Assembly (NCBI GenBank): GCA_019448385.1
Contig: JAGTXO010000001.1
Span: 1,550,001 to 1,614,000 of the forward strand
Direction of reading: 5' to 3'
Length of the DNA: 64,000 bases
Origin: Diacronema lutheri
Taxonomy: Eukaryota; Haptophyta; Pavlovophyceae; Pavlovales; Pavlovaceae
Shown here: positions 1 through 64,000 of the stretch, in pieces
Layout of the letters: the number at the start of each line of letters is the position of its first letter
Numbering within the stretch: the first letter of the stretch is position 1
Position numbers and translations under genes: made by a program
Notes under the pieces: model-generated
Told to the model about the DNA's origin: nothing
The model's database searches: none
What the model saw: the letters and a program-made list of their open reading frames with translations, nothing else

Positions 1-2944
1 CGGCATTGGCGTCGGCGCCGCTTCGCGCGCACGGCGTGTCGGGCGCCGCGGGCAAGCGCGCCGCGGCGGGTGCTGCCGCGAGCGCGCGCGACGCCGCGGG
101 CGCGCGCGCGCCGAGCGTTCCCCGCGCGCGCGGCGTCGAGCGCGCGCGCGTGGACGAGCCCGCTGCGCCGAGCGCGCGCGCCGCCGGCGGCGCGACGGCG
201 CGCACGCGCGGCAGCGTGCTCCCGGGCTTCGTGGTCAAGCGCTCGACGCTCAACGCGGGGCCGCAGGCGGTGACGGCGCAGCCCGGTGCGCGGAAGGAGC
301 TGCGGCGCATCGCGGCGGCCGTGCACAGGCTCACGACACAGGCGTACCGCGCCATCAACAAGGTGGTGCGCGACGAGGCTGCGGTGGCGAGCGCGCAGGC
401 CGTCGGCGCGGCGTCGGGCGGCCCGTCGACAAGCGTGCACACGTCGACCACGATGGACAAGGGAACCGTCCGTGCGATCTTCTCGGCGATCGGCTGGCAC
501 AAGGACGTGAGCACGTACGGTGCAGCGGCCCGAGGCAAGCCCGCCGAGCAAGCCGCCGCGCAGACCAAGGCGGCGACGGCGCGCGCCGTCGGCGAGATGG
601 CCGACGGCGTCCAGCCCGTCTGCGCGGTGGGCCTCGATAAGATCCTCGCGGAGGAGGCGACGCAGGTGTCCACCGCGTGCCTGATGCACCCATCGCGCGT
701 CGTGAACGGGCTGCTCCGCGACGTCGTCCGCGCGGCAGTCGAGCGCGACGAGGCGCTCGTCGCGCTGCCCGAGATGCAGCGAAACGCGCGCGTGCGCGAG
801 CTGTGCGAGCGGCTGCTGCGCGGCGACGTGGAGGGCGCGCGCGTCGGCTGCCCCGCCGCGCTCGACCGCCACCTGCCCGACATGGTCCTCCACAAGATCA
901 ACTACGAGTGCGCGCCCACGAAAAGGTGGAACTACGACCGGCACACGACGCGCTACTTCCTCGTGCAGATCCGCAACCTGCAGCACGTGGCCAAGGGGCA
1001 GGCGCTGCTCTGCCGGCTCGCGCGCCTGTACACGCAGCTCACCGACCGGCCGCCGCGGTATAATGTGGCGCCGCTGCGCACGCACAATGTGCGCGCGAGG
1101 CGCGGCTGCCGCTACCGCCGCCGAGCGCCCAAGCGCGCGCGCCGCCGCCGTGCGCGCCGCCCCGCGGCCAGGTTGGTCACGCGCCCGCGCGCTCGCGCGC
1201 CGCGCGCTGCGCGCAGGTGCCGCGCAACGTGCGCCTCACCGCGAACGCCATCTGGGAGACGCTCCCGGACGACGAGCGCAAGGAGCTGCGCGCGCGGCTC
1301 AAGGCGCTGGACCTGCGCGACCACGATGGCGAGCCGATCAAGTGGACCGCTCAAGGCGGCTCGTTTGTCCCGCCAATGTCCGACGTGCGCGTCAGGTACG
1401 CGGTCTTCGCGACGCGCTTCGACATCTCCAACCGCGTCTTCGACTACGCCGGGCGCGAGCGGCCGCCGGCCGATCTGCCGTGGCACGCGCGGCGCTCGTG
1501 GGTGGGCCTCGCGCCGCTGCCGCGCGTGCCGCTCCCGGGCCGGCAGCCCGTCACGTCGGTGGTGACGGATGGCGTCGCCGTGCACGCCGTCGCGACCGTC
1601 CTCGTGCCGAAGGCGCAGGCGCCGGCCGGCAGCTCGAGCGTCCTGCACCGCTGGCGCCGGCCGGACGGGCGCATCGCCGTCGCGCTCGGCTCCGAGCTGC
1701 GGCGGGCGATCGACATCGAGGAGGCGGTCGTCGTCGCGGCCGACCCGAACATGGGCAACATCACCACCTACTCTGCGCACGTCGGGCGGGCGGCCGTCTG
1801 GCGGCAGTTCACGCAGCGCGCGCGCGCGCGCGCCGCGGGCTTTGCGCGCGAGACGGCCAAGACCAACGCGGCGCGGCGGCGCGTGCGCACCGACGGGCGC
1901 GGCGAGGAGTTCAGCGTGGAGGCGGACGAGGCGCGGCTTGGCGAGGCGCACAGCGCCAAGGTGCTCGACGCGGGCAAATACATCGCCTTCCACCGCGAGA
2001 GCGCGCGGGTGCGCGAGCGCGCCGCCGAGCACGTGTACGACGCGCCGGCGCGCCGCAAGGAGCGCTGGCGGCGCGACAGCGGCGGGCGGTCCAACGCGGC
2101 GCGCGTCGCCGAGGCGCTCATCGCGGCGCACTGCGTCGACGGCGTGACGCGCGACCGGCTGCTCGTGTGCGTGGGCAAGTGGCTGCACGACCACAAGGGC
2201 GCGCAGCCCAAGGGCGCGCCGCCCGCCTTCCAGGTGGGGCTGCTGCGCGAGCTGCGGCGGCGCGGCGTCGCGGCCGTCTTCGTACCCGAGCCGTACACGT
2301 CGATGCACTGCTCGATGCCGCGGCTCGCCAAGGGCGGCAGGCTGCAGCGCTGCGGCGCGGAGCTCGCGCAGAACCCGCGCCTGCCCGTGGCAAAGGGCGG
2401 CACGCGCACGGTGCACGCGCTCGTCATCTGCCCGGCGTGCAACGGCGGCAAGAAGCCCGTGCACCGCGACTACAACGCCGCGCGCAACATCTTCTACGAC
2501 GTGCACGACATTGCGGCGCGCGCGGCCGGGCGCGACACCACGTCGACGCCTGAGCGCTTTGCCCTCGTGCTCGCCTGGTGGGCGCGCGGCGAGGTGTGGG
2601 AGCGTGAGGAGCGCATGGTGCACGGCGAGGGCGACGACTGCGACGACGAGGGCGACGGCGGCGACGAGGGCGACGACGAGGGCGACGACGACGACGACGA
2701 CGACGCCAGCGGCGACGGCGGCGGCGGCGAGGGCGACGGCGACGGCGACGGAGACGGAGGCGGCGGCGGCGACGACGACGATGACGGCGGGGGAGGCGGC
2801 GGCGGCGACGGCGGTGGCGACGACGGCGGCGGGCGCGGCGGCGGTGGCGGCGGCGGCGCTCGCGCCCGCACCCCCGCCCGCGGAGCTGCCAGCGCCAGTG
2901 CCGGCGGCGGCAGCGCGCGCGGGCCGAAGCGCGGCCGGCGTTGA
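1..2944 (+). CDS. Fanzor (eukaryotic TnpB-like) RNA-guided endonuclease, 5' partial
   Basis: Two exons: up to 1088, then 1217-2944. Intron 1089-1216 (GTGCGC...GCGCAG) joins in phase 0 and links two otherwise different frames. The first exon is open to the window edge with no clear ATG, so the 5' end is probably missing. Family knowledge: Fanzors are eukaryotic relatives of transposon TnpB that cut DNA guided by an RNA encoded beside or overlapping their 3' end. Seen here: an N-terminal helical region; RuvC-I Asp in ADPNMGN (codon 1742-1744); RuvC-II Glu in PEPYTSM (2288-2290), with the E-x-x-T-S spacing of TnpB; zinc-ribbon cysteines at codons 2309, 2351, 2429 and 2438 (the last two as CPAC); and RuvC-III Asp in HRDYNAARNI (2468-2470). 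After about 2610 comes a long Asp/Gly/Glu low-complexity tail ending in the basic PKRGRR, perhaps a nuclear localisation signal. The catalytic core looks intact. Whether it is still mobile cannot be judged. Confidence 0.88.
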
Positions 2945-3353
2945 CGCACGGCCGAGCCGCGCAGCGGTCGACGCTTTGCGGGCTCTGCCCAGGTCGCGCG
3001 CGGCTGGCGACGCGTACCGCATTCGGCACGCCCGTGCACGCCGCCACCCGTGGCCGAGCGCGCCGCACCAGCCGGCCCGCTCCAACCGCCGTGCGGATCA
3101 CGGACGCTCGCTACGGCTCGTCGGCGCGCGTCACCTGCGCCGGCGGCCACGGCGCCGTCTGCTCCGGCCTCGTCGCGAGCAGCCCGACCGCTGCTCGCCG
3201 CCCGCACGCCGCCGCAGCAACGCTGCGCGTCGTGCTCCCCCGCTCGCCAAACGCGAAGAGCTCCCTCACAAGGACGTCCTTCCGAATGGCCCGCGCTGCA
3301 CTCGGGGCGCTCGATCGTGCCCCTGATCGGATTTGGCTTGACCATCTATACTA
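2945..3353. other. Non-coding interval after the Fanzor gene; candidate guide-RNA/element-end region
   Basis: This 409-base gap separates the convergent Fanzor and JmjC genes and is one of the longest gaps in the window. No convincing protein is seen in it. It is GC-rich except for the last 30 bases (about 3325-3360), where an AT-rich patch precedes the JmjC stop codon. In TnpB and Fanzor loci the guide RNA and the right element end usually lie here. I see no terminal inverted repeat or target-site duplication, so this role is inference from position only. Confidence 0.35.
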
Positions 3354-5018
3354 TTAATTGTCCGCGGGCCTCTGCGTGTGCCACTCGAGATCGCGCCGGC
3401 GCGCCAGCCGCCGGATGCGCACGCGCTCGGCGTGCGCGCGCGCCATGGTGGCCGCGCCAAGCGGTGCGAGAACCACCGCCTCTGGCGCGAGCGCGCCAAG
3501 CCTCGCGCTCAGCTCCGCGTCGAGGGCGCGCCAGCCGGCCGGGGTCTCTGCCGCGGCGCTCCATACGCCTGCGCGCGGCCGGAGGATGTGCGGGTCCGCC
3601 CGGCCGTTCTCCGAGCTCGCAGCCGCCTGCGACCACGCGAACGCCGACGACGACAGCTCGATCCCGCCGGCGGCTCCGCCCGCGCGCCGCTCGCCCCCGC
3701 CGCCCTGCTCGGCAAGGCGCAGCAGGGCGCCGAGCCGCTCGGCGCTCGCCGGCGCGTCAGCCCAGCCGACGGCGTGCATCGGCAGCGCCGCGCGCAGCTC
3801 GAGCGCAACTCTCTCACCGCTCCACGTGAGTGCGCTGACCGCGGCGTGCAGCAGCTCCGCCCAGCGCAGTCCCGTGCGCGCATCTGTCCCGCCCACCTCG
3901 CGGCGCGCAGCGGCCGGACAGCGCGCCGCCTCCACGCCGCGCGTGCGCGCGCACGCATCGATCACCGCGTGCACGACGCCCGCCCACGTGGCGTCCTTGC
4001 GGAGCACGCCGAGCGTGACGTGCATCGAATGCGCCGAGCTGTTCTGCGAGGCGGCCTCGTGCGGCACGCCGCGCGGCAGGACGAGGACGTCGCCAGGCCG
4101 CAGAGTGACAGGCACGGTCGGTGTGGCGTGCAGGAGCGCGGCAGAGGGCGCAAACTTGCGCTCGGCGTCAGGAAGCGGAAGGAACGGCTCGTACAACTGC
4201 CAGTCCTTCTCGCCCTCCAGCTGCACGACGATCACATCCATCGCGTCGAAGTGCGCCTCAAAGCCCTGCTTGCCACCAGCTGTCAGGTACGCATTCGCGT
4301 TCACAGGCAGCCGGACCGCTGCCTCGAGCGACTCGCACAGCGCGGCGACGCGCGCGTCACGCTGATCCACGTCGTTGATCAGCACCGTGAACCCCTCGCC
4401 AAACTTGGCCCACAACTCCTCCGCGCCCAGCGCCGCGTCGGGCTGCCCATACTTGCCGGTGCGCAGCTCGCCGTTGTGCCACACGCGTGTGAGCAGCGAC
4501 ACGTCCTCGTGGTTGCGAGGCGGCCGCCGCTCGGCCGCGCGCGTCGAGGCGCCGTGCGTGATGACGCGCTCGATCAGATCCACTCCAAGCAGCTGGGCAA
4601 AGTGGCCGGGCGCACCGCCGCGCGCGACGAGGAGCGCGCGCGGCTCTGGCGCCGGCGCGAGGTAATCGTCGATCAGCGCGCGGACGCTGAGCGGGTGGAG
4701 CAGCTGCTCGACAAGTGACGCGTCGGTCGACGGCGCATACGGTGGGCTGGCCGAACCGTCGAGCTCGGCCATGCGCGAAAGCCGCGGCGAGCCCTCAACG
4801 GGCTCGAGGTGCGAGCCGCTCTGCCGCTCGTACAGCTCAGTACGCGCGCGCGGCCCGTCGGCGAGCGGACGCGGCGTGCGCGTGCGCACGCTCTGGGTTG
4901 AGGGCGAACTTGTTCGCCACGCGATGAACGCGACGCCGACCGCAAGCGTCGCTGCCACCAGCGCCGGCGTGCCTCTCGCCGTCGGGGACGCGGTCTCACG
5001 TCGCGTCCGCGGCGCCAT
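3354..5018 (-). CDS. JmjC / cupin_4 Fe(II)-2-oxoglutarate oxygenase with N-terminal membrane anchor
   Basis: One exon, 554 aa, ATG at 5018. The core resembles the RIOX (MINA53/NO66) and bacterial RoxA ribosomal oxygenases, which hydroxylate ribosomal proteins. The metal site is visible as H256-x-D258 in AHFDAMDV, followed by the QLEGEKDWQLYEP strand typical of cupin_4, and a distal His320 in LPRGVPHEA after RPGDVLVLP. Residues about 18-37 form a hydrophobic segment (VAATLAVGVAFIAW) after a short basic start, giving a signal anchor, which is odd for an enzyme family usually found in nucleolus or cytosol. Residues 45-110 look disordered. It converges on the Fanzor gene and shares a 16-base head-to-head interval with the next kinase gene. 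The family call is good; the substrate is unknown. Confidence 0.78.
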   Translation of the reverse strand: MAPRTRRETASPTARGTPALVAATLAVGVAFIAWRTSSPSTQSVRTRTPRPLADGPRARTELYERQSGSHLEPVEGSPRLSRMAELDGSASPPYAPSTDASLVEQLLHPLSVRALIDDYLAPAPEPRALLVARGGAPGHFAQLLGVDLIERVITHGASTRAAERRPPRNHEDVSLLTRVWHNGELRTGKYGQPDAALGAEELWAKFGEGFTVLINDVDQRDARVAALCESLEAAVRLPVNANAYLTAGGKQGFEAHFDAMDVIVVQLEGEKDWQLYEPFLPLPDAERKFAPSAALLHATPTVPVTLRPGDVLVLPRGVPHEAASQNSSAHSMHVTLGVLRKDATWAGVVHAVIDACARTRGVEAARCPAAARREVGGTDARTGLRWAELLHAAVSALTWSGERVALELRAALPMHAVGWADAPASAERLGALLRLAEQGGGGERRAGGAAGGIELSSSAFAWSQAAASSENGRADPHILRPRAGVWSAAAETPAGWRALDAELSARLGALAPEAVVLAPLGAATMARAHAERVRIRRLARRRDLEWHTQRPADN

Positions 5019-5034
5019 CCCGACTCGCGAATTG

Positions 5035-6327
5035 ATGAGGCGCTCGAAAAGGAGCTCGATGCTGGTCCGCGAGCGCTACCGCGTCCACGCGGCGAAATAC
5101 CTGGGCCACGGCTCACAGGGCACGGTATGCCGCGCGCTCGACGAGATTTCAGGCGTGCCGCTTGCCGCCAAGCTCTTCTCCGCCGCCCAAGCCAAGGCTG
5201 GCGCGCACGAGGCGGAGGTCCTGCGGCGCGTGGACGGGTGCGAGCTCGTGACGGCATATGTGGACTTTTGTGAGCTGGTGAAGCCGTCAGAGGACGGTGA
5301 GGTCAGTGGCGTTGTCCTGCCTCCGGCGTCCGTGCTTTTGATGGAGTTCGTCACGGGTGGCGACCTCCTCGCACGCCTCCTAGCGGGCGGCGCGGTCGCC
5401 GAGCTGTCCGCGCGCTCCGTGTTTGCCGATCTGGCGTGCGCGATCGCGCACTGTCATTCGCGAGGGATTGCGCACCGCGACGTCAAGCTCGAAAATGTGC
5501 TGCTTGACATGGACGGGCGCGTCAAGCTGGCCGACTTTGGGCTCGCGGCAATCGTGCGCACACGGCTCGACGAAGCCGAGCGCTTGCTCCTTGACCGATG
5601 CGGCTCGAAGGCATATGTTGCTCCCGAGGTGATCGCCAGCAGCGCGCAGCCCTATGTCGGCTCGGCGGTCGACGTATGGGCGGCGGGCGTGTGCCTGTTT
5701 GCTATGGTCGCTGCCTTTTTCCCGTTCGACATCGCCTGCCCGCAGCGCGACTGGCGCGTGCCACACGTGCTCGCCGCACAGGCGCACGGCGATTCGAGCT
5801 GCCTCGTGCTCTTCGCGCTCGCGCAGCGGCCGTGTCCATTCTCGCAGCCGCTCCTCGACCTGCTCGACCGGATGCTGCTTTTCGACGCGCGTGCGCGCGC
5901 GAGCCTCGACGAGGTGCTCCGTTCGGCGTGGCTCCAAGCGTTGACTGACCCCGACGCCGGCGCCTGGCGTGCGCCGAACGACGCGGCATCCGAACTCGCG
6001 TCCGACGCGGCGGCCGCCACGGCGGAAGCACAGGCCTCGGAAACGTGCGTTTCGGGCCCGCAGGAGGAGTTGGGCGCGCCGGTCGAGGTGATCGTCCTGG
6101 ACGACACTGCAGGCGACGTCTTCCGCAGTGTCTCCCTCAGCCGTTTGGATGCCGACCAACCTGGCGCCACGACGTTTGACGACGTCGTCACGGACGCCGA
6201 CGTATACCGCTCGCTCGCGTTGGCCGTCGGCCTCGTGCCAAGCGGCGTGAGCAAGGCCGTGCCGGCGCTTTGCCGGATGCCCGCGTGCAACGGCTGGGCT
6301 GCCCTTGGGCGCGACCACGTCTTGTGA
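5035..6327 (+). CDS. Serine/threonine protein kinase
   Basis: One exon, 430 aa from the ATG at 5035; a second ATG at 5059 is possible. More upstream ATGs would lie inside the divergent JmjC gene. The kinase domain starts almost at once: glycine loop GHGSQGTV (about 24-31), Lys46 in AAKLF, HRDVKLEN with catalytic Asp149, DFG at Asp167, and YVAPEV in the activation segment. The order and spacing are those of CAMK/SNF1-type kinases, and all catalytic residues are present. The C-terminal 130 residues are acidic and low in complexity, with no second domain recognised. The gene is convergent with the XRN-like gene, 103 bases between stops. The substrate is unknown. Confidence 0.85.
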   Translation: MRRSKRSSMLVRERYRVHAAKYLGHGSQGTVCRALDEISGVPLAAKLFSAAQAKAGAHEAEVLRRVDGCELVTAYVDFCELVKPSEDGEVSGVVLPPASVLLMEFVTGGDLLARLLAGGAVAELSARSVFADLACAIAHCHSRGIAHRDVKLENVLLDMDGRVKLADFGLAAIVRTRLDEAERLLLDRCGSKAYVAPEVIASSAQPYVGSAVDVWAAGVCLFAMVAAFFPFDIACPQRDWRVPHVLAAQAHGDSSCLVLFALAQRPCPFSQPLLDLLDRMLLFDARARASLDEVLRSAWLQALTDPDAGAWRAPNDAASELASDAAAATAEAQASETCVSGPQEELGAPVEVIVLDDTAGDVFRSVSLSRLDADQPGATTFDDVVTDADVYRSLALAVGLVPSGVSKAVPALCRMPACNGWAALGRDHVL

Positions 6328-6430
6328 TGCATGCCCGGCGCGATCCTCAGCTTTTCAAAAAACAGCTGTCTTGGGTCCGTGTCACGCCGCTCACGGAGTG
6401 CTGACGTCTGTCTCGGTGACGCCGGCAAGG

Positions 6431-8587
6431 TCAGTTGGGTGGCGCTGGTACATGGCTGGCAGACTGGATGTCCCCTCCCTCCGCTCCCCCAGGGGGCGCG
6501 CGAGTGGCGCGCGGCGCGCGAGCGCGCGGAGGTGCGCGGCCGACGTTCGCATCCCCGCTGCGGCGTTGGGCCTGGCGTGCTGGCTGCGGCAAGCCGGGCG
6601 CAAGGGCGCGTACGCCCTTGCGCGCGCCGAGTGCGGACGAGCCTGTGGATGCAGCACCGGTGCGCGCGCTCACGCTCACGGGCTGACGCGCCGGTTGGCG
6701 GGCAGCAGCGGGCCGGGCAGCGGGCTCGGCGGCGGGCGCAGGCGTGGCACGCCCGATGCGCACGGGCTCGGCGAGCGCCAAGGTGCGCCTCTCCTGCGCG
6801 CTCAATCCGTTGAGCCCCGCCTGCGCGACGAGCGCCTCGACCTGCGCGATCGACGGCAGCTCGGCGTGCATCAGTCGAAAACCGTCGTGCTCGGCGTCGA
6901 GGTGCAGTCGCTCCTCCTTGCCAAGCTCGCGCAGCTCGGCCTGCAGCCCGTCGAAGCGCGCGAGGACGGCCGGATCGTCACGCAGCGGCGCGATCTCCTG
7001 CACCGCGCGCATGAGTGGTATCATCGCGGTGTGCAGCCGCGCGCATTCCGCGCACGTGCAGCCCTGCGTGTACAACCAGCCAATCGGAGAGTCTGCGGCC
7101 ATCAGCGAGCGCAGCGGGTGCGGCACGACGGCCTGCCCTGCCGACGGCTGCACGAGCAGGTTGTACACGGCTGGGATGGGCGGCCGCGGCAGCGCCGCGC
7201 GCGGGGGCGCCGCCACGGCGCGCGCGGCCTCGTCGCTGGGCGGCGGCGCGGAGAGGACCGCGTACAAGGCCGGCAGTGCGGGCGATGAGACGGCCGTGAG
7301 GCCAAAGTCCGGGCAGCGGCCGGTGACGTACTGCGAGAGTACCCACTCGAGCGCACGGACATACGCCTCTGCCGCGTGCAGTTCCGCAGCGGGCGCCAAC
7401 ACCGCCTGCTGCTCAAGCGGCGGCGCGGTCGCGGTCGGCGTGCCGGTCGGCGCGCGCAGGGCCCTCCCCTCGTGCAGCGCGAGCAAGAGCGCGCAGAGCG
7501 CGGCGCGGTCGACGCGCGCGCGCGCAGCGCGTCCGCCCTCCCGCTCGCGTTCGATGCGGACGAGGTGCACATTTCCCGCCGGCGCCGCGTCCGTGCCGCG
7601 CGCGAGGTCGCAGTAGGCTCGGAAGGCGGAGTCGAGCGTGGCCGATTGGAGCGCGGGCATGTAGTCGTTGCCCGACGCGAGGATTGCGACGCAGACGAGG
7701 TCGAGCGCGCGCCGGCCGCTCGGGCCATTGGGTGGCAGCAGCGCGTGCAGAGCCGCGCTGCATGCGTCCGCGCTGAAGACGTCGTACCGCGGCGCGGCCC
7801 GCTTGACGCCCGGCGCGCCGGTCAGCCGCACCGGCGCGGCGACAGAGACGCGCGACACGCCGGCAGCGAGCGCGAGCAGCAGCAGGTCCGAGTCAGAGCC
7901 GTGCAGCACGTGCGTCAGCTCGGCGGGCGTGCACTCCTCTGTCGCATCAAGCAGGTGCTCCACGCACTTGACCTCACCCTCGCCGGCGACATGCGCGCCC
8001 GAAACGATGTAGGCCGGCTGCTGCTCGAGACCGCCCGCGAAAGCGACGCGCCTGCGCGCAAACGACTCGAGCGCGTCGGAGAGCTCGAGCATGAAGGGCG
8101 TGCCGGGCGAGAGCGAGAGAGTGTCAACGCCTTGCGGAGCGCCCTGCTTGCGCTCGGCTTTAGCCGCCGTCTTGCGCCGGCGCTGCCGCTGCGTGAAAAC
8201 CTTTGCGAGAGGCCCCGGCCCGTCGATCGCGAGCACCGCCAGGCGGCGGGGCGGCGTCGCGCGGAGGAGCTCGCTCACGCGCCGCAGTGTGAGACGCACG
8301 AGCTCGTCGTTGTCCGTCGCGCGGCGCACCACGTGATGTATCAGCTCGTTCACGTCCACGTACGCGCAGTCCACCTCGCCGATCTCGGCTGTCAGGATCG
8401 GCTCAAACGCTTCCGGGAAGCGCCGGCGCATCCACGTTTGCAGGCCGGCGACGCCGGCGACGATGTTCGCACGCGGACGCTGGGATGATGCTCGCACGGC
8501 CGCGCGACGCGGAGCTTTCGGGACTGCCAGCCCGAGGGCTGACGTGACGAGGATGAGAAGACCGAGTGCGCGCATGCACGCCGCCAT
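6431..8587 (-). CDS. XRN-like 5'-3' exoribonuclease with plastid-type presequence
   Basis: One exon. In-frame ATGs lie at 8641, 8587 and 8575; the last two put a signal peptide at the very N-terminus, so 8587 is given. The body carries the XRN_N signatures: DCAYVDVNELIHH, LAIDGPGPLAKVFTQRQRRR, GTPFM, SGAHVAGEGEVK, LHGSDSDLLLLAL and LASGNDYMPAL, which together hold the acidic metal-binding residues of Xrn1/Rat1. XRN enzymes degrade 5'-monophosphate RNA. Here MRALGLLILVTSALGLAVP followed by a basic Ala/Ser-rich stretch looks like the bipartite presequence of secondary plastids. At about 718 aa it is shorter than Xrn1 or Rat1, and the C-terminal third is Ala/Arg-rich and not conserved. The family is firm; the plastid (or other endomembrane) location is inferred. 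Confidence 0.8.
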   Translation of the reverse strand: MAACMRALGLLILVTSALGLAVPKAPRRAAVRASSQRPRANIVAGVAGLQTWMRRRFPEAFEPILTAEIGEVDCAYVDVNELIHHVVRRATDNDELVRLTLRRVSELLRATPPRRLAVLAIDGPGPLAKVFTQRQRRRKTAAKAERKQGAPQGVDTLSLSPGTPFMLELSDALESFARRRVAFAGGLEQQPAYIVSGAHVAGEGEVKCVEHLLDATEECTPAELTHVLHGSDSDLLLLALAAGVSRVSVAAPVRLTGAPGVKRAAPRYDVFSADACSAALHALLPPNGPSGRRALDLVCVAILASGNDYMPALQSATLDSAFRAYCDLARGTDAAPAGNVHLVRIEREREGGRAARARVDRAALCALLLALHEGRALRAPTGTPTATAPPLEQQAVLAPAAELHAAEAYVRALEWVLSQYVTGRCPDFGLTAVSSPALPALYAVLSAPPPSDEAARAVAAPPRAALPRPPIPAVYNLLVQPSAGQAVVPHPLRSLMAADSPIGWLYTQGCTCAECARLHTAMIPLMRAVQEIAPLRDDPAVLARFDGLQAELRELGKEERLHLDAEHDGFRLMHAELPSIAQVEALVAQAGLNGLSAQERRTLALAEPVRIGRATPAPAAEPAARPAAARQPARQPVSVSARTGAASTGSSALGARKGVRALAPGLPQPARQAQRRSGDANVGRAPPRARAPRATRAPPGGAEGGDIQSASHVPAPPN

Positions 8588-8643
8588 CGTGCTTCCGCAC
8601 GTGCCCCTGCCAGCCCCCCATTCGCCATTTAACCGTGTCATTG

Positions 8644-8659
8644 GTACTCATATGAGTAC
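8644..8659. promoter_or_regulatory. Perfect 16-base palindrome in a divergent promoter
   Basis: GTACTCATATGAGTAC reads the same on both strands. It lies in the short interval between the XRN-like gene (-) and the membrane-protein gene (+), inside a rare AT-richer patch (about 8630-8665). A dimeric transcription-factor site is a natural reading, but nothing in the sequence names the factor. Confidence 0.4.
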
Positions 8660-8710
8660 GCCCTAAAAAGTGGCGGTCACAAATTCGGCGGGCGCCCAAA
8701 ACCGGACGGC

Positions 8711-9520
8711 ATGGCGATGGGCAGCTCGGTGAACGAGGTCGCGCCGATATGGCTGCCATTCCTGATCCTCTACGGTGTCATCAGCGCGTCCATCAGTGCG
8801 CTTGCGGTCATCGCATACTGGCAGCTGCCGCCCTTCCGCGTTTGGTACGCCCAGCCTATCAACAAGTTCTGGCTCGTGTGGATCATCCTCGTCGTGTGCA
8901 GCGGCGGGATGGTGCGCGCGCGCGTGCGGCCACCGCTGCAATAGCGCGCGCAGCTTGACCGCGATGACTCGCGCACATCGCCTCCTTGCGCTGCGCGTCG
9001 CGCGCTGTAGATTGCGATGATGCTCTTCCCGGGCGCGGATGGCGTGATGGGCTGGGGCATGCTCAAGTATGACGGCGCGTTCAAGGGCGCGGTCTGGACC
9101 GCGGCCAACGAGGTGAATACGCAGATCATCGTGCTCCTCTTCACGATGGCCGCTCTCGTCAATCTACCGCCTGCGTTGACCGAGATGTTCCTCACCTTCT
9201 CCCACCCCAACGACGTTGGCCGCCTGTTTCCGCGGCCCGTCACGTTGCGCGAGCGTCGAACCTTCCTGGTCTTCGCCAACTTGAACGCCATCTTCATGTT
9301 CCCGCTGACTTTCTCGACGTGGATGATTCCGGTCGAGCGGAGGCCTTTCATCTACACCGCAATTTTCCTCCCCCTCTCGTTTGGTTGTGGCATCGCTGCC
9401 GGCAGCTACCTCGCGTGCGCCACATCGAAAGCCCTTCGCCGCGGCCCGTCGAGCTCGAACGAGGCGTACGCGGACCACGTGCCTTCCAAAGGCACCGTGC
9501 GCGGCTTCACGGGTCCGTAA
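8711..9520 (+). CDS. Small polytopic membrane protein, unknown function
   Basis: Two exons, 8711-8911 and 9011-9520, join in phase 0 across a 99-base intron (GTGCGC...TGTAG) to give 236 aa. I do not recognise the family. Hydrophobic segments are visible at about residues 14-37 (WLPFLILYGVISASISALAVIA), 50-68 (FWLVWIILVVCSGGM), 97-117 (IIVLLFTMAALVNLPPAL), 146-166 (FLVFANLNAIFMFPLTFSTW) and 175-196 (FIYTAIFLPLSFGCGIAAG), so four or five membrane spans are likely. The C-terminal 35 residues are polar. There is no cleavable presequence. The intron ends within a coherent membrane protein, which supports the gene being real. Confidence 0.65.
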
Positions 9521-9605
9521 AGACCGCTCGCGCTCGCAGTGCGCAGGCCTCGTCGTGGGAAATAGAAAACAGTGAAAAACAAATGCCTTTTTAACGACGA
9601 GGGGA

Positions 9606-9770
<165 letters not shown>

Positions 9771-9780
9771 CCCTCCACCA

Positions 9781-11076
9781 TCAAGCTCCGGCGCCCATCA
9801 CCTTTGCGCGCTTGGCGGTCGGCTGCTCGACGCCCGCTGAGCCGATCGCGTTTCGCTCGCGCTCGGCGTCATCCTGCTCGCCGCCTTCGACGCTGACAAC
9901 GGCCGCGGCGCCGCCGTGCCCCATCCGCCCCGCCCCGTCGAGGATGTACTCGTCGCTGTACGCGCGGCCGTCATCCTGCGCGGCCGGCGCTGGCTGGCGC
10001 TCGAGCGCCGCAATGAGCGCGTCGCGGCCCAGCTCGGCGCTTTCCGCGCCGTACAGCGGCGCACACCCGTGTACGTCCATAAGACACCAGGCGAGCACGA
10101 GATCGCGCATCGACTTGCACTGGCACAGGCGCTGCACCGAGCGGTGCGCACCGAGAGCAGCGGCCGTGCGCGCATCATTCTCCTGCACCATGCGCTGGAG
10201 CGTGTACTTTGCATTCTGGATCACGTTTGCGCCTAGCGCGCATAGGCGGAGATACCGCCGACCCACAAGATCCAACGGCTCCTGCTCGGCGCGGAACATG
10301 GAGCAATTGATCAGCGCGCCGCGCGCAACCATGAGTCCGAGCCGCGGCTCCGTCAGCGAGTCGCCGGCTGCGAGCCGCAACTTGGCCAGGTCGGCGTGCT
10401 CAAAGATGGAGCCGTTGGCGATGATCGGCACATCGACTGCGGTCATGATGGCGCGCATCTGCGTCCAGTCCGCCGGCACCTTGTACTCGGTGTCCACCTG
10501 CCGCAGGTGGACGGCCACCGCCTGCGCCCCCGCCGCGACGAGCTTGCGCACGAGCGCGACTGTGCTCGCCGTGTCCTCAAGCAGCCGAATCTTGCACGAG
10601 ACGGCGACGCGCGCGGGCAGCTCGCGCCGCAGCGCGCTGATGATCGAGGCAGCGCGGTCCGAATCCTTGAGCAGCGCGGCGCCCATCCCGCCCTGCAGCG
10701 AAAACCTCTTTGGGCAGCCCATGTTCAGGTCGATGCCGTCGACGTCGTCTGCGACGACTCTGGCCGCCGCGACGGCGCTCGCGGGCGAGGCGGAGCCCAG
10801 CTGGAAAACCAGGCGGCCGCGCTCCTTGCTCGGATCCGTGCGGAAGGTCACCACCGGCTGCGCGCCACTCGCGAGCACAAAGTCGACGGTGCCGAGCACA
10901 CCGTTCTCGACGCGCGAGAGCTTCGCGACCTTCAGATCGATAAGCTCCTCGCTGTACACGGTGTCCGCGCCATAGTGAAGCGCAAGCAGGCGCAGTGGCA
11001 GCGTCCCTGCGCGCACCATCGGCGCGAGCATCACCTTGCCGCGGAAGAGCGCCTCGGCCGGGCTGGCGTCGGACAT
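9781..11076 (-). CDS. DUS2: tRNA-dihydrouridine synthase, DUS2-like
   Basis: One exon, 431 aa from the ATG at 11076, the first ATG in this frame. The enzyme uses FMN and NADPH to reduce uridine in the tRNA D-loop (position 20 for Dus2). Seen here: the FMN-binding start [30 protein letters not shown] as in eukaryotic DUS2, the active-site Cys121 in [27 protein letters not shown] and PIIANGSI. The C-terminal 150 residues follow the helical domain; the tail after about residue 345 is variable, and no double-stranded RNA-binding domain was noticed. The start codon is only 13 bases from that of the divergent gene. The DUS2 rather than DUS1/3/4 assignment rests on the TVYSEELID motif. Confidence 0.88.
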
Positions 11077-11089
11077 AGCTCGCCGCACG
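11077..11089. promoter_or_regulatory. 13-base interval between divergent DUS2 and unknown-gene starts
   Basis: The two ATGs leave only 13 bases. Either both mRNAs have overlapping leaders that begin inside the other gene, or translation starts further downstream in one of them. No TATA-like sequence is visible. Confidence 0.5.
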
Positions 11090-11596
11090 ATGGGGGACGT
11101 GTACCCCTTTCCGAGGACACGAGGACCGTACGTATTGACGGCCGCACCCACGCCGGGGCCGCACGCGTGGTGGCAGCAGTGGGGTGCGTGGCTCCCCCCG
11201 ACGCCACGCGCGCCGATCGGCGAGGCAGCACCAACCGCGGCGGCCGAGGCCGACCTCGAGCCGGGCGAGACAGAGGACAGCTACGAAGATTCGGAGAACG
11301 CGCGCGTCGAGGTCAACGAGCAGCTCGCAGCGCTCTTCGCGCAGTCTGAGCAGCGGCGGAGCGCGCGCAACGAGCGTGGCAGGCAGAGGCCACGGCGCGA
11401 CGACGAGCGCGCCGACGGCGCCGTGCTACCGAAGGACCCCGCCATGTTCCCCAACCCGGCCGTTCGCGTGTCGCCGGACCGCATGTACGGCGAGCATGGC
11501 CGCGCAGTCCGCGAGTTGGAAGCCTCGCTGAACGCAAGCGTCATCCGTATCGCCGACGAGGAGAGGCCACGGAGGTGGCCCCTCGCAGTTGCCTAG
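11090..11596 (+). CDS. Small unknown protein
   Basis: One exon, 168 aa, ATG at 11090. The family is not recognised. The N-terminus has a Trp-rich patch (HAWWQQWGAW), the middle is acidic (EPGETEDSYEDSE), and a charged helix follows (VEVNEQLAALFAQSEQRR), with a conserved-looking DRMYGEHGRAVRELEASLN near the end. There is no signal or membrane segment. The last 17 codons lie in the first copy of a tandemly duplicated hairpin sequence, so the present C-terminus may have been shaped by that duplication. The head-to-head position with DUS2 and the lack of stops over 507 bases support a gene; the function is unknown. Confidence 0.55.
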   Translation: MGDVYPFPRTRGPYVLTAAPTPGPHAWWQQWGAWLPPTPRAPIGEAAPTAAAEADLEPGETEDSYEDSENARVEVNEQLAALFAQSEQRRSARNERGRQRPRRDDERADGAVLPKDPAMFPNPAVRVSPDRMYGEHGRAVRELEASLNASVIRIADEERPRRWPLAVA

Positions 11597-11646
11597 GCGG
11601 CGGTCGTATCGCCGACGAGGAGAGGCCACGGAGATGGCCCCTCGCA
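11546..11646 (+). repeat. Tandem 42-base duplication of a hairpin across a stop codon
   Basis: Copies at 11546-11587 and 11605-11646 differ at one base and have a period of 59. Each copy contains a 10-base inverted repeat around a four-base loop (11561-11570 with 11575-11584 in copy one). The stop codon of the unknown (+) gene, at 11594-11596, falls between the copies, so one hairpin is coding and the other lies between convergent genes. Confidence 0.85.
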
Positions 11647-11658
11647 ACGGGGCCCACG

Positions 11659-12474
11659 TCAGCTCGGCCGCGCAAGGATACCGCTTGCAGTGATGACAAC
11701 CGTTGAGCGAGGCGAGTTTTTCGTGCCGCGCGTCGGCAGTCGACCGATACGCGTGACGACGTCCATGCCGTCGATGACGCGCCCAAACGCAACGTACTTG
11801 TCGTCGAGGTAGCCCGATCCGGCGAGGCGTGTGTCGATCAAGAAGCGCGAGTCCGGGCCGGCATCGCGGTTGTTGATCATGCTCACCATGCCCGGCACCG
11901 AGTGTCGGATACGGAAGTTTTCGCGCTCGAATGACGCGCCATAGATCGACTTGCCGCCCGTCCCGTTGTCATACAGCACATCGCCCGCCTGGATGGTGAA
12001 GCCATCCACCACGCGGAACACCTGTGTGCCCGCGTACCCAAACCCCTGGGTGCCGAGCGCAAGGGCTTTAAAGTTGTCGACTGTGCGCGGCACGATGCTC
12101 CCGTACAGCTCGATCAGCACGCGGCCGGCCGGTGAGCCATCGATGGCGAGGTCGAGGTAGCACACGTCCGACACGGGGATCGTGTCCGTGGCCGGATCCA
12201 AGGGCGCGTTGCTTGGGAGCGGCACGCCCGCCGCCACGTCGTCGGCGGCCGCGCGGCGCGTGGCTGACAAGCAGCCCGCGCCGGCCGCGCCCGAGAGCGC
12301 AACGATGCGCTCTGCAAGCTCTCGACGGCCGAGCTGCGGCAGCGCGTCGGCCGCAGCGGGAGCAGGGGCCGCGGCACGCACCCCGCGCGGCGCAGCCGGC
12401 GCGCGCAGGGCCGAAGCGAAAGAGGAGACCCCGACGAGGTGCAGACACAACACTCGAACCGAGGCCGCCGCCAT
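11659..12474 (-). CDS. Cyclophilin-type peptidyl-prolyl isomerase, plastid-directed
   Basis: One exon, 271 aa, ATG at 12474. The C-terminal 175 residues are a cyclophilin domain: GRVLIELYGSIVPRTVDNFKAL, the catalytic-Arg strand VFRVVDGFTIQAGD, VSMINNRDAGPDSRFLI and YVAFGRVIDGMDVV. It isomerises X-Pro bonds and helps protein folding. The leader has a signal peptide (VRVLCLHLVGVSSFASA), an Ala/Pro/Arg-rich stretch, and a second hydrophobic piece (ALSGAAGAGCLSA) before the mature start. This three-part leader suggests the thylakoid lumen of a secondary plastid, where plant cyclophilins also occur. Location is inferred; the enzyme family is clear. The gene is divergent from the helicase gene, 73 bases between starts. 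Confidence 0.88.
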   Translation of the reverse strand: MAAASVRVLCLHLVGVSSFASALRAPAAPRGVRAAAPAPAAADALPQLGRRELAERIVALSGAAGAGCLSATRRAAADDVAAGVPLPSNAPLDPATDTIPVSDVCYLDLAIDGSPAGRVLIELYGSIVPRTVDNFKALALGTQGFGYAGTQVFRVVDGFTIQAGDVLYDNGTGGKSIYGASFERENFRIRHSVPGMVSMINNRDAGPDSRFLIDTRLAGSGYLDDKYVAFGRVIDGMDVVTRIGRLPTRGTKNSPRSTVVITASGILARPS

Positions 12475-12547
12475 CGTGCAGCACCCTCGTGCCCACAGGC
12501 GACGAGCGCGCGCTACCGACTGCCGACGCCGAATCCGCCCCGAGGAT

Positions 12548-14385
12548 ATGGGAGACGCCGCGCCGCGTGGCGGGAGAGCGCCGCGCCGCCGCAACCGCGG
12601 CCGTGGCCGCGGGCGTGGATTGCCGAGCGGCGGTGGCGAGGCCGAGATGCCCGACGTCGTCACGCCCGACGAGCACGAGCCACAGCCGCTCGTCTCGGCG
12701 ACCGCCGGCAAGCCGCTTGCCGACGGGCAGACGGCGCTCACGTCCAACACGCGCTTCCGCGACCTGCCGCTCATGGCGGAGACGCAGCGCGCGATTGCGC
12801 AGGGCTTCGGCTACGAGTTCTGCAGCCCGGTGCAGGAGGCCGCCATCCCTGTCGCGCTGCAGGGCTACGACCTGCTCGCGCGCGCAAAGACGGGCACGGG
12901 CAAGACGCTCGCGTTCCTGATCCCGTCGATCGAGCGCGTGGTGCGCCTCGGGCTCGCCGGCCCGGGACAGTGCGGATTGCTCATTCTCAGTCCCACCCGC
13001 GAGCTCACCGCGCAGACAGCGCACGAGGCCAAGGTCCTCACAAGCCACTTCGCGCCGACGCTCGGCCTCGGCGTGCAGGTGATGATTGGCGGTACAAACG
13101 TCAAGTCGGAGACGACGACGCTGGTCTCGCGCGGCTCGGCGGCGATCATGATCGCAACACCTGGGCGCCTCGAGGCGCACCTCGCCGACACGTCCGGCTT
13201 TCGCGGCCGCTTTGGCGCGCTGCGGATGCTCGTTTTTGATGAGGCGGACCAGCTCCTAGACATGGGCTTCAAGCCGACAATCGACAAGATCCTGCGCGCG
13301 ATCCCGCCGCCCGCCTCGCGGCAGACGCTGCTCTTCTCGGCGACCGTGCCTTCAACCATCAAACAGATTGCCGCGTACGCTCTCCGCCCGGGCGACGCGC
13401 AGCGCCACATCGACTGCGTGGGCACCGAGCACGACGCGACCGCCGACGCACTCGACCAGTACTACGTCGTGTGCGAGCTGCCGCAGCTGCTGCCGACCAT
13501 GTTCGCGCTACTCAGCGCGCAGGCGGCGCAGCCCAACGCCAAGGTGATCGTCTTCTTCGTCACCGCGCGCATGACCCAGTTCTTTGCGGAGCTGTGCAAC
13601 GACGCCGGTCTGGCTGTGCTCGAGATCCACTCGCGCAAGTCGCAGGCACAGCGCGAGAAGACGTCCAAGCAGTTCCGCGACGCGCAGTCTGCGATCCTCT
13701 TCTCGTCCGACGTGTCTGCGCGCGGCCTCGACTACCCCGACGTCACCTTCGTCCTGCAAGTGGGTTGCGCGTCCTCGCGCGAGCAGTACGTGCACCGTAC
13801 CGGCAGGTCGGCGCGCGCGGGCAAGACGGGGACGGGTCTGCTGCTGCTGTGCGACTTTGAGACCTTCTTCCTGAACGAGCTCTCTGCGCTGCCCGTGCAA
13901 AACTGGGTCGCATGCGGCGGGCAGGGCGCGACCAACGAGATGCCGGCCGTCCTGGCGTCGGCGCTCGGGCGCGTCGGCGCAAACGCCGGCACGGGCGAGG
14001 AGGTGGACCGCGGCGCGCAGGCGTACCAGGCGTGGCTGGGCTACTACAACGGGCTGCAGCGCAAGCTGCGCTGGTCCCCCGAGGAGCTCGTTGCGATGGC
14101 CAACCGCTTCGCAATCCTCATCGGGTGCGTGCGGTCATGGCGCGGTGCACACCCCCGTGCATGCACGCACGCCTGCTGCATGCGCCCGCCTGCCCCTCTC
14201 GCCGGCGCGTGTGCTCCCCGTCTGACACTCACGGCGAACGCCCTGTTGCGCCCGCCGTCTGGCGCTCCGCGCACCCGCCCATCGCGTCGTGCTTCCCCAT
14301 TGTAGGTTGCCCGAGCCCCCCGAGCTGCGCGCGCAGACAGTGGGAAAGATGGGACTGCGCGGCACGCCCGGCCTGCGCGTCGAAC

Positions 14386-14416
<31 letters not shown>

Positions 14417-14618
14417 AGGCAGGGGCGGAGGCGGTGGTGGTGGAGGCGGTGGCGGCCGTGGTGGTCGCCAAGGCGGAGGTGGGGGTGGGCGGCCGGGGGG
14501 CATGCCCGGGGCCGGCACAGGCGGAGGCGGGATTCCCGGTGGCCGCGGCCGTGGCGGTGGTGGTGGTGGTGGGCGCCGCGGCGGCGGCGGTGGTGGTGCT
14601 CGCGGCGGGCAGTGGTGA
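12548..14618 (+). CDS. DEAD-box ATP-dependent RNA helicase with glycine-rich tail
   Basis: Two exons, 12548-14124 and 14306-14618, give 629 aa. The 181-base intron (14125-14305) joins IG to LPEPPELRAQTVGKMGLRG, restoring a block resembling the GKMGLKNIPGLRSK tail of plant RH-type DEAD-box proteins. Motifs seen: Q-motif region CSPVQEAAIPVAL, AKTGTGKT (Walker A), PTREL, TPGRL, DEADQLLDMGF, LLFSAT, FSSDVSARGLDYPDV and HRTGRSARAG. The N-terminus is RG-rich, and the last 80 residues are almost pure Gly/Arg, an RGG-like RNA-binding tail. It probably unwinds structured RNA. The compartment is not evident, because the N-terminus is basic but not a clear presequence. A second acceptor at 14336 is possible but breaks the conserved block. 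Confidence 0.87.
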
Positions 14619-14906
14619 GGTCGTGCAGCGCCTGTCCCCTCTGATGCGCGTGTGCGGAGCACGGCATTGCGCGCCCTCGCTCACGTGCCAATCGGCGCGG
14701 GACGGCGCACTCAGCCGCGCGCAGCGCCGCCTGCCGCTGCGCGGGTTCAAGTCGGCCGCGCGATGCGTCATGGGCGCGCGCGCAGTCGCTGGTGCGACGA
14801 GCCACGAGCGTCATCCGCGCCCTCGTGGCGTTGCTGAATGCTGAATGACTGGCGCCCTGACCAGGCAGTGCACTAAGCGGCGCCCTAGCTAGGGTTCCTC
14901 CGGTCG

Positions 14907-17900
14907 TCAATTCCCCTCCGACAGCCGGTTGTAGTTGGGCACGAGCGACCGCTTCCGAGCGGCCTCGGCGCGCTGCCGTTGCCGCTCGCGCTCGCGTGCC
15001 GACTGCTGGCTCGCCGTCTCCCTCTCGCTCGCCGAGCCCGACCCCGCCCTGCCCGCGGGCTGCCACGCGCTGCCCGCAAGCGCGATGCGAGCGTTGGACG
15101 CGTGCGCGCGCGCAGTTCCGCCGCCATCAGCGCCTCGGTGTAACGAGCTGTTGGACGCGGCGCTCGCGCGCACGCCCTCGAGCTGCTCAATTTCGAGCAG
15201 CTCGGCCACCATACCGCTGTGCGAGGCTTCCGCGGGCTCTCGCGCGCGGAGCGGCTCGAACTCGGCGAGTGGCTCGTCGTCGGGCGCAGCGTATGAAACC
15301 GTCGCCGGTCCAAACGCGGCGGCATGGCCCGCGCGGCCGGCGCGATCGCGCGCGCGCGCGGTGCCGCCCACGCCCTCGACACGCACGGCAGCGGCAGTTG
15401 CGCGGAGCAGCACGGGCAGAGCGCCGTCGTCCTCCGCTGCCTGATCCGCGAGGCGGTTGAGGTCGGCGCGCAGCCGGTTCGAAATCTCGAGCAGCTTGTC
15501 GCGCTCAGCCGACAGCCGCACCGCATGCAGGCGCGACGTGGCGAGCTGCGCGCGCAGCGCGCTCAGCTGCGCGCGCGGAGAGGAGCGCGCGCACGGCGAC
15601 TCGGCGCGGCGTGAGGCGCGCAGCGAACGGAGCGCACGATGGCGCGCGCGCGCGTGTGTGGTGACGGCGGCACGAGCGGCGGTCGCAGCAGAGCGAGCCG
15701 CGCGGGCCGCGCGCACCTCGCCATCGCGCACCGAACCGGCCGCGAGCTCTCGTCTCAACTCGGCCGCCTCGGCCTCCGCCCCCTGCAGCGCCTGCACGCG
15801 GCGTAGGCGCGCGCGCGCGGCGTGGATGCGCGCGAGCGCGTGTGGTCGACGCGCGCGGAGACGACGGCAATGCCCGCGGCCGACGCGCGCAGGTGCGGCC
15901 GCACCTGTTTGAGCTGCGCGGCCCTCTCGCTATCGGGAGCAGCCGTCAGCTGCATGCGCTCCGCCGCGCGCAGCGCAGCGTGCGCGCTGTGCAGCTGGCT
16001 GCTGAGCGCATGCAGCTGCACGCGCAGCGACGCCGCCTCGGCATCCGCCCGCTCGCGCGCCTGCGCGCCCGCTTGCGCGAGCGACGCCTCGCCCCTCGCG
16101 CGCACTGCGTCCGTCTCGCGCAGCGCGAGCATCCGACGCAGTTCGCCAATCTCAATCTCGGCTGCGGCCGCGGAGGCAGAGTTGAGCACGCCGCCGCCCG
16201 CCCTTCGCCACTCTGCGAGCTCCGCGCGCGCGACGTTCGCCTCGCGTCGAGCGGCACCCAGCTCAGCGCGAAGGCTCGCCAGCTCCGCGTCGCCGCCCGC
16301 AGCGTCGGCGCCGGCGCGCACAGCGTCCATCTCTGCGCGCATCGTCGCCACCACCGTGCCGAGCGCCTTGTTCATGCGCACGGCGTTTGCAAGGTCTTCG
16401 CGCAGCGTGGCCGCCTCGAGTGCGCCCGCTTCGCGCGCACCGCCCGCGCCCGCGTGCAGCGACGCGCTCGGCACGTGGCACGAGCTACTGCCGTACGTGC
16501 TGCCGGCGGCCGCGTAGTGGCGCGGATTGGGCGACGAGACAAAGGAGGGGAGCGATGGCGGCGATGGCAGCGACTCGGACGCGCCATCATCACCCCCACA
16601 TGCAGCGCCGCCCGCGCTCGCGCCCGCTGGCGCGCGCCGTCTTCCACCGCTGCCCAGCGCGCCGGCCGCGGATGACGCCGCCATTTCCGACGCGGCCGCG
16701 CGCTGGAGCGCACCCTCGGCCCTGCGCGCCCGACCCCATGCGTCCGCCGCGTCCGCCTCGAGCGCCGCGACCGTGCCGCGCGCCTCGACAGCCGCGGCGA
16801 TCGCGTCAGTAAGATCAGCGTCCGCGGTGTACAGTGCGTGTCGCAGCGTTGCAACCTCGGCGCGCGCGGCGGTCGCGCCGTCGCGCGCGGCTTCAAAATC
16901 CGCGCACCGGTCGCGCAGCGCCTGTGCATCGGCTTTCGCCTGCGCGCGCGCCTCGGCAAGTTCCGCTCGCACCTCCTCCGCGTCCGTGCGCGCGGCGGCG
17001 GCCGCCGCGTCAGCGCCCGCGTGCGCGCGCGCGAGCGCTGCGTGCATCTCGGCCGCACGCGCGACCGCATCGTCGGTAGCCGCGGCGTGCGTGCGCGCGT
17101 CGGCGCGCGCATCGTCGAGCTCGCGCGCGGCACGCTCAGCCGCCGCGTCCGCGCGCGCGCGCACGCCGGCGCACTCCGCCTCGAGCGCGGCGGCGCGCTC
17201 GTCCGAGGCGGCGAGCTCGGCGCGCAGCACGCCAAGCACAATGTCGCGCTCGGTCGCCGCGGCGGTCGCGGACTGCTCGGCGCGCACCGCGCGCTCCGCG
17301 GCGGCGCGCAGAGCGCGCGCGTGCTCGGCGCCAAGCCGGCCGCGCTCCGCGCTGAGCGCGTCCACTCGCTCGCTCTGCGCGGCTGCAAGCTGCGCGGCGC
17401 ATTCGGCCGACGTGGCGAGCGCCTCGGCGCGCGCGGCCGCGAGCTCGGCGCGCGCGGCGTCGGCGGCGGACCGCGCGGTGTCGAGGTTGGGGAGCACCTC
17501 GCCGAGCTTGTGCCGGGCCGCCGCCGCCGCCGCCTCGGCGCGCGCGGCCGCGTCGCGCAGCTCCGCCTCGCGTGCGGTCCACTCGCGCTCGCGTGCGCGC
17601 GCAGCGTCGTCGTACGCGGCGGCCATCTCTGCGCGCTGCGCGCCCACCTCCTCGGCCGCGTCGTGCGCGCGGCGCTCAAGCTCGCGCCGGTACGCCTCGA
17701 ACTCGGCGCGCTGCTCGCGCAGCGCCTCCTCGCGCGACCACTTGGCGCCGTCCGTCTCCTCGCGCGCGTGCAGCAGCTTGCTCTGGAAGTAGCCCTCGAG
17801 CTCGAGCGTGCGCGCGCGCTCCTGCTGAGCGTTGGCGCGAAGCTCGGCCTCGGAGATGCGCAACTCGGATAGCTCCGCCTCCTTCTGATCGAGCAGCGCT

Positions 17901-18340
17901 CTGAGCTGCGCGAAGGACGTGTCGTAGCTCTGCAGCTCGGCGTCGCGCTCCTCGAGGACAGTAAGGTTGTACGCAAAGTCCTCCTTCAGCTGGCGAATCG
18001 CCTCCACATGCGAGGCCTTCTCCGCCTCGCGCGCGGCGAGCACGCTTTCCAGTGACGTGAGTCGAAGCTCGTGGATCTCGTGCAGCTCGCGCTCCTTTTG
18101 CCGCACGAGGTCGCGCAAATCTGCGCCAGCGGCTGGCGGCGTGCTGATCGTCGCAGCTGACGGCGACGTCGTCGCGCGCGGCTGCACAGCGGCGCTGGCG
18201 GCGGCGGCCGGTGCGTCCGCGGAGGGCGTCGGCACGCGCGCGCGCGTGTCTGTGCGCGCCCGTGGCAGGGGCTGGCTCTCGACAAACCCCGGGCCCCCGA
18301 GTACCGACTCGAGGGCTCGATCGAGCAGGTTTGCCGCCAT
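14907..18340 (-). CDS. Long coiled-coil protein, CCDC57-like
   Basis: Two exons, 18340-15905 and 15791-14907, join in phase 0 across a 113-base intron to give about 1106 aa. After a Pro/Ala/Thr-rich start (residues 1-75) nearly the whole protein is Ala/Glu/Arg-rich heptad coiled coil. The stretch beginning LRDLVRQKERELHEIHELR through EAYRRELERR, and a later ERDKLLEISNRLRADLNRL, resemble CCDC57, a centrosome and ciliary-base protein. The C-terminus is basic and ends PNYNRLSEGN. Low-complexity heptads make homology by eye weak, so the family name is tentative. The head is close to the next (-) gene: 73 bases separate that gene's stop from this ATG. Confidence 0.6.
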
Positions 18341-18413
18341 CTCTCCTGCAGAGTCCTTTTTGAATAATCAACCAGTCCGAATCGCTCACTGACACACAGA
18401 GAAGCACGCAAGC

Positions 18414-19454
18414 TCAGAGGAAGTGCTCGTCCAGCTCGTCGCGCACGAGGCGGATCTGCCGCAGAAGCGCGTCGTCTACATCGATACCGCGCTGCACGCG
18501 CAGGCCCAGGTCCGCGTACACCGTGCACACCGCGCTCGCGAACTGCGCGCGCTCGGCATCTGGCAGCCGGATGACGACCCGCTCCCAGTATGCGCGCCGC
18601 ATGTCGCGGTCGTGGATCTGCAAAATGGCGCTCAGATGGTGCGCCGCCGCGCTCGATTCGCTGAACGTGCCCTCTGCCGCAAAGCACGCGCGCTGCACGA
18701 CGAGCTGCAGGATGTGCAGCAGCTTGCTGTTCCCGCGCGCCACCTGCTCGTTCATCTCCCATTTGAGGTGGTCGATGAAAGGCGCGTCGAGCTCGCCGCG
18801 CGCCGCCATGGCCTGAAGGGTGCTCTCGAGCTGCTCGACCCCCTTGGACGCCTGGACGAGGAGCTGCTGCAGCAGCAGCCGGTGCTGCGCGAGCGCCTCG
18901 TCCGCCGAGAGCGACGCGCGCGCCTCGGCCTGCGCCGGCGTGGGCGGCGGCTTGGGCGCGGGCATGCGCGGGCGGAGCGGCTTGGACGTCGGCGCGTTGG
19001 ACCCATCCGCCCTGCGCGGCATGTTGTCCGGGATCTCGTCCGCCGGCTTACTCGCACGTGCTCCGAGCGCGCCCTCGCCCGCCGCCTCCGCGCGCTCGAG
19101 CTCCTGCACGCTCTCAATGAGCGCCTCGAGGAAGACGACGACGCTGAACTCAAGCCGCCTGACAGCCTCCCGTTCCGTCTCGCTCGCAGCCTGCCGCCCG
19201 ATGCGGCGAAGCGTGCCGATGAAACTGGGCGAGAGGAGGTTCGGCACGTTGCGTTGCATCACACCGAGCAGCTCGTCGTCGCTCGCGCCGAGGAGCTCGC
19301 GCACCACCCCGGCTTCGCGTTCGCCAATGGCAGCGCAGCGGATGCGGCTCATCGCAGCGCGCGCGCCACACCCGCGCGCTGGACCTACCCGCATGCCGCT
19401 GGCGCGCGACACGAGTCCGAGGACGAGAGCAGCGAGCACGTGACGACCCGCCAT
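18414..19454 (-). CDS. Unknown protein with plastid-type presequence
   Basis: One exon, 346 aa, ATG at 19454. I do not recognise the family. The start RHVLAALVLGLVSRASG is a signal peptide, followed by a basic Ala/Gly stretch like a transit peptide. The mature part has a helical N-terminal domain (VRRLEFSVVVFLEALIESVQ), a Pro-rich linker, then a second helical domain with APFIDHLKWEMNEQVARGN and SKLLHILQLVVQRACF. No cofactor or catalytic motif is evident. It is likely a soluble plastid protein. Its start is 65 bases from that of the divergent TMEM87-like gene. Confidence 0.6.
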   Translation of the reverse strand: MAGRHVLAALVLGLVSRASGMRVGPARGCGARAAMSRIRCAAIGEREAGVVRELLGASDDELLGVMQRNVPNLLSPSFIGTLRRIGRQAASETEREAVRRLEFSVVVFLEALIESVQELERAEAAGEGALGARASKPADEIPDNMPRRADGSNAPTSKPLRPRMPAPKPPPTPAQAEARASLSADEALAQHRLLLQQLLVQASKGVEQLESTLQAMAARGELDAPFIDHLKWEMNEQVARGNSKLLHILQLVVQRACFAAEGTFSESSAAAHHLSAILQIHDRDMRRAYWERVVIRLPDAERAQFASAVCTVYADLGLRVQRGIDVDDALLRQIRLVRDELDEHFL

Positions 19455-19519
19455 TGCCCCCTGCTTGCCTGCCGGCCGGCCCGCGAAATCGGAGCAGGTT
19501 TGGCGCCGGGCGGGAGGAG

Positions 19520-21541
19520 ATGCCCCGCCGGCCGGGACGGGCGGCGCTGGCATGCGGGCTGCTCCCTCTAGTCGCCAGCAACATCTACCTTTATAACCAA
19601 CAAACGGTGCGCCGTCCGCGCCTGGCCCTCGCCGCACGCGACGGTTGCGGCCGATTGCGACCCTCCCACGCGCCGTGCCACGCAACGCTGCGCGCGCGCG
19701 CGACCGCGCAGCTCGAGCCAGATGTGATTCAGTACAGGCGCGTGGGCATGTATGCGCCGGACGACAGCCCAACGATCGGCCCGCCCGGCAACGGCAACTC
19801 GGAGATTAAGATCGACGGCAAGAAGCGCGGCGCCGTCCTGCAATGCTCGCTGGCACGATCGTCCACACGCGCCCGCACGCCGCTCACGTGCGCCTGCGCG
19901 CCCGCCTTACGCGCGCGCGCGCAGTGAGCATCTCTCGCGTGAGCACGCTCAGCGCTGGCCTGATCCAAGTGCTCGTCTTTCACTCTGAACACCTGGACAA
20001 CGTCGGATACCTCGAGCCGGGCGCGCAGCAGGTGAGCGTGTCGTGCGGTGGGCGCGCGCGCACCGCCTCGCGGCGCCTTGGAGAGGACCGCGCGGAAGGG
20101 CTGCGTGACTGGGGCTGTCGCGGCGTGTGGAGTGGATCGCCGCTCGGGCAGCCACGTGTGCAGCTGCTGGCCGTGGCGGAGAGCAGCGGGGAGGTGGGCG
20201 CGCATAGCGGCCGCCGGATCGGCGCCCGGCTGACCAGCGCGATGTCGCGCGACGGCCGGCTGTGCGCCCGCCGCTGCGCGCGCGCGAGCCGCGCGCAGAA
20301 GACGTACTGCTGCACAAGCACTTTGCGCAAGCTCGGCGTGCCCGGCTGCGAGAGCGCGGGTCACGCGATCATCTCGCCGGGCAAGGCGAGCGAGGAGGTC
20401 TGGCAGCAGGACGTAACCTTTGGCGTCAACGAGTCGAGGTCGCAGCTGCTCGCGGACTACAGGGTGGGCAAGTCGGGCGTGCACTACCTCTTCTTCTCAA
20501 GCTGCGACCCGGGGACCGGCCCTGTGCTCATTGATGGCTCGACTGTGTGGATGAACCCGTACGGCTTCTTGCCGGGTGAGCTATTCCACTTGCTCCCCTT
20601 CTTCGGCGTCATGTCGTTGGTATATCTCGGGCTCGGCGTGCTCTGGTCCGTCCTGTGCGCGCGCTACTGGCGCGAGCTGCTTCGCCTGCAGAATTGCATC
20701 TCCGGCGTGATTGCCCTCGGGATGGTCGAGACGGCGACGTGGTACTTTGACTACGTCTCCTTCAACTCGACGGGCACGCGCGGCGTGGGGCCGATCGTGG
20801 TGGGCGTCTTTGCGAGCACGGTGAAGAAGACCGTCTCGCGCCTCCTCGTGCTCGTTGTCTCGCTCGGCTACGGCGTCGTCCGTCCGACCCTCGGCGCGGA
20901 TGGTGCGCGCGTGGTCGCGCTTGGCGTTGTCTACTTCACCTTCTCGATGGTTCTGGACACTGTCTCGAACATCTCGCCGATCACGGACATCTCGGTGCCG
21001 CTGCGCCTGCTCTTCATCTTGCCCGTCGCCCTCCTGGACGCGGCCTTCTACTGGTGGATCTTCTCGGGCCTCTCGCGCACGCTCTCGCAGCTGCTGTCGC
21101 GCAAGCAGTCTGCCAAGCTCACGCTCTATCGCCGCTTCTCGCACGTCCTCATCGCGTCCATCGTGCTCTCCGCGGCGTGGGTCACGTGGCAGATGTGCGC
21201 CCACCCGCGCTCCGGCGCAGCGCCCGCGCCAGTCAGCCAACCACTCAGCGCGCACTGAGGTCTGCGCGCGCTGCCATGCGCAACGCATGCGTGTGCCGCG
21301 CTCGCTGCTGTGCAGGGTGGTGATCATCTCTGACTCGCTCGACGATCGTTGGGACACGCTCTGGATCTTTGACGCCTTCTGGCACGTGCTGTACGCGGCG
21401 ATCCTGATGGCAATCGCGTGCATGTGGTCGCCCAGCCAGAACAACCTGCAGTACGCCTACTCCGACGAGCTGCTGCAGGACGACGATGCCGAGCATGACG
21501 ACGAGGGGGATGAGGATGGGGCGGCAGCCAAGGAGGCGTGA
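19520..21541 (+). CDS. TMEM87/GPR107-like GOST seven-transmembrane protein
   Basis: At least five exons. Firm boundaries: 19520-19606, third exon end 20031, 20299-21194 and 21316-21541; intron phases agree. Exon two runs from 19712 to about 19860 or 19887, and exon three starts at about 19953; these are provisional. The first exon encodes a signal peptide (ALACGLLPLVASNIYLYNQQ). The GOLD-like lumenal part includes LIQVLVFHSEHLDNVGY and paired cysteines (KTYCC). The membrane part matches the lung-7TM-R family: LFHLLPFFGVMSLVYLGLG, ARYWRELLRLQNCISG, LVVSLGYGVVRPTLG and LWIFDAFWHVLYAAILMAI, then SPSQNNLQYAYSDE and an acidic cytosolic tail. Family members act in Golgi trafficking. The 7TM assignment is firm; the exon two/three junction is not. 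Confidence 0.82.
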
Positions 21542-21764
21542 GTGCTGCGCGCGTCCGTCGCGCCTCGCCGCTCGCGCGGCCCCTTTCGCGCCTCGCGCTC
21601 ACGGCCGTGACCGCGCCGGCACGCGACGCTGTGCTGTGCGTGCAGACCCTCCGAAGCTTTCTCCATTGGCGGAGAGGACGCAGATGGAGGGACGGGCAAG
21701 TGCGATTGAGAGGTTTTTTTTTTTTTTTCATTTTCATTTGCGTAGTCTGCACTGTAGTAGGACG

Positions 21765-22734
21765 TCAACTTGCAGGCTTCGCCTTGGAATCCAAGACGAG
21801 TGAGTTGTAGTTGCCGACGGCTTTCTTTACAAACCCCTCTTTGAAGCCCTCCTGTTGCTCGCACGCGGCGCAGCGCGGCGTGAGCGGTCAGGTTGAGCGA
21901 CGACAGCGCAGCGCGAGCTGGTGCGCGAGAGGGGTGTGGATGCGCTCCCAAGGGGGAATCCACGCGGGGGGGGGGGGGGGGGGGGGGGGGGAGGGGGGGA
22001 GGGGGGAGGGAATGGCGCGCGCAGACGCGCACCCAATCAGCGAAGAAGATGTTGTGCTCGAATGCGCGCTGCTCAGCGGTGCTCGTCGGCCTGAGCCGGC
22101 CTCGCGGCATGTCCGAATCGAGCGCGTCCACCATCAGGCTGGACATTTCGACCTCATGCGGAGCCACGGCGGGCGTGTCTGAGCGCCGGCTGTCGCGTGC
22201 CCTCCCCGATCCAGCGGCCGCGCTCGTCGCGGCAGTCCCAGTCGCGCCGTCGCGCGCGCTGTACGGAGCACAGCTGTGGCTTGCGCGCCCGCTCAGAGCG
22301 CTGCTGCCCGGCGCGGCGCCGGCGCGAGCGTCATCGGCGCACGCGCTCATCCGCCCGTCGCAGCTCGTTGTCGTGGGCCCGACGGTCTCGCGCGACGCGC
22401 TTGGCGCGCTTGCCCCCAGCGGCGGCTGGCTCAGCCGACGGGGCGTTCCAGAGCCCGACTGTAAGCGGCTGCCTGCCGGCTTGCCCGACGATGACCCGCG
22501 TGCAACCGCTGGTCGAGTGGGCTTGTTCTCCGAGAACGACTCGAGGTCCGACGCCGGGTTGAGCGCGGCTCTGACCGGAAGACGCGGGTTGAATTGCTTG
22601 GAAAAAGGCTCGTCAGGCCTGCGTCTTGTGGGAGAAGGGCGGGCCCGTCGCGCGCTCTGCGCGCGCTGCACACTTGGCTCGGCGACCAGGCGTCCTTTTC
22701 GTCTCTGCACGGCCCTCCGACCGGCGTCCTCCAT
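21765..22734 (-). CDS. Unknown Ser/Arg/Pro-rich protein, two exons
   Basis: Exon one is 22734-22033 and exon two 21851 (or 21857) to 21765; the phase-0 intron starts GTGCGC. The product is about 262 aa. The family is not recognised. Exon one is low-complexity and basic (RRAVQRRKGR) with Ser/Ala-rich stretches, then a more ordered end (RAFEHNIFFADW). Exon two encodes a clean short tail, EGFKEGFVKKAVGNYN then SLVLDSKAKPAS. The tail's ordinary composition and the matching splice phase are the evidence that the gene is real. The intron holds a 26-base C tract on the coding strand. The start is 43 bases from that of the S28 peptidase. Confidence 0.55.
21966..21991 (+). repeat. G26 homopolymer (C26 on the coding strand of the intron)
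   Basis: A run of 26 G lies inside the intron of the unknown (-) gene, followed by further G-rich sequence to about 22010. On the transcribed RNA it is a C tract. Confidence 0.95.
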
Positions 22735-22777
22735 GCGCGGAAAGTTCCGAACCCCCCCCCAAAGGCGGGGGAACAAG

Positions 22778-24307
22778 ATGGCTGTCCAGATCGCAATCGC
22801 CACACTCGCCCTCCTCCCCCATCTCGGCTTTGGGGTGACCCGCTTCGACGCGCCGCCGTCGGTGCGCGACTGCAAGGAGCTCTGGTTTGAGCAGCTCGTC
22901 GACCATTTTGACGCGAGCCCGCCGCCCGGCGGCAGTCCGACGTGGATGCAGCGCTACTTCGTGTGCCGCGCGGACCTGCTCCGGCCGCGCGGCGCGCCAC
23001 TCCTCTTCTACTGCGGCAACGAGGCCAACGTCGAGCTCTATGTCAACGCCACCGGGCTCATGTGGGAGAACGCCGACGCGCTCGGCGCTGGCCTCGTCTT
23101 CGCCGAGCACCGCTATTTTGGCAAGTCGCTTCCTTTTCCGCGTGCGCAGCTCGACCAGCGGCTCAACTACCTCTCGTCCGAGCAGGCGCTCGCGGACTAC
23201 GCGACGCTGCTGCGGCATTTGCGCAGCGACGGCGGCCAGCTGCGCCCGGCGGTAGCCTTTGGCGGCTCTTACGGCGGGATGCTCGCCGCGTGGCTCCGCA
23301 TGAAGTACCCGGCCGCCATCGACGGCGCGATCGCGGCAAGCGCGCCCATCCTTTCATTCCTCGGCCTTTCGCCGCCCTACGATGCGGGCAGCTTCGCGCA
23401 GGCGGTCACGTACGACGCTTCCGCGGCCGGCGGTGGGAGTGACGCGTGCGTGCACAGCGTGCGCGCCGCGTGGAAGCGACTCTTCGCGCTCGGCGCGAGT
23501 GAGGACGGGCGCGCGTCTCTGAACGCGCTTTTCCGCCTATGCCCGTCGAGCAGGCTGCGCGCTCAGGCCGACGCGGGCGTGCTTGCCGGCTGGCTGCAGT
23601 CTTCGATGGACTTTATGGCGATGGGCAGCTTCCCGTACGCCTCGTCGTACATGCTCAACGGTGACGGTGAGCTCCCGCCGTTTCCGCTGCGCCACATGTG
23701 CCGGCGGATCGCGGCCGCAATCGACCGGACAGAGGGTGGCGGTATGCCGCACGGCACCGCGCTGCTCGCCGCGCTGCGCGAGGGCGTCGGCGTCTTCTAC
23801 AACTACACGGGCAGTCCCGCCGCCGCGTCCGGCTGCTACGATCTGAGCGTGAGCGGCAACAACGAGACGAGCAGGGACGGGCTGCTCTGGGACTACCTCT
23901 TCTGCGCAGACATGCTTCAGCCGGCTTCGCGCGACGGCGTCTCCGACATGTTCTTCCCGCAGAGCTTTGACCTTGGCGCGGTCGTCGCCGGCTGCCGCGA
24001 CAGGTGGCACGTCGAGCCGCGCCCCGATTGGCCGACGACAAACTACGGTGGCTGGCGAGCTCTCGAGGCCGCGTCAAACGTGCTCTTCACCAACGGAGAG
24101 CTCGACCCGTGGGCGCCCGGCGGTGTCTTACGCAACGTGTCGCGCACCGTCTTGAGCTACCTCATTCCGGGTGCTGGGCACCACGTCGACCTCTTCTTTG
24201 CCAACCCGGCGGACCCCGCGCCGCTCCGCGCCGTGCGCGCCGCGCAAGTGGACGCTGTGCGGGCGTGGATTGTCGAGTCACGCCGATCAACGTCAACTGC
24301 GGCCTGA
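22778..24307 (+). CDS. Peptidase family S28 serine carboxypeptidase (PRCP/DPP7-like)
   Basis: One exon, 509 aa, ATG at 22778. The long in-frame stretch upstream overlaps the divergent gene and is not needed. A signal peptide is clear (IAIATLALLPHLGFGV). Family features: FEQLVDHFDA, RYFVC, LLFYCGNEANVE, VFAEHRYFGKSLPF, the nucleophile Ser164 in AFGGSYGGMLAAWLR, Asp443 in GELDPWAPGG and the catalytic His in GAGHHVDLFF (468/469). The enzymes cleave after proline in lysosome-like or secreted settings. Length and triad spacing agree with the family. Its stop is only 19 bases from that of the convergent calpain gene. Confidence 0.93.
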   Translation: MAVQIAIATLALLPHLGFGVTRFDAPPSVRDCKELWFEQLVDHFDASPPPGGSPTWMQRYFVCRADLLRPRGAPLLFYCGNEANVELYVNATGLMWENADALGAGLVFAEHRYFGKSLPFPRAQLDQRLNYLSSEQALADYATLLRHLRSDGGQLRPAVAFGGSYGGMLAAWLRMKYPAAIDGAIAASAPILSFLGLSPPYDAGSFAQAVTYDASAAGGGSDACVHSVRAAWKRLFALGASEDGRASLNALFRLCPSSRLRAQADAGVLAGWLQSSMDFMAMGSFPYASSYMLNGDGELPPFPLRHMCRRIAAAIDRTEGGGMPHGTALLAALREGVGVFYNYTGSPAAASGCYDLSVSGNNETSRDGLLWDYLFCADMLQPASRDGVSDMFFPQSFDLGAVVAGCRDRWHVEPRPDWPTTNYGGWRALEAASNVLFTNGELDPWAPGGVLRNVSRTVLSYLIPGAGHHVDLFFANPADPAPLRAVRAAQVDAVRAWIVESRRSTSTAA

Positions 24308-24326
24308 AACAGGTCACTGCCACCCG

Positions 24327-27300
24327 TCAGCGCCGTCGGGCCTGGTGCTGGTCGTAGCAGTCGCCCTCGGCGTGGCACGCGCCCTCTGGCAGTTCGTAGA
24401 ACGAGCCGGTCACGGCCTTGCCGCAGGCCACGCACTTTGGCGCCTTTGCCTCCATGTGCACGTCGTAGCAGTCGCCCTCGGCATGCACCTTGCCCTCGGG
24501 CAGGTCGTAGAACTGGCCGGTCAGCGGCTTGGCGCACACGATGCACTTGTCCGCCGTCATGGCCGTGTACGCGTCGAAGCAGTCGGTGTGCACCTTGCCC
24601 TCGGGCTGCGGGTAGTACGAGCCGAGCACGGGCTTGGCGCACACGACGCACTTGGCCGCGTTGCTCGTGCGGAACTGCTCGTAGCAGTGCGAGTGCACGC
24701 GCCCCTGCGCGGGCTCTGAGACGGTGTAGTAGGCGCCCTCGTCGACCGGCTCGTTGCAGTGAAGGCAGCGCGGCGAGAACATGTCACGCGCGCACGGCTT
24801 GCAATAACCGCCCAGCCGTCCGCGGTCCTCGTGCACGTCGTGGATCGACCGCGGCTCGCCGCGCGGCGGCGCGCTGCCGTGGCCGGGCGCGGCGTGGGTG
24901 TAGCTCAACTTGCTCCTCTCGGTCTCGAACGGTGCGTGGCAGTTTGCGCATTGGTAGCAACTCGGCCTGTCGTGCCAGCGCACGCACTTGAAGTAGCGCG
25001 AGCCTCGGCCGAGCGCGCATGGCTCTCGGCACGTTGCGCACTTGTTCGATACGGGCTTTGCGCGCATCTCGGCCGCCGCTTCGGCGGGCGGCCTGAGGGG
25101 CGCGAGCTCCTGCAGCGACAGGCGCACGTCGCGGCTCTCGAGCGCGACGCTCAGCCCATACTCGCCCTCCCAACCCGGCGCCCAGAGCGAGACGACGACG
25201 ACGTGCTGCCCCTTGGCCGGGTCGATCTCGACGGAGAGCGTGCCCTTGCGCCCCCAGACCGTCGCCATCGCTCCCGTCAGCTGCTGCTCAGCCTCGAGCG
25301 GCGCATGCACGTCCGCGCTCTTCCCGATGAGGAAGACGCGAACGACCATCTCAAGGAAGCCGCCGCCGCCGAGCGCGCGCGTGTCGGGCTGCGTGAGCAT
25401 GATGTGCGCCGTCGTCCGCTCTGCGCGTCCACACGGCGCGGCGCGCGCGTGAGCGCGCGCGCTGCGGGCGCGCCAGTGGCGCGGCGCAGGGGGCGCCGCC
25501 GCGCGCGCGCACTCGAGGTCTGCAAGAGATACCGCGGGTTGTAGGTGAGCCACTTGTCCTCGCCCGCAGCGGTGAGGCCAGCGCGCCAGCTGCCTGTCAC
25601 GTTCACCACGGGCGCCGCGCGCGGCACGGTCGTGACAACGCCCACGCGCGTGAAGTTTGCGAGAAAGTCCGCCCACGACATCCTGCACGCAAGGAGGCAG
25701 GGCGGGCGGATCGGGCGGGCAAGGTAGCGCGCTCGGCACGCATGCGCGTGCGCAGCCCGCACCTCGCGCGGGAGACGCGCGCCGCTGCGAGCCGCACCAG
25801 AACTCGCCGTCGGCGCTTTTGCGAAAGCCAAAGGCGGCGACGGCCTGCGGCGTCCAGAGCGCGGAGTCGTCGCTCCAGTCGCCGTCCCACTCGAAGGAGC
25901 CCCATGGGTTGCGCAGCTTGATCAAGCGATGCCCGAGCGCCTCGCGCAACTCGAGCACCGAGTAGGCGTGCCTGTCGCGGCACGCGCGCGCACGCGCGCG
26001 CGTTGCGCCGAGCAGCGCGTCAGCGCGTCGGCGCGCGCCGCGCAGGCCGCGCGCGGGGCGTGAGGCGCGAACCCCGAGACGAGGCCGCCCCGGTCATCCT
26101 TCGGCACGCTTTCCGGATCCTCCTTGCCACCGCGCGAGCCGATCGCGCCGCCAGCCGACAAGAAGCAGCAATCCTCGTCGTCGCCCTCGTTGACGCGGAA
26201 GTGCGCGAGGAGCTCCTCCCAAAAGGCGGCGGGGTCGGGCCGCTCCTTGAAGGCGATCTGCTCGCACCGCCCGCCCGTCAGGTAGGCGAGCGTGTCCGCC
26301 GTGTCGCCGCCCTCGATCACCTCGTAGTTACCGTGCAGCTTCGCCCACGCCTTCTCGAAGATGGCCGCCCAGAACTCGCTCCCAGAGTCCGAGTGGGCAA
26401 AGACCTGCCGGCGCGAGCGCGCGTCACACGGCAGGCGGTCGTCGACGACGATGGTGCGCCAGCCCGTCCAATCGCACAGCTTGACGCCGTACAGCCCCAG
26501 ATGCCCAAAATCCTCAACGATCAGGTCCTTGACGAGCCGCTCCTGCGACGCGATCGCCGAGAGCGCCGCGAGCAGGTAGCAGTCGCCAATCTCGCCCTGG
26601 TTGATATCGTCCGGCTCGATCTCGCGCACGTCGCCCGGCTCCGAGTAGAAGAGCATCTGGTGCGCATGCGAGCCGGCGGCATGCACTGCTGAGCGCGCGC
26701 CACCGCGCCGGTCGCGCGGTCGCGCGTTGCCGCGCGCGCGCGCTCGCTCGCTCGCACGCGCGCGCGCGCCATTTTTGGGTTGATCTCGCGCGGACGCATC
26801 ATTACCACCTCCTTGCGGCCGCCGTCGAGGAAGTCGTCGGGCACGCGCTTGGGCTCGATGAAGAGCGAGCGTGGACCGGCAAAGTCCTCGTCCTCGAAGA
26901 GCCGGCCCGCTGAGCGCTGCAGCTGCTCGGCGATGGCGCGGATCTCGCTCAGCAGCTCGTCAGAGTCGTGCTGCACGTCTGAGAACGGCCGGCCAACCAC
27001 CTGCGGGCCGTCGGGGCCGCCGGGGAGAAGCGCGGGCGTAAGGCTTGCGTCAATCACGTCGCCCTTGGTCGAGCCTGTCTTGCCCGGGCGAAAGGCGACG
27101 GCAAGTCGAATGTCTCCGTCGATCATCTCGTAGTTGGCCTCGCTCAGCTCGTTGCGCGCGAGGCGCTCGAGGGGGATGGTCACCTTGCCAATCAGATCAT
27201 CGCTGCCGTTCTCGTCGGCGTCGAAAACGTCGAAAACGATGCGCCCGTTGCCCGCCACGTCCGCAAAGAAGAACCGCTCGTTCCACGTCGGGTTCAGGTT

Positions 27301-27510
27301 CATCCGCTTTTGCGTCGTCGTCTTCTTGCGGCTGCGCGTCGGCTCGATGCACGTGATGCGCACGTACGGGTCGGAGCTGCCGTTCGAGTCCTTTGCGGCA
27401 AGATTACTCGCGCTGATAACGACCACTTCCACCTCGCCGCGCTGCTGGTCCGCGTTCACTTCCTCCTGTGGAGCTGACGGCTTGCCGCGCAGGCGTCCCA
27501 GCGCGGGCAT
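24327..27510 (-). CDS. C2-calpain cysteine protease with C-terminal LIM-like zinc repeats
   Basis: Five exons on the minus strand: 27510-26758, 26656-26073, 25971-25798, 25682-25513 and 25420-24327. All phases agree, giving about 924 aa. Introns are 92-115 bases. Order: a C2 domain (VEVVVISASNLAAKDSNGSS, then DPYVRITC, about 20-150); a RPREINPKM lead-in; a calpain core with Cys277 in NQGEIGDCYLLAAL (Tyr replaces the usual Trp), His447 in GLVSGHAYSVLE and Asn467 in LRNPWGSFEWDGDWSDDS; a calpain beta-sandwich domain; then 300 residues with many CxxC pairs and repeated PEG-x2-H-x3-DCYD units that look like LIM or LIM-like zinc fingers. His447 is split across an exon boundary, and GEFW-MSWADFL is restored by the next splice. 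This calcium-dependent protease carrying zinc repeats is an unusual fusion. Confidence 0.87.
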
Positions 27511-27582
27511 CGTGTCGGAAGTCAACGGGCGTCCGAGCACTGATGAAAAGTGAACACTGAAAAGTGAGAACGTCTTGGAAAC

Positions 27583-29583
27583 CTAAAGCGCTCTTGGCCG
27601 CGCTCCTGGTTCGAGGCTCTCGGCGCTGCGCTCGAGTGCGCGCTCCAGGATGGCAAGGTCGAGCAGCTGCCGCCCGGGCTCGCGGAAGGCGCGAAAGAGC
27701 GTCGTCGCCTCGGCGAGTGAAAGCCCGGCAAGCGGCTCAAAGGGCGGCGTGCTCACGCCGCGCAGCACGCGCAAAAAGCCGTCCAAATCGACGACGCCAC
27801 GCATGCGCGAGTCCGCGCCGCGCGCCCACGGCACCGCCGCGCGCGTCGTGTGCAGACGCTCGACGAGCTCGGCCGTGCGCAGCCGGAGGATGCGATCGAT
27901 GTCCGCCTCGGGGAACACGTCAGGCCGCGCCTCCTGCCACGCGAGCGTCGCCTCATCCGCGTGGTGCAGCAGCAGCGTGAAGGCGCCCACCCGCACGATG
28001 CCGCCCAGCCGAAAATCGCGCAGCGCGTACGCGTGCCCGACCGGCTCGGTAGGCGCAGGCGGGCGCACGACAAGCCCGCCCTGTCGCCCGCCGTTTGACG
28101 CCGCCAGCTCACGCACGCTCAGGCGCAGGTCGGGCGGCACGTCGAGCACAAATGCGCGCACCTCCGCGCCGCGCGCGAGCTGCTGTGTTGGCAACTGGCC
28201 GGCATGAGGCGCGTCGGCGAGCCGCGCGGCGAAGCGAAGCGTCGGCGTGCCGTCGGCCGGCTGCACGCCCGGCCGCACGACCGGGGCCGGCCGCACGAGC
28301 GGATCAAAGCCGCGGCGGGCAGGCGCAACGCCAAGCGGCGTGTCCGCCGCTGGCCGTGCGTGCGGCGAGTGGTCGAGAGCAAAGTTGGGCGGCATCGGTG
28401 GCGCGCGCGTTGCGGCGGGCTGCGCATCGAGCCACGCGCGCGTCGGCGCGTCGCACGCGAGCACAAAGTAGCGTTGCGCACCAAGCCACGCCCATTCGCC
28501 CACGCGCAGCCGTGCGGGGTGAGGAGCGTTTGGGCGTTCGCCGGCCGCCGTCAGCGCGCGCTCCTCGCACCACGCACGGCGCGCGCGTATGAGGACAGGC
28601 GCGTCGGGTGCCATGTGCGCGCCGTCGTGTAGCTCGACCAACTCGAGCACGTCGAGCTCCGACGAGCGGTCGAGGCAGCAGCGCAGCAGCAACGAGCGCG
28701 TCCGCTCCTTCGGATCGGGGGCGATGGCGACGTCGGGTCGCAGCCAAAAGCGGAGCACGGAGCCTGTGGCCGCAAAGACGCGCGGCTCGTGGCGCTGTGG
28801 GCCAGCGCCGAGCGGCGACGGATCGGACGCTGGCGGGAGCGATCTCAACCCGCCACCCCTCTGCGCACGGTGGTCGCGCGTCGCCGGCTTGGGCGCCGCG
28901 CGCCAGCGGCGCTCGTGCTCAAGGAAATCAAAATGCTCGTCGCCGGCAACGGGCGCGCGCGCTCGCCGCTCGCGCTCGTCGGCGAGCAGCGCCTCCTGCC
29001 GCGCGAAGTAGTCGTCCTCTGGCACGGCGGCCGGCGGGCGCAGTGGCAGCCCCGCCTGCGCGCAGAAGGCGCGCGTCTCGGCGGTCGCATCGGAGATGTG
29101 GAATTGGCGGCCGTAGATGGTCACGGCTTTGCCGATCGCAAAGTCACCCAGCTGCACGTATTTGCGCGCCGCCGCGCCGCGCTCCGGGGGCCAGTGAATC
29201 CGCAGGTTCACCTTGTCGACCCCCTCGCCCTGCCAGCCGGGGTCAAGCGCGGCGTCTTGCGCTGTCGCGCGCGGCGTCTGGCGCCCGGCGCTGCGGTGCA
29301 CGTGGAATTCCTCGGGCGCGCGCGCTGACGCCCGCGGCACGCGCACGTGCTGCCCGCCGTCCTGGTCCGACTTGCGCAGGAAGGGCCGCCACCGCGCGCG
29401 CTCGATGCGGTTGCCCTCGGCCGCGCGCAGCTCGTGCAAGAACTCGTCGACGGTGATGGCGTCGAGGTCAAGGTCGTAGTTGATGCGGAAGCGACGCACG
29501 CGGTGTGCATCGGTGAAGAGGAACGTGCGCTCCTCCTCCGCCACGTCCTCCCTAGTGTGCGCATAGAACGTGAGCACAACCAT
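27583..29583 (-). CDS. DM10-domain ciliary protein, EFHC1/Rib72-like
   Basis: One exon, 666 aa, ATG at 29583. The first DM10 domain is recognisable: VLTFYAHTREDV, ERTFLFTDAHRVRRFRINYD, DLDAITVDEF and RWRPFLRKSDQDG, followed by YVQLGDFAIGKAVTIYGRQF as in EFHC proteins. Weaker repeats of the same folds follow (VLRFWLRPDVAIAPDPKERT; LRVGEWAWLGAQRYFVLACD; GGIVRVGAFTLLLHHAD). The end (MRGVVDLDGFLRVLRGVS) may be a degenerate EF-hand. EFHC1 and Chlamydomonas Rib72 lie inside the doublet microtubules of cilia. Divergence of the later domains lowers certainty about exact orthology. It lies in tandem upstream of the calpain gene on the same strand, 72 bases between its stop and that gene's ATG. Confidence 0.75.
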   Translation of the reverse strand: MVVLTFYAHTREDVAEEERTFLFTDAHRVRRFRINYDLDLDAITVDEFLHELRAAEGNRIERARWRPFLRKSDQDGGQHVRVPRASARAPEEFHVHRSAGRQTPRATAQDAALDPGWQGEGVDKVNLRIHWPPERGAAARKYVQLGDFAIGKAVTIYGRQFHISDATAETRAFCAQAGLPLRPPAAVPEDDYFARQEALLADERERRARAPVAGDEHFDFLEHERRWRAAPKPATRDHRAQRGGGLRSLPPASDPSPLGAGPQRHEPRVFAATGSVLRFWLRPDVAIAPDPKERTRSLLLRCCLDRSSELDVLELVELHDGAHMAPDAPVLIRARRAWCEERALTAAGERPNAPHPARLRVGEWAWLGAQRYFVLACDAPTRAWLDAQPAATRAPPMPPNFALDHSPHARPAADTPLGVAPARRGFDPLVRPAPVVRPGVQPADGTPTLRFAARLADAPHAGQLPTQQLARGAEVRAFVLDVPPDLRLSVRELAASNGGRQGGLVVRPPAPTEPVGHAYALRDFRLGGIVRVGAFTLLLHHADEATLAWQEARPDVFPEADIDRILRLRTAELVERLHTTRAAVPWARGADSRMRGVVDLDGFLRVLRGVSTPPFEPLAGLSLAEATTLFRAFREPGRQLLDLAILERALERSAESLEPGARPRAL

Positions 29584-29623
29584 GGCCGTTGAAACTTGAA
29601 ACTTGAATAGAGAGGCCACAAGG

Positions 29624-29821
29624 ATGGCGCCCGTCATCGCGTTCGTCACGGTCACGATCAACCCCGAGATGGTCGACCGTTTCCTCCAGGTCATGAAGGA
29701 AGACTCGATTGGCTCGCTCGGGCGCGAGAACGGCGGGTGCCTCCGTTTTGACGTCCTCGCCGACCCGAAAACGCCAAACAAGTTCATGCTCTACGAGATG
29801 TGCGCGCGCGCGCGCGTGCGC

Positions 29822-29853
<32 letters not shown>

Positions 29854-30036
29854 CGTATGTAGCTTGCGCGCCCACCATGCCCGCGCGGCGCGGTGCCCAG
29901 GTACAAGGACGAGGCAGCGATGAAGTTCCACAAGGAGCAGCCTCACTACCTCATGTGGGCCGCCTTCAAAAAGGATGGCGGCGTGCTCTCGCAGGAGGTC
30001 ATCAGCGGCGTGGCCGTCTACGGCGCCGGCATGTGA
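29624..30036 (+). CDS. Antibiotic-biosynthesis-monooxygenase (ABM) domain protein
   Basis: Two exons, 29624-29799 and 29901-30036, give 103 aa. The 101-base intron starts GTGCGC, carries a C27 run and ends CCCAG; splicing restores LYEM-YKDEAAMKFHKEQPH, the hallmark helix of ABM proteins. The fold is a dimeric ferredoxin-like barrel (VIAFVTVTINPEMVDRFLQV, ENGGCLRFDVL, VISGVAVYGAGM). Relatives are cofactor-free oxygenases or stress proteins; the substrate is unknown. There is no targeting signal. The start is 40 bases from that of the divergent EFHC-like gene. Confidence 0.87.
29825..29851 (+). repeat. C27 homopolymer in the ABM gene intron
   Basis: An uninterrupted C run lies inside intron 29800-29900, on the coding strand, about 50 bases before the acceptor. 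Confidence 0.95.
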
Positions 30037-30099
30037 GCCCTCAGACTCTAAGTGCGGCGGGCGGTCGCCCCCGGCCCCCCCACCCCCACGAATGATGTA

Positions 30100-31887
30100 C
30101 TAGACCCGGCCGGACGTCGACGTCAGGCGCTGCATGGCGAGCAGCTGCTGCGTGCCAGCAAGCGTCGAGCCTCGCAGCGCGCCGCACGTGGTGCACGTGC
30201 GCTCCGCCGCGCTGCACTTGACCGTGCACGCGGCGCAGTCCCACACGTCAGAAGCGTACGCTGCCGCGGGCGCGACATGGCGCTGCGGCTTCTGCGTGCC
30301 GTGCGCGCCGGCGTGCGCGCGTGCTGCTTTGCCGCCGATGCTTCTCGCGTCGGGCGCGCCGGTGTCAATCGGCCTCGGCCGCTTGCTCTTGGGCGACGCG
30401 CCGCACAGGCGGCAGCGTGCATCTGACGGTGCGCAGGAGAGCGTGCAGCGCACACACGACCACTCGCCCTCGCCATCGGCGGGGCCGCTGCACAGGACAA
30501 CCGGCGTCGGCGGCTCGCTGCCATGCGCGCCGCGCGCGCGCGCGTGCAGCGATTGCGCGCCGAGCAGCGCGGCGATGTTGTGCGAGCGCGTCTCGAGGGG
30601 CTCAAAGTTGGTCGCCTGCACCGAGATGCGCGTGATCGGGTAAGAGACTTCGCGCTTGGCGAGCAACGCCAGTGCGGCAGCGGGCACGCGCTCGACCCAC
30701 ACGGTCGACGCGGCGGTGTGCGCAGGGAAGTCGCCCTGCCGGCTGTGCGCCGGCTCGTCCGGCGGGCCAAAAGTGAGCGAGAGCGTGCGCGGATGGCGGC
30801 CAAACTTTGCACCGTCCGCGGCGATGCGCAGCGCGAGCGATCGTGCGAGCGTGCGCACCCACGACGCGGCAGCGTCGTGCGCGCTGATCAGGATCGACTT
30901 CATCTCCATGTGCGACTGCGGCGCTCCGGTGGCCCTGACCTTGACGGCATCGACGCCCTCGCACTTGTCGAGGACGAAGATGGCCTGGGCCTTGCCCAAT
31001 CGCTGGGCGAGCAGCTTGGGTGGCAGGTGCTGGAGCACGTCGCCGGCGGTCCAGCAGCAGCTCTTGTACCGGCTGCCGCTCTGCGCGGAGCCCGCGGGCA
31101 CTGCGCCCTCGCGCGCACTGAGCTCGTCGAGCAGCGCGACGACCGCGTCGCCGAGCTTGCCGCCGAGCCCTCGCACGTCCCTCAAGTTGATCGTGCGCAG
31201 CATCGGCGCGCATGCGCTCGATGGCACCATCGTCTGCTTGTTCGGCTTGTTGAGCGCACTCGCCTGCTTGGCGACCGTCTTGTTGTGCGCAATGCCGCAG
31301 GAGGTGGTGAAGCGGAGGGCCACGTGCACCGCCGCGCGCAGCCGCGCGGCGACCATACAGCCGGCTTTGAGCAACGCGTCCGCGCGCGTCTCGATGAGCG
31401 GCGCGGCGTGCTCCCAGTCGCCGTCTACGCCGGCGACGATCGTATCCGCGGGCAGATCGGCGAACACGCCGCCGCGTGCGTCGACCTCGGCCACGCACAC
31501 GTCGGTGCAATCGACGTAGGCCTCGTCCAATCCGGCTTTCTCGATCACGACACCCGCGCACGCGGCGGCGAGCACATCAAACATCTTGCTGCTCGCCTCG
31601 CGGTAGCGGCCGAGGTCGATCTTGGCCGTGCGCCGGTCGATTTCGCCCGTCGCACCGGCGTCGTCCAGCGTGGGCACGTGCACGAGCTCGATCGCGGGGC
31701 AGAGCTTGGTCGCCTGCTCAACGGTCATACCGCGTGCGACGCCCGACGCGCGCGCCGAGTAGTTGATGGCGAGGAGGGACCCCCACTGCTGCACGGCGAA
31801 AGGAACGTCCCTCGGGATGCGGAGGCGCTCCTGCTCAACCTGCGCGTAAAAGCAATCCGCGTCGAGGTGGAGGATGACCCGGTGCAT
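30100..31887 (-). CDS. POLH: DNA polymerase eta (Y-family) with two RanBP2/NZF-type zinc fingers
   Basis: One exon, 595 aa, ATG at 31887. Y-family motifs: ILHLDADCFYAQVE at the N-terminus, NYSARASGVARGMT, EKAGLDEAYVDCT (metal-binding Asp-Glu) and TSCGIAHNKTVAKQASALNKPNKQ, closest to Pol eta, which bypasses UV lesions. The little-finger domain follows. The C-terminus has two C-x2-C-x10-C-x2-C fingers, each beginning W-x-C (WSCVRCTLSC and WDCAACTVKC), at about residues 475-505 and 550-580. Animal Pol eta instead has a C2H2 UBZ finger. In both fingers the Asn that usually follows the first pair is replaced by Cys. No PCNA-binding motif was recognised at the end. The polymerase call is firm. Confidence 0.9.
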   Translation of the reverse strand: MHRVILHLDADCFYAQVEQERLRIPRDVPFAVQQWGSLLAINYSARASGVARGMTVEQATKLCPAIELVHVPTLDDAGATGEIDRRTAKIDLGRYREASSKMFDVLAAACAGVVIEKAGLDEAYVDCTDVCVAEVDARGGVFADLPADTIVAGVDGDWEHAAPLIETRADALLKAGCMVAARLRAAVHVALRFTTSCGIAHNKTVAKQASALNKPNKQTMVPSSACAPMLRTINLRDVRGLGGKLGDAVVALLDELSAREGAVPAGSAQSGSRYKSCCWTAGDVLQHLPPKLLAQRLGKAQAIFVLDKCEGVDAVKVRATGAPQSHMEMKSILISAHDAAASWVRTLARSLALRIAADGAKFGRHPRTLSLTFGPPDEPAHSRQGDFPAHTAASTVWVERVPAAALALLAKREVSYPITRISVQATNFEPLETRSHNIAALLGAQSLHARARGAHGSEPPTPVVLCSGPADGEGEWSCVRCTLSCAPSDARCRLCGASPKSKRPRPIDTGAPDARSIGGKAARAHAGAHGTQKPQRHVAPAAAYASDVWDCAACTVKCSAAERTCTTCGALRGSTLAGTQQLLAMQRLTSTSGRV

Positions 31888-31940
31888 GCCTCCACCTCGC
31901 GCGTGCTACCGGCCAACGATGGCGTTTTGACAGTAGTGCG

Positions 31941-33491
31941 ATGCGAGGTCGAACGTTTGGCGTGGTCCTCGCGTGCGCGAGTTTCGTCGGCGGCGCGGTG
32001 TCCGACATGTTCAAGCGCAAGCTGCTCACCATGGGGATGGCTCCGGGTGAGCACCGCTGGCGCGCGCCGCGCGCCCATTCGGCCTACGAGAGCCCACGCG
32101 CCCGCCCGTGCGCGCCGCGCACCAGCCGAGGTGATACTCGTGTGGAACAGCGTGGACTGCGCGATCCTGCTCGTCGGATCGATCACGCTGGACCCGTTCC
32201 CGCCAGTGCTCGAGCCCGCTGCCGGGTTTTGGAGAGCGCTGCTCTTCAGCGCGTCGCTGTGCGTGACGGGGTCGGTGCTCCATGCCGGCGCGATCAAGAA
32301 GGTGCGGCGCTCAGCACGCGCTCGCACGCCGCGCAGTGCCCACGCGCTCACTCGGCGCGTCCTCCGCGCGCGTCGCGTTGTCAGGGCGGCCTGGCATCGG
32401 TGCCGTTCCTCTCCTTCAACCCAGCATGGTCGCTGCTCATCTCGTCCGTCGTCAACGGCGAGGTGCCGAATGCGCAGGGGGTCGGCGGCGTGATCGTGCT
32501 CACCATGGGCGCACTCGTCCTCTCCCACGCCAACGCGTCGCAGGCGCGGCCACCCGTGGACGCGGGCCTACCGCCGCCGGCCGACAGCAGCGACGGCGAG
32601 CACGCCATGAGAGGCCACGCCTCGATGCTGCGCGGCGCGGCGCACGATGGTGTGCTTGCGGATGAGTCGACCCTGCTGCTCGCCGATGCTGACGGCAACG
32701 CGCCGCGCCGGCCGCGCCCGTACAGCAAGCCATCCGGCGGCCACGCGCACGCCGCGCAGCCCAGCGCGCGCGACGCGCGTGACGCGTCCGCGATGATGGC
32801 ACTGAGCGGGCTGTGCTGGGCGAGCGCGTCGTCGTTTGAAAAGCTCGGGCTGAGCGCAGGCCGCAGCTGGCGCGCGCACCATTTCCTCTGCTTGCAAAAG
32901 GCGCGGCGTCCCGACGCGCGCGCGCGCGCGCGCGCCGCGCGTGCGCACAGCCGCCGCGCGCGCCCCCGCCCCGCGCGCACGACATCGTCGCCCCACTGGT
33001 CATACGTTCTCCGACAGCCCGCCCCTCCCGATGCCCGCGCGCAGTTCGTGATGGCGATGCCGCTGCTCGGCCACTTCCTTGTCCAGCGCTTTGCCGGCGG
33101 CTCTGCCAAGCGCGCGCGGCAGCCCCTGCCGTGCTCACGCCGGCCAGTGCTCGCGCTGCTCCTCGTCTCGGCGTGCCTCGTGAGGGCGCGCGGCGCAGCC
33201 GGCCGCGCGCCACGCAGCGCGGGGCCATGCGAAGCGCCGAGTGCGCGTGTCGCTCATCGCTCACGCTGGCCAACCCGATCCCGCCCGCCTCAGGACACGT
33301 TCAGCGTGCTCACCTACTTCATGTCTCTCGAATGGATCTTCGTCTCCTTCTCGCTCGCGCTCAAGCGGGCGGGCGGCATCCTGCTCGCCGTCCTTGGCGG
33401 GATGCTCGTCTTCGGCGAGGTCGTTTCGCGGCTCGCGTGGGGCTCGATCGTTGTGATGGTTGCCGGTGTGATCCTTGTCGTCACCAGCTGA
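31941..33491 (+). CDS. Drug/metabolite (DMT, EamA-like) transporter
   Basis: Several exons. Firm junctions: 31941-32046, 32126-32301 (GTGCGG donor) and an exon starting at 32385, all phase-consistent. Further coding blocks start at 33045 and 33294 and end at 33491. Membrane spans include GVVLACASFVGGAVSDMFKR, DCAILLVGSITLDPF, LLFSASLCVTGSVLHAG, VPFLSFNPAWSLLISS, MMALSGLCWASASSFEKLG, VMAMPLLGHFLV, and a last block (LTYFMSLEWIFVSFSLALKR and ILLAVLGGMLVF). The pattern is that of a ten-span DMT carrier with a variable loop of about 80 residues in the middle. Donors after about 32850 and 33110 are not canonical GT in phase; GC donors are possible. The substrate is unknown. Confidence 0.7.
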   Translation: MRGRTFGVVLACASFVGGAVSDMFKRKLLTMGMAPGEHRWRAPRAHSAYESPRARPCAPRTSRGDTRVEQRGLRDPARRIDHAGPVPASARARCRVLESAALQRVAVRDGVGAPCRRDQEGAALSTRSHAAQCPRAHSARPPRASRCQGGLASVPFLSFNPAWSLLISSVVNGEVPNAQGVGGVIVLTMGALVLSHANASQARPPVDAGLPPPADSSDGEHAMRGHASMLRGAAHDGVLADESTLLLADADGNAPRRPRPYSKPSGGHAHAAQPSARDARDASAMMALSGLCWASASSFEKLGLSAGRSWRAHHFLCLQKARRPDARARARAARAHSRRARPRPARTTSSPHWSYVLRQPAPPDARAQFVMAMPLLGHFLVQRFAGGSAKRARQPLPCSRRPVLALLLVSACLVRARGAAGRAPRSAGPCEAPSARVAHRSRWPTRSRPPQDTFSVLTYFMSLEWIFVSFSLALKRAGGILLAVLGGMLVFGEVVSRLAWGSIVVMVAGVILVVTS

Positions 33492-33618
33492 TCACACATG
33501 GCCGCGCCACCTCATAGCGGGCGATCGTGGCGGTGCGTGAAGCGAGGGGTGGGCAGAGACGCAAAGTGCGGTCCAACTGCGCATCGTGCGCAACAGACCT
33601 CAACTTCCTTGTGGTCGC

Positions 33619-34398
33619 TCACGCCGGCGACGCAGCGTGACAGTGTGCATCGGCGGCCACGATGCTCGCGCTCGCGCTCTCGGCATCGGCGTCGCCCTTG
33701 GCGGCCAGCTGTACGCTCGCACGGGGCTCGATGTCGTGCAGATGTTCGGCGATGCGATCGATCACGCCAATGTCGCGTGCTTCGGTGGCCGTGAAGTACG
33801 AATCTTTATCAAAGACGAATTCGACCTCTTTGGTCGATCTGCCCGTCGCGCGCGTGATCAGTTCGAGGAGCGTCGCGCGCGTCTTGCAGAGCTCGTCGGC
33901 GTGCAGGCGGACGTCCTCGGCGGTGCGCTTGACGTCGCCAAGCCGGGCAAAAGGCTGGTGGAGCATGATGCGCGCGTGCGGTAGGGCGAAGCGCTGGCCC
34001 GGCTCGCCTGCCGCGAGAATCATCGCGCCCATGCTCTCGCAATGGCCCACGCACACGGTGCGCACCGGCGAGCTGATAAGGTTCATCATGTCGATGATGC
34101 CCAGCCCGGAATACACCTTGCCCCCGCGGCTCGTCACGAACAGCGTGATCGGCTCACCCGGCTGGTCGAATTCGAGCGCGAGCAGCTGGCCGATGACAAG
34201 CTTTGCGCTGACGTCGTCGATCGGCCCGCTTAGATAGATGGCGCGCTGGCGCGGCAGCGTCTCGTAGAAGAGCTCGTTCGCCGACTTGGGCTGCGACGGC
34301 CGCTTTTGCTCCATCCTGGACGCACACGCGTACGTGCCGTACGCGAGGACTCCGGACGGGAGCACCCCCCGCATGATCCCGCGCCACACGCGCGCCAT
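33619..34398 (-). CDS. ClpP protease subunit
   Basis: One exon, 259 aa, ATG at 34398. The Ser-His-Asp triad is visible: Ser122 in GHCESMGAMILAAG, His147 in ARIMLHQPFARL and Asp199 in FDKDSYFTATEARDIGVID. The spacing (25 and 52) is close to that of E. coli ClpP (25 and 49). It forms the proteolytic barrel that works with a Clp AAA+ unfoldase. The leader is short, basic and Ala-rich (RVWRGIMRGVLPSGVLAYGT), without a clear signal peptide, so mitochondrial targeting is more likely than plastid. The last 35 residues are an Ala-rich extension. The start is 47 bases from that of RAE1. Confidence 0.92.
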   Translation of the reverse strand: MARVWRGIMRGVLPSGVLAYGTYACASRMEQKRPSQPKSANELFYETLPRQRAIYLSGPIDDVSAKLVIGQLLALEFDQPGEPITLFVTSRGGKVYSGLGIIDMMNLISSPVRTVCVGHCESMGAMILAAGEPGQRFALPHARIMLHQPFARLGDVKRTAEDVRLHADELCKTRATLLELITRATGRSTKEVEFVFDKDSYFTATEARDIGVIDRIAEHLHDIEPRASVQLAAKGDADAESASASIVAADAHCHAASPA

Positions 34399-34445
34399 CG
34401 TGCAAGCCGCAGCGATACGAAGTAAGTGTTGAGCACGCGAGCGCG

Positions 34446-35713
34446 ATGTTCGGCGGGATGCAGGCCGTGGCGCAGCCCAATCCGAACGGCGACATTCTGG
34501 TGGCCAACGGCCCGACTGACGGCATCTCGTGCGTCAAGTTCAGCCCCGTCGCCAACAACCTCGTCGCGGGGTCGTGGGACAACCAGATCCGATTCTGGGA
34601 GGTGCAGGCGACCGGTGCGACGGTCCCTAAGGCCGCGCAGACGTACGACGCGCCGATCCTGTCGTGCGCGTGGAGCCACGATGGGATGCGCGTCTTCACG
34701 GGGGGATGCGACAAGCAGGCAAAATGCTGGGACTTGGCCTCGAACCAAGTGATCCAGGTCGGCGCGCACGACGCGCCCGTGCGGTACGTCTTCTGGCTTC
34801 ACGAGATGACGCCAAACTGCGTCGTGACCGGCAGCTGGGACAAGACGCTTAAGTACTGGGACTGCCGAGCACCCGCGCCGGTGCTGACGGTGCCCCTCAC
34901 CGAGCGCGTCTACTGCATGGACGCCACGGTGCGCGCGCGCGGCAGCGCACGCGCGCGCGCGCAGCTGGACGCGCCGCAACGCGTGCGCCCATCCTCCCTT
35001 CACGCGCCGTCTGCGCTACGCGGGGCGACGGCGGCCGCGCAGTACCCGCTCCTCACTGTGAGCACAGCCGATCGCAAGGTGATTGTGTTCGACCTGAACA
35101 ACCCGCAGCGCCCGTTCCGCGAGATAGAGTCGCCGCTCAAGTTCCAGAGCCGGTGCGTGGCAAATTTCACCGACAAGACTGGCTTCTGCCTCGCTTCGGT
35201 GGAGGGGCGCGTAGCGGTGCAGCACGTCGACCCGGCCAACCAGGCCAAAAACTTTGCGTTCAAGTGCCACCGCGAGAGCACCACCAACGACATCTGGGCG
35301 GTCAACTGGATCGCCTTCCACCCAAAGTTTGGCACATTCGCGACGCTCGGCGCGGATGGCTCGTACAACTTTTGGGACAAAGACAAGTGCGGCCCCCGCG
35401 CGTCCGCGCGCATCGCGCTCCGCTCTACAATCCGCCGAGCGCACCTGCGCGCCACTCGTCGCCTGCCGTGCGGCTGCTCCTTGCGCGCGCTCCCCGCAGC
35501 CGGCAGCGCCTCAAAGAATTTAAACGCCTCAACACGCCGCTCACGTGCGGCGCGTTCAACCACGATGGCAACATCTTTGCGTACGCCGCGTCGTACGACT
35601 GGAGCAAAGGCTCCGAGCACTACACCGTCAAAACGAATAACATCTACCTCCACGCCGTGCAGGAGAAGGAGGTGAAGCCCAACCCGCAGGCGCAGCAGAC
35701 GCGCAGACGATGA
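34446..35713 (+). CDS. RAE1: RAE1/Gle2 mRNA export factor (WD40)
   Basis: Three exons, 34446-34928, 35043-35386 and 35500-35713, are all phase-consistent and give 346 aa, close to human RAE1 (368). Seven-bladed WD40 features: GISCVKFSPVANNLVAGSWD, NQIRFWEV, VFTGGCDKQAKCWDL, VVTGSWDKTLKYWDCR, then the Rae1-specific YPLLTVSTADRKVIVFDLNN, TNDIWAVNWIAFHPKFGTFA and NHDGNIFAYAASYDWSKGSE. RAE1 sits at the nuclear pore with Nup98 through a GLEBS motif and aids mRNA export and spindle function. The third exon completes the last blade, which strongly supports the splice model. Confidence 0.95.
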
Positions 35714-35863
35714 GGAATTGAGTGAGCCCAGCGTGGGTGTGACGTCAGTCATCAGACCCGGCTTTTCGGCCGCTTTGTCAATGTGCGGTGTCCTCACCCG
35801 GGGTTCGCCGCGCGCGTGTGCGCAGCCGCTGAGCTTTTCCAAGGGCCAGGCCCCAGCGCACAG

Positions 35864-37468
35864 TCACACTTCGACTGTGGTGTTTTCGTACACCGCAGCT
35901 GGGACGACCGCCTTGCCGCCTGACGTGTTCTTGATGGTCACGTTGCCCTTGATGACAACGTTGGGCGCGAACTCAACCTCTCCCTGCCGTGGCGAGCGCC
36001 GCGCGCGCGGCAGGCCGACAAGTGAGCGCACTGCGCGCGGGGCACAGCATGCGACCGCGGGGCGCAGTGGCAAGGGACGGAGCGGGCGAACGGCGCCGCG
36101 CGCGCACGTCGATCGTGAGCGTCTTGCAGCCGATCATCGAGGGCACGGCCCCGAGCGCATCCATCGCGTCGACAAACTTGTAGCGCCCGTCCAGCTTCAC
36201 GTCGGGCGGCACGCCGTTGCGCTCGGGCGCGAGCTCGATGCGGAAGTCGGCCGTCATCACGTACGCGTCCGAGCGGAGCGCGACGAGGTCGGCTGTCGTC
36301 TTGACGGGCGCGAAGCGCGAGCGCGGGATGACGATCGCCGTCGCGCCTTGGAAGCACGAGATCGCGCTGCCCATCGCCGTCTCGAGCTGCAGCACCTTGG
36401 TCGAGCCCTTGTCGCGCGGGTCGACCGTCTTGGCGTTCTTGATCACGGGCAGAGGAAGCGCGCCGCTGTGCTTGTCAAACTGCGCCTTGAGTGCCTGCAG
36501 ATCGACCCACAGGTTGTTCGTGTTGAAGAACCTGCCGAGTTTTGCCAGAGCGCCGCGCGCGTGGCCGCGAGTCAGGAGCGTGCCGAGACGCGCGCGGCAG
36601 CCGGCAGCGCAAGCACGCCTGTCGCGCACTTGTATTTGGCGATGTTCTGGAACTCCTTCTCGTCCTCGTCCGGGCACTGCGCCGACTCGCGCAGCAGCAG
36701 CGCGCCGGTCTGCGCGTCCTTGGCGAGGTGGCCGCCCTTTTTGTCGGCGTCCGTCCGCTCTGCGACCTCCATCATGAAGGGCGCGCCTGATGCGGCGAAG
36801 TGCGTCAGCAGGCCGAGGTGCATCGTTGCGCCCAGGTTGTCCGAGTTCGATACGAACATGTAGCGGAAGCCCTTGGCAAGCAGCTTGTCAAGCGTGCCGG
36901 AGCCAAGCATTGCCGGGTAAATGTCGCCGTGGCCCGGTGGGCACCACTCGTGCGACGGATCTTTGGGCCACGCGGCGGGCGTGAGGTCCGCCGCCGTCAC
37001 CTTGGGCGCCTTGTTCTGCACGAACTCGAGATCCGCGCCGGTGCCAAGCTCTGGATACGCCGCGAGGTGGGCAAGCGTATCCTCTGAAGTCGAGAACGAG
37101 TTCATGAGCATGAACGCAAGGTCCGTCTTATAGTCCGCGCGCATCGAACGGACCTGCTTTGCGATCAAGTCGAGGAAGGTGTCGCCGCCCTTGACTGGGA
37201 GGAGCGACTTGGCCTTGTCCAAGCCCATGCCTGTTCCCAGTCCGCCGTTCAGCTTGAGCATCAGCGTCTGCTTGAGCAGTGCCGGGTTGGGCTTGGCGGT
37301 CAAGCTTTCCATGCGCGGCAGCGAGTCGACGGGCGCGATCGCGCTCTCGGGGACCATGGTCGACGCACCGGACGTGAGCACCGAGTAGTTGTACTTGAAC
37401 GCGGCGATTGCCGTATCGTTCAGCCCCTCCGCTTGCATCTTCTTCTCGAACGCGGGCCAGTGCTCCAT
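35864..37468 (-). CDS. UGP: UTP-glucose-1-phosphate uridylyltransferase
   Basis: Three exons, 37468-36630, 36531-36108 and 35983-35864, give 460 aa. Splices restore KYK-FFNTNNLWVDL and KTLTIDV-type junctions in phase. The nucleotide-binding signature LKLNGGLGTGMGLDKAKSLL is exact for the family; FVSNSDNLGA and WCPPGHGDIY are the UTP/glucose-phosphate loops. The C-terminal beta-helix (NVVIKGNVTIKN) is complete. It makes UDP-glucose for polysaccharide and glycolipid synthesis in the cytosol. An upstream in-frame extension to 37558 lacks a supporting feature. It is in tandem with eS1 upstream on the same strand, 228 bases between eS1's stop and this ATG. Confidence 0.95.
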
Positions 37469-37541
37469 GGCTGACAGACTCCGCACGAGCAAGTCCGACG
37501 GCACGAGAGCGGAGATGCGCGCACCACGGCCGAGGTGGAAC

Positions 37542-37564
37542 GAAACTTTGGATTGCAAAGTTTC
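37542..37564. promoter_or_regulatory. Inverted repeat upstream of UGPase
   Basis: Arms GAAACTTTG (37542-37550) and CAAAGTTTC (37556-37564) are perfect complements around five bases, 74 bases upstream of the UGPase ATG. It is AT-rich against a GC-rich background, so either a factor-binding site or an RNA hairpin in the 5' leader is possible. Confidence 0.35.
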
Positions 37565-37696
37565 ACACGGTCGTCGTGTTCACTCAGGTCAGTCGGGTCA
37601 GTCGCCGCGTTTCTGGTGCTGTCCGTGGAGCCGCTGAACGTGTGATCGGGCTGACACGTTCCGCGGGCCCCCACGTGCCGCTAACATTTGATGGAG

Positions 37697-38760
37697 CTAC
37701 TCGCCGACCACCTTCTGGGCCTCCTTCTTCGCCGGGCCCTCGTCGTCGTCCACGGTCGGCTTCTTGCCGACGCCGAGCGGGTCAACTTTCTCGGACCCGT
37801 CGATCATCTTGCCCGTGTCCTCCGTGCCAACGTCGGCGTGAATCTCGAGCAGCTTGACCATGTCAAACTTCGGCTTGCGCAAGATCTTGGCTTTGCGCAC
37901 AAAGACGTTCTGCAGCGGGAAGATGCCCATGCACGCCTTCTCGACCTCCTTGCCGATCGCCTCGGGGATGAACTTGTCCACGAGCGCCTTGAGGTCCACC
38001 GTCGACGCCTCGCGCACCATCACCTCGCGCATCTTCGCGCGAATCGCCTTCACCTGCGCCGCCTTTGCATAGCACGTCTTCTTCAGCTGGTTCGGGCGCT
38101 TGCGCGTGAAGCCGATGCAGAAGAGCCGGAGCACGTAGCCATCCGTTGTCTTCACGTCCATGTGCGCCTCGATCAGCGTCTGCCACTTGCGCACGAGGCT
38201 GCGCAGCTTGTCCGTCGTGAAGCTCATGCCGTAAAAGTTGGTCAAGCAGTACATGCCCTGCACCTCCTCGCACTCGAGGTACATCTTGCGGAACGCCTGG
38301 TCCTCGTCCTTGTTGAGGTCGGCGAGGTTCACCTCGAAAACGCGGCCCTTAAGCGAGTCAGACGAGAGCTTCGTGCCCGCCGACTTGGTCTGCGCGGTGG
38401 CGCGGAGGCGCGCGGCGATTTGCGCGAAAAAAGGCACCCAGCACGGCCGGAGTGAACACGAGTGCGGCGGCTCGAGGCGCCCAGCGCTCGCGAATCGTCC
38501 GCCACGCAGGCCCGCGCTCGTCGCCGCGGCCAGCTCGGCGCAGCCTCGGCCACGAGCGCCCGCCGATCGCGAGCCAAGCGCGGCGCGCGGGCCGTCTTGC
38601 GGGCGGACGCGGCGCGCACCACGGGCGTCTTGCCGCAGTTGCGGACCACGAAGTTGGAGGGCGCCCGGATGTCGTACCACTCCTTCTTCGTGAACGGGTC
38701 GACCACCTTCTTCCCCTTCCCACGCTTGCCCTTCAGCCCCTTGTTCTTGCCGACAGCCAT
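37697..38760 (-). CDS. RPS3A: Small-subunit ribosomal protein eS1 (RPS3A)
   Basis: Two exons, 38760-38620 and 38389-37697, give 277 aa. The 230-base intron (GTGCGC...GCGCAG) splits RNCGKTPVV from [20 protein letters not shown], exactly the family order. Other matches: [70 protein letters not shown] and the [20 protein letters not shown] tail. eS1 sits on the 40S platform near the mRNA exit and binds initiation factors. Length is slightly above the usual 264. It is divergent from the frataxin-like gene. Confidence 0.96.
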
Positions 38761-38851
38761 GGTGCGCGGCACACGAGGCGAAGGCGCTCTTGCACGTGGC
38801 CCTTACTACGAGCAGCAGAGTCCGGGAAAATCCGGACTAACCACCGTCGCC

Positions 38852-39358
38852 ATGCTGCTCCTGCTGCGGAGGCTCTCACAACACGGCCTCGCGCAGCTTG
38901 CCCCCGCGCTGCGACGGCCGGCTCGCGTGCCGCCGGCGATGCACCCCGCAATCGCGGTCGCCCTTGGGCCGCTGGGCGTCCCGCGCGAGCAGCCAGCGGC
39001 GTTCCGCCGCGCGCTCGCGACGGCAGGCGGCGGATCAACACGCGCGGATGCGGATGCTGAGCTGCGACGCATCCACGTGGCGTTGGCGGACGCTTTTGGC
39101 GAGGACAAGGCGACGCTCGCCGACGGCAGGGTGCAGCTTGATCTCGGCCCGTCCATCGGGTACTACAGCATCTCGTCCGAAGTGAGCGGCCGGCCCGCTG
39201 TGCCAAAGATCCTGCTCACGTCGCCCGTGTCGGGCGCACGTTGGTACGTGTGGGACGCGCCCAACGAGAGCTGGTCCTCCCCCGACGATGGCCACCATCT
39301 CGTCGAGTTGTTTGTTCGCGAGCTGATGCACAGCACGGCGCGCTACGTAAACTTGTGA
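38852..39358 (+). CDS. Frataxin-like (CyaY-fold) mitochondrial protein
   Basis: One exon, 168 aa from the ATG at 38852; another ATG lies upstream but falls too near the eS1 start. The N-terminus (LLLLRRLSQHGLAQLAPALR) looks like a mitochondrial presequence. The C-terminal 95 residues follow the frataxin plan: a helix (IHVALADAFGED), strands GRVQLDLGPSIGYYSIS, then PKILLTSPVSGARWYVWD, near the family's IWLSSPVSGPKRFDW, and a closing helix (LVELFVRELM). Frataxin supports iron-sulfur cluster assembly. The acidic first helix is weaker than in typical members and the strand-two motif is divergent, so I call it frataxin-like. Confidence 0.6.
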   Translation: MLLLLRRLSQHGLAQLAPALRRPARVPPAMHPAIAVALGPLGVPREQPAAFRRALATAGGGSTRADADAELRRIHVALADAFGEDKATLADGRVQLDLGPSIGYYSISSEVSGRPAVPKILLTSPVSGARWYVWDAPNESWSSPDDGHHLVELFVRELMHSTARYVNL

Positions 39359-39575
39359 CTTTCTCCAACACTGCCAAGAGCGTGAAGCGCGCGCGGAAGC
39401 CTGGGCATCCAGCGCGGGGGCCCAGGCTGATGCGGAGCAGCGCCCGCGTTCGCGTGGCACAGCCGGCGGCTTGCGCCAATATTGGACAGAGGGGCCCGAG
39501 GGACAGGGCAGCGCGCGCATCGCGGCAGCGGAGCCGCTGGGGCGAGAAGCCGGCGTGCGGCCAGCGGCGCGGCCG

Positions 39576-41531
39576 CTAGACGACCGCCTGCACGTCGGGC
39601 GCGGCAACAGCGCCCGCGCCCCGCGCGTACGCCTGCGCGATGCCGTGCTCGCGCGGCAAGCGGCTCTCCGACCCAGATTCGCCCTCGCTGCCGCGCGTAG
39701 TGCTCGGCGACGGCGTCCCTCTGTTGCCCGCCGTGCTCGGCGTCTCGCTCGCTCTCGCGCTCGTTGGCGGTGTGAGCGCATCCACCCCAATGAGTGCGTC
39801 GACTGCGCGCGGCCCGCCGGCGTGCGTGTCCGCGCCGCGCCGCCGCTTCAGCGGGCGCGCGTGGTCGCTTCGCTCGGCGCGGGGAGATTGTTCGTCAGAA
39901 GGTATGCAGCGTGCGTTGGCACCATCGAATCGGTCGACCTCGTCCTCGTCGTTGGACGACAGCTCGCGATGGATGCGCGCGGCTTCTCGTCGCCCGGCGC
40001 GCAGCTCCGGCGCCGGGTCCTTCGAGACAGCCGGCTGACTCGCGCGGCGCGCAGGCGAGCGCTCGTCCGTCGTCGCCGCGTCGCAGGCCCCGTTGGCTGC
40101 TGCTGCGGCCGCGGCGGCGGCGTGCGCGGTGACAAAGGAGAGGATCGTGAGCGACGAGGGCCCTCCGGGCGAGAGCGCGCTGGCGGGCAGCCCGACGCGC
40201 CCTTCGCACAATGTGCGCGTCAGCAGGGGCAGCTCGCCGCGCTCGGCCGTCAGTGCACCGTCCAAATTGTCGTAAGGGAGAGCGTGCGCGCCATCCTCAC
40301 CGTCGCTCCTGCGCGCGTAGAGCGGCGGCGCGGCGCTCGGCGGTAACGGCGCGCGCGCGAGCGGGCCGGCCTGAGGCGTCGAGCCACTCGTGCTCGCCGA
40401 CGCGCGGTCCTCGTCCGCCGCCCTCGACGGAGGCGAAGCGAGCACGGGCTGCCGTCGCGGTGACGACGCGCGCTCCGCGGGTGTGCCGGCCACTGGCATG
40501 GGCGGCGCGATGGCGCCGAGCGGCGCAACGTCAGGGTGCGCCACTGTACCGCCGGTCGCCGCGCCGAGCGGCGACGCGCCTAGCGGCGCCGCGACTGCGT
40601 GCGGCGCGCCGGCCAGCTGGTGCGTCGGCGGGCGAAAGTCGCCTGCGCCGCATGGCTGCAGCTCGTCAGCGCGCCAGTACTCGTCGTTCGCCTCGCACAC
40701 GGGTCGCGGGCGCATGCAACGACGCGCGACGCAGGCCTGCTTCTTCACGCCCGGCCCGCCGTACCGCGGCTTGTCCAGGCAGTTCTTGCACGTGCCGCAG
40801 TCTCCGATCGCGCAGGCGGCGCACTTGCCGCAGCGCATCAGCCGCACGGCCGCGCTCCGGCTCGGCACGTCGGAGCCAGCGACGGCAGCCGGCGCGAGCG
40901 CACGCTGGACGACCTCGGAAAGGCCGCTTGTCCCGCTGCTTCGCGCGAGCGGCTGCTTGTTCAGCATGAAGAGCGACTCGAGCACGTCGTGCAGGACCGT
41001 GTCCACCTCGGCCGCCGGCTGATCGGCGCGCGTCGCATCGGATGACGCGTCGACGAGCGAAACGGTCGCGTCGGCGCACGGCTTGGTACCCGTGGGCTGG
41101 AGGTTGACGCAGACTCGTCGCACGCACGCCTGCTTCTTGATGCCGCGCCCGCCGTTCTGCTTCTTGTCCAGGCAGTTCATGCACTTTCCGCATTCAACGT
41201 GCGCGCAGCCGCTGCACACGCCGCAGCGCGCGCTGCGCGGGCCGGCCGGCTTAACGGCCACGTGTTCGGTGAGACGGGTGGCCTCCATCGCCATGTTGGG
41301 CATCGCGACGCGCGTAAGCCTCCGCGAGCTGCAGCCGCGACGAGGTTTCCCTCCGGCCGGTCCAGACTCTGGAGGGCTCCGTCCACGCGCGCCGAAGTTG
41401 CCCGGCTTTGACGGCCGGCCGTTTGCCAACGGCTCGGTTGACGACCAACTGACGAGACACGGAGTCACTGACGGGCACTGAGTGGGCGCGCACGGACTGA
41501 TCACACGCGCAGAAATCGAGAGCAGCGGCAT
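39576..41531 (-). CDS. Protein with two CXXC zinc fingers (CpG-DNA binding)
   Basis: One exon, 651 aa from the ATG at 41531; 41303 is another plausible start and keeps all domains. Two CXXC domains are clear, at about residues 97-137 and 232-272. Each has CGxCxxC, a second CGxCxxC, LDK, a Gly pair, KKQAC and a final RxC, eight zinc-binding cysteines in all. In animals this fold binds unmethylated CpG and recruits chromatin modifiers. The remainder is Pro/Ala-rich disordered sequence with a basic patch (RPLKRRRGAD) and an acidic SNDEDEVDRFD stretch. No catalytic domain is seen, so it is probably a chromatin adaptor. It follows the HECT gene on the same strand. Confidence 0.82.
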   Translation of the reverse strand: MPLLSISARVISPCAPTQCPSVTPCLVSWSSTEPLANGRPSKPGNFGARGRSPPESGPAGGKPRRGCSSRRLTRVAMPNMAMEATRLTEHVAVKPAGPRSARCGVCSGCAHVECGKCMNCLDKKQNGGRGIKKQACVRRVCVNLQPTGTKPCADATVSLVDASSDATRADQPAAEVDTVLHDVLESLFMLNKQPLARSSGTSGLSEVVQRALAPAAVAGSDVPSRSAAVRLMRCGKCAACAIGDCGTCKNCLDKPRYGGPGVKKQACVARRCMRPRPVCEANDEYWRADELQPCGAGDFRPPTHQLAGAPHAVAAPLGASPLGAATGGTVAHPDVAPLGAIAPPMPVAGTPAERASSPRRQPVLASPPSRAADEDRASASTSGSTPQAGPLARAPLPPSAAPPLYARRSDGEDGAHALPYDNLDGALTAERGELPLLTRTLCEGRVGLPASALSPGGPSSLTILSFVTAHAAAAAAAAANGACDAATTDERSPARRASQPAVSKDPAPELRAGRREAARIHRELSSNDEDEVDRFDGANARCIPSDEQSPRAERSDHARPLKRRRGADTHAGGPRAVDALIGVDALTPPTSARASETPSTAGNRGTPSPSTTRGSEGESGSESRLPREHGIAQAYARGAGAVAAPDVQAVV

Positions 41532-41592
41532 GTGCGCGGCGCCGGCGCTTCGTCGCGTGCAAGGCAACTTGTGCTGCTCACGAGTGGCCGCC

Positions 41593-44500
41593 TCACGACA
41601 TGTCGATCAGCCCCTTTGAGTTCACGATTGCGTAGCCGAGCCGCTCGCGCAGCGTCGCCGCCGATGAGTACGGCGGCAGCTTGAGCACGTGGAAGCACGT
41701 CGAGGCGGACGGCAGCTCGGCGTGCGCGCCCTCGGGGCAATGCTTTGCGGACACCTGCTCGGCGCGCGGCGTGCGGTGCGCGACGTGTCAGCGCGTCAGT
41801 CGTGTGGCGCACGCGTGACACGCCGGGCGCGCGCGGGCCGCTTTGCGCGCACAGAGAGTGCGGGGTGGAGCGCGGCGATCCCCGACGGCGGCAGGTGTGG
41901 GCAGCCGGTCGTGAACTGGACGAAGGCGCGGCGCTCGGGCTGGTCCATCTCGAGCTGCAGCCGAGGGCGACGCACGCGGGAGGGATGGGCGGGGCAGACA
42001 GCCGGCGGCGCGCCACGCACACGGTGAGCGGCGCGGCCGGCGCGCGCGAGCGCGCGGGTGGCGGAGGGTTGGCGCGCGCACGAGCGCATCGATGAGCAGG
42101 CTGTAGGTGGGCGACGAGCGCGTGTAGCCGTGCGACGGCACGACGTGCTGCAGCAAAGTAGGCTGCGCGCGTGGGGATGGAGGGAGGGGAGGAGCAGGGG
42201 GGATGGAGGGAGGGGAGGAGCAGGGGGGATGGAGGGAGGGGAGGAGCAGGGGGGATAGAGGGAGGGGAGGAGCAGGGGGGAGGGGTTATCATGCGGCCAG
42301 TGCGTTCGCAGACGAGGCCAGCGGCTGGACGGCACGCACGGCGAGCGCGCACGCGCCGCATGCGACGCCGACTGTGCGTGCGGCGGCGCACCCTGTCCCA
42401 CACAACGTTGCGCTCGCCGCACAGCAATCTGCAAAGCTCGCACGCTGCGAGCGAGCGCGCGGCGCGCGCGCCGATGACTTCGGCGAGGCCCGCTCGGCAC
42501 GCCTCCATCTGCCGCGCGATGCCTGCGTGCAGGAGCAGGTCAAGCATTCGCTGCACGTAGTCGGAGGCGTTTGCCGCCGTCACATCAATCTGCTCGCCGC
42601 CCGGCACGAGCGCCACGCAGCTCTGCGCGTCGGCGAAGGCGAGACCGTACGACTCGACGGTGCACCCATCGGCCAGGCGCAGCGCCTCAGCGGCCGCGGC
42701 GTCGCCGCGCGCGAGCAGCGCCGCGCGCGCGCGCGCGAACGCGCCCAGCTCGAGGAGCACACGCCCCTTGGCGCCGTAGACGCCAACGAGCGCGCGCGCG
42801 GCCGCGCTGCGCGGCGCGATCGTGCCCGATGCGCCGCCGGGCGCAACGTCGTCGCCGAGGCGGCCGTGCGCGGCGAGCGCGACGGCGTACTCGGAGAGCG
42901 GCAGCGGCAGCGTGTACTTGTCAAGCAGCGCCTTGCCCATCAGCCGCCCAACAAAGGCGAAGCGCGCGAGCAGCGGCGCGGGCGCCGGCCGCGCGGGGTC
43001 GATGGGCGATGGGAACAGGCCGGCCGCCGGGTTGAGGTGTGCGCCCGAGCCGTCGTCGCCGTCCGCGTCGGGCACCCACAGCCGCAAGGCCGCGTTCGTC
43101 TCGCGCTCCTGCAGCGCGAGCGCGAGCTGCGAGTAAAACTCGGCAGTCACGCCGCTGCCCGAGCCCGACTCGCCCTCAAAGGCAACCTCGAGCAAGGCGC
43201 TGCTGCGCGCATGCTGACGCAGCAGCCGCTCGGACGCGCTGAGCAGCTGTGCGCGCGGCACGCAGACGCGCTCACGCCGCAGCGCGCCCATCCGCGCGTG
43301 CCGGCCGGGCGCCGCGCCCACGCCGACGCTCGAGCGCTCCTCGTCGGCGAGCCGCTCGATCAGCCGCGGCGCGCGCAGCGCGTGGGCGAGGAAGAAGCGC
43401 TCGCGCGCGCCGAGCGGCAGGAGCTCGCGCGCGCCGACGGCGAGCGCGGCGCACCACGCCGGCATCTGCAGCGTGACCGCCGTGAGCGGGTCGGTCAGCT
43501 GGCGCAGCGCCCGCCGGCCGAGCCGCTCGTTCTCCCACTGCACGGCGCGCGCGCCACGCCGCCGGCCTGCGGGCGCGGGTGACGCGCCGATCGACGGCTG
43601 CGCGCCGCCGAGCGGCGCGGGCAGCGCGGCAAGCCGGCGCAGGAGCAGCGTGAGCACGAGCAGCGACGCGAGCGGCTCGCCAACCGGCTCGAGGATTTGA
43701 AAGCGGCGCTGCACCCACCGCCACGTCGCCGCGAGCGCGAGGGGCTCGTCCGAGATGGCAGCGGCGAGCAGCGCGCGGCGCGCGCTTGGCGCCGTGGGCG
43801 GCAGCGCCGGAGCCGCCGTCAACCCATCGACGAGGAGCGCGGCCATGCCGAGCGCGCCGCGGCTGCTCGTGCGGCGCAGCAGGCAGCTCAGCGGTGACGA
43901 GTCACGATGGTGACGGTGGCCATGGTGGTCACGGTGGCCGGCGGCGTCGGCGCCGCTGGCGGGCTCGTCGCGCGGCGCGGCGGCCATGCCCGCGTCGGCC
44001 GAGGACGCCACCTCGCCGCCGAGCGCGAACGCCTCCATCAACTCCGCCTCCGTTGCCGAGTCGAGCTCGCAGCCGCGCGCGAGTGCGGCTGCTGCGCTGC
44101 TCGGCTCGGCGGCGCGCGCGCGCGCATCGGCGCTCACCTCATCGCTTTCGGACGGCGCGTCGGATTCAATATGGTCGAGCACCTGGTCCGCGGTCGCGTA
44201 GTACACGTGAAAGACGCTCCCGCCATTGCCGCCGCCGCCACCACCATCCGCACGCTGCTCGGTGTTCGCGCTGCCAGCCGGCGGCGCGCCGTCGGCCGAG
44301 CCGCCGCCATCGGCCACGGCGCACGCGCCGTCGCCGTCCGTGCGCGCGCCAAAATAGCGATGGATCGCCTCAAAGACCGTCTGGTTGGGCCTCAGCTCGA
44401 CGAGGCAGCGGCGGTGGCGCTGCGCCAAGTCGGCGGCGCGATCGTTGCCCGACTCGGCGGCCATCGAGGTGGTGCAGGCCGCGCCGCTGCCGACGGCGCG

Positions 44501-44862
44501 CTCAACGAAGAGGCGCACGTCGCCGCGTGCCCCACCGTCGCCGCGTGCCCCACCGGCGCTGCCCGAGCGCGCGCTCGTCGCCGCGTGCGAGCCGGCAGCC
44601 GCGCCGCGCGCCGCGTCGCGCGCGGCCTGCGCGCCGGCGCCGGCGAGAGCGAGCGCCTCATGCGTGCGCGCGAGGCGCGCGAGGGTGCGCGAGAGCTGGC
44701 GCGCGCTGGTGTCGAGGCCTGCGAAGAGCGGGTCCGCATCAAGGTCCATCCCCTCCTCGTCGCCATCGCCCTCGCCCTCCTCCTCCTCCTCATCTTCGCC
44801 AGCTCCGAGCATCGCCTCGTCCTCGCCCTCGCCCTCGCCCTCACCCTCGCCCTCACCATCGC

Positions 44863-44895
<33 letters not shown>

Positions 44896-47800
44896 TCAGC
44901 TCCGCGTCCTCGAGCTCAGCCGCGCGGTCGAGCGCGACGTCGTCGCCCACAAGATCGGCCTCGCGCCCAGCCACCTCCGCGTCCTCGTCGTCGTCAAAGT
45001 CAGCCGCGTCGCCGCCGTGCGTGCGCACACCCCGCCCACCGCACCAACCGCTGTTGTCCTCGCCGCCCGGCGCGGCCGCGGCCGCGCGCGCACGCGCGCT
45101 GAGCAGCGGGCGGCGGAGCGGCTCATCCCCCTTGCGCGCGTTGGTGGCTGTGCCGGCACCGCCTGCCGAGCTATCCGCCGCGCCGCGCGCCGCCCACGCG
45201 CGCGCTTCGCCCATGCCCTCGCCCGCCGTGGCCTCGTCGGGCGCACGCTCGGCGGCGGCCGCGCGCGCCGGCGCCGGCTCGGGCACGCCGAGGTGCGTGC
45301 GGATGCGCATGAAGGTGTGCGCGTCCTCCGCGTGCAGCTGCGCGTCGTAGCAGCTCGTGCACAGGTCGTAATCGGCGCACACTGCGCATTTGTATCGAGC
45401 ACCCACGATGGGTGCCGCGCCACACCCATCGCACGTGACGCCGCGGTGGCTGCGCCCGCCAGCACCACCGCCGAGGTGCGCGCGGCGAACGACCACGTTG
45501 TCGCTCGTGAACGCCGCGAGCTGCGCGATCGTCGCGAGCGGCTCGATCGCGACGAGCTGCACGCCGTCGGGTGGGAATGCGCCGCTCAGCCGCGCACCGC
45601 TCAACCCGAGCCGGCCGAGCGCGCGGTCGGCGGCGGACGAGAGGCTCGCGCTGCCGTCGGCCGTCGGCACGGGGCGGAGCGCGAGGCGGATCGGCTGCGT
45701 GAGCGCCTTGACGCACTCGTCGCCGCCCGAACCGTCGCCACCTTCGTCGCCCGCCGCCCGCTCCGCGCGCAGCGGGCCCAGCGCGCCGGCCGCGCTCGGC
45801 GCGCCGCCGCCGCTCGAGCGGCCGCCGCCGGCGCCGCCCGCCGGCGCGCGCAGGTGCGAGATGGAGAGCGGCAGGCAGCCGCTCAGCTCAACGGCCGAGA
45901 CGTGCACGTGCAGCATCCGCACCGCGCTCGCCAGCCGGTGCTCGTCCGCGCAAAAGGCGGCGCGCAGCGCGCGCAGCATCGCAAGCGCGTCGGGCGGCAC
46001 GCCTGCGCCTTCGGCGAGGGCGCCGCTCATCTCACCGTCGGCCGCGCGCGCGCGCAGCAGCGCGCGCAACAGCGCGGGGAGAAGGCCGCTCTCCTGCAGC
46101 GCATACACGGAAAGCGGCCGATCCTCGCGCACGAGCGCCGCACCGAGCCGCTCGGCCGCACTCGCAAAGGCGAGTGCGCTCGGCCGCGCCGGTTCGAGCA
46201 GCCGCAGCAGCTCGGCGAGCTCGGCGTCGAGCGTGCCGTCCACGTCGCCGTTGAGCGCAGCGTCGTCGCCGCCGCCAACTGAGCCGCTGCCCGACGTGCG
46301 CGCGCCGGCGGGCATGGCGCCGCGCGCGGGCGACGCGGCCGCGACGCCGAACGGCACGGCGCGCGCCGCGCACGCGTCCGCCACGCGCTGCGCCCACGCG
46401 CGCACGTCCGCCTCGCCCGCACTCGCGCCGGCCGGCGTCGCGGGCGCGGGCGATCCGTCGGCCAGCGCACCGGCGGCGCGCGCCGCCGAGGTGGTGGGCG
46501 CCGGCGACGCGTGGCGCGAGACGATGGGCGGCGGGTGCCCGTCCTGCTGGTCTCCAAAGTGGCCGCTCAGCCCGCCGACGGCGAGTGTCGTCGGCGGCGG
46601 GGGTGCGGAGCGCGCGGGCGTGACGACCGACGCAAAGCTCGAGCTGGCCGCAGCTGGCGTCGGCGATGACAACGACGTTGCGCGCGGGAGCGACATCGGC
46701 GGCAAAATCCCGCCGCCAAAAGCGAGAGGCGGCGGCATAGCCCTCCCGTGCGCACGCGGCGATTGGGTCGACGCGCCCGCGGCGCTGAGCGCGAGCGGCG
46801 ACGGCTGCGGCGACGAGGCGCGCGAGCCTCCGCCCGCAAAGCTCGCGCCGTCCCTTCGGAGCAGCTGCGCGGCCGCGTCGAGCACGAGCGCGGCGCGCAG
46901 GTCGGCGACGACCGCGGGCCCGCCGTGGCTCACAAGCGCCGTGACGGCGCGCAGCGCGGCGACGGTCGCACGCTTCGACTCCTTTGCCGAGAGCACGTCG
47001 GACAAGAAGCCGTAGAGCAGCTGCGCGCTCGCGTCCGCCTGTGCGTCCGCGCGCGACTCCGCCTCGCCGCGCTCCGTCCCCGGCACGGGCTCGGCGCCAA
47101 GCGCAGCGCGCAGGCTCGCACCGTCAGCGCCCTCGACGAGACTCGCGAGCAGCTGCAGCACGCGCGGCTGCAGCCTGGGTGTGCACGACTGGTGCACGCT
47201 GACGAGCGCGGGCAGCAGCGCGCGCAGCAGCAGCGGGCATTCGACCGCACGCCATTCCTGCGCGCTGCGCGAGCGCCACGCATCGTCTGCGCGCCCGGCC
47301 TCTTCGTCCAACGCTGCCGCGTCCGGCGCGCTGGCGTGCGCGCGCAGGATTCGCAGCACCTCGCCAAAGTGCCCAGAGTTGGCGTGCCCGCCGCGCACCG
47401 GCGCAGGCTCGGCGGCTGGCGCGGCCGCGGCCGCTGGCGCGGCCGCGTCCGGCTCATCGGCCGAGCTGGGCGCGCCCAGGGCGGCAGCGGCCGCCGCGGC
47501 GGCTGCGCGCAGCGTGGGCGCAGCTTCATCCGCCGCGGCCGCTGCGGGCAGCTTGAGCGCAGCCTCGTCTGCCGCGGTCCGGCCGCGCCTGTTGCGCAGC
47601 AACGCGTTGGCGCCGTGCCGCAACAGCGCCTGGACCGCGTCTGCACGCCCAAAGTGCGCGGCGAAGTGAAGTGCCGAGCCCGTCGAGATTGTGCTCGTCG
47701 TGTAGTCGAGCGACGAGGCGTGCAGTGCGAGCGTCTCGATCACGTCGACGGACGCCGCGTGCACCGCCCACATGAGCATCGACTGCTCGCACTGGTCGAG

Positions 47801-49078
47801 CGCGTCGACGACGGGCTGGCCGCCGAGGTCAATGAGAGCGCACACGGCCGAAAGGTCGTCGCGCTTGATCGCCTCGCGCAGCAGCTCCGCCGCGTCGGCG
47901 TCCGCCTCGCTCGACGCGCCGTACGAGCCCTGCGGCAAATACTCGTCCGATCGGCGCGCCGACGCCGAGCCGCCACCGCCCGCCGCCGCCGCCGCGCCGA
48001 GGAGCGAAGCGATGGCGGCCGCAAAGCGCAGCAGCTCCGTCGCCGACGCCTCGACGCCCTTGGACGGCGACGCGCTCGTGCACGACGCGCGGAGCAGCGT
48101 GGCGAGGGCCGGCGCGAGGCCGCGGCGCAGGCAGCCGTGCAGCACCGCGGGCGACGCGGCGCACAGCCTCCAGAGCACGAGAAGCATCAACGAGAGCGTC
48201 GCGGGAGACGAGCGCGGCTGCGCGAGCGTACCGATCAGCTCGGTCGACACGTCGGCGGCGATCCGCTCGAGCGCAGCCGTCTCGCGCGCCACGCTCAGCA
48301 CGCTCGTGAGGGACGCCATGCCCTGCGCGCGCGCGCGCGCGCGCGGCGCACACAGCGGCGAGGCAGGGCGGCAAGCCGTCGGCCACGGCGCGCGCGGCGA
48401 TGTGCGCGCGCGCGCGCGCGCGGCGCGGGGCGCGGGGCGCAGGCCTACTTGAAGCGCGGCATATTGCAGCTTGGGCCGATCGCCGTCGCCGATCAGCCGG
48501 TAGAGCGCGCTCGCCGCTTCCTCCGCGCGCGTCTCGTCTGCGGGGCACGAGGAGAGCACGCCTCGCAGCGCGACGAGCGCCGACTCGAGCACGTCGGCCG
48601 GGAAGAGCGCGTCGCAAACCTCGATGAAGCCAACAAGCTGGCGGACGGCCACGTGCGCGCCACCTGGCACCATCCGCGCCACCTGCCGCCCCTCGCGGCG
48701 GCACACCATCTCGAGCACCTTGATCGCATTCTCGGCGAGATTGAGGCCCTCCTCGCTCGTGTCCTCGCTCGCGAGAGCGGACAAGCAGAGCGTGCCGATA
48801 TTGGCGCGCACGGCAACGCGCGAGAGGCGTGGGTCGAGCGAGAGAAAGTGCTTCACCGCGCGGCTCGCGAGCACCGGCACCTCGGGGAACACGTGCACCT
48901 CGCGCCCCATGATCGCGCTCAGCGCGGGCACGAAGGACGTTGGGTCAAAGATGGCGAGCATGTCGCGCGTCTCGGCGATGGCGAGGACGGAGCACAGTTG
49001 CTCGAGCAGCTCGAGCTGGAAGAGCACCCCCTCGTCATCGGTCCGCTGCAGCCCGGCGAGCAGCAGCGCCGGTTCCAT
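41593..49078 (-). CDS. HECTD1-like HECT E3 ubiquitin ligase (ARM, ankyrin, ZZ, HECT)
   Basis: Five exons: 49078-48449, 48322-42392, 42162-42082, 41954-41853 and 41754-41593; phase 0 throughout, about 2301 aa. The N-terminus is ARM-like helices, then ankyrin repeats ([40 protein letters not shown]), a ZZ finger ([19 protein letters not shown] and YDLCTSCYD) as in MIB/HERC2 modules, long acidic low-complexity stretches (44.7-44.9 kb), and a C-terminal HECT domain. The three short last exons restore [35 protein letters not shown], and the catalytic Cys2268 in [18 protein letters not shown], with the standard family ending. The order matches HECTD1. It transfers ubiquitin through the Cys thioester; targets are unknown. 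The GTG upstream of 49078 is not needed as a start. Confidence 0.9.
42173..42290 (+). repeat. About 26-base minisatellite in a HECT gene intron
   Basis: About four copies of a unit near GGATGGAGGGAGGGGAGGAG plus CAGGGG repeat in tandem within intron 42163-42391. On the transcribed strand it is almost pure pyrimidine and lies just upstream of the acceptor, so it may act as an extended pyrimidine tract. Confidence 0.85.
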
Positions 49079-49171
49079 CCCCCTCGAGGACGACGGCGCC
49101 ACCTCCACGCCCACCGGACCCGCGCGCTCAGCGCGATCCGGCTATCCGGCCCAAAAGTAATAAACTATAAA

Positions 49172-51607
49172 ATGGCTCTGTTGGGTCGGCGCGATCGGGA
49201 AAAAGACCGGAAGCAGCTGAGGTCAGGTGAGCGATCGCGCCGGCTGGCTCGCGGCGCGCGCCCAGCCCGTCCGATCCGACGCACCTACGCGCGCGCGCCT
49301 CTTGCGCTTCCCTTACACGTGCCGCAGCGCCATGTGGCGCGCCTCGCTGCGCTGCGTTTCGGGTGCCGACGAACTTCCCGCGCCGCTGGCCGCCGCCCTT
49401 CCCACGTGCGATGCGACCTATTTCGGGAAGATGGAGAACATGCTAGGCAAGATCAACGGCGCGTTCAGATCCATGGGGATGGGCGTGAAGAAGCCCGACC
49501 GCGCGCTCCGGCTCACCGAGCTACTGAGCGACAGCCTGCACATTCACTTCCTCTCCAAGTACGTCGTCACCAAAGGGCAGACAGACATCCTCATCATGTG
49601 GATAGAGGTGCGCCGCTGCCGCGGCAAATCTTGGCGCGGCGCGCCGCGGCGCGCCCGCCGCGGCGCCCGCGCCTCGCGAGCACGATCGCTCCTCGCGCGT
49701 ACGGCCCGCGGGCTGAGGTGCGCGCGCGAGGCCTGCTGCGCGCCCGACGGCTGCGCCGGCTCTCGCCGCGGCGCGGCGCGCTCGCGCGCGCAGTGCGAGC
49801 AGTACAAGGCAGCGAACGCGCGCCTGCTGCGGCGGCACAAGGCCGTGCGGCTGATCAAGGCCTACGTCGACGGCCGGAACAGCGCTCTCGACGAGATGGG
49901 CGAGGCGGAGATCAAGGCGGAGATCCTCGCGAACTACGACAAGGAGGACCCGTCGCCGTCGCTCTTCGACCCGCTGCAAAGCGCCATCGAGAAAGCGATC
50001 GAGAAGGACGTGCTGCCCGGCTTCTACGAGAGCGCGCAGTACAGGGAGCTCTTCGCGGCGAACGGCGACTTTTCGGCGGTGCTCTCGGCCGACGATTTTG
50101 ACATTCTCAAGTTCCTCGGTGCGGGTGGGTTTGGGATGGTGCTACTCGTGCGGCGCAAGGCGACGCGCCGCCTGTACGCGATGAAGGTGATGGACAAGCG
50201 CATCCTCATCTCGCGCAAGCAGGTCTTCTCCGTCTTCCGCGAGAAGGCTGCACTCGCGCACGTCACACACCCCTTCATCGTCTCGCTCAAGTACGCGCTC
50301 GAGACGGAGCACCTGCTGCTGCTCATCTGCGACTTTGAAAAGGGCGGCAACATGTACTCCAACATCATCACGCATGGTGCGTACCCGCTCGAACGCACAC
50401 GCATATACGCGGCCGAGATGGTCCTCGCGATCGCGCAGGTGCACGAGATGGGAATCCTGTACCGCGACATGAAGCCGGACAACGTCCTGCTCGACGCGGA
50501 CGGCCACTGCAAGCTCGCCGACATGGGCGCGGCGCGTGGCGAGCTTGCGGGCGGCGAGATCGAGATCGACGGCCTCTCCGAAGTGAATCGGCACAAGACG
50601 CTCCGACCGTCTGAGCTGCAGGCGACGATCGCGCTCGAGGAGCTCGAGAAGACGCTGCAGGAGTCGGACACGGCCGCGGACGCCGGCATCGAGAAGCCCG
50701 TCCCGCGCTCAAACCGCATGACCATCACGGGCACGCACGGCTACCGCGCTCCCGAGGTCTATCAGCGCTCCTACGGCAAGAGCGCGGACTGGTGGAACCT
50801 CGGACTGTTGCTCATCGAGATGCTCACCGGCAAGGTGCGCGCGCGCATCCCCGATCGCTCCGAGGCCGCGCGCCGCGCCGGCGCGCGTGTGCATGCCCGG
50901 CTGATGCGCGGCACGACAGCGTGCGCCGCCACCCGACCCACCGCCCGCCGCGCGCGCGCACAGAATCCGTTCCGCGGCAACAACCGCAAGGAGAGCGAGG
51001 ACCTCGCCAAGAACGAGGCGGTCAAGACGCCCTCGTGGTTCACCAAGGAGACCGACGACATCGTGCGCGCCTTCCTCGTGCGCGACACGACAAAGCGGCT
51101 CGGCTGCACCAAGGAGGGTGTCGATGCGATCCTCAAGCACCCCTTCTTCAAATCGATCGACTGGGACGAAATGATGGACCTCGACGAGCACCGCGACAAG
51201 TACCCAAAGTGGCCGCAGGCGGAGGTGCGCGCGCGCGCGCTCCGCCTCGCCGTGGGTGCGTCGCGTGCGCTCGCCGTCTCAACGCGCCGCGCCGCGCGAC
51301 CCCTTCCCGCGCGTCGCAGGGGCGCGACATGTCGATGCAGGTGCTCCAGTCGGTCGAACCGGCGGCGGAGACGAACAAGCTCGACTACTATTGCGAGATG
51401 GTGGACTATTTGCGCGCGAGCAAGGCGGCGCGCAAGAACTGGCGATTGTCGCCAGAGGATCAGGAGGCTTTCCGCGGCTTTGCGTTCGCGTCTCTCGAGG
51501 CCTTGCGGGAAGAGCTCTTCATCGCGCGAGGCCCAAACGGCAGGCCGACGGCCGGCGGGAACCCGCGCTTTATGATGTTCACAGACCCGTGGGCGACGCG
51601 CAGCTGA
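49172..51607 (+). CDS. GRK-like kinase: RGS domain plus AGC protein kinase
   Basis: Five exons: 49172-49221, 49328-49607, 49794-50834, 50964-51224 and 51320-51607; phases agree, 639 aa. The first short exon is the least certain. An RGS homology domain spans about 50-190 (LTELLSDSLHIHFLSKYVV to LPGFYESAQYRELF). The AGC kinase follows: FLGAGGFGMVLLV (about 219), Lys241 in YAMKVMDK, YRDMKPDN with Asp335, DMG (Asp353) where DFG is usual, an insert of about 65 residues with a coiled segment, then TGTHGYRAPEVYQRSYGKSA and DWWNLG. The C-terminal kinase extension has FFKSIDWDEMM. RGS plus AGC kinase is the layout of G-protein-coupled receptor kinases. The AGC family is firm; GRK-like function is inferred. 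Confidence 0.88.
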
Positions 51608-51663
51608 GAGGATTGCGGATGCGGTTCACTGACTAGGGAGGGAGGCTGGCGTTGGGTCGGCGC

Positions 51664-53046
51664 TCATCCGAAGAGGCGGAGCATGAAGACGTCATTGAAG
51701 TACTCGTCGCGCACGGACGAGAGCCCGCCAAACACGAGGAAGCCGCCGTTGCACGGGATGGCCGCATGGCCGGTGCGCACGCGGGGCTGCAAGCCGCCGA
51801 CGGCGAGCTCGCTCCACCGTCGTGCCTGCAGGTCGAAGCAGTGGAGCGCCGAATCGAACGTGTTCTCCGAGAATTTGCGCCCGCCGAAGAGCATCAGCCG
51901 GTTGCCGAACGGGATGAGCGCGTGGCCCACGCGCGCGGAGGGCGAGGCCTGCGGCGGCGCATGCACAAACATGCGTATATCGTGAGCGCGGTGGCCGCGT
52001 GGCGCGGCGGCGGCGGCGGCGCGCAGCGCGGGCGCGGCGTGCACCTTGGTGCGGACCTGCGTCCACGCGCGCGTGTCGACGTGGTAGCTCCACAGGTCGT
52101 TGAACGACTCCTTGGTCGTGTTCCCGCCAAACACGTACATGCTCCCCTGCACGACGCACACCGAATGGCCCGAGCGCGGCGGGGGCCGCGTGCCGACGCA
52201 CTCGTGCTCGACCCACTGGTGCGTGGGCATGGAGAGCGAGAAGATGTCGTTGAAGCAGCGCCCGGGCGCGCTGCCGCCAAAGACGATCACCTCGGTCGAG
52301 CCGTGCGTGACCGCCGAGTGCGCCCAGCGGCCGTCGGGCCGCTTGCACGACGCGGACGGCTGCGGCGAGTGGGCGTGCAGCATCGCCCACGTCGCGTCGT
52401 GCGTGTCGAAGAGCCACACGTCATTAAGGAAGCGCTCGCCGCATCGCCCGCCAAACATGAGCAGCCCGTAGTGCGACGGGCCGCTCAGCGTGACGGCCGA
52501 GAGCGTCGCGGAGAGGCGCGCGATTGGCTCGTACTCCGACTTGGGCGTGACGCGCTCCCACGAGGCGGCGCCCGAGGCGGCGACGGCGTCGGCGCGGATC
52601 ACCCACATGTCGCCGAGCTCGCTTTCCGCGCCGCGGCCGCCGTGCACGTACATGCTGCCGCCGACCGCCGCGGCGCGGTGGAGGAAGCGCGGGCACGGCT
52701 GCGCCGAGCCGAGCGCGGGTGGGCAGTGGACCCACGTGAGGTGCGAGAGGGTGTGCCACTGCTTGTAGCGCTCGCGCCAGCGGTCGTTGGCGCACGGCGG
52801 CCACGAGAAGATGCCGCGGCTGGCCGGCGGCAGCTCGGCGTGGAGGAGCGGCTTCCAGATGAACGACTCGGTGCACAGCTTTGCAAAGCGCCGGCACACG
52901 AGCGACGCGATGTACAGCGGGACGGGGTCGTCCAGACTGCGCATTATGGCCAGCACGAGGCCGTCCTCGAGCATGTCGAACGGCTTCAGCTCGCCCCCGC
53001 CCTCCGAGTCTACGTCCATCGCGTGCACCCCGAGGCACGCCAACAT
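51664..53046 (-). CDS. F-box and kelch-repeat protein
   Basis: Starts at the ATG 53046. The N-terminal F-box (FDMLEDGLVLAIMRSLDDPV, then ASLVCRRFAKLC) is followed by five or six kelch repeats (GGSMYVHGGRG; YGLLMFGGRC; TEVIVFGGSA; GSMYVFGGNT; NRLMLFGGRK; GGFLVFGGLS) that form a beta propeller. Such proteins bring substrates to SCF ubiquitin ligases. A 96-base stretch, 51949-52044, begins GTGCAC and ends CCGCAG, has no stop, and separates WTQVRTK from ASPSARVGHALIP; removing it restores normal kelch spacing. It is therefore probably an in-frame intron, leaving about 428 aa. Convergent with the kinase gene, 56 bases between stops. Confidence 0.85.
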   Translation of the reverse strand: MLACLGVHAMDVDSEGGGELKPFDMLEDGLVLAIMRSLDDPVPLYIASLVCRRFAKLCTESFIWKPLLHAELPPASRGIFSWPPCANDRWRERYKQWHTLSHLTWVHCPPALGSAQPCPRFLHRAAAVGGSMYVHGGRGAESELGDMWVIRADAVAASGAASWERVTPKSEYEPIARLSATLSAVTLSGPSHYGLLMFGGRCGERFLNDVWLFDTHDATWAMLHAHSPQPSASCKRPDGRWAHSAVTHGSTEVIVFGGSAPGRCFNDIFSLSMPTHQWVEHECVGTRPPPRSGHSVCVVQGSMYVFGGNTTKESFNDLWSYHVDTRAWTQVRTKVHAAPALRAAAAAAPRGHRAHDIRMFVHAPPQASPSARVGHALIPFGNRLMLFGGRKFSENTFDSALHCFDLQARRWSELAVGGLQPRVRTGHAAIPCNGGFLVFGGLSSVRDEYFNDVFMLRLFG

Positions 53047-53080
53047 GTCTCGCGACCACAAACCACAAACTCAGTTTTTA

Positions 53081-53108
53081 CTCGCTCTTTAAAAGAGGTT
53101 TTTGCGAG
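53081..53108. promoter_or_regulatory. AT-rich inverted repeat in the F-box / PH divergent promoter
   Basis: CTCGC at 53081-53085 pairs with GCGAG at 53104-53108, enclosing TCTTTAAAAGA and a T run. It lies in the 95 bases between two divergent ATGs and is one of the few AT-rich patches nearby. A core promoter or factor site is possible. Confidence 0.3.
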
Positions 53109-53141
53109 CTGGGACACGGCCGCCGCCCTCCCTTCGGGGCG

Positions 53142-55452
53142 ATGGAGGGCTGGCTGTACAAGCGCGGAAAGGAGCCGAAGCCGTGGGCCAAGCGCTGGTT
53201 CCTGTTGGTCGACGGGCGACTCTCCTACTTCAATTCGCCGGATGACACGCGCGGCACGCCCAAATGGAGCGTCGCGCTTACGCACCCCACGTCTGCGTCG
53301 GTGAGTGCCGACGATGCGCGCCAGCTGCTCGTGCACGTCGGCGCCGAGGCGTACACCCTGCGCGCCGAGACGGCGCTGGACGCGGTGGCGTGGGCGAAGG
53401 CATTCAACGCGGTCGGCTCGCCCGGCCCGTCGTACGCCGCGCCCGCCGTGCCGCAAGCGCCTCCGCCTGCGCAGCCGAGCAACGGCGCGGCGAGCTCCGC
53501 TTTCTCCTTTCTGCACGCGGCCGGCAGCTCGGCCGGCGGCGGCGGCGAGCCGGTGGGCGCGGCAGGCAGCTCGCACTCGGCACTCTTTGATCTGCTCGGT
53601 GGCTCGAACGGCGTCTGTGGCGCGCCGACCGTCGGCCTCACCTCGAGCGGCGTGGAGCGTGGCCACGCGGGCGGCGCGGCGTCAGGCGCATGCGCCAGTC
53701 CGTCGTCCGGCCTGCTCGACCTCGACGGGCTCGTGCTCTCAGCGGCACAGACACCGCCCGCCGCCACTCCCGCGGGCCTCTTCGACGGCCTGCTTGGTCT
53801 CGGCGGTACGGGTCCCGGCGGCGGTGGTGCGAGCGGATCGCGCACGCCGCCGGCGCGCGGTACGGCCGTCGCGTCGGCCGCGCCCGCAGATCGTCAGTTG
53901 GCGGCCGCGGCCGCAGCAGGCGCGGTCAAGAAGAAGAAGATACGCGTCGCGAAACTGCCAGGACAGGGCAACGCGTCGCCCTCGGAGGAGGGCGCTACGC
54001 CACCGCCCAAGCCGAGCGTGGCCCCAGCGCCGCTCAAGCCCGCGCTGCCGACCACGCTGCCCTCGACCCCAGCGGGCGGCGCGTCGGGCGCGCCGCTGAG
54101 CTTCGACGGGCTCGTGCTGAGCGGCAGTGTCGCGGCGCCGCCACCCGCGCCGGCAGACCAGGCGAGTGTTACACCCGCGCAGCCGCCGCTGCCCGCAGCG
54201 CGTGCGTCCCGCACGGCAGTCGCCGCCGCGCGCGCGCCGATCGAAGTCGCGGTGCCGCCCGCGCCGCTCGCCCGGCGCGAGCTGCCCACGCCATCTGACC
54301 CGGCGCCGAGCAGCGCGCATACGGTGGAGGGCTTCTTGAGCGCGGGTGCGAGCCGATCTGGCGTGCACGCCACGCCCTCCGCCACGGCGGACGACAGCGG
54401 CAGCAGCCTGACCGCGTCGGACGCCGAGGCGGACGACGAGGAGTTGGTCGCCGACGCGCACGCGGCCGTCGCCTCGGACGCGGCGGCCGTCGCGACGGCC
54501 GCCGCGTCCGCCGCGTGTGCCACCGCCGCCATTTCTCCGTCGAGCTCAGTGCCCGCCTCGGGCAGCGCAGGGCTGGGTGCGGGTGCGGGCAGCAGCGCCG
54601 CGTCCGTCTCGCCGCGCCCGAGCGTTTTGGCGAGTGGCGTGCACGCGCGCGCGCCGCCCGCGCTGCCCGTCGACCCGCACAGCGGCACGGCGCGCATGGA
54701 CGCGGCCGGCGCGCTCGAGCAGCTCGCCGCGTCCGAGCGCACGTCGCGGGAGGCGGTCTGCGAGCTGTCGGCGAGGCAGCGCGTCATCGTCACGCGCAGG
54801 CAGCAGCTCAAACAGGAGCTCGACGCATCGCGCGGCGCGCACGCAGACGCTGCGGGCGCGCAGGCGGACGCAAGCCGCGCCGAGGACTACGAGATGGCCG
54901 CGCGGCTAGCGTCGGAGATGGGGGCGCTGTCCGCGCGGATCGGCGACATTGACGGCGAGCTGCGCGCGCTCGACGCCGAGTACGAGGCGGCGGAGGCGAC
55001 GAAACTCCGCCTCTCGCGCGCGCACCTCGCGCAGGTGGGCGCGCGGCGCGACGCGCTGCTCGCGTGCGTCGCCGAGCGGGCCGCGCTGAGTGGCGCGGCT
55101 GTCGAATCGGCCGCCGAGGCAGAGCGCAGCGCACGGATCGCGCTCGAGGCGCAGCGCGGCGCACTCGGCGAGCAGGCCGTCGAGTTGGAGCAGAAGCGCG
55201 CCGAGATTGCTGAGAACGAGGCGCGGCTGAACGCGCGGATCAGCAAGGAGGCGCGGCCCGACGAGGCACACCAAGATGCGCTGCGCGAGCGGCGGGCGGA
55301 GCTGGCGCTTGAGATTGAGCTGCTCGAGGCGCAACTCGCGCGGCTGCGTGAGAGCGAGGCGGAAATTGCGCGCGACATTGACTCCGCCGACGGCGCGATC
55401 AGCGCGATCCACGCCAAGTACGCGTCCAAGGTGCGTGGCGCGCAGCCGGGCG

Positions 55453-55483
<31 letters not shown>

Positions 55484-58400
55484 ATCCCCGCATGCGCGCG
55501 CAGGCGAGCGGAGCTCAGCGCGACACCGCGGCTGTCGCGACGTAACGGCCCACCGCTGCGTCCCCTCTCGCCCTTGGGCGCCACGGGCATCTGCCGCATA
55601 GGCGCAGCTCCCCTTCGCCCGCAATTGACCAACTGCCCGCGGCTCACGCGTGCCCCCCCCCCCCCCCCCCCCCCCTTCTCTTCTTCCCATTCCTCGCTTG
55701 GCCCCGTTCCCTCTGCTGCGGCAGGTGCGGCGCATTGAGGCGAAGCGGCAGCTTATGGAGCACGGCACGGAGGAACACGCGCGCGCGCAGGCCGCGCTCG
55801 CGCAGCTCGAGCACGCGCTCGCGGGCCTGCTCGAGGCGAACGAGGCAGAGACCGCCCGGCAGGCGGCGTGGGCGCGAGAGGCGGCCGCCGCCGCTGAGCG
55901 CGCGGGTGAGGCGCACGCTCGATGGGCTGGCGCGTTACACCTCGTCGAGCGCGTCACAGCCGCGCGCGTGCGCGTGCGCGCGCACGAGGACGGCACGGGT
56001 GGCGCGCTAGGTGAGCTGAGCGCGCAGCTGGACGACTGCTTGCGCGTGCAACGGCAAGTGGGTGATTCGATCCTCGAGCTGCAGTCGAGGGCGGCGCTGC
56101 TCGCTAAGAAGGTCGACTCGGCTGAGGAGCGGAGGGTACGCGCGCCGCAGACCGACGCGACGCGCATCCGCGCCATGTCGCCTCCAAGCCTGCCCCCCCT
56201 CCCCCCCTCCCTCCCCCCTCCCCCCCCCCCCACACACACACATCCACATTCCTCCCCAAACGCACGTCCCCCTTCCCCACCCCACCCCCCCCCCCCCCCT
56301 TCCTGCGCGCAGGCGCGGCTTGAGCTGGACAAGCGCCTCGTCGCATCTGCGCAAAAGTTTGCGGAGGCGGCCAAGATCTCCGCGGACGAGAAGGCGCTCG
56401 CCACAGCGATCACGCACGACTCGACCAGCCTCGCCGGACTTGCCGCGCAAATCGATCTATTGGGCACAGAGCAGGTGCTGTGCGCCCTGCTTCTGTGTCC
56501 TCAGGGACCCGGCGGATCCCACACCTGCCCGTGTGCCAAAAGCATTTGTCGCCCTCCTGCGCGCACAGCGCTTCCGCGGCGCCTCGCCAGCACAAGCCCC
56601 CCCCCCCCCCCCCCCCCCCCCCCCAGGCCCTCCCTTTTTCCCATTTTCCATTTTCCCTATTCGTTGCTCACCTGCCGCCCTCCGCCTCTGCGCGCCCGGC
56701 TTCTCGCGCGTGCGCAGGCGGCCACGCGCGCGCGCGAAAGCGATTTGCGCTCCCAGCTCGACGCGGCGAGGCTCGACGCGGACCGCGCGTTGCTCAATGC
56801 GCTGCGCGAGCAGGCGGACGCCCTCCGTAGCCTGATACACGCGACGGCGGATTCTGCGGTGCAGCCCGTCGCCACGCCCGACGAGGCGCAGGTGCGCCCA
56901 TCCACGCAGCCACGCACTCCACGCAGCCGAGCGTAGCCCAACCGCGCCCGCCGCGCTCCGCGCGCGCGCGCGCGCGCGCGCCTGCCCCGCCGCGTTGACC
57001 CTGCGCCCGCCCGCCCGCCCGCCCGCTCGGCCTTACCCGCTCGCTGCAGGCGTCTCTCCTTCGCGCCGAGCTCGAGGAGAACGAGGAGAAGGCGGACGCG
57101 CTCTGCGCGCTGCATGGCTGGGACCGGCACGGTGGCGCGCGCGAGGCCGTACCCGTTGCCACGCCCGCGCTCCACCATGCACTTGCCGACGTTGGCCTCG
57201 CCGTGCACGCGGAGGCATTTGGCGATGGCGCGATGGCGCAGGCGGGTGCGGGTGCGGCGCAGGCGGAGGAAAGCTTGTCGCCGGACGAGTGCGAGACGCG
57301 AGCTGAGCGAAGCGATGCGCTCGCGGGGCTGCAGCTCGTCGAGACGGTTGGTGCGCACGCCATTTTCTCCGAGCCGCGCGCGGCCGCTGCCCTCAGCGGC
57401 TCCGACCTGACCGACGACGAGGAGGAGGAGGAGGAGGAGGAGGAGGAGGAGGAGGAGGAGGGGCTTGGGGACGGCGCGGGGGAATGCGAGGAGGGCGCGG
57501 ATGCGAACGCAGAGGGCTCTGCCCGCCCGCATCTGCAGACGGGCGTTGTGGTTGACGAAGGGCACGGGCGATTCTTTGGCGTCGACGGCGGCGGAGGCAG
57601 TAGCAGCCCCGGGGCGATGGGGGGCAACACGAGCGCCGCCGATGTGGGCGCGGCGACGCGCTCAGCCGTGCCGCACAGCGAAGCGCCGGCGCCTGAGCGC
57701 CACATCACGGCGCACGTCGAGGACGCGCGGAGCAGTGCGGGCGCGGACGACGCGCGCGAGTTCGGCGACTGCGACGACAGCTGCGGCGAGGGCGAGGGCG
57801 AGGGCGAGGGTGAGGAGGAGGAAGGTGGAGGCGAGGAGCGTGCGCGCAGGCGCGTGCGCACACCCGAGCCAGCCTCCCCATCTCAGCGCGGGACGGGGGG
57901 CGGCAGCGCCACCCGTGCCCACCGCGCGTCCGCCGACGACGCTGGCTGCGACGACAGCCCTCGCAGCACGCACGCAGCGCTCGCCGCTGAGCGACCAGCG
58001 GGGGAGGAGGAGGAGCAGGCGGATACGGGCGCCGTTGACAAGTCGACAGCGCTCAGCTCTGCGCTCGCGCCGCCCTCGCAGCCCGTCGTGGTGGATCTGG
58101 GCATCGAGCCGACGTCGGGGAAGGGGGAGGGGGGGGACACGGGCGGGGCGGCAGCTGGCGGGGAGGAGGGGGACACGGGCGGGGCGGCAGCTGGCGGGGA
58201 GGAGGGGGACACGGGCGCTGCGCGCGCCTCCGCCGGGCAACACACCGCCCCAGCCTGGGACGCCGAGGCCGCACGTGCCGCAGCCTGGGATGCCGAGGCC
58301 GCACGTGCCGCCGACGGCGAGGGCGGGGCACTTGAGCCCACGCCTTTTCGCGCTGACGGGCCGATGCGCGAGGAGGGGTACGCGGTCCCTTCAAGCGCAG

Positions 58401-58960
58401 CGTTTCAGAATGGCGGCGTTGCGCACAGTGCGCACGTGGCAGCGGAGGCAGAGTCGAGCGCGAGGCTATCGGAACGGAGCGGCGTGTCGGACGAGAGCGA
58501 GCTGTCCGATACGGCTCGAGCGGCAGCCGACGACTACAGCAATGCGCGCGACGCGCCGTGCACCTCACGCGCCGTGCCCGCTGACGCCATCGCCGCCGCC
58601 GCCGAGTTTTCGACGCACGACGCGTACACAACGAGCCCATCCTTCTCGCAGCTGCACGCGCCCTCCACCGCCGCTGCCGTCGCACCGGACGGGGGCAACA
58701 CCCACGGCGTGCACGCAGAGTTGGAGGGCATGCCGGGCGAGGCGGCCGTGCGCCCGTTGCACGTTGCACCGCTCGAGCCCATCGGCTCGAGGTCAAGGGC
58801 CTCCTCAGTCAGCAGCCCTACGGCACGGCTACGCGCGCAGATCGAGGCGCTGGAGGACGAGATGCAGAGCAAGGTGGACGCTGACGACTTTGAGGGCGCG
58901 GCACAGATTGACGAGCAGCTCGAAGCCTTGCGCGACCAGCTCGCGCAGACACGAGCATGA
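53142..58960 (+). CDS. Large PH-domain coiled-coil protein with UVR-like motifs
   Basis: Five exons: 53142-55430, 55725-56135, 56313-56474, 56718-56891 and 57050-58960; phase 0 throughout, about 1648 aa. The N-terminal PH domain (residues 1-95: MEGWLYKRGKEPKPWAKRWF, LVDGRLSYFN, ...AVAWAKAFNAV) suggests phosphoinositide binding. A Pro/Ala/Ser-rich linker of about 400 residues follows, then a long coiled coil with a UVR-like DYEMAARLASEM unit, and a Glu/Gly-rich disordered region with a run of about 16 Glu. The last 40 residues (IEALEDEMQSKVDADDFEGA, then AQIDEQLEAL) are a second UVR motif. Introns one to three contain C homopolymers. I know no named protein with this order; a membrane-linked scaffold is a guess. 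Confidence 0.8.
55653..55675 (+). repeat. C homopolymer in intron 1 of the PH gene
   Basis: A run of 23 C lies about 50 bases before the acceptor at 55724, on the coding strand. Similar C tracts at about 56217-56232 and 56284-56300 lie in the next intron. Confidence 0.9.
56597..56624 (+). repeat. C28 homopolymer in intron 3 of the PH gene
   Basis: An uninterrupted C run on the coding strand inside intron 56475-56717, followed by a T/C-rich stretch up to the acceptor. Confidence 0.9.
57417..57461 (+). repeat. Coding GAG microsatellite (poly-Glu)
   Basis: About 14 tandem GAG codons encode a Glu run in the last exon of the PH/coiled-coil gene. The reading frame is kept. Confidence 0.9.
58136..58315 (+). 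repeat. Coding minisatellites: 12-residue and 10-residue repeats
   Basis: A 36-base unit starts at 58136, 58172 and 58208, encoding DTGGAAAGGEEG twice and a diverged third copy. It is followed from about 58254 by two copies of a 30-base unit encoding WDAEAARAA. Both keep the frame. Confidence 0.85.
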
Positions 58961-59048
58961 GCCATGAACCGGGTGTCGCACCACAGAAATAGATTTTGCT
59001 CGCCTGTCTGTGCATTGCCGTCAGAATCCTCTGCGCGCTGACGCTATA

Positions 59049-59068
59049 CCCCCCCCCCCCCCACCCCC

Positions 59069-59104
<36 letters not shown>
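59049..59104 (+). repeat. C-rich tract between convergent genes
   Basis: Fifty-six bases of C with two interruptions lie in the 158-base gap between the PH gene (+) and the PUS7 gene (-). No coding sequence is seen in this gap. Confidence 0.95.
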
Positions 59105-59118
59105 TTGGGTGCCCCTCT

Positions 59119-61506
59119 TCAGTCCTCACAGCCTTTCTCTTCGTCTGTGCCCGCCGCCTCCGCTCGGCTCTCATCGCGCGCGTCGGCAGCCCACGCCTCG
59201 AGCGCGTCGCTCGGGTGGCGCAACACTTCGCGCAGCAGCATGGTCGCATACGCTGCGGGCGGCAGACGAAAGCAGAGGCGCACGGCGGGCGAGTCCTCGC
59301 GAGACACCACCGCGCTGGCCAAGTCGCACGCATCGGCCGCCGGCGCGCTGGCCGGCAGAGCGCGCGGCGGGAAATGCGGCGGATCGCCAGCATCTTGCGC
59401 GCCTTCGCCCAGCGCGGGCGCGAGCCACGTGGCCGAGAGGAATGGCGGGCGCACGACGAGCTGCCTGAAGCGAATCGACGAAGGCAGGGACGCCGGCTCG
59501 AGCCCATCCGCGGCGAGGCGGCGTGTGTAGAGCTGCGCGAGCGCGGGCGGTGCGTACGTCGCGTGCTTGCCCGGCAGGGCGAGCACAATGTCGCACAGCT
59601 GCGGCGCACTGCCCGCCCCGTCCTCACCCGCAGCCGTCAGCTGCCATGGCTCGACGTCCGCCGCGTGCTGCGCCGACGCGCTGCCGAGCGCGCCGCCTTC
59701 AGCTTCAGGCTCAGCCCCGGCTGGCGCCGCGCCGGCAGCGCGGCGGCGCAGCACGAGCTCGCCTGGCACAGCCGCGCCGCGGCAGCCGAGCAGCTCGATC
59801 CTGAGCGAGGCGAGCTCGTTCCAGAGGAGGGAGAGGTACGCCTCGACGTACATGCCCTCCTTGCCGTGGCCGAGGGCAGTGAGCGCAAGCTTGCACTCGC
59901 CGTGCTGCTCGAGCGGGCGGAGGAGCGCGCGCTCAGTCGCAAGCCGATCGGCGTCGGCGCGCGCGAGCGCGCCCATGGCGCGCAGCGTGTCACGCGCGGC
60001 CACCATCCGCGCGGCCGCTGCCTCGTCGCCCTGGATGCGCGTGCGGCCGATCGCCGCGACGGCGTTGCGCCAGACGGCGCGCACGCGGCCAACGGCCGGT
60101 GTCTCGAGGGCGCCGCGCGAGCTTCCGACGAGCAGGTCGACGGCAGCCGCCCACTCCTTGCGCAGTAGCAGCACGCCCACGTCGTGCGACTGGCAGGCGG
60201 CGATGCGACCGAAGCGTTGCAACCCAAAGTAGTTGACGAAACCGGTCGTGCGCACGCTCTCGAGCCGCGCGGCAAGCGTGTCGCGCACGGCCGCCTCGGT
60301 ATCGCCCGCGCCCTCGCGCGCCGCGCGCACCCTGCGCACGACGATCACAAAGTCGTTGCCGCGCAGGCTTCCAAGGCTGACAGGCCGGTGCGCCCATGCA
60401 GGGCTGCCCAGCCGGATGCCCAGCGGCTCGAGCTCGGCGGCCGCGCGCCGCAGCTCGGCGCCGCCGCGCGCGCCTCGCACGGAGACTCGCTGCCGCGTGA
60501 GTGCGTACTTGTCCTTGGTTCCCGCCCAGCTGAGGGCGCACGGCCTCGCGCGGAAGGCACGCGAGATCAGCGTGCGCGCGCAGTGCCATTCCACATTTGT
60601 CTTCTCGACAACCACGTGCAAGTACTCGCCATTGGGCGCACAGCGCGCGCCACCCGCCGCGTCCGACGCGCTGTCCTCGCTGCGCGCGCGCTTCCGCCCG
60701 CGCGCGTCCGCTGCGCGCAACTCAATGCCCGCCCCGCCGCCGTGCGCTGCGTGAATCGTCTGCGCGCTCAGAGCGGGGAAATGGCGGCGGAGCAGTCCGT
60801 GCAGCGCGCCGCGCTTCTCCCGGTCGGGCTCGAGCACACGCAGCGTCTCAGCCGCGCCCGCCGTGCCGTTTGGCGCGCCCGCCTGCGCACCGGCTGCCGC
60901 GCGCGCGAGGAGGCGGACTTCGAACGCGAGCACCGAGTGCGCGCGCGCGTCGCCGAGCAGCGCGCGCAGCGCGCCGAGCGAGGCGTGGGGCGCGGCGACG
61001 ATCGCGCCCTCGCGCACGCTCGTGCGAAGTGCGGGTAGGCAGCGCTGCACTGCGCAGTGCACGCGCGCGCGCTCTGGTTTGGAGAGCGTCGGCGGCGCGA
61101 CCTGCACAGGCGGCGTCTCGCCGCTGCGAAGGCCGAGGTGCGCGCACACCCACGCCCACAGGCTGGCGGCAGCTTCCGGGCCGAGCGCAGCGAGCAGGCA
61201 CGCAGGGGCGGTGCATGCAAGCCTCTGCACGCAGTCGAGCACGTTCACCACTTCGGCGGGTCCCCCACCTTGCGCGCCGTCGTCGCTTGCGCCATGCTCG
61301 GCGCGGCTCGGCGCGCGGCGGGCCTCTTGGCGCGCGTCTCTCGGTGCGGGGTTGATGTGGGCGAGCGAGCCGGAAAGGCACACGGGCCGTTCCGTCGGGT
61401 CGAGCTCGATGACGGTGAAGTCCTCCGCGCACGACTTGATGCGGCCCGTAAGCTCGAGGCCGGCGTCGTCACACACGAACTGAGTGATGTGCACGGAGGA
61501 CTCCAT
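59119..61506 (-). CDS. PUS7: TruD/PUS7-type tRNA pseudouridine synthase
   Basis: One exon, 795 aa, ATG at 61506. TruD-family features: LTGRIKSCAEDFTVIEL near the start; FPALSAQTIHA; EYLHVVVEKTNVEWHCARTL; the catalytic Asp332 in SWAGTKDKYALTRQ; LGSLRGNDFVIVVRRV; GFVNYFGLQRFG; and the C-terminal GMYVEAYLSLLWNELAS. PUS7 makes pseudouridine at position 13 of tRNA and at sites in mRNA. Large Ala/Arg-rich insertions, common in this genome, raise the length above yeast Pus7 (676). Its start codon is 10 bases from that of the divergent phosphatase gene, so the two 5' leaders must overlap or be almost absent. Confidence 0.93.
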   Translation of the reverse strand: MESSVHITQFVCDDAGLELTGRIKSCAEDFTVIELDPTERPVCLSGSLAHINPAPRDARQEARRAPSRAEHGASDDGAQGGGPAEVVNVLDCVQRLACTAPACLLAALGPEAAASLWAWVCAHLGLRSGETPPVQVAPPTLSKPERARVHCAVQRCLPALRTSVREGAIVAAPHASLGALRALLGDARAHSVLAFEVRLLARAAAGAQAGAPNGTAGAAETLRVLEPDREKRGALHGLLRRHFPALSAQTIHAAHGGGAGIELRAADARGRKRARSEDSASDAAGGARCAPNGEYLHVVVEKTNVEWHCARTLISRAFRARPCALSWAGTKDKYALTRQRVSVRGARGGAELRRAAAELEPLGIRLGSPAWAHRPVSLGSLRGNDFVIVVRRVRAAREGAGDTEAAVRDTLAARLESVRTTGFVNYFGLQRFGRIAACQSHDVGVLLLRKEWAAAVDLLVGSSRGALETPAVGRVRAVWRNAVAAIGRTRIQGDEAAAARMVAARDTLRAMGALARADADRLATERALLRPLEQHGECKLALTALGHGKEGMYVEAYLSLLWNELASLRIELLGCRGAAVPGELVLRRRAAGAAPAGAEPEAEGGALGSASAQHAADVEPWQLTAAGEDGAGSAPQLCDIVLALPGKHATYAPPALAQLYTRRLAADGLEPASLPSSIRFRQLVVRPPFLSATWLAPALGEGAQDAGDPPHFPPRALPASAPAADACDLASAVVSREDSPAVRLCFRLPPAAYATMLLREVLRHPSDALEAWAADARDESRAEAAGTDEEKGCED

Positions 61507-61516
61507 CGCTTCCACA
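61507..61516. promoter_or_regulatory. 10-base interval between PUS7 and phosphatase starts
   Basis: This is the shortest divergent spacing in the window. Core promoter elements must lie within coding sequence or act from both sides of it. Confidence 0.5.
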
Positions 61517-62740
61517 ATGATGGCCGCGGTGAGCGTCGCTTGGTGGGCAGTGGCCGCGGCCTCGCTGCGCTTCCGCGCGGACGGGACCTTCACTGTCTTG
61601 CAGGTGGCGGACATGCACATCGCCAACGGCCCGGCGTCTGCGTGCGTCGACCTCTCCGACGCGCACCGCGCGCACCCGTGCTCGGACGTCAACACGACTG
61701 CGTTGCTGCGGCGGGCCCTCCGCGCCGTCGACGCCGATTTGGTCGTCTTCACCGGCGACAACATCTTCGTTGACGAGTGCACCGACGTCCTCACGTCGCT
61801 CAAGCGCGCGTTCCTCCCCGCGATTGAGGCGGGAGTGCCGTGGGTCGCGACGCTGGGCAACCACGACGAGGCCGCTCCCGCCGAGCGGCGCGCTGCGCTC
61901 ATGCGCCACGTCGCGAGTCTGCCGGGCTTCGCGGCGGCGTTGGGCCCGCCGAGCATGCACAACGGCGCGGGCACATTCGCGCTGCACGTTGGCGCGCAGC
62001 GCAGCGCCGCCGAGCCGTCCGGCCTTACGCTCTTCGTGCTCGACTCGGGCGGGCCGGTGAACGGCAGCTTCGACTGCCTGCACGCAGACCAGCTCCGCTG
62101 GCTGGAGGACGAGGCGGCCGCGGCGAGGGAGCGCCAACGAGGGCAGCCACCCGCCGCAGCGCTCGCCTTCTTCCACATCCCGCTGCCGCAGTACGCCGAG
62201 CTGCTCCGCGCACGCGTGCCCATCTCAGGCAGAAACGGACAGCGCGTCAGTTGCTCCGTAACTGACGCGGGTGCGTTTGCGGCGGTCGAACGCGCGCGCG
62301 ATGTCAAGGCTGTCTTCGTGGGTCACGACCACGTGAGCGACTTTTGCGGCCTGTGGCGCGGCGTGCAGCTGTGCTACGCGGGCGGCGTCGGCTATCACGC
62401 GTACGGCGAAGCCGGTTGGCCGCGTAGGCTGCGCGTGATTCGTGCGCGTGCGCACGGCCGGCGCGTCGTGAGCTGGAAGGAGCTCGATGCGCTGCCGGAC
62501 GGCCAGTTTGCGCGGGAGGGGCTCGCGCCAGTGGACTGTGAGCTGCTCTGGGCGGCGCCGGGCGAGCTGGGCCGCGAGGCGGACGATTGCGCCGGCATCC
62601 CGCGCGCACGCCGCCACCCGCCGATCGAACGCGTGCTGACCTTTGGCCCTCGCCGCTTGCCGGCGCGGCACGTGGCGTCCGCCGGCGACATCGCTGAGCC
62701 GAGCCAGGCGAGCGCAACCGCCTTGGGCCACCGCCATTGA
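61517..62740 (+). CDS. Calcineurin-like metallophosphatase (DCR2/PAP28-like)
   Basis: One exon, 407 aa; ATGs at 61517 and 61520. A short hydrophobic N-terminus (AAVSVAWWAVAAASL) suggests secretion or membrane entry. Metal-binding motifs run in order: VLQVADMHIA (DxH), VVFTGDNIFVDE (GDxx), VATLGNHDEAA (GNHD), FFHIPLP and VFVGHDHVSDF (GHDH). PCSDVNTTALLRRAL matches the PAP28/PAP29 and yeast Dcr2 branch. It probably hydrolyses phosphomonoesters, and the natural substrate is unknown. Residues after about 360 are variable. It is head-to-head with PUS7. Confidence 0.9.
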   Translation: MMAAVSVAWWAVAAASLRFRADGTFTVLQVADMHIANGPASACVDLSDAHRAHPCSDVNTTALLRRALRAVDADLVVFTGDNIFVDECTDVLTSLKRAFLPAIEAGVPWVATLGNHDEAAPAERRAALMRHVASLPGFAAALGPPSMHNGAGTFALHVGAQRSAAEPSGLTLFVLDSGGPVNGSFDCLHADQLRWLEDEAAAARERQRGQPPAAALAFFHIPLPQYAELLRARVPISGRNGQRVSCSVTDAGAFAAVERARDVKAVFVGHDHVSDFCGLWRGVQLCYAGGVGYHAYGEAGWPRRLRVIRARAHGRRVVSWKELDALPDGQFAREGLAPVDCELLWAAPGELGREADDCAGIPRARRHPPIERVLTFGPRRLPARHVASAGDIAEPSQASATALGHRH

Positions 62741-62859
62741 AAGCATGCACGAAATGTTTGCATTCGGTCTCGGACTCGCGTGCTGATCATGACGCCGGCG
62801 GCTGGACGGTTCAAAAGCGCCGCGCGGGCACAAGAGTTTCAGATGGCGAAGGAGGCATC

Positions 62860-64000
62860 TCATTGGACGACGCCGTTGAGCAGCTTGGAGATGGTCGCAT
62901 CGTTGCGTATGATGGTCGATTTGAGAGCACGGATCTTGTCCTTCTCTTCGGCCAGCTGCTGCTCTACGGCTTCGAGGCTGCCCTCGAGCGCCTTCACGTC
63001 GCCGTCCACCTCCTGGCCCTCCTCGCGCAGCCTCGCCTTGTGCTTGCTGTGCAGGCCGCGCCAGTGCTCGAGCTCGCGCGTCATGGCGTCCAGGTCCTGC
63101 GCGCCACAGCGGCGATCCCCGGCGCGTGCCGGGCGGTGGTCAGATGACGACCAACGAGCGCCAGGTTGCGCGCAGGCAGGCGGACGCGGGCGCCACGCCG
63201 TGCGCACCGCACTGCCGGCCCGCGCACGGCGTTGGCGCGCGAGGCAAAGGCTGCGCCGTGCGCGGGCCGGTGCGGCGCGGCGTCGCTCTCGCGGGGGCAG
63301 GGGCGCACCTCGTGCACGTATTCGAGGCTCTTGCCGAGCGGGTTGGTCGACTGGCAGAGCGCCTGGATGTCGGCGCGCAGCTTCTGGATCTCGTCCTTTG
63401 AGCGCTGCCGGTCGACGGTCTCCCTGCCGCCCGGCTGCGCCTTCTTCCTGCCCAAAATGATCCCACCGCCGCCGCCGCCGCCGCCGCGCGTGTCCGCCGC
63501 GTCCGCGTGCTGTCTGCCGTCGGCGTCGCGCGCCTCCTCCATCGCCTTTTGCGTCTCGAGGATGTCCTTGACAATCTTGGTGTGGCCCTCGCCGCCCTCG
63601 CCTTTGAGCAGCCCCACCGACGCCATCGCCTCGCCCTTCTCGCTCACAAACTCGACGCCGCCGTCGTCGTCGTCGTCGGGCGGCGCTGCGCCCTCGGCGA
63701 TGAGAGCGCGCATGACGGCAGTCGCCTCACCGCGCGGCACCGTCGGTTCGACCTTGACCACGTTGCTCGACACCTTTGGCGCGGGGCGGCGGGCGGAGCG
63801 CGGGCGCGCCGCCTTGCCGCCGCCGCCGTCGTCTGCGCTCGGCATCTCCGATTGGAACGAGTTGAGCGCCGAGCCGCTCGGCGGCTCGGGAGCGACGGCA
63901 GGCAGGGGCGCTGCGACGGGCTCGGGCATTGGCAGCGGGAGGTGCGTGGGCTCGGGCGGCGGCGGCGCGGGCGGTGGTGGCGCCGGCTCCTTGCTCCTCG
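62860..64000 (-). CDS. IFT54: Intraflagellar transport protein IFT54 (TRAF3IP1), 5' partial
   Basis: Two visible exons: 63309 to beyond 64000, and 63096-62860, with a 212-base intron (GTGCGC...GCGCAG), phase 0. The reading frame stays open to the window edge (Pro-rich: EPAPPPPAPPPP), so the N-terminal CH domain lies outside. The C-terminus matches the MIP-T3/IFT54 coiled coil: DEIQKLRADIQALCQSTNPL, GKSLEYVHE-DLDAMTRELEH and KIRALKSTIIRNDATISKLL. IFT54 is part of the IFT-B complex that carries tubulin and other cargo along cilia. The middle is a disordered, Asp- and Gly-rich linker. The restored NPLGKSLEYVHE-DLDAM block across the splice makes the call firm. Confidence 0.88.

Follow-up and report, generated by a model that had tools for sequence, protein, structure and literature searches.

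A Fanzor-type nuclease gene, likely joined to a chromodomain, at the end of a recently amplified giant transposon family in Diacronema lutheri

A stretch of 64,000 nucleotides from the genome of the haptophyte alga Diacronema lutheri (C9:1550001-1614000, hereafter the window) opens at its left edge with a gene that carries the catalytic residues of a Fanzor, which raises the question whether such a gene serves the alga or a mobile element. A sequence-only reading of the window had taken it for an intron-bearing nuclease that may be functional or domesticated. On searching the assembly (43.49 Mb, 103 contigs) we found that the gene is part of a giant, recently active transposon family and not of the host. 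The explanation that we favour, with rather more confidence than doubt, is that the left edge of the window falls within the last gene of a 29.1-kb element, one of a family of giant elements recently amplified in D. lutheri, and that this gene likely encodes a chromodomain-Fanzor. The features used are the following, in window coordinates unless a contig is named.

1-3351, plus strand: the rightmost 3.35 kb of a mobile element of 29,114 bp, with 3351 as the point where the copies cease to be homologous
3-1088, plus strand: end of a 4,613-aa open frame (frame A), by frame and GC phase, with the Fanzor N-terminal lobe seemingly from about 225, a start that is our reading by comparison with other Fanzors
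1089-1216, plus strand: probable intron of 128 nt, GT...AG; the rival is a programmed or accidental -1 frame switch
1217-2944, plus strand: exon 2 (575 aa and stop), with RuvC core, TNB zinc ribbon and acidic/glycine-rich tail
1742-1744, plus strand: first RuvC Asp, in AADPNMGN (DPN, not DPG)
2288-2290, plus strand: RuvC Glu at the alternative Fanzor position, in EPYTSMHC, six residues ahead of the first zinc-ribbon Cys
2309-2440, plus strand: zinc ribbon, with Cys at 2309, 2351, 2429 and 2438
2468-2470, plus strand: third RuvC Asp, in HRDYNAARNI
2945-3351, plus strand: 3′ region and right end, the expected guide-RNA place, studied by folding and Rfam
3329-3351, plus strand: right terminus GGATTTGGCTTGACCATCTATAC, with 194 exact copies in the genome and none of the reversed control
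C9:1549781-1549933, plus strand: chromodomain in frame A, just left of the window

The window copy of the element spans C9:1524238-1553351 (29,114 bp), its left 25.8 kb lying outside the window, and homology among copies breaks off at both of these ends. When the 2,944-bp stretch at the start of the window was used as query, all 40 scored matches (of 1,680 candidates) were long, with 97-100% identity, and 39 covered essentially the whole query; in 19 further copies the homology reaches window 3348-3359 and then stops. A 24-mer from the left end has 210 exact copies in the genome against none for its control. Among 20 copies in which the right-end anchor was read, 17 end in CCATCTATAC, two vary (L015, L025) and in one it was not found (L019). 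On the left, 16 of the 25 other copies whose main match reaches the end begin at the same base and the others no more than 9 bases away; 17 of the 21 left junctions read start with CTATATA or CTATGTA, two with GTATATA and two differ more. The flanks of the copies read are unrelated to each other. The element is therefore a recent high-copy transposon family with about 200 near-identical copies. Domestication had seemed plausible from the intact active site and the probable intron, yet a gene that lies inside a near-identical mobile family of this size, with precise ends (194 exact copies of the right one and 210 of the left) and unrelated flanks, is the end of a transposon; a domesticated single gene is ruled out by copy number and precise ends, and we regard a domesticated host gene in any form as very improbable.

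Pairing of the ends on contigs C1 to C43 (88 right ends, of 100 listed, and 99 left ends) gave 59 pairs with a total of 1.65 Mb, of which 12 measure 21.4-21.6 kb, 7 measure 26.0-26.9 kb, 8 measure 29.1-29.4 kb and 24 measure 30.9-31.1 kb, the 8 remaining pairs lying between 12.7 and 35.9 kb. As 29 of the 88 right ends and 40 of the 99 left ends lacked a partner within 40 kb, many copies may be incomplete or have a changed other end. By extrapolation, 194 copies at a mean of 28 kb would make up about one eighth of the genome. It may be noted that the D. lutheri genome paper gives 22.9% repeats, and that neither the word Helitron nor the string transpos- occurs in its searched text (PMC8379373). 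Also, contigs C1, C12 and C8 end exactly at the right end of the element, where the assembly broke on copies that exceed the length of most reads.

The nuclease itself was read again from the window sequence. The Asp, Glu and Asp codons at 1742-1744, 2288-2290 and 2468-2470 share one reading frame, and these positions and the four cysteines of the sequence-only reading proved correct. Exon 2 scores 28.4 bits against the TNB profile PF07282 (cut-off 26.3), which together with the intact triad bears out the kinship with Fanzor and TnpB that had been proposed. A frame of this size (575 codons, with the dinucleotide content of exon 2) stayed open in only 3 of 1000 simulations, and GC at codon positions indicates plus-strand coding whose phase changes at about window 1000. 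The superfamily motif D-X(125,275)-[TS][TS]-X-X-[C4 zinc finger]-X(5,50)-RD of Bao and Jurka (PMC3627910) is present, with 184 residues after D1742, TSMH before C2309 and 8 residues from C2438 to RD. PMC10711439 gives as the Fanzor fingerprint a Glu at an alternative position, six residues ahead of the zinc finger, together with DPG ('near exclusively') at RuvC1 and CxxC as the first knuckle. The window nuclease has the first of these (E2288-PYTSMH-C2309), but it reads AADPN in all 20 copies read, and its zinc ribbon is spaced CX13C ... CX2C with an unusual first knuckle (CSMP). Judged by these residues we class it as a divergent Fanzor-type nuclease, divergent because of DPN and the irregular first knuckle despite the superfamily motif and the alternative Glu. 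A search of PDB gave no match with a significant E-value, and the predicted structure of exon 2 was left out of the evidence (mean pLDDT 40). No relatives in viral contigs were confirmed by two contig scans, and no IS607-like carrier features were seen at the element as far as it was examined.

A second Fanzor family in the same genome (L001-L008, L056) has a core homologous to the window nuclease (tblastn 5e-8 to 5.6e-9) and the same D/E/D layout, exon 2 being 30% identical in the alignment. Its loci include L005+L056, and at least 14 places score 43.9-44.5 bits. Unlike the window family it has DPG and a regular CX2C (aligned copy L002) and stays in one frame where the window family has its probable intron, and no chromodomain or exonuclease was seen by eye in its 1,586-aa frame. 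In the window family both exons are open and the triad is kept in 19 of the 20 copies read, L014 being frame-broken in exon 2; these 20 were picked from the 40 scored matches of 1,680 candidates, with a bias towards intact ones. A frame of at least 574 aa surrounds the zinc ribbon in 108 of the 116 places assigned to the family by score, 150 of 306 candidates having been scored. The many disrupted copies that would have spoken for relaxed selection were thus not encountered in either set (19 of 20; 108 of 116). Within this one genome the 20 copies gave 14 synonymous and 21 non-synonymous differences in the exon 2 core (0.54 of expectation, a weak signal), 4 and 7 in the exon 2 tail (0.58), and 32 and 92 in a 3.9-kb stretch of frame A (1.12). 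These ratios carry little weight because the non-coding 3′ region, treated likewise, gives 0.43. The triad kept in the distant second family is stronger evidence than the substitution ratios. What stands of the suggestion that the gene may be functional is that the family is mobile, mostly intact and possibly functional for the element.

Whether the two parts of the nuclease are joined by splicing or by a change of reading frame is less clear. The codon-usage score is about zero in all three plus-strand frames from about 1085 to about 1200, and GT-AG at 1089-1216 is, in the fitting length class, the top-scoring splice pair among those listed (137.5). The 128-nt GT...AG stretch is present in 20 of 20 copies read and is therefore a family trait, so the earlier idea that this gene gained its intron through long residence in the nucleus does not fit one of about 200 near-identical elements. 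We consider splicing at 1089-1216 probable, short of proof, from these signals; a direct switch of frame slightly outscores the best splice pair (140.4), and to that extent the spliceosomal intron of the sequence-only reading stands in qualified form. If ribosomes instead shifted by -1 somewhere from 1064 to about 1260, the product would be a single protein whose linker is rich in arginine, and alignment with the second Fanzor family gives equal scores for both hypotheses. This alternative we hold to be unlikely, though well worth keeping in view, as about 110 nt lack coding signal in any plus-strand frame, an obvious slippery heptamer was not seen (by eye only), and 21% of D. lutheri genes have a single intron and 34% several (PMC8379373). 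A frameshift private to the window copy is ruled out by its presence in all 20 copies. Also, the window copy had been suspected to be the broken one when set against the 1,015-aa frame of other copies, which is wrong, since the difference is a frame B stop at 1061-1063, upstream of the switch.

Position 1 of the window, given before as the start of the gene, is the edge of the window only. Frame A stays open for 13.8 kb (4,613 aa), mostly upstream of the window, and has a coding GC phase; the longest frame that 300 simulations produced was 1,584 aa. Its chromodomain scores 46.9 bits against PF00385 (cut-off 25.1, 2.6e-12) and has a CDY-like chromodomain as PDB match (8.6e-12), with which the Y of TYEVE and the W and Y of RWRGY align as aromatic cage, the cage positions being taken from HP1. 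Between the chromodomain and the Fanzor N-terminus there is no stop, and no Met occurs between C9:1549628 and window 453, therefore a full-length, ATG-started nuclease in frame A has the chromodomain as part of it, barring the splicing of a further exon. Of 150 chromodomain places scored genome-wide (260 candidates), 146 fit the Fanzor-element family by score, and 102 of these lie in frames of at least 4,000 aa. One of the 146 (C9:424417, minus strand) lies oddly inside a plus-strand copy. Near the end of frame A, upstream of the chromodomain-Fanzor part, lies a RecE/lambda-type exonuclease (phrog_434, 9.8e-17; TIGR03033, 2.2e-6, and PF09588, 0.0057, both below their cut-offs). The last gene of the element thus most likely encodes a chromodomain-Fanzor protein, to judge from the frame, which would have 1,062 aa if the last Met before the chromodomain is the start and the intron is spliced, and would be far longer if the whole of frame A is translated. 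Ulp1-like protease repeats, suspected by eye in the long frames, gave no PDB match for the one piece tested and no Pfam match, and the idea was given up.

Going from its left end to its right, the 29-kb copy contains a PIF1 helicase, what is left of a ubiquitin hydrolase, a 1,346-aa frame with no named domain and the 4,613-aa frame. The PIF1 near its left end occurs as two halves in different frames (2.7e-23 and 6.5e-19) and looks broken by missing sequence. Introns in this helicase are unlikely, as the helicase motif that we take to be expected there seems to be missing rather than interrupted. In the 31-kb class the PIF1 match extends over profile positions 76-219, mostly in 509-aa or 686-aa frames, and thus further than in the class of the window copy (profile 104-218, 463 aa); because of this the 31-kb class may be closer to autonomous. 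The ubiquitin hydrolase (UCH) is at 7.3e-15 in a 21.6-kb copy (L031:677-1993) and mostly lost in the 29-kb copy, where it scores 4.3e-5, just under the cut-off. The Pfam scans of the 29-kb copy excluded most minus-strand and short frames, and DDE transposases were covered by those scans alone.

How the element moves was examined from its ends and from genome-wide profile searches, in which no family-wide Helitron Rep, reverse transcriptase or tyrosine recombinase gene was found. RVT_1 and Phage_integrase have 16 places each in the genome, far fewer than the roughly 200 copies, which leaves little room for LTR/LINE or Crypton/DIRS elements. No inverted match of at least 7 exists between the 80-bp ends, and no target duplication of 3 or 4 bp was found in 10 junction pairs. 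Intron-bearing Fanzor1 genes in non-autonomous Helitron2 elements are already published (PMC3627910), and the PIF1 helicase near the left end, together with the lack of terminal inverted repeats and of a clear target duplication, would suit a Helitron2-type element moved in trans by an autonomous Helitron, with Fanzor, chromodomain and exonuclease as passengers. This is the more serious of the alternatives, and we consider it possible though doubtful: the Rep profile PF14214 has a single genome-wide match (on C63), and this Rep (L057), used as a query, finds only itself; the ends read CTATATA...CTATAC and not TC...CTRR, the end hairpins are no better than shuffles in DNA folding (z 0.06, 0.33 and -1.19), and no base preference above 0.25 bits exists at ten positions on each side (17 left and 19 right flanks). 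The layout of the element recalls a Helitron, but the defining domain was not found in the family, and we have not assigned Helitron membership, the helicase having been found and the Rep not. It may be noted that the piece read around the only Rep match (C63:35601-36650) looks fragmentary. A Replitron-like or other HUH mobility, with CTATATAC and CTATAC as short direct terminal repeats and 2-bp duplications, seems improbable. TATAC is common to both ends of the window copy, and of the 10 junction pairs 3 have flanks that agree at 2 bp (p 0.013 by permutation), in keeping with the direct terminal repeats of 5-11 bp and duplications of 2-8 bp given for Replitrons (PMC10741241); yet only these 3 pairs match and none at 3 or 4 bp, about half of the left ends have TATAG instead of TATAC, Replitrons are described at 0.9-4 kb in the same paper, and no HUH protein was recognised.

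Our preferred reading of a recently amplified element with its own chromodomain-Fanzor starts from the ends, copy number, shared open frames, chromodomain, exonuclease domain and Fanzor-type catalytic residues observed here. The chromodomain would bind H3K9-methylated chromatin, the Fanzor would bind an RNA from the right end of the element, and the protein would make RNA-guided double-strand cuts. Such a cut might further be resected by the exonuclease, and the element could spread or be retained by repair copying, a step taken by analogy with proposals for TnpB and Fanzors in general; repair copying has been proposed for HUH-associated Fanzors (PMC10432273). In the expected guide-RNA place, four 150-nt windows (2902-3351) fold slightly better than shuffles (z -0.71 to -1.67), and Rfam gave no match over cut-off in the element, one match far below cut-off lying outside it. 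A more far-reaching form, in which a giant transposon has no classical transposase and relies for its spread on the RNA-guided nuclease that it encodes, we regard as a long shot when all its steps are taken jointly: the chromodomain would bring the nuclease to silent chromatin and the RNA would select where it cuts; the broken DNA would then be resected by the RecE-type exonuclease of that polypeptide, and break-induced copying of the element would be driven by the PIF1-type helicase, which the 31-kb class retains better. The flanks contain no target-adjacent motif, since no base preference was seen, and this argues against the simplest donor-site recutting.

Among known systems, CRe-1, 2 and 3 of Chlamydomonas reinhardtii (Bao and Jurka 2013, PMC3627910) come close, being Fanzors with introns in an alga, of high copy number with recent copies, on a carrier without terminal inverted repeats and with Helitron traits. 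Unlike them the window family is 21-31 kb long, with no Rep found and no recognisable Helitron-type ends, and has a chromodomain and a RecE-type exonuclease in the frame of the Fanzor. SpuFz1 of Spizellomyces punctatus (Saito et al. 2023, PMC10432273) likewise is a TnpB-family nuclease of a many-copy eukaryotic transposon, with a 2.1-kb element, inverted repeats and a demonstrated guide RNA of its own. A sequence comparison with SpuFz1 gave no significant match (E 0.51 for the second Fanzor family; the window protein has none among the matches listed). Chromodomains are carried by chromoviral integrases. These share with the window family a chromodomain on the DNA-acting enzyme of a mobile element, whereas the enzyme is the integrase of an LTR element there and an RNA-guided-type nuclease here; accessory chromodomains of LTR retrotransposons are named in PMC6338049. 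Fanzors in transposons are already known, and no chromodomain-Fanzor fusion was found in the Fanzor literature searched, which was covered in part and does not establish absence from print; what is new here, and can be tested, is this fusion together with an exonuclease that shares its frame. If expressed, the fusion would be an RNA-guided-type nuclease with its own chromatin-targeting domain, on a carrier that has recently filled a small algal genome, and the role of a Fanzor for its transposon could then be tested directly on about 200 near-identical copies whose ends are known.

Around the window copy a few further observations were made. The element lies directly behind a ribosomal-oxygenase-like host gene (JmjC_2, window 3354-5075, minus strand; PF08007, 1.1e-24), whose stop codon is 3 bp from the right end of the element, and a 553-aa open frame at window 4666-6327 (plus strand) resembles a Ser/Thr protein kinase by eye. 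AAGCGT(CGTTA) stands beside the element in 4 of 21 left flanks (L038, L044, L049 and the window copy), perhaps from insertion in or beside another repeat. Just left of the element lies a 594-bp direct repeat (97.5%; C9:1522815-1524222, L035:2815-4222), relatives of which are present beside the C57 copy.
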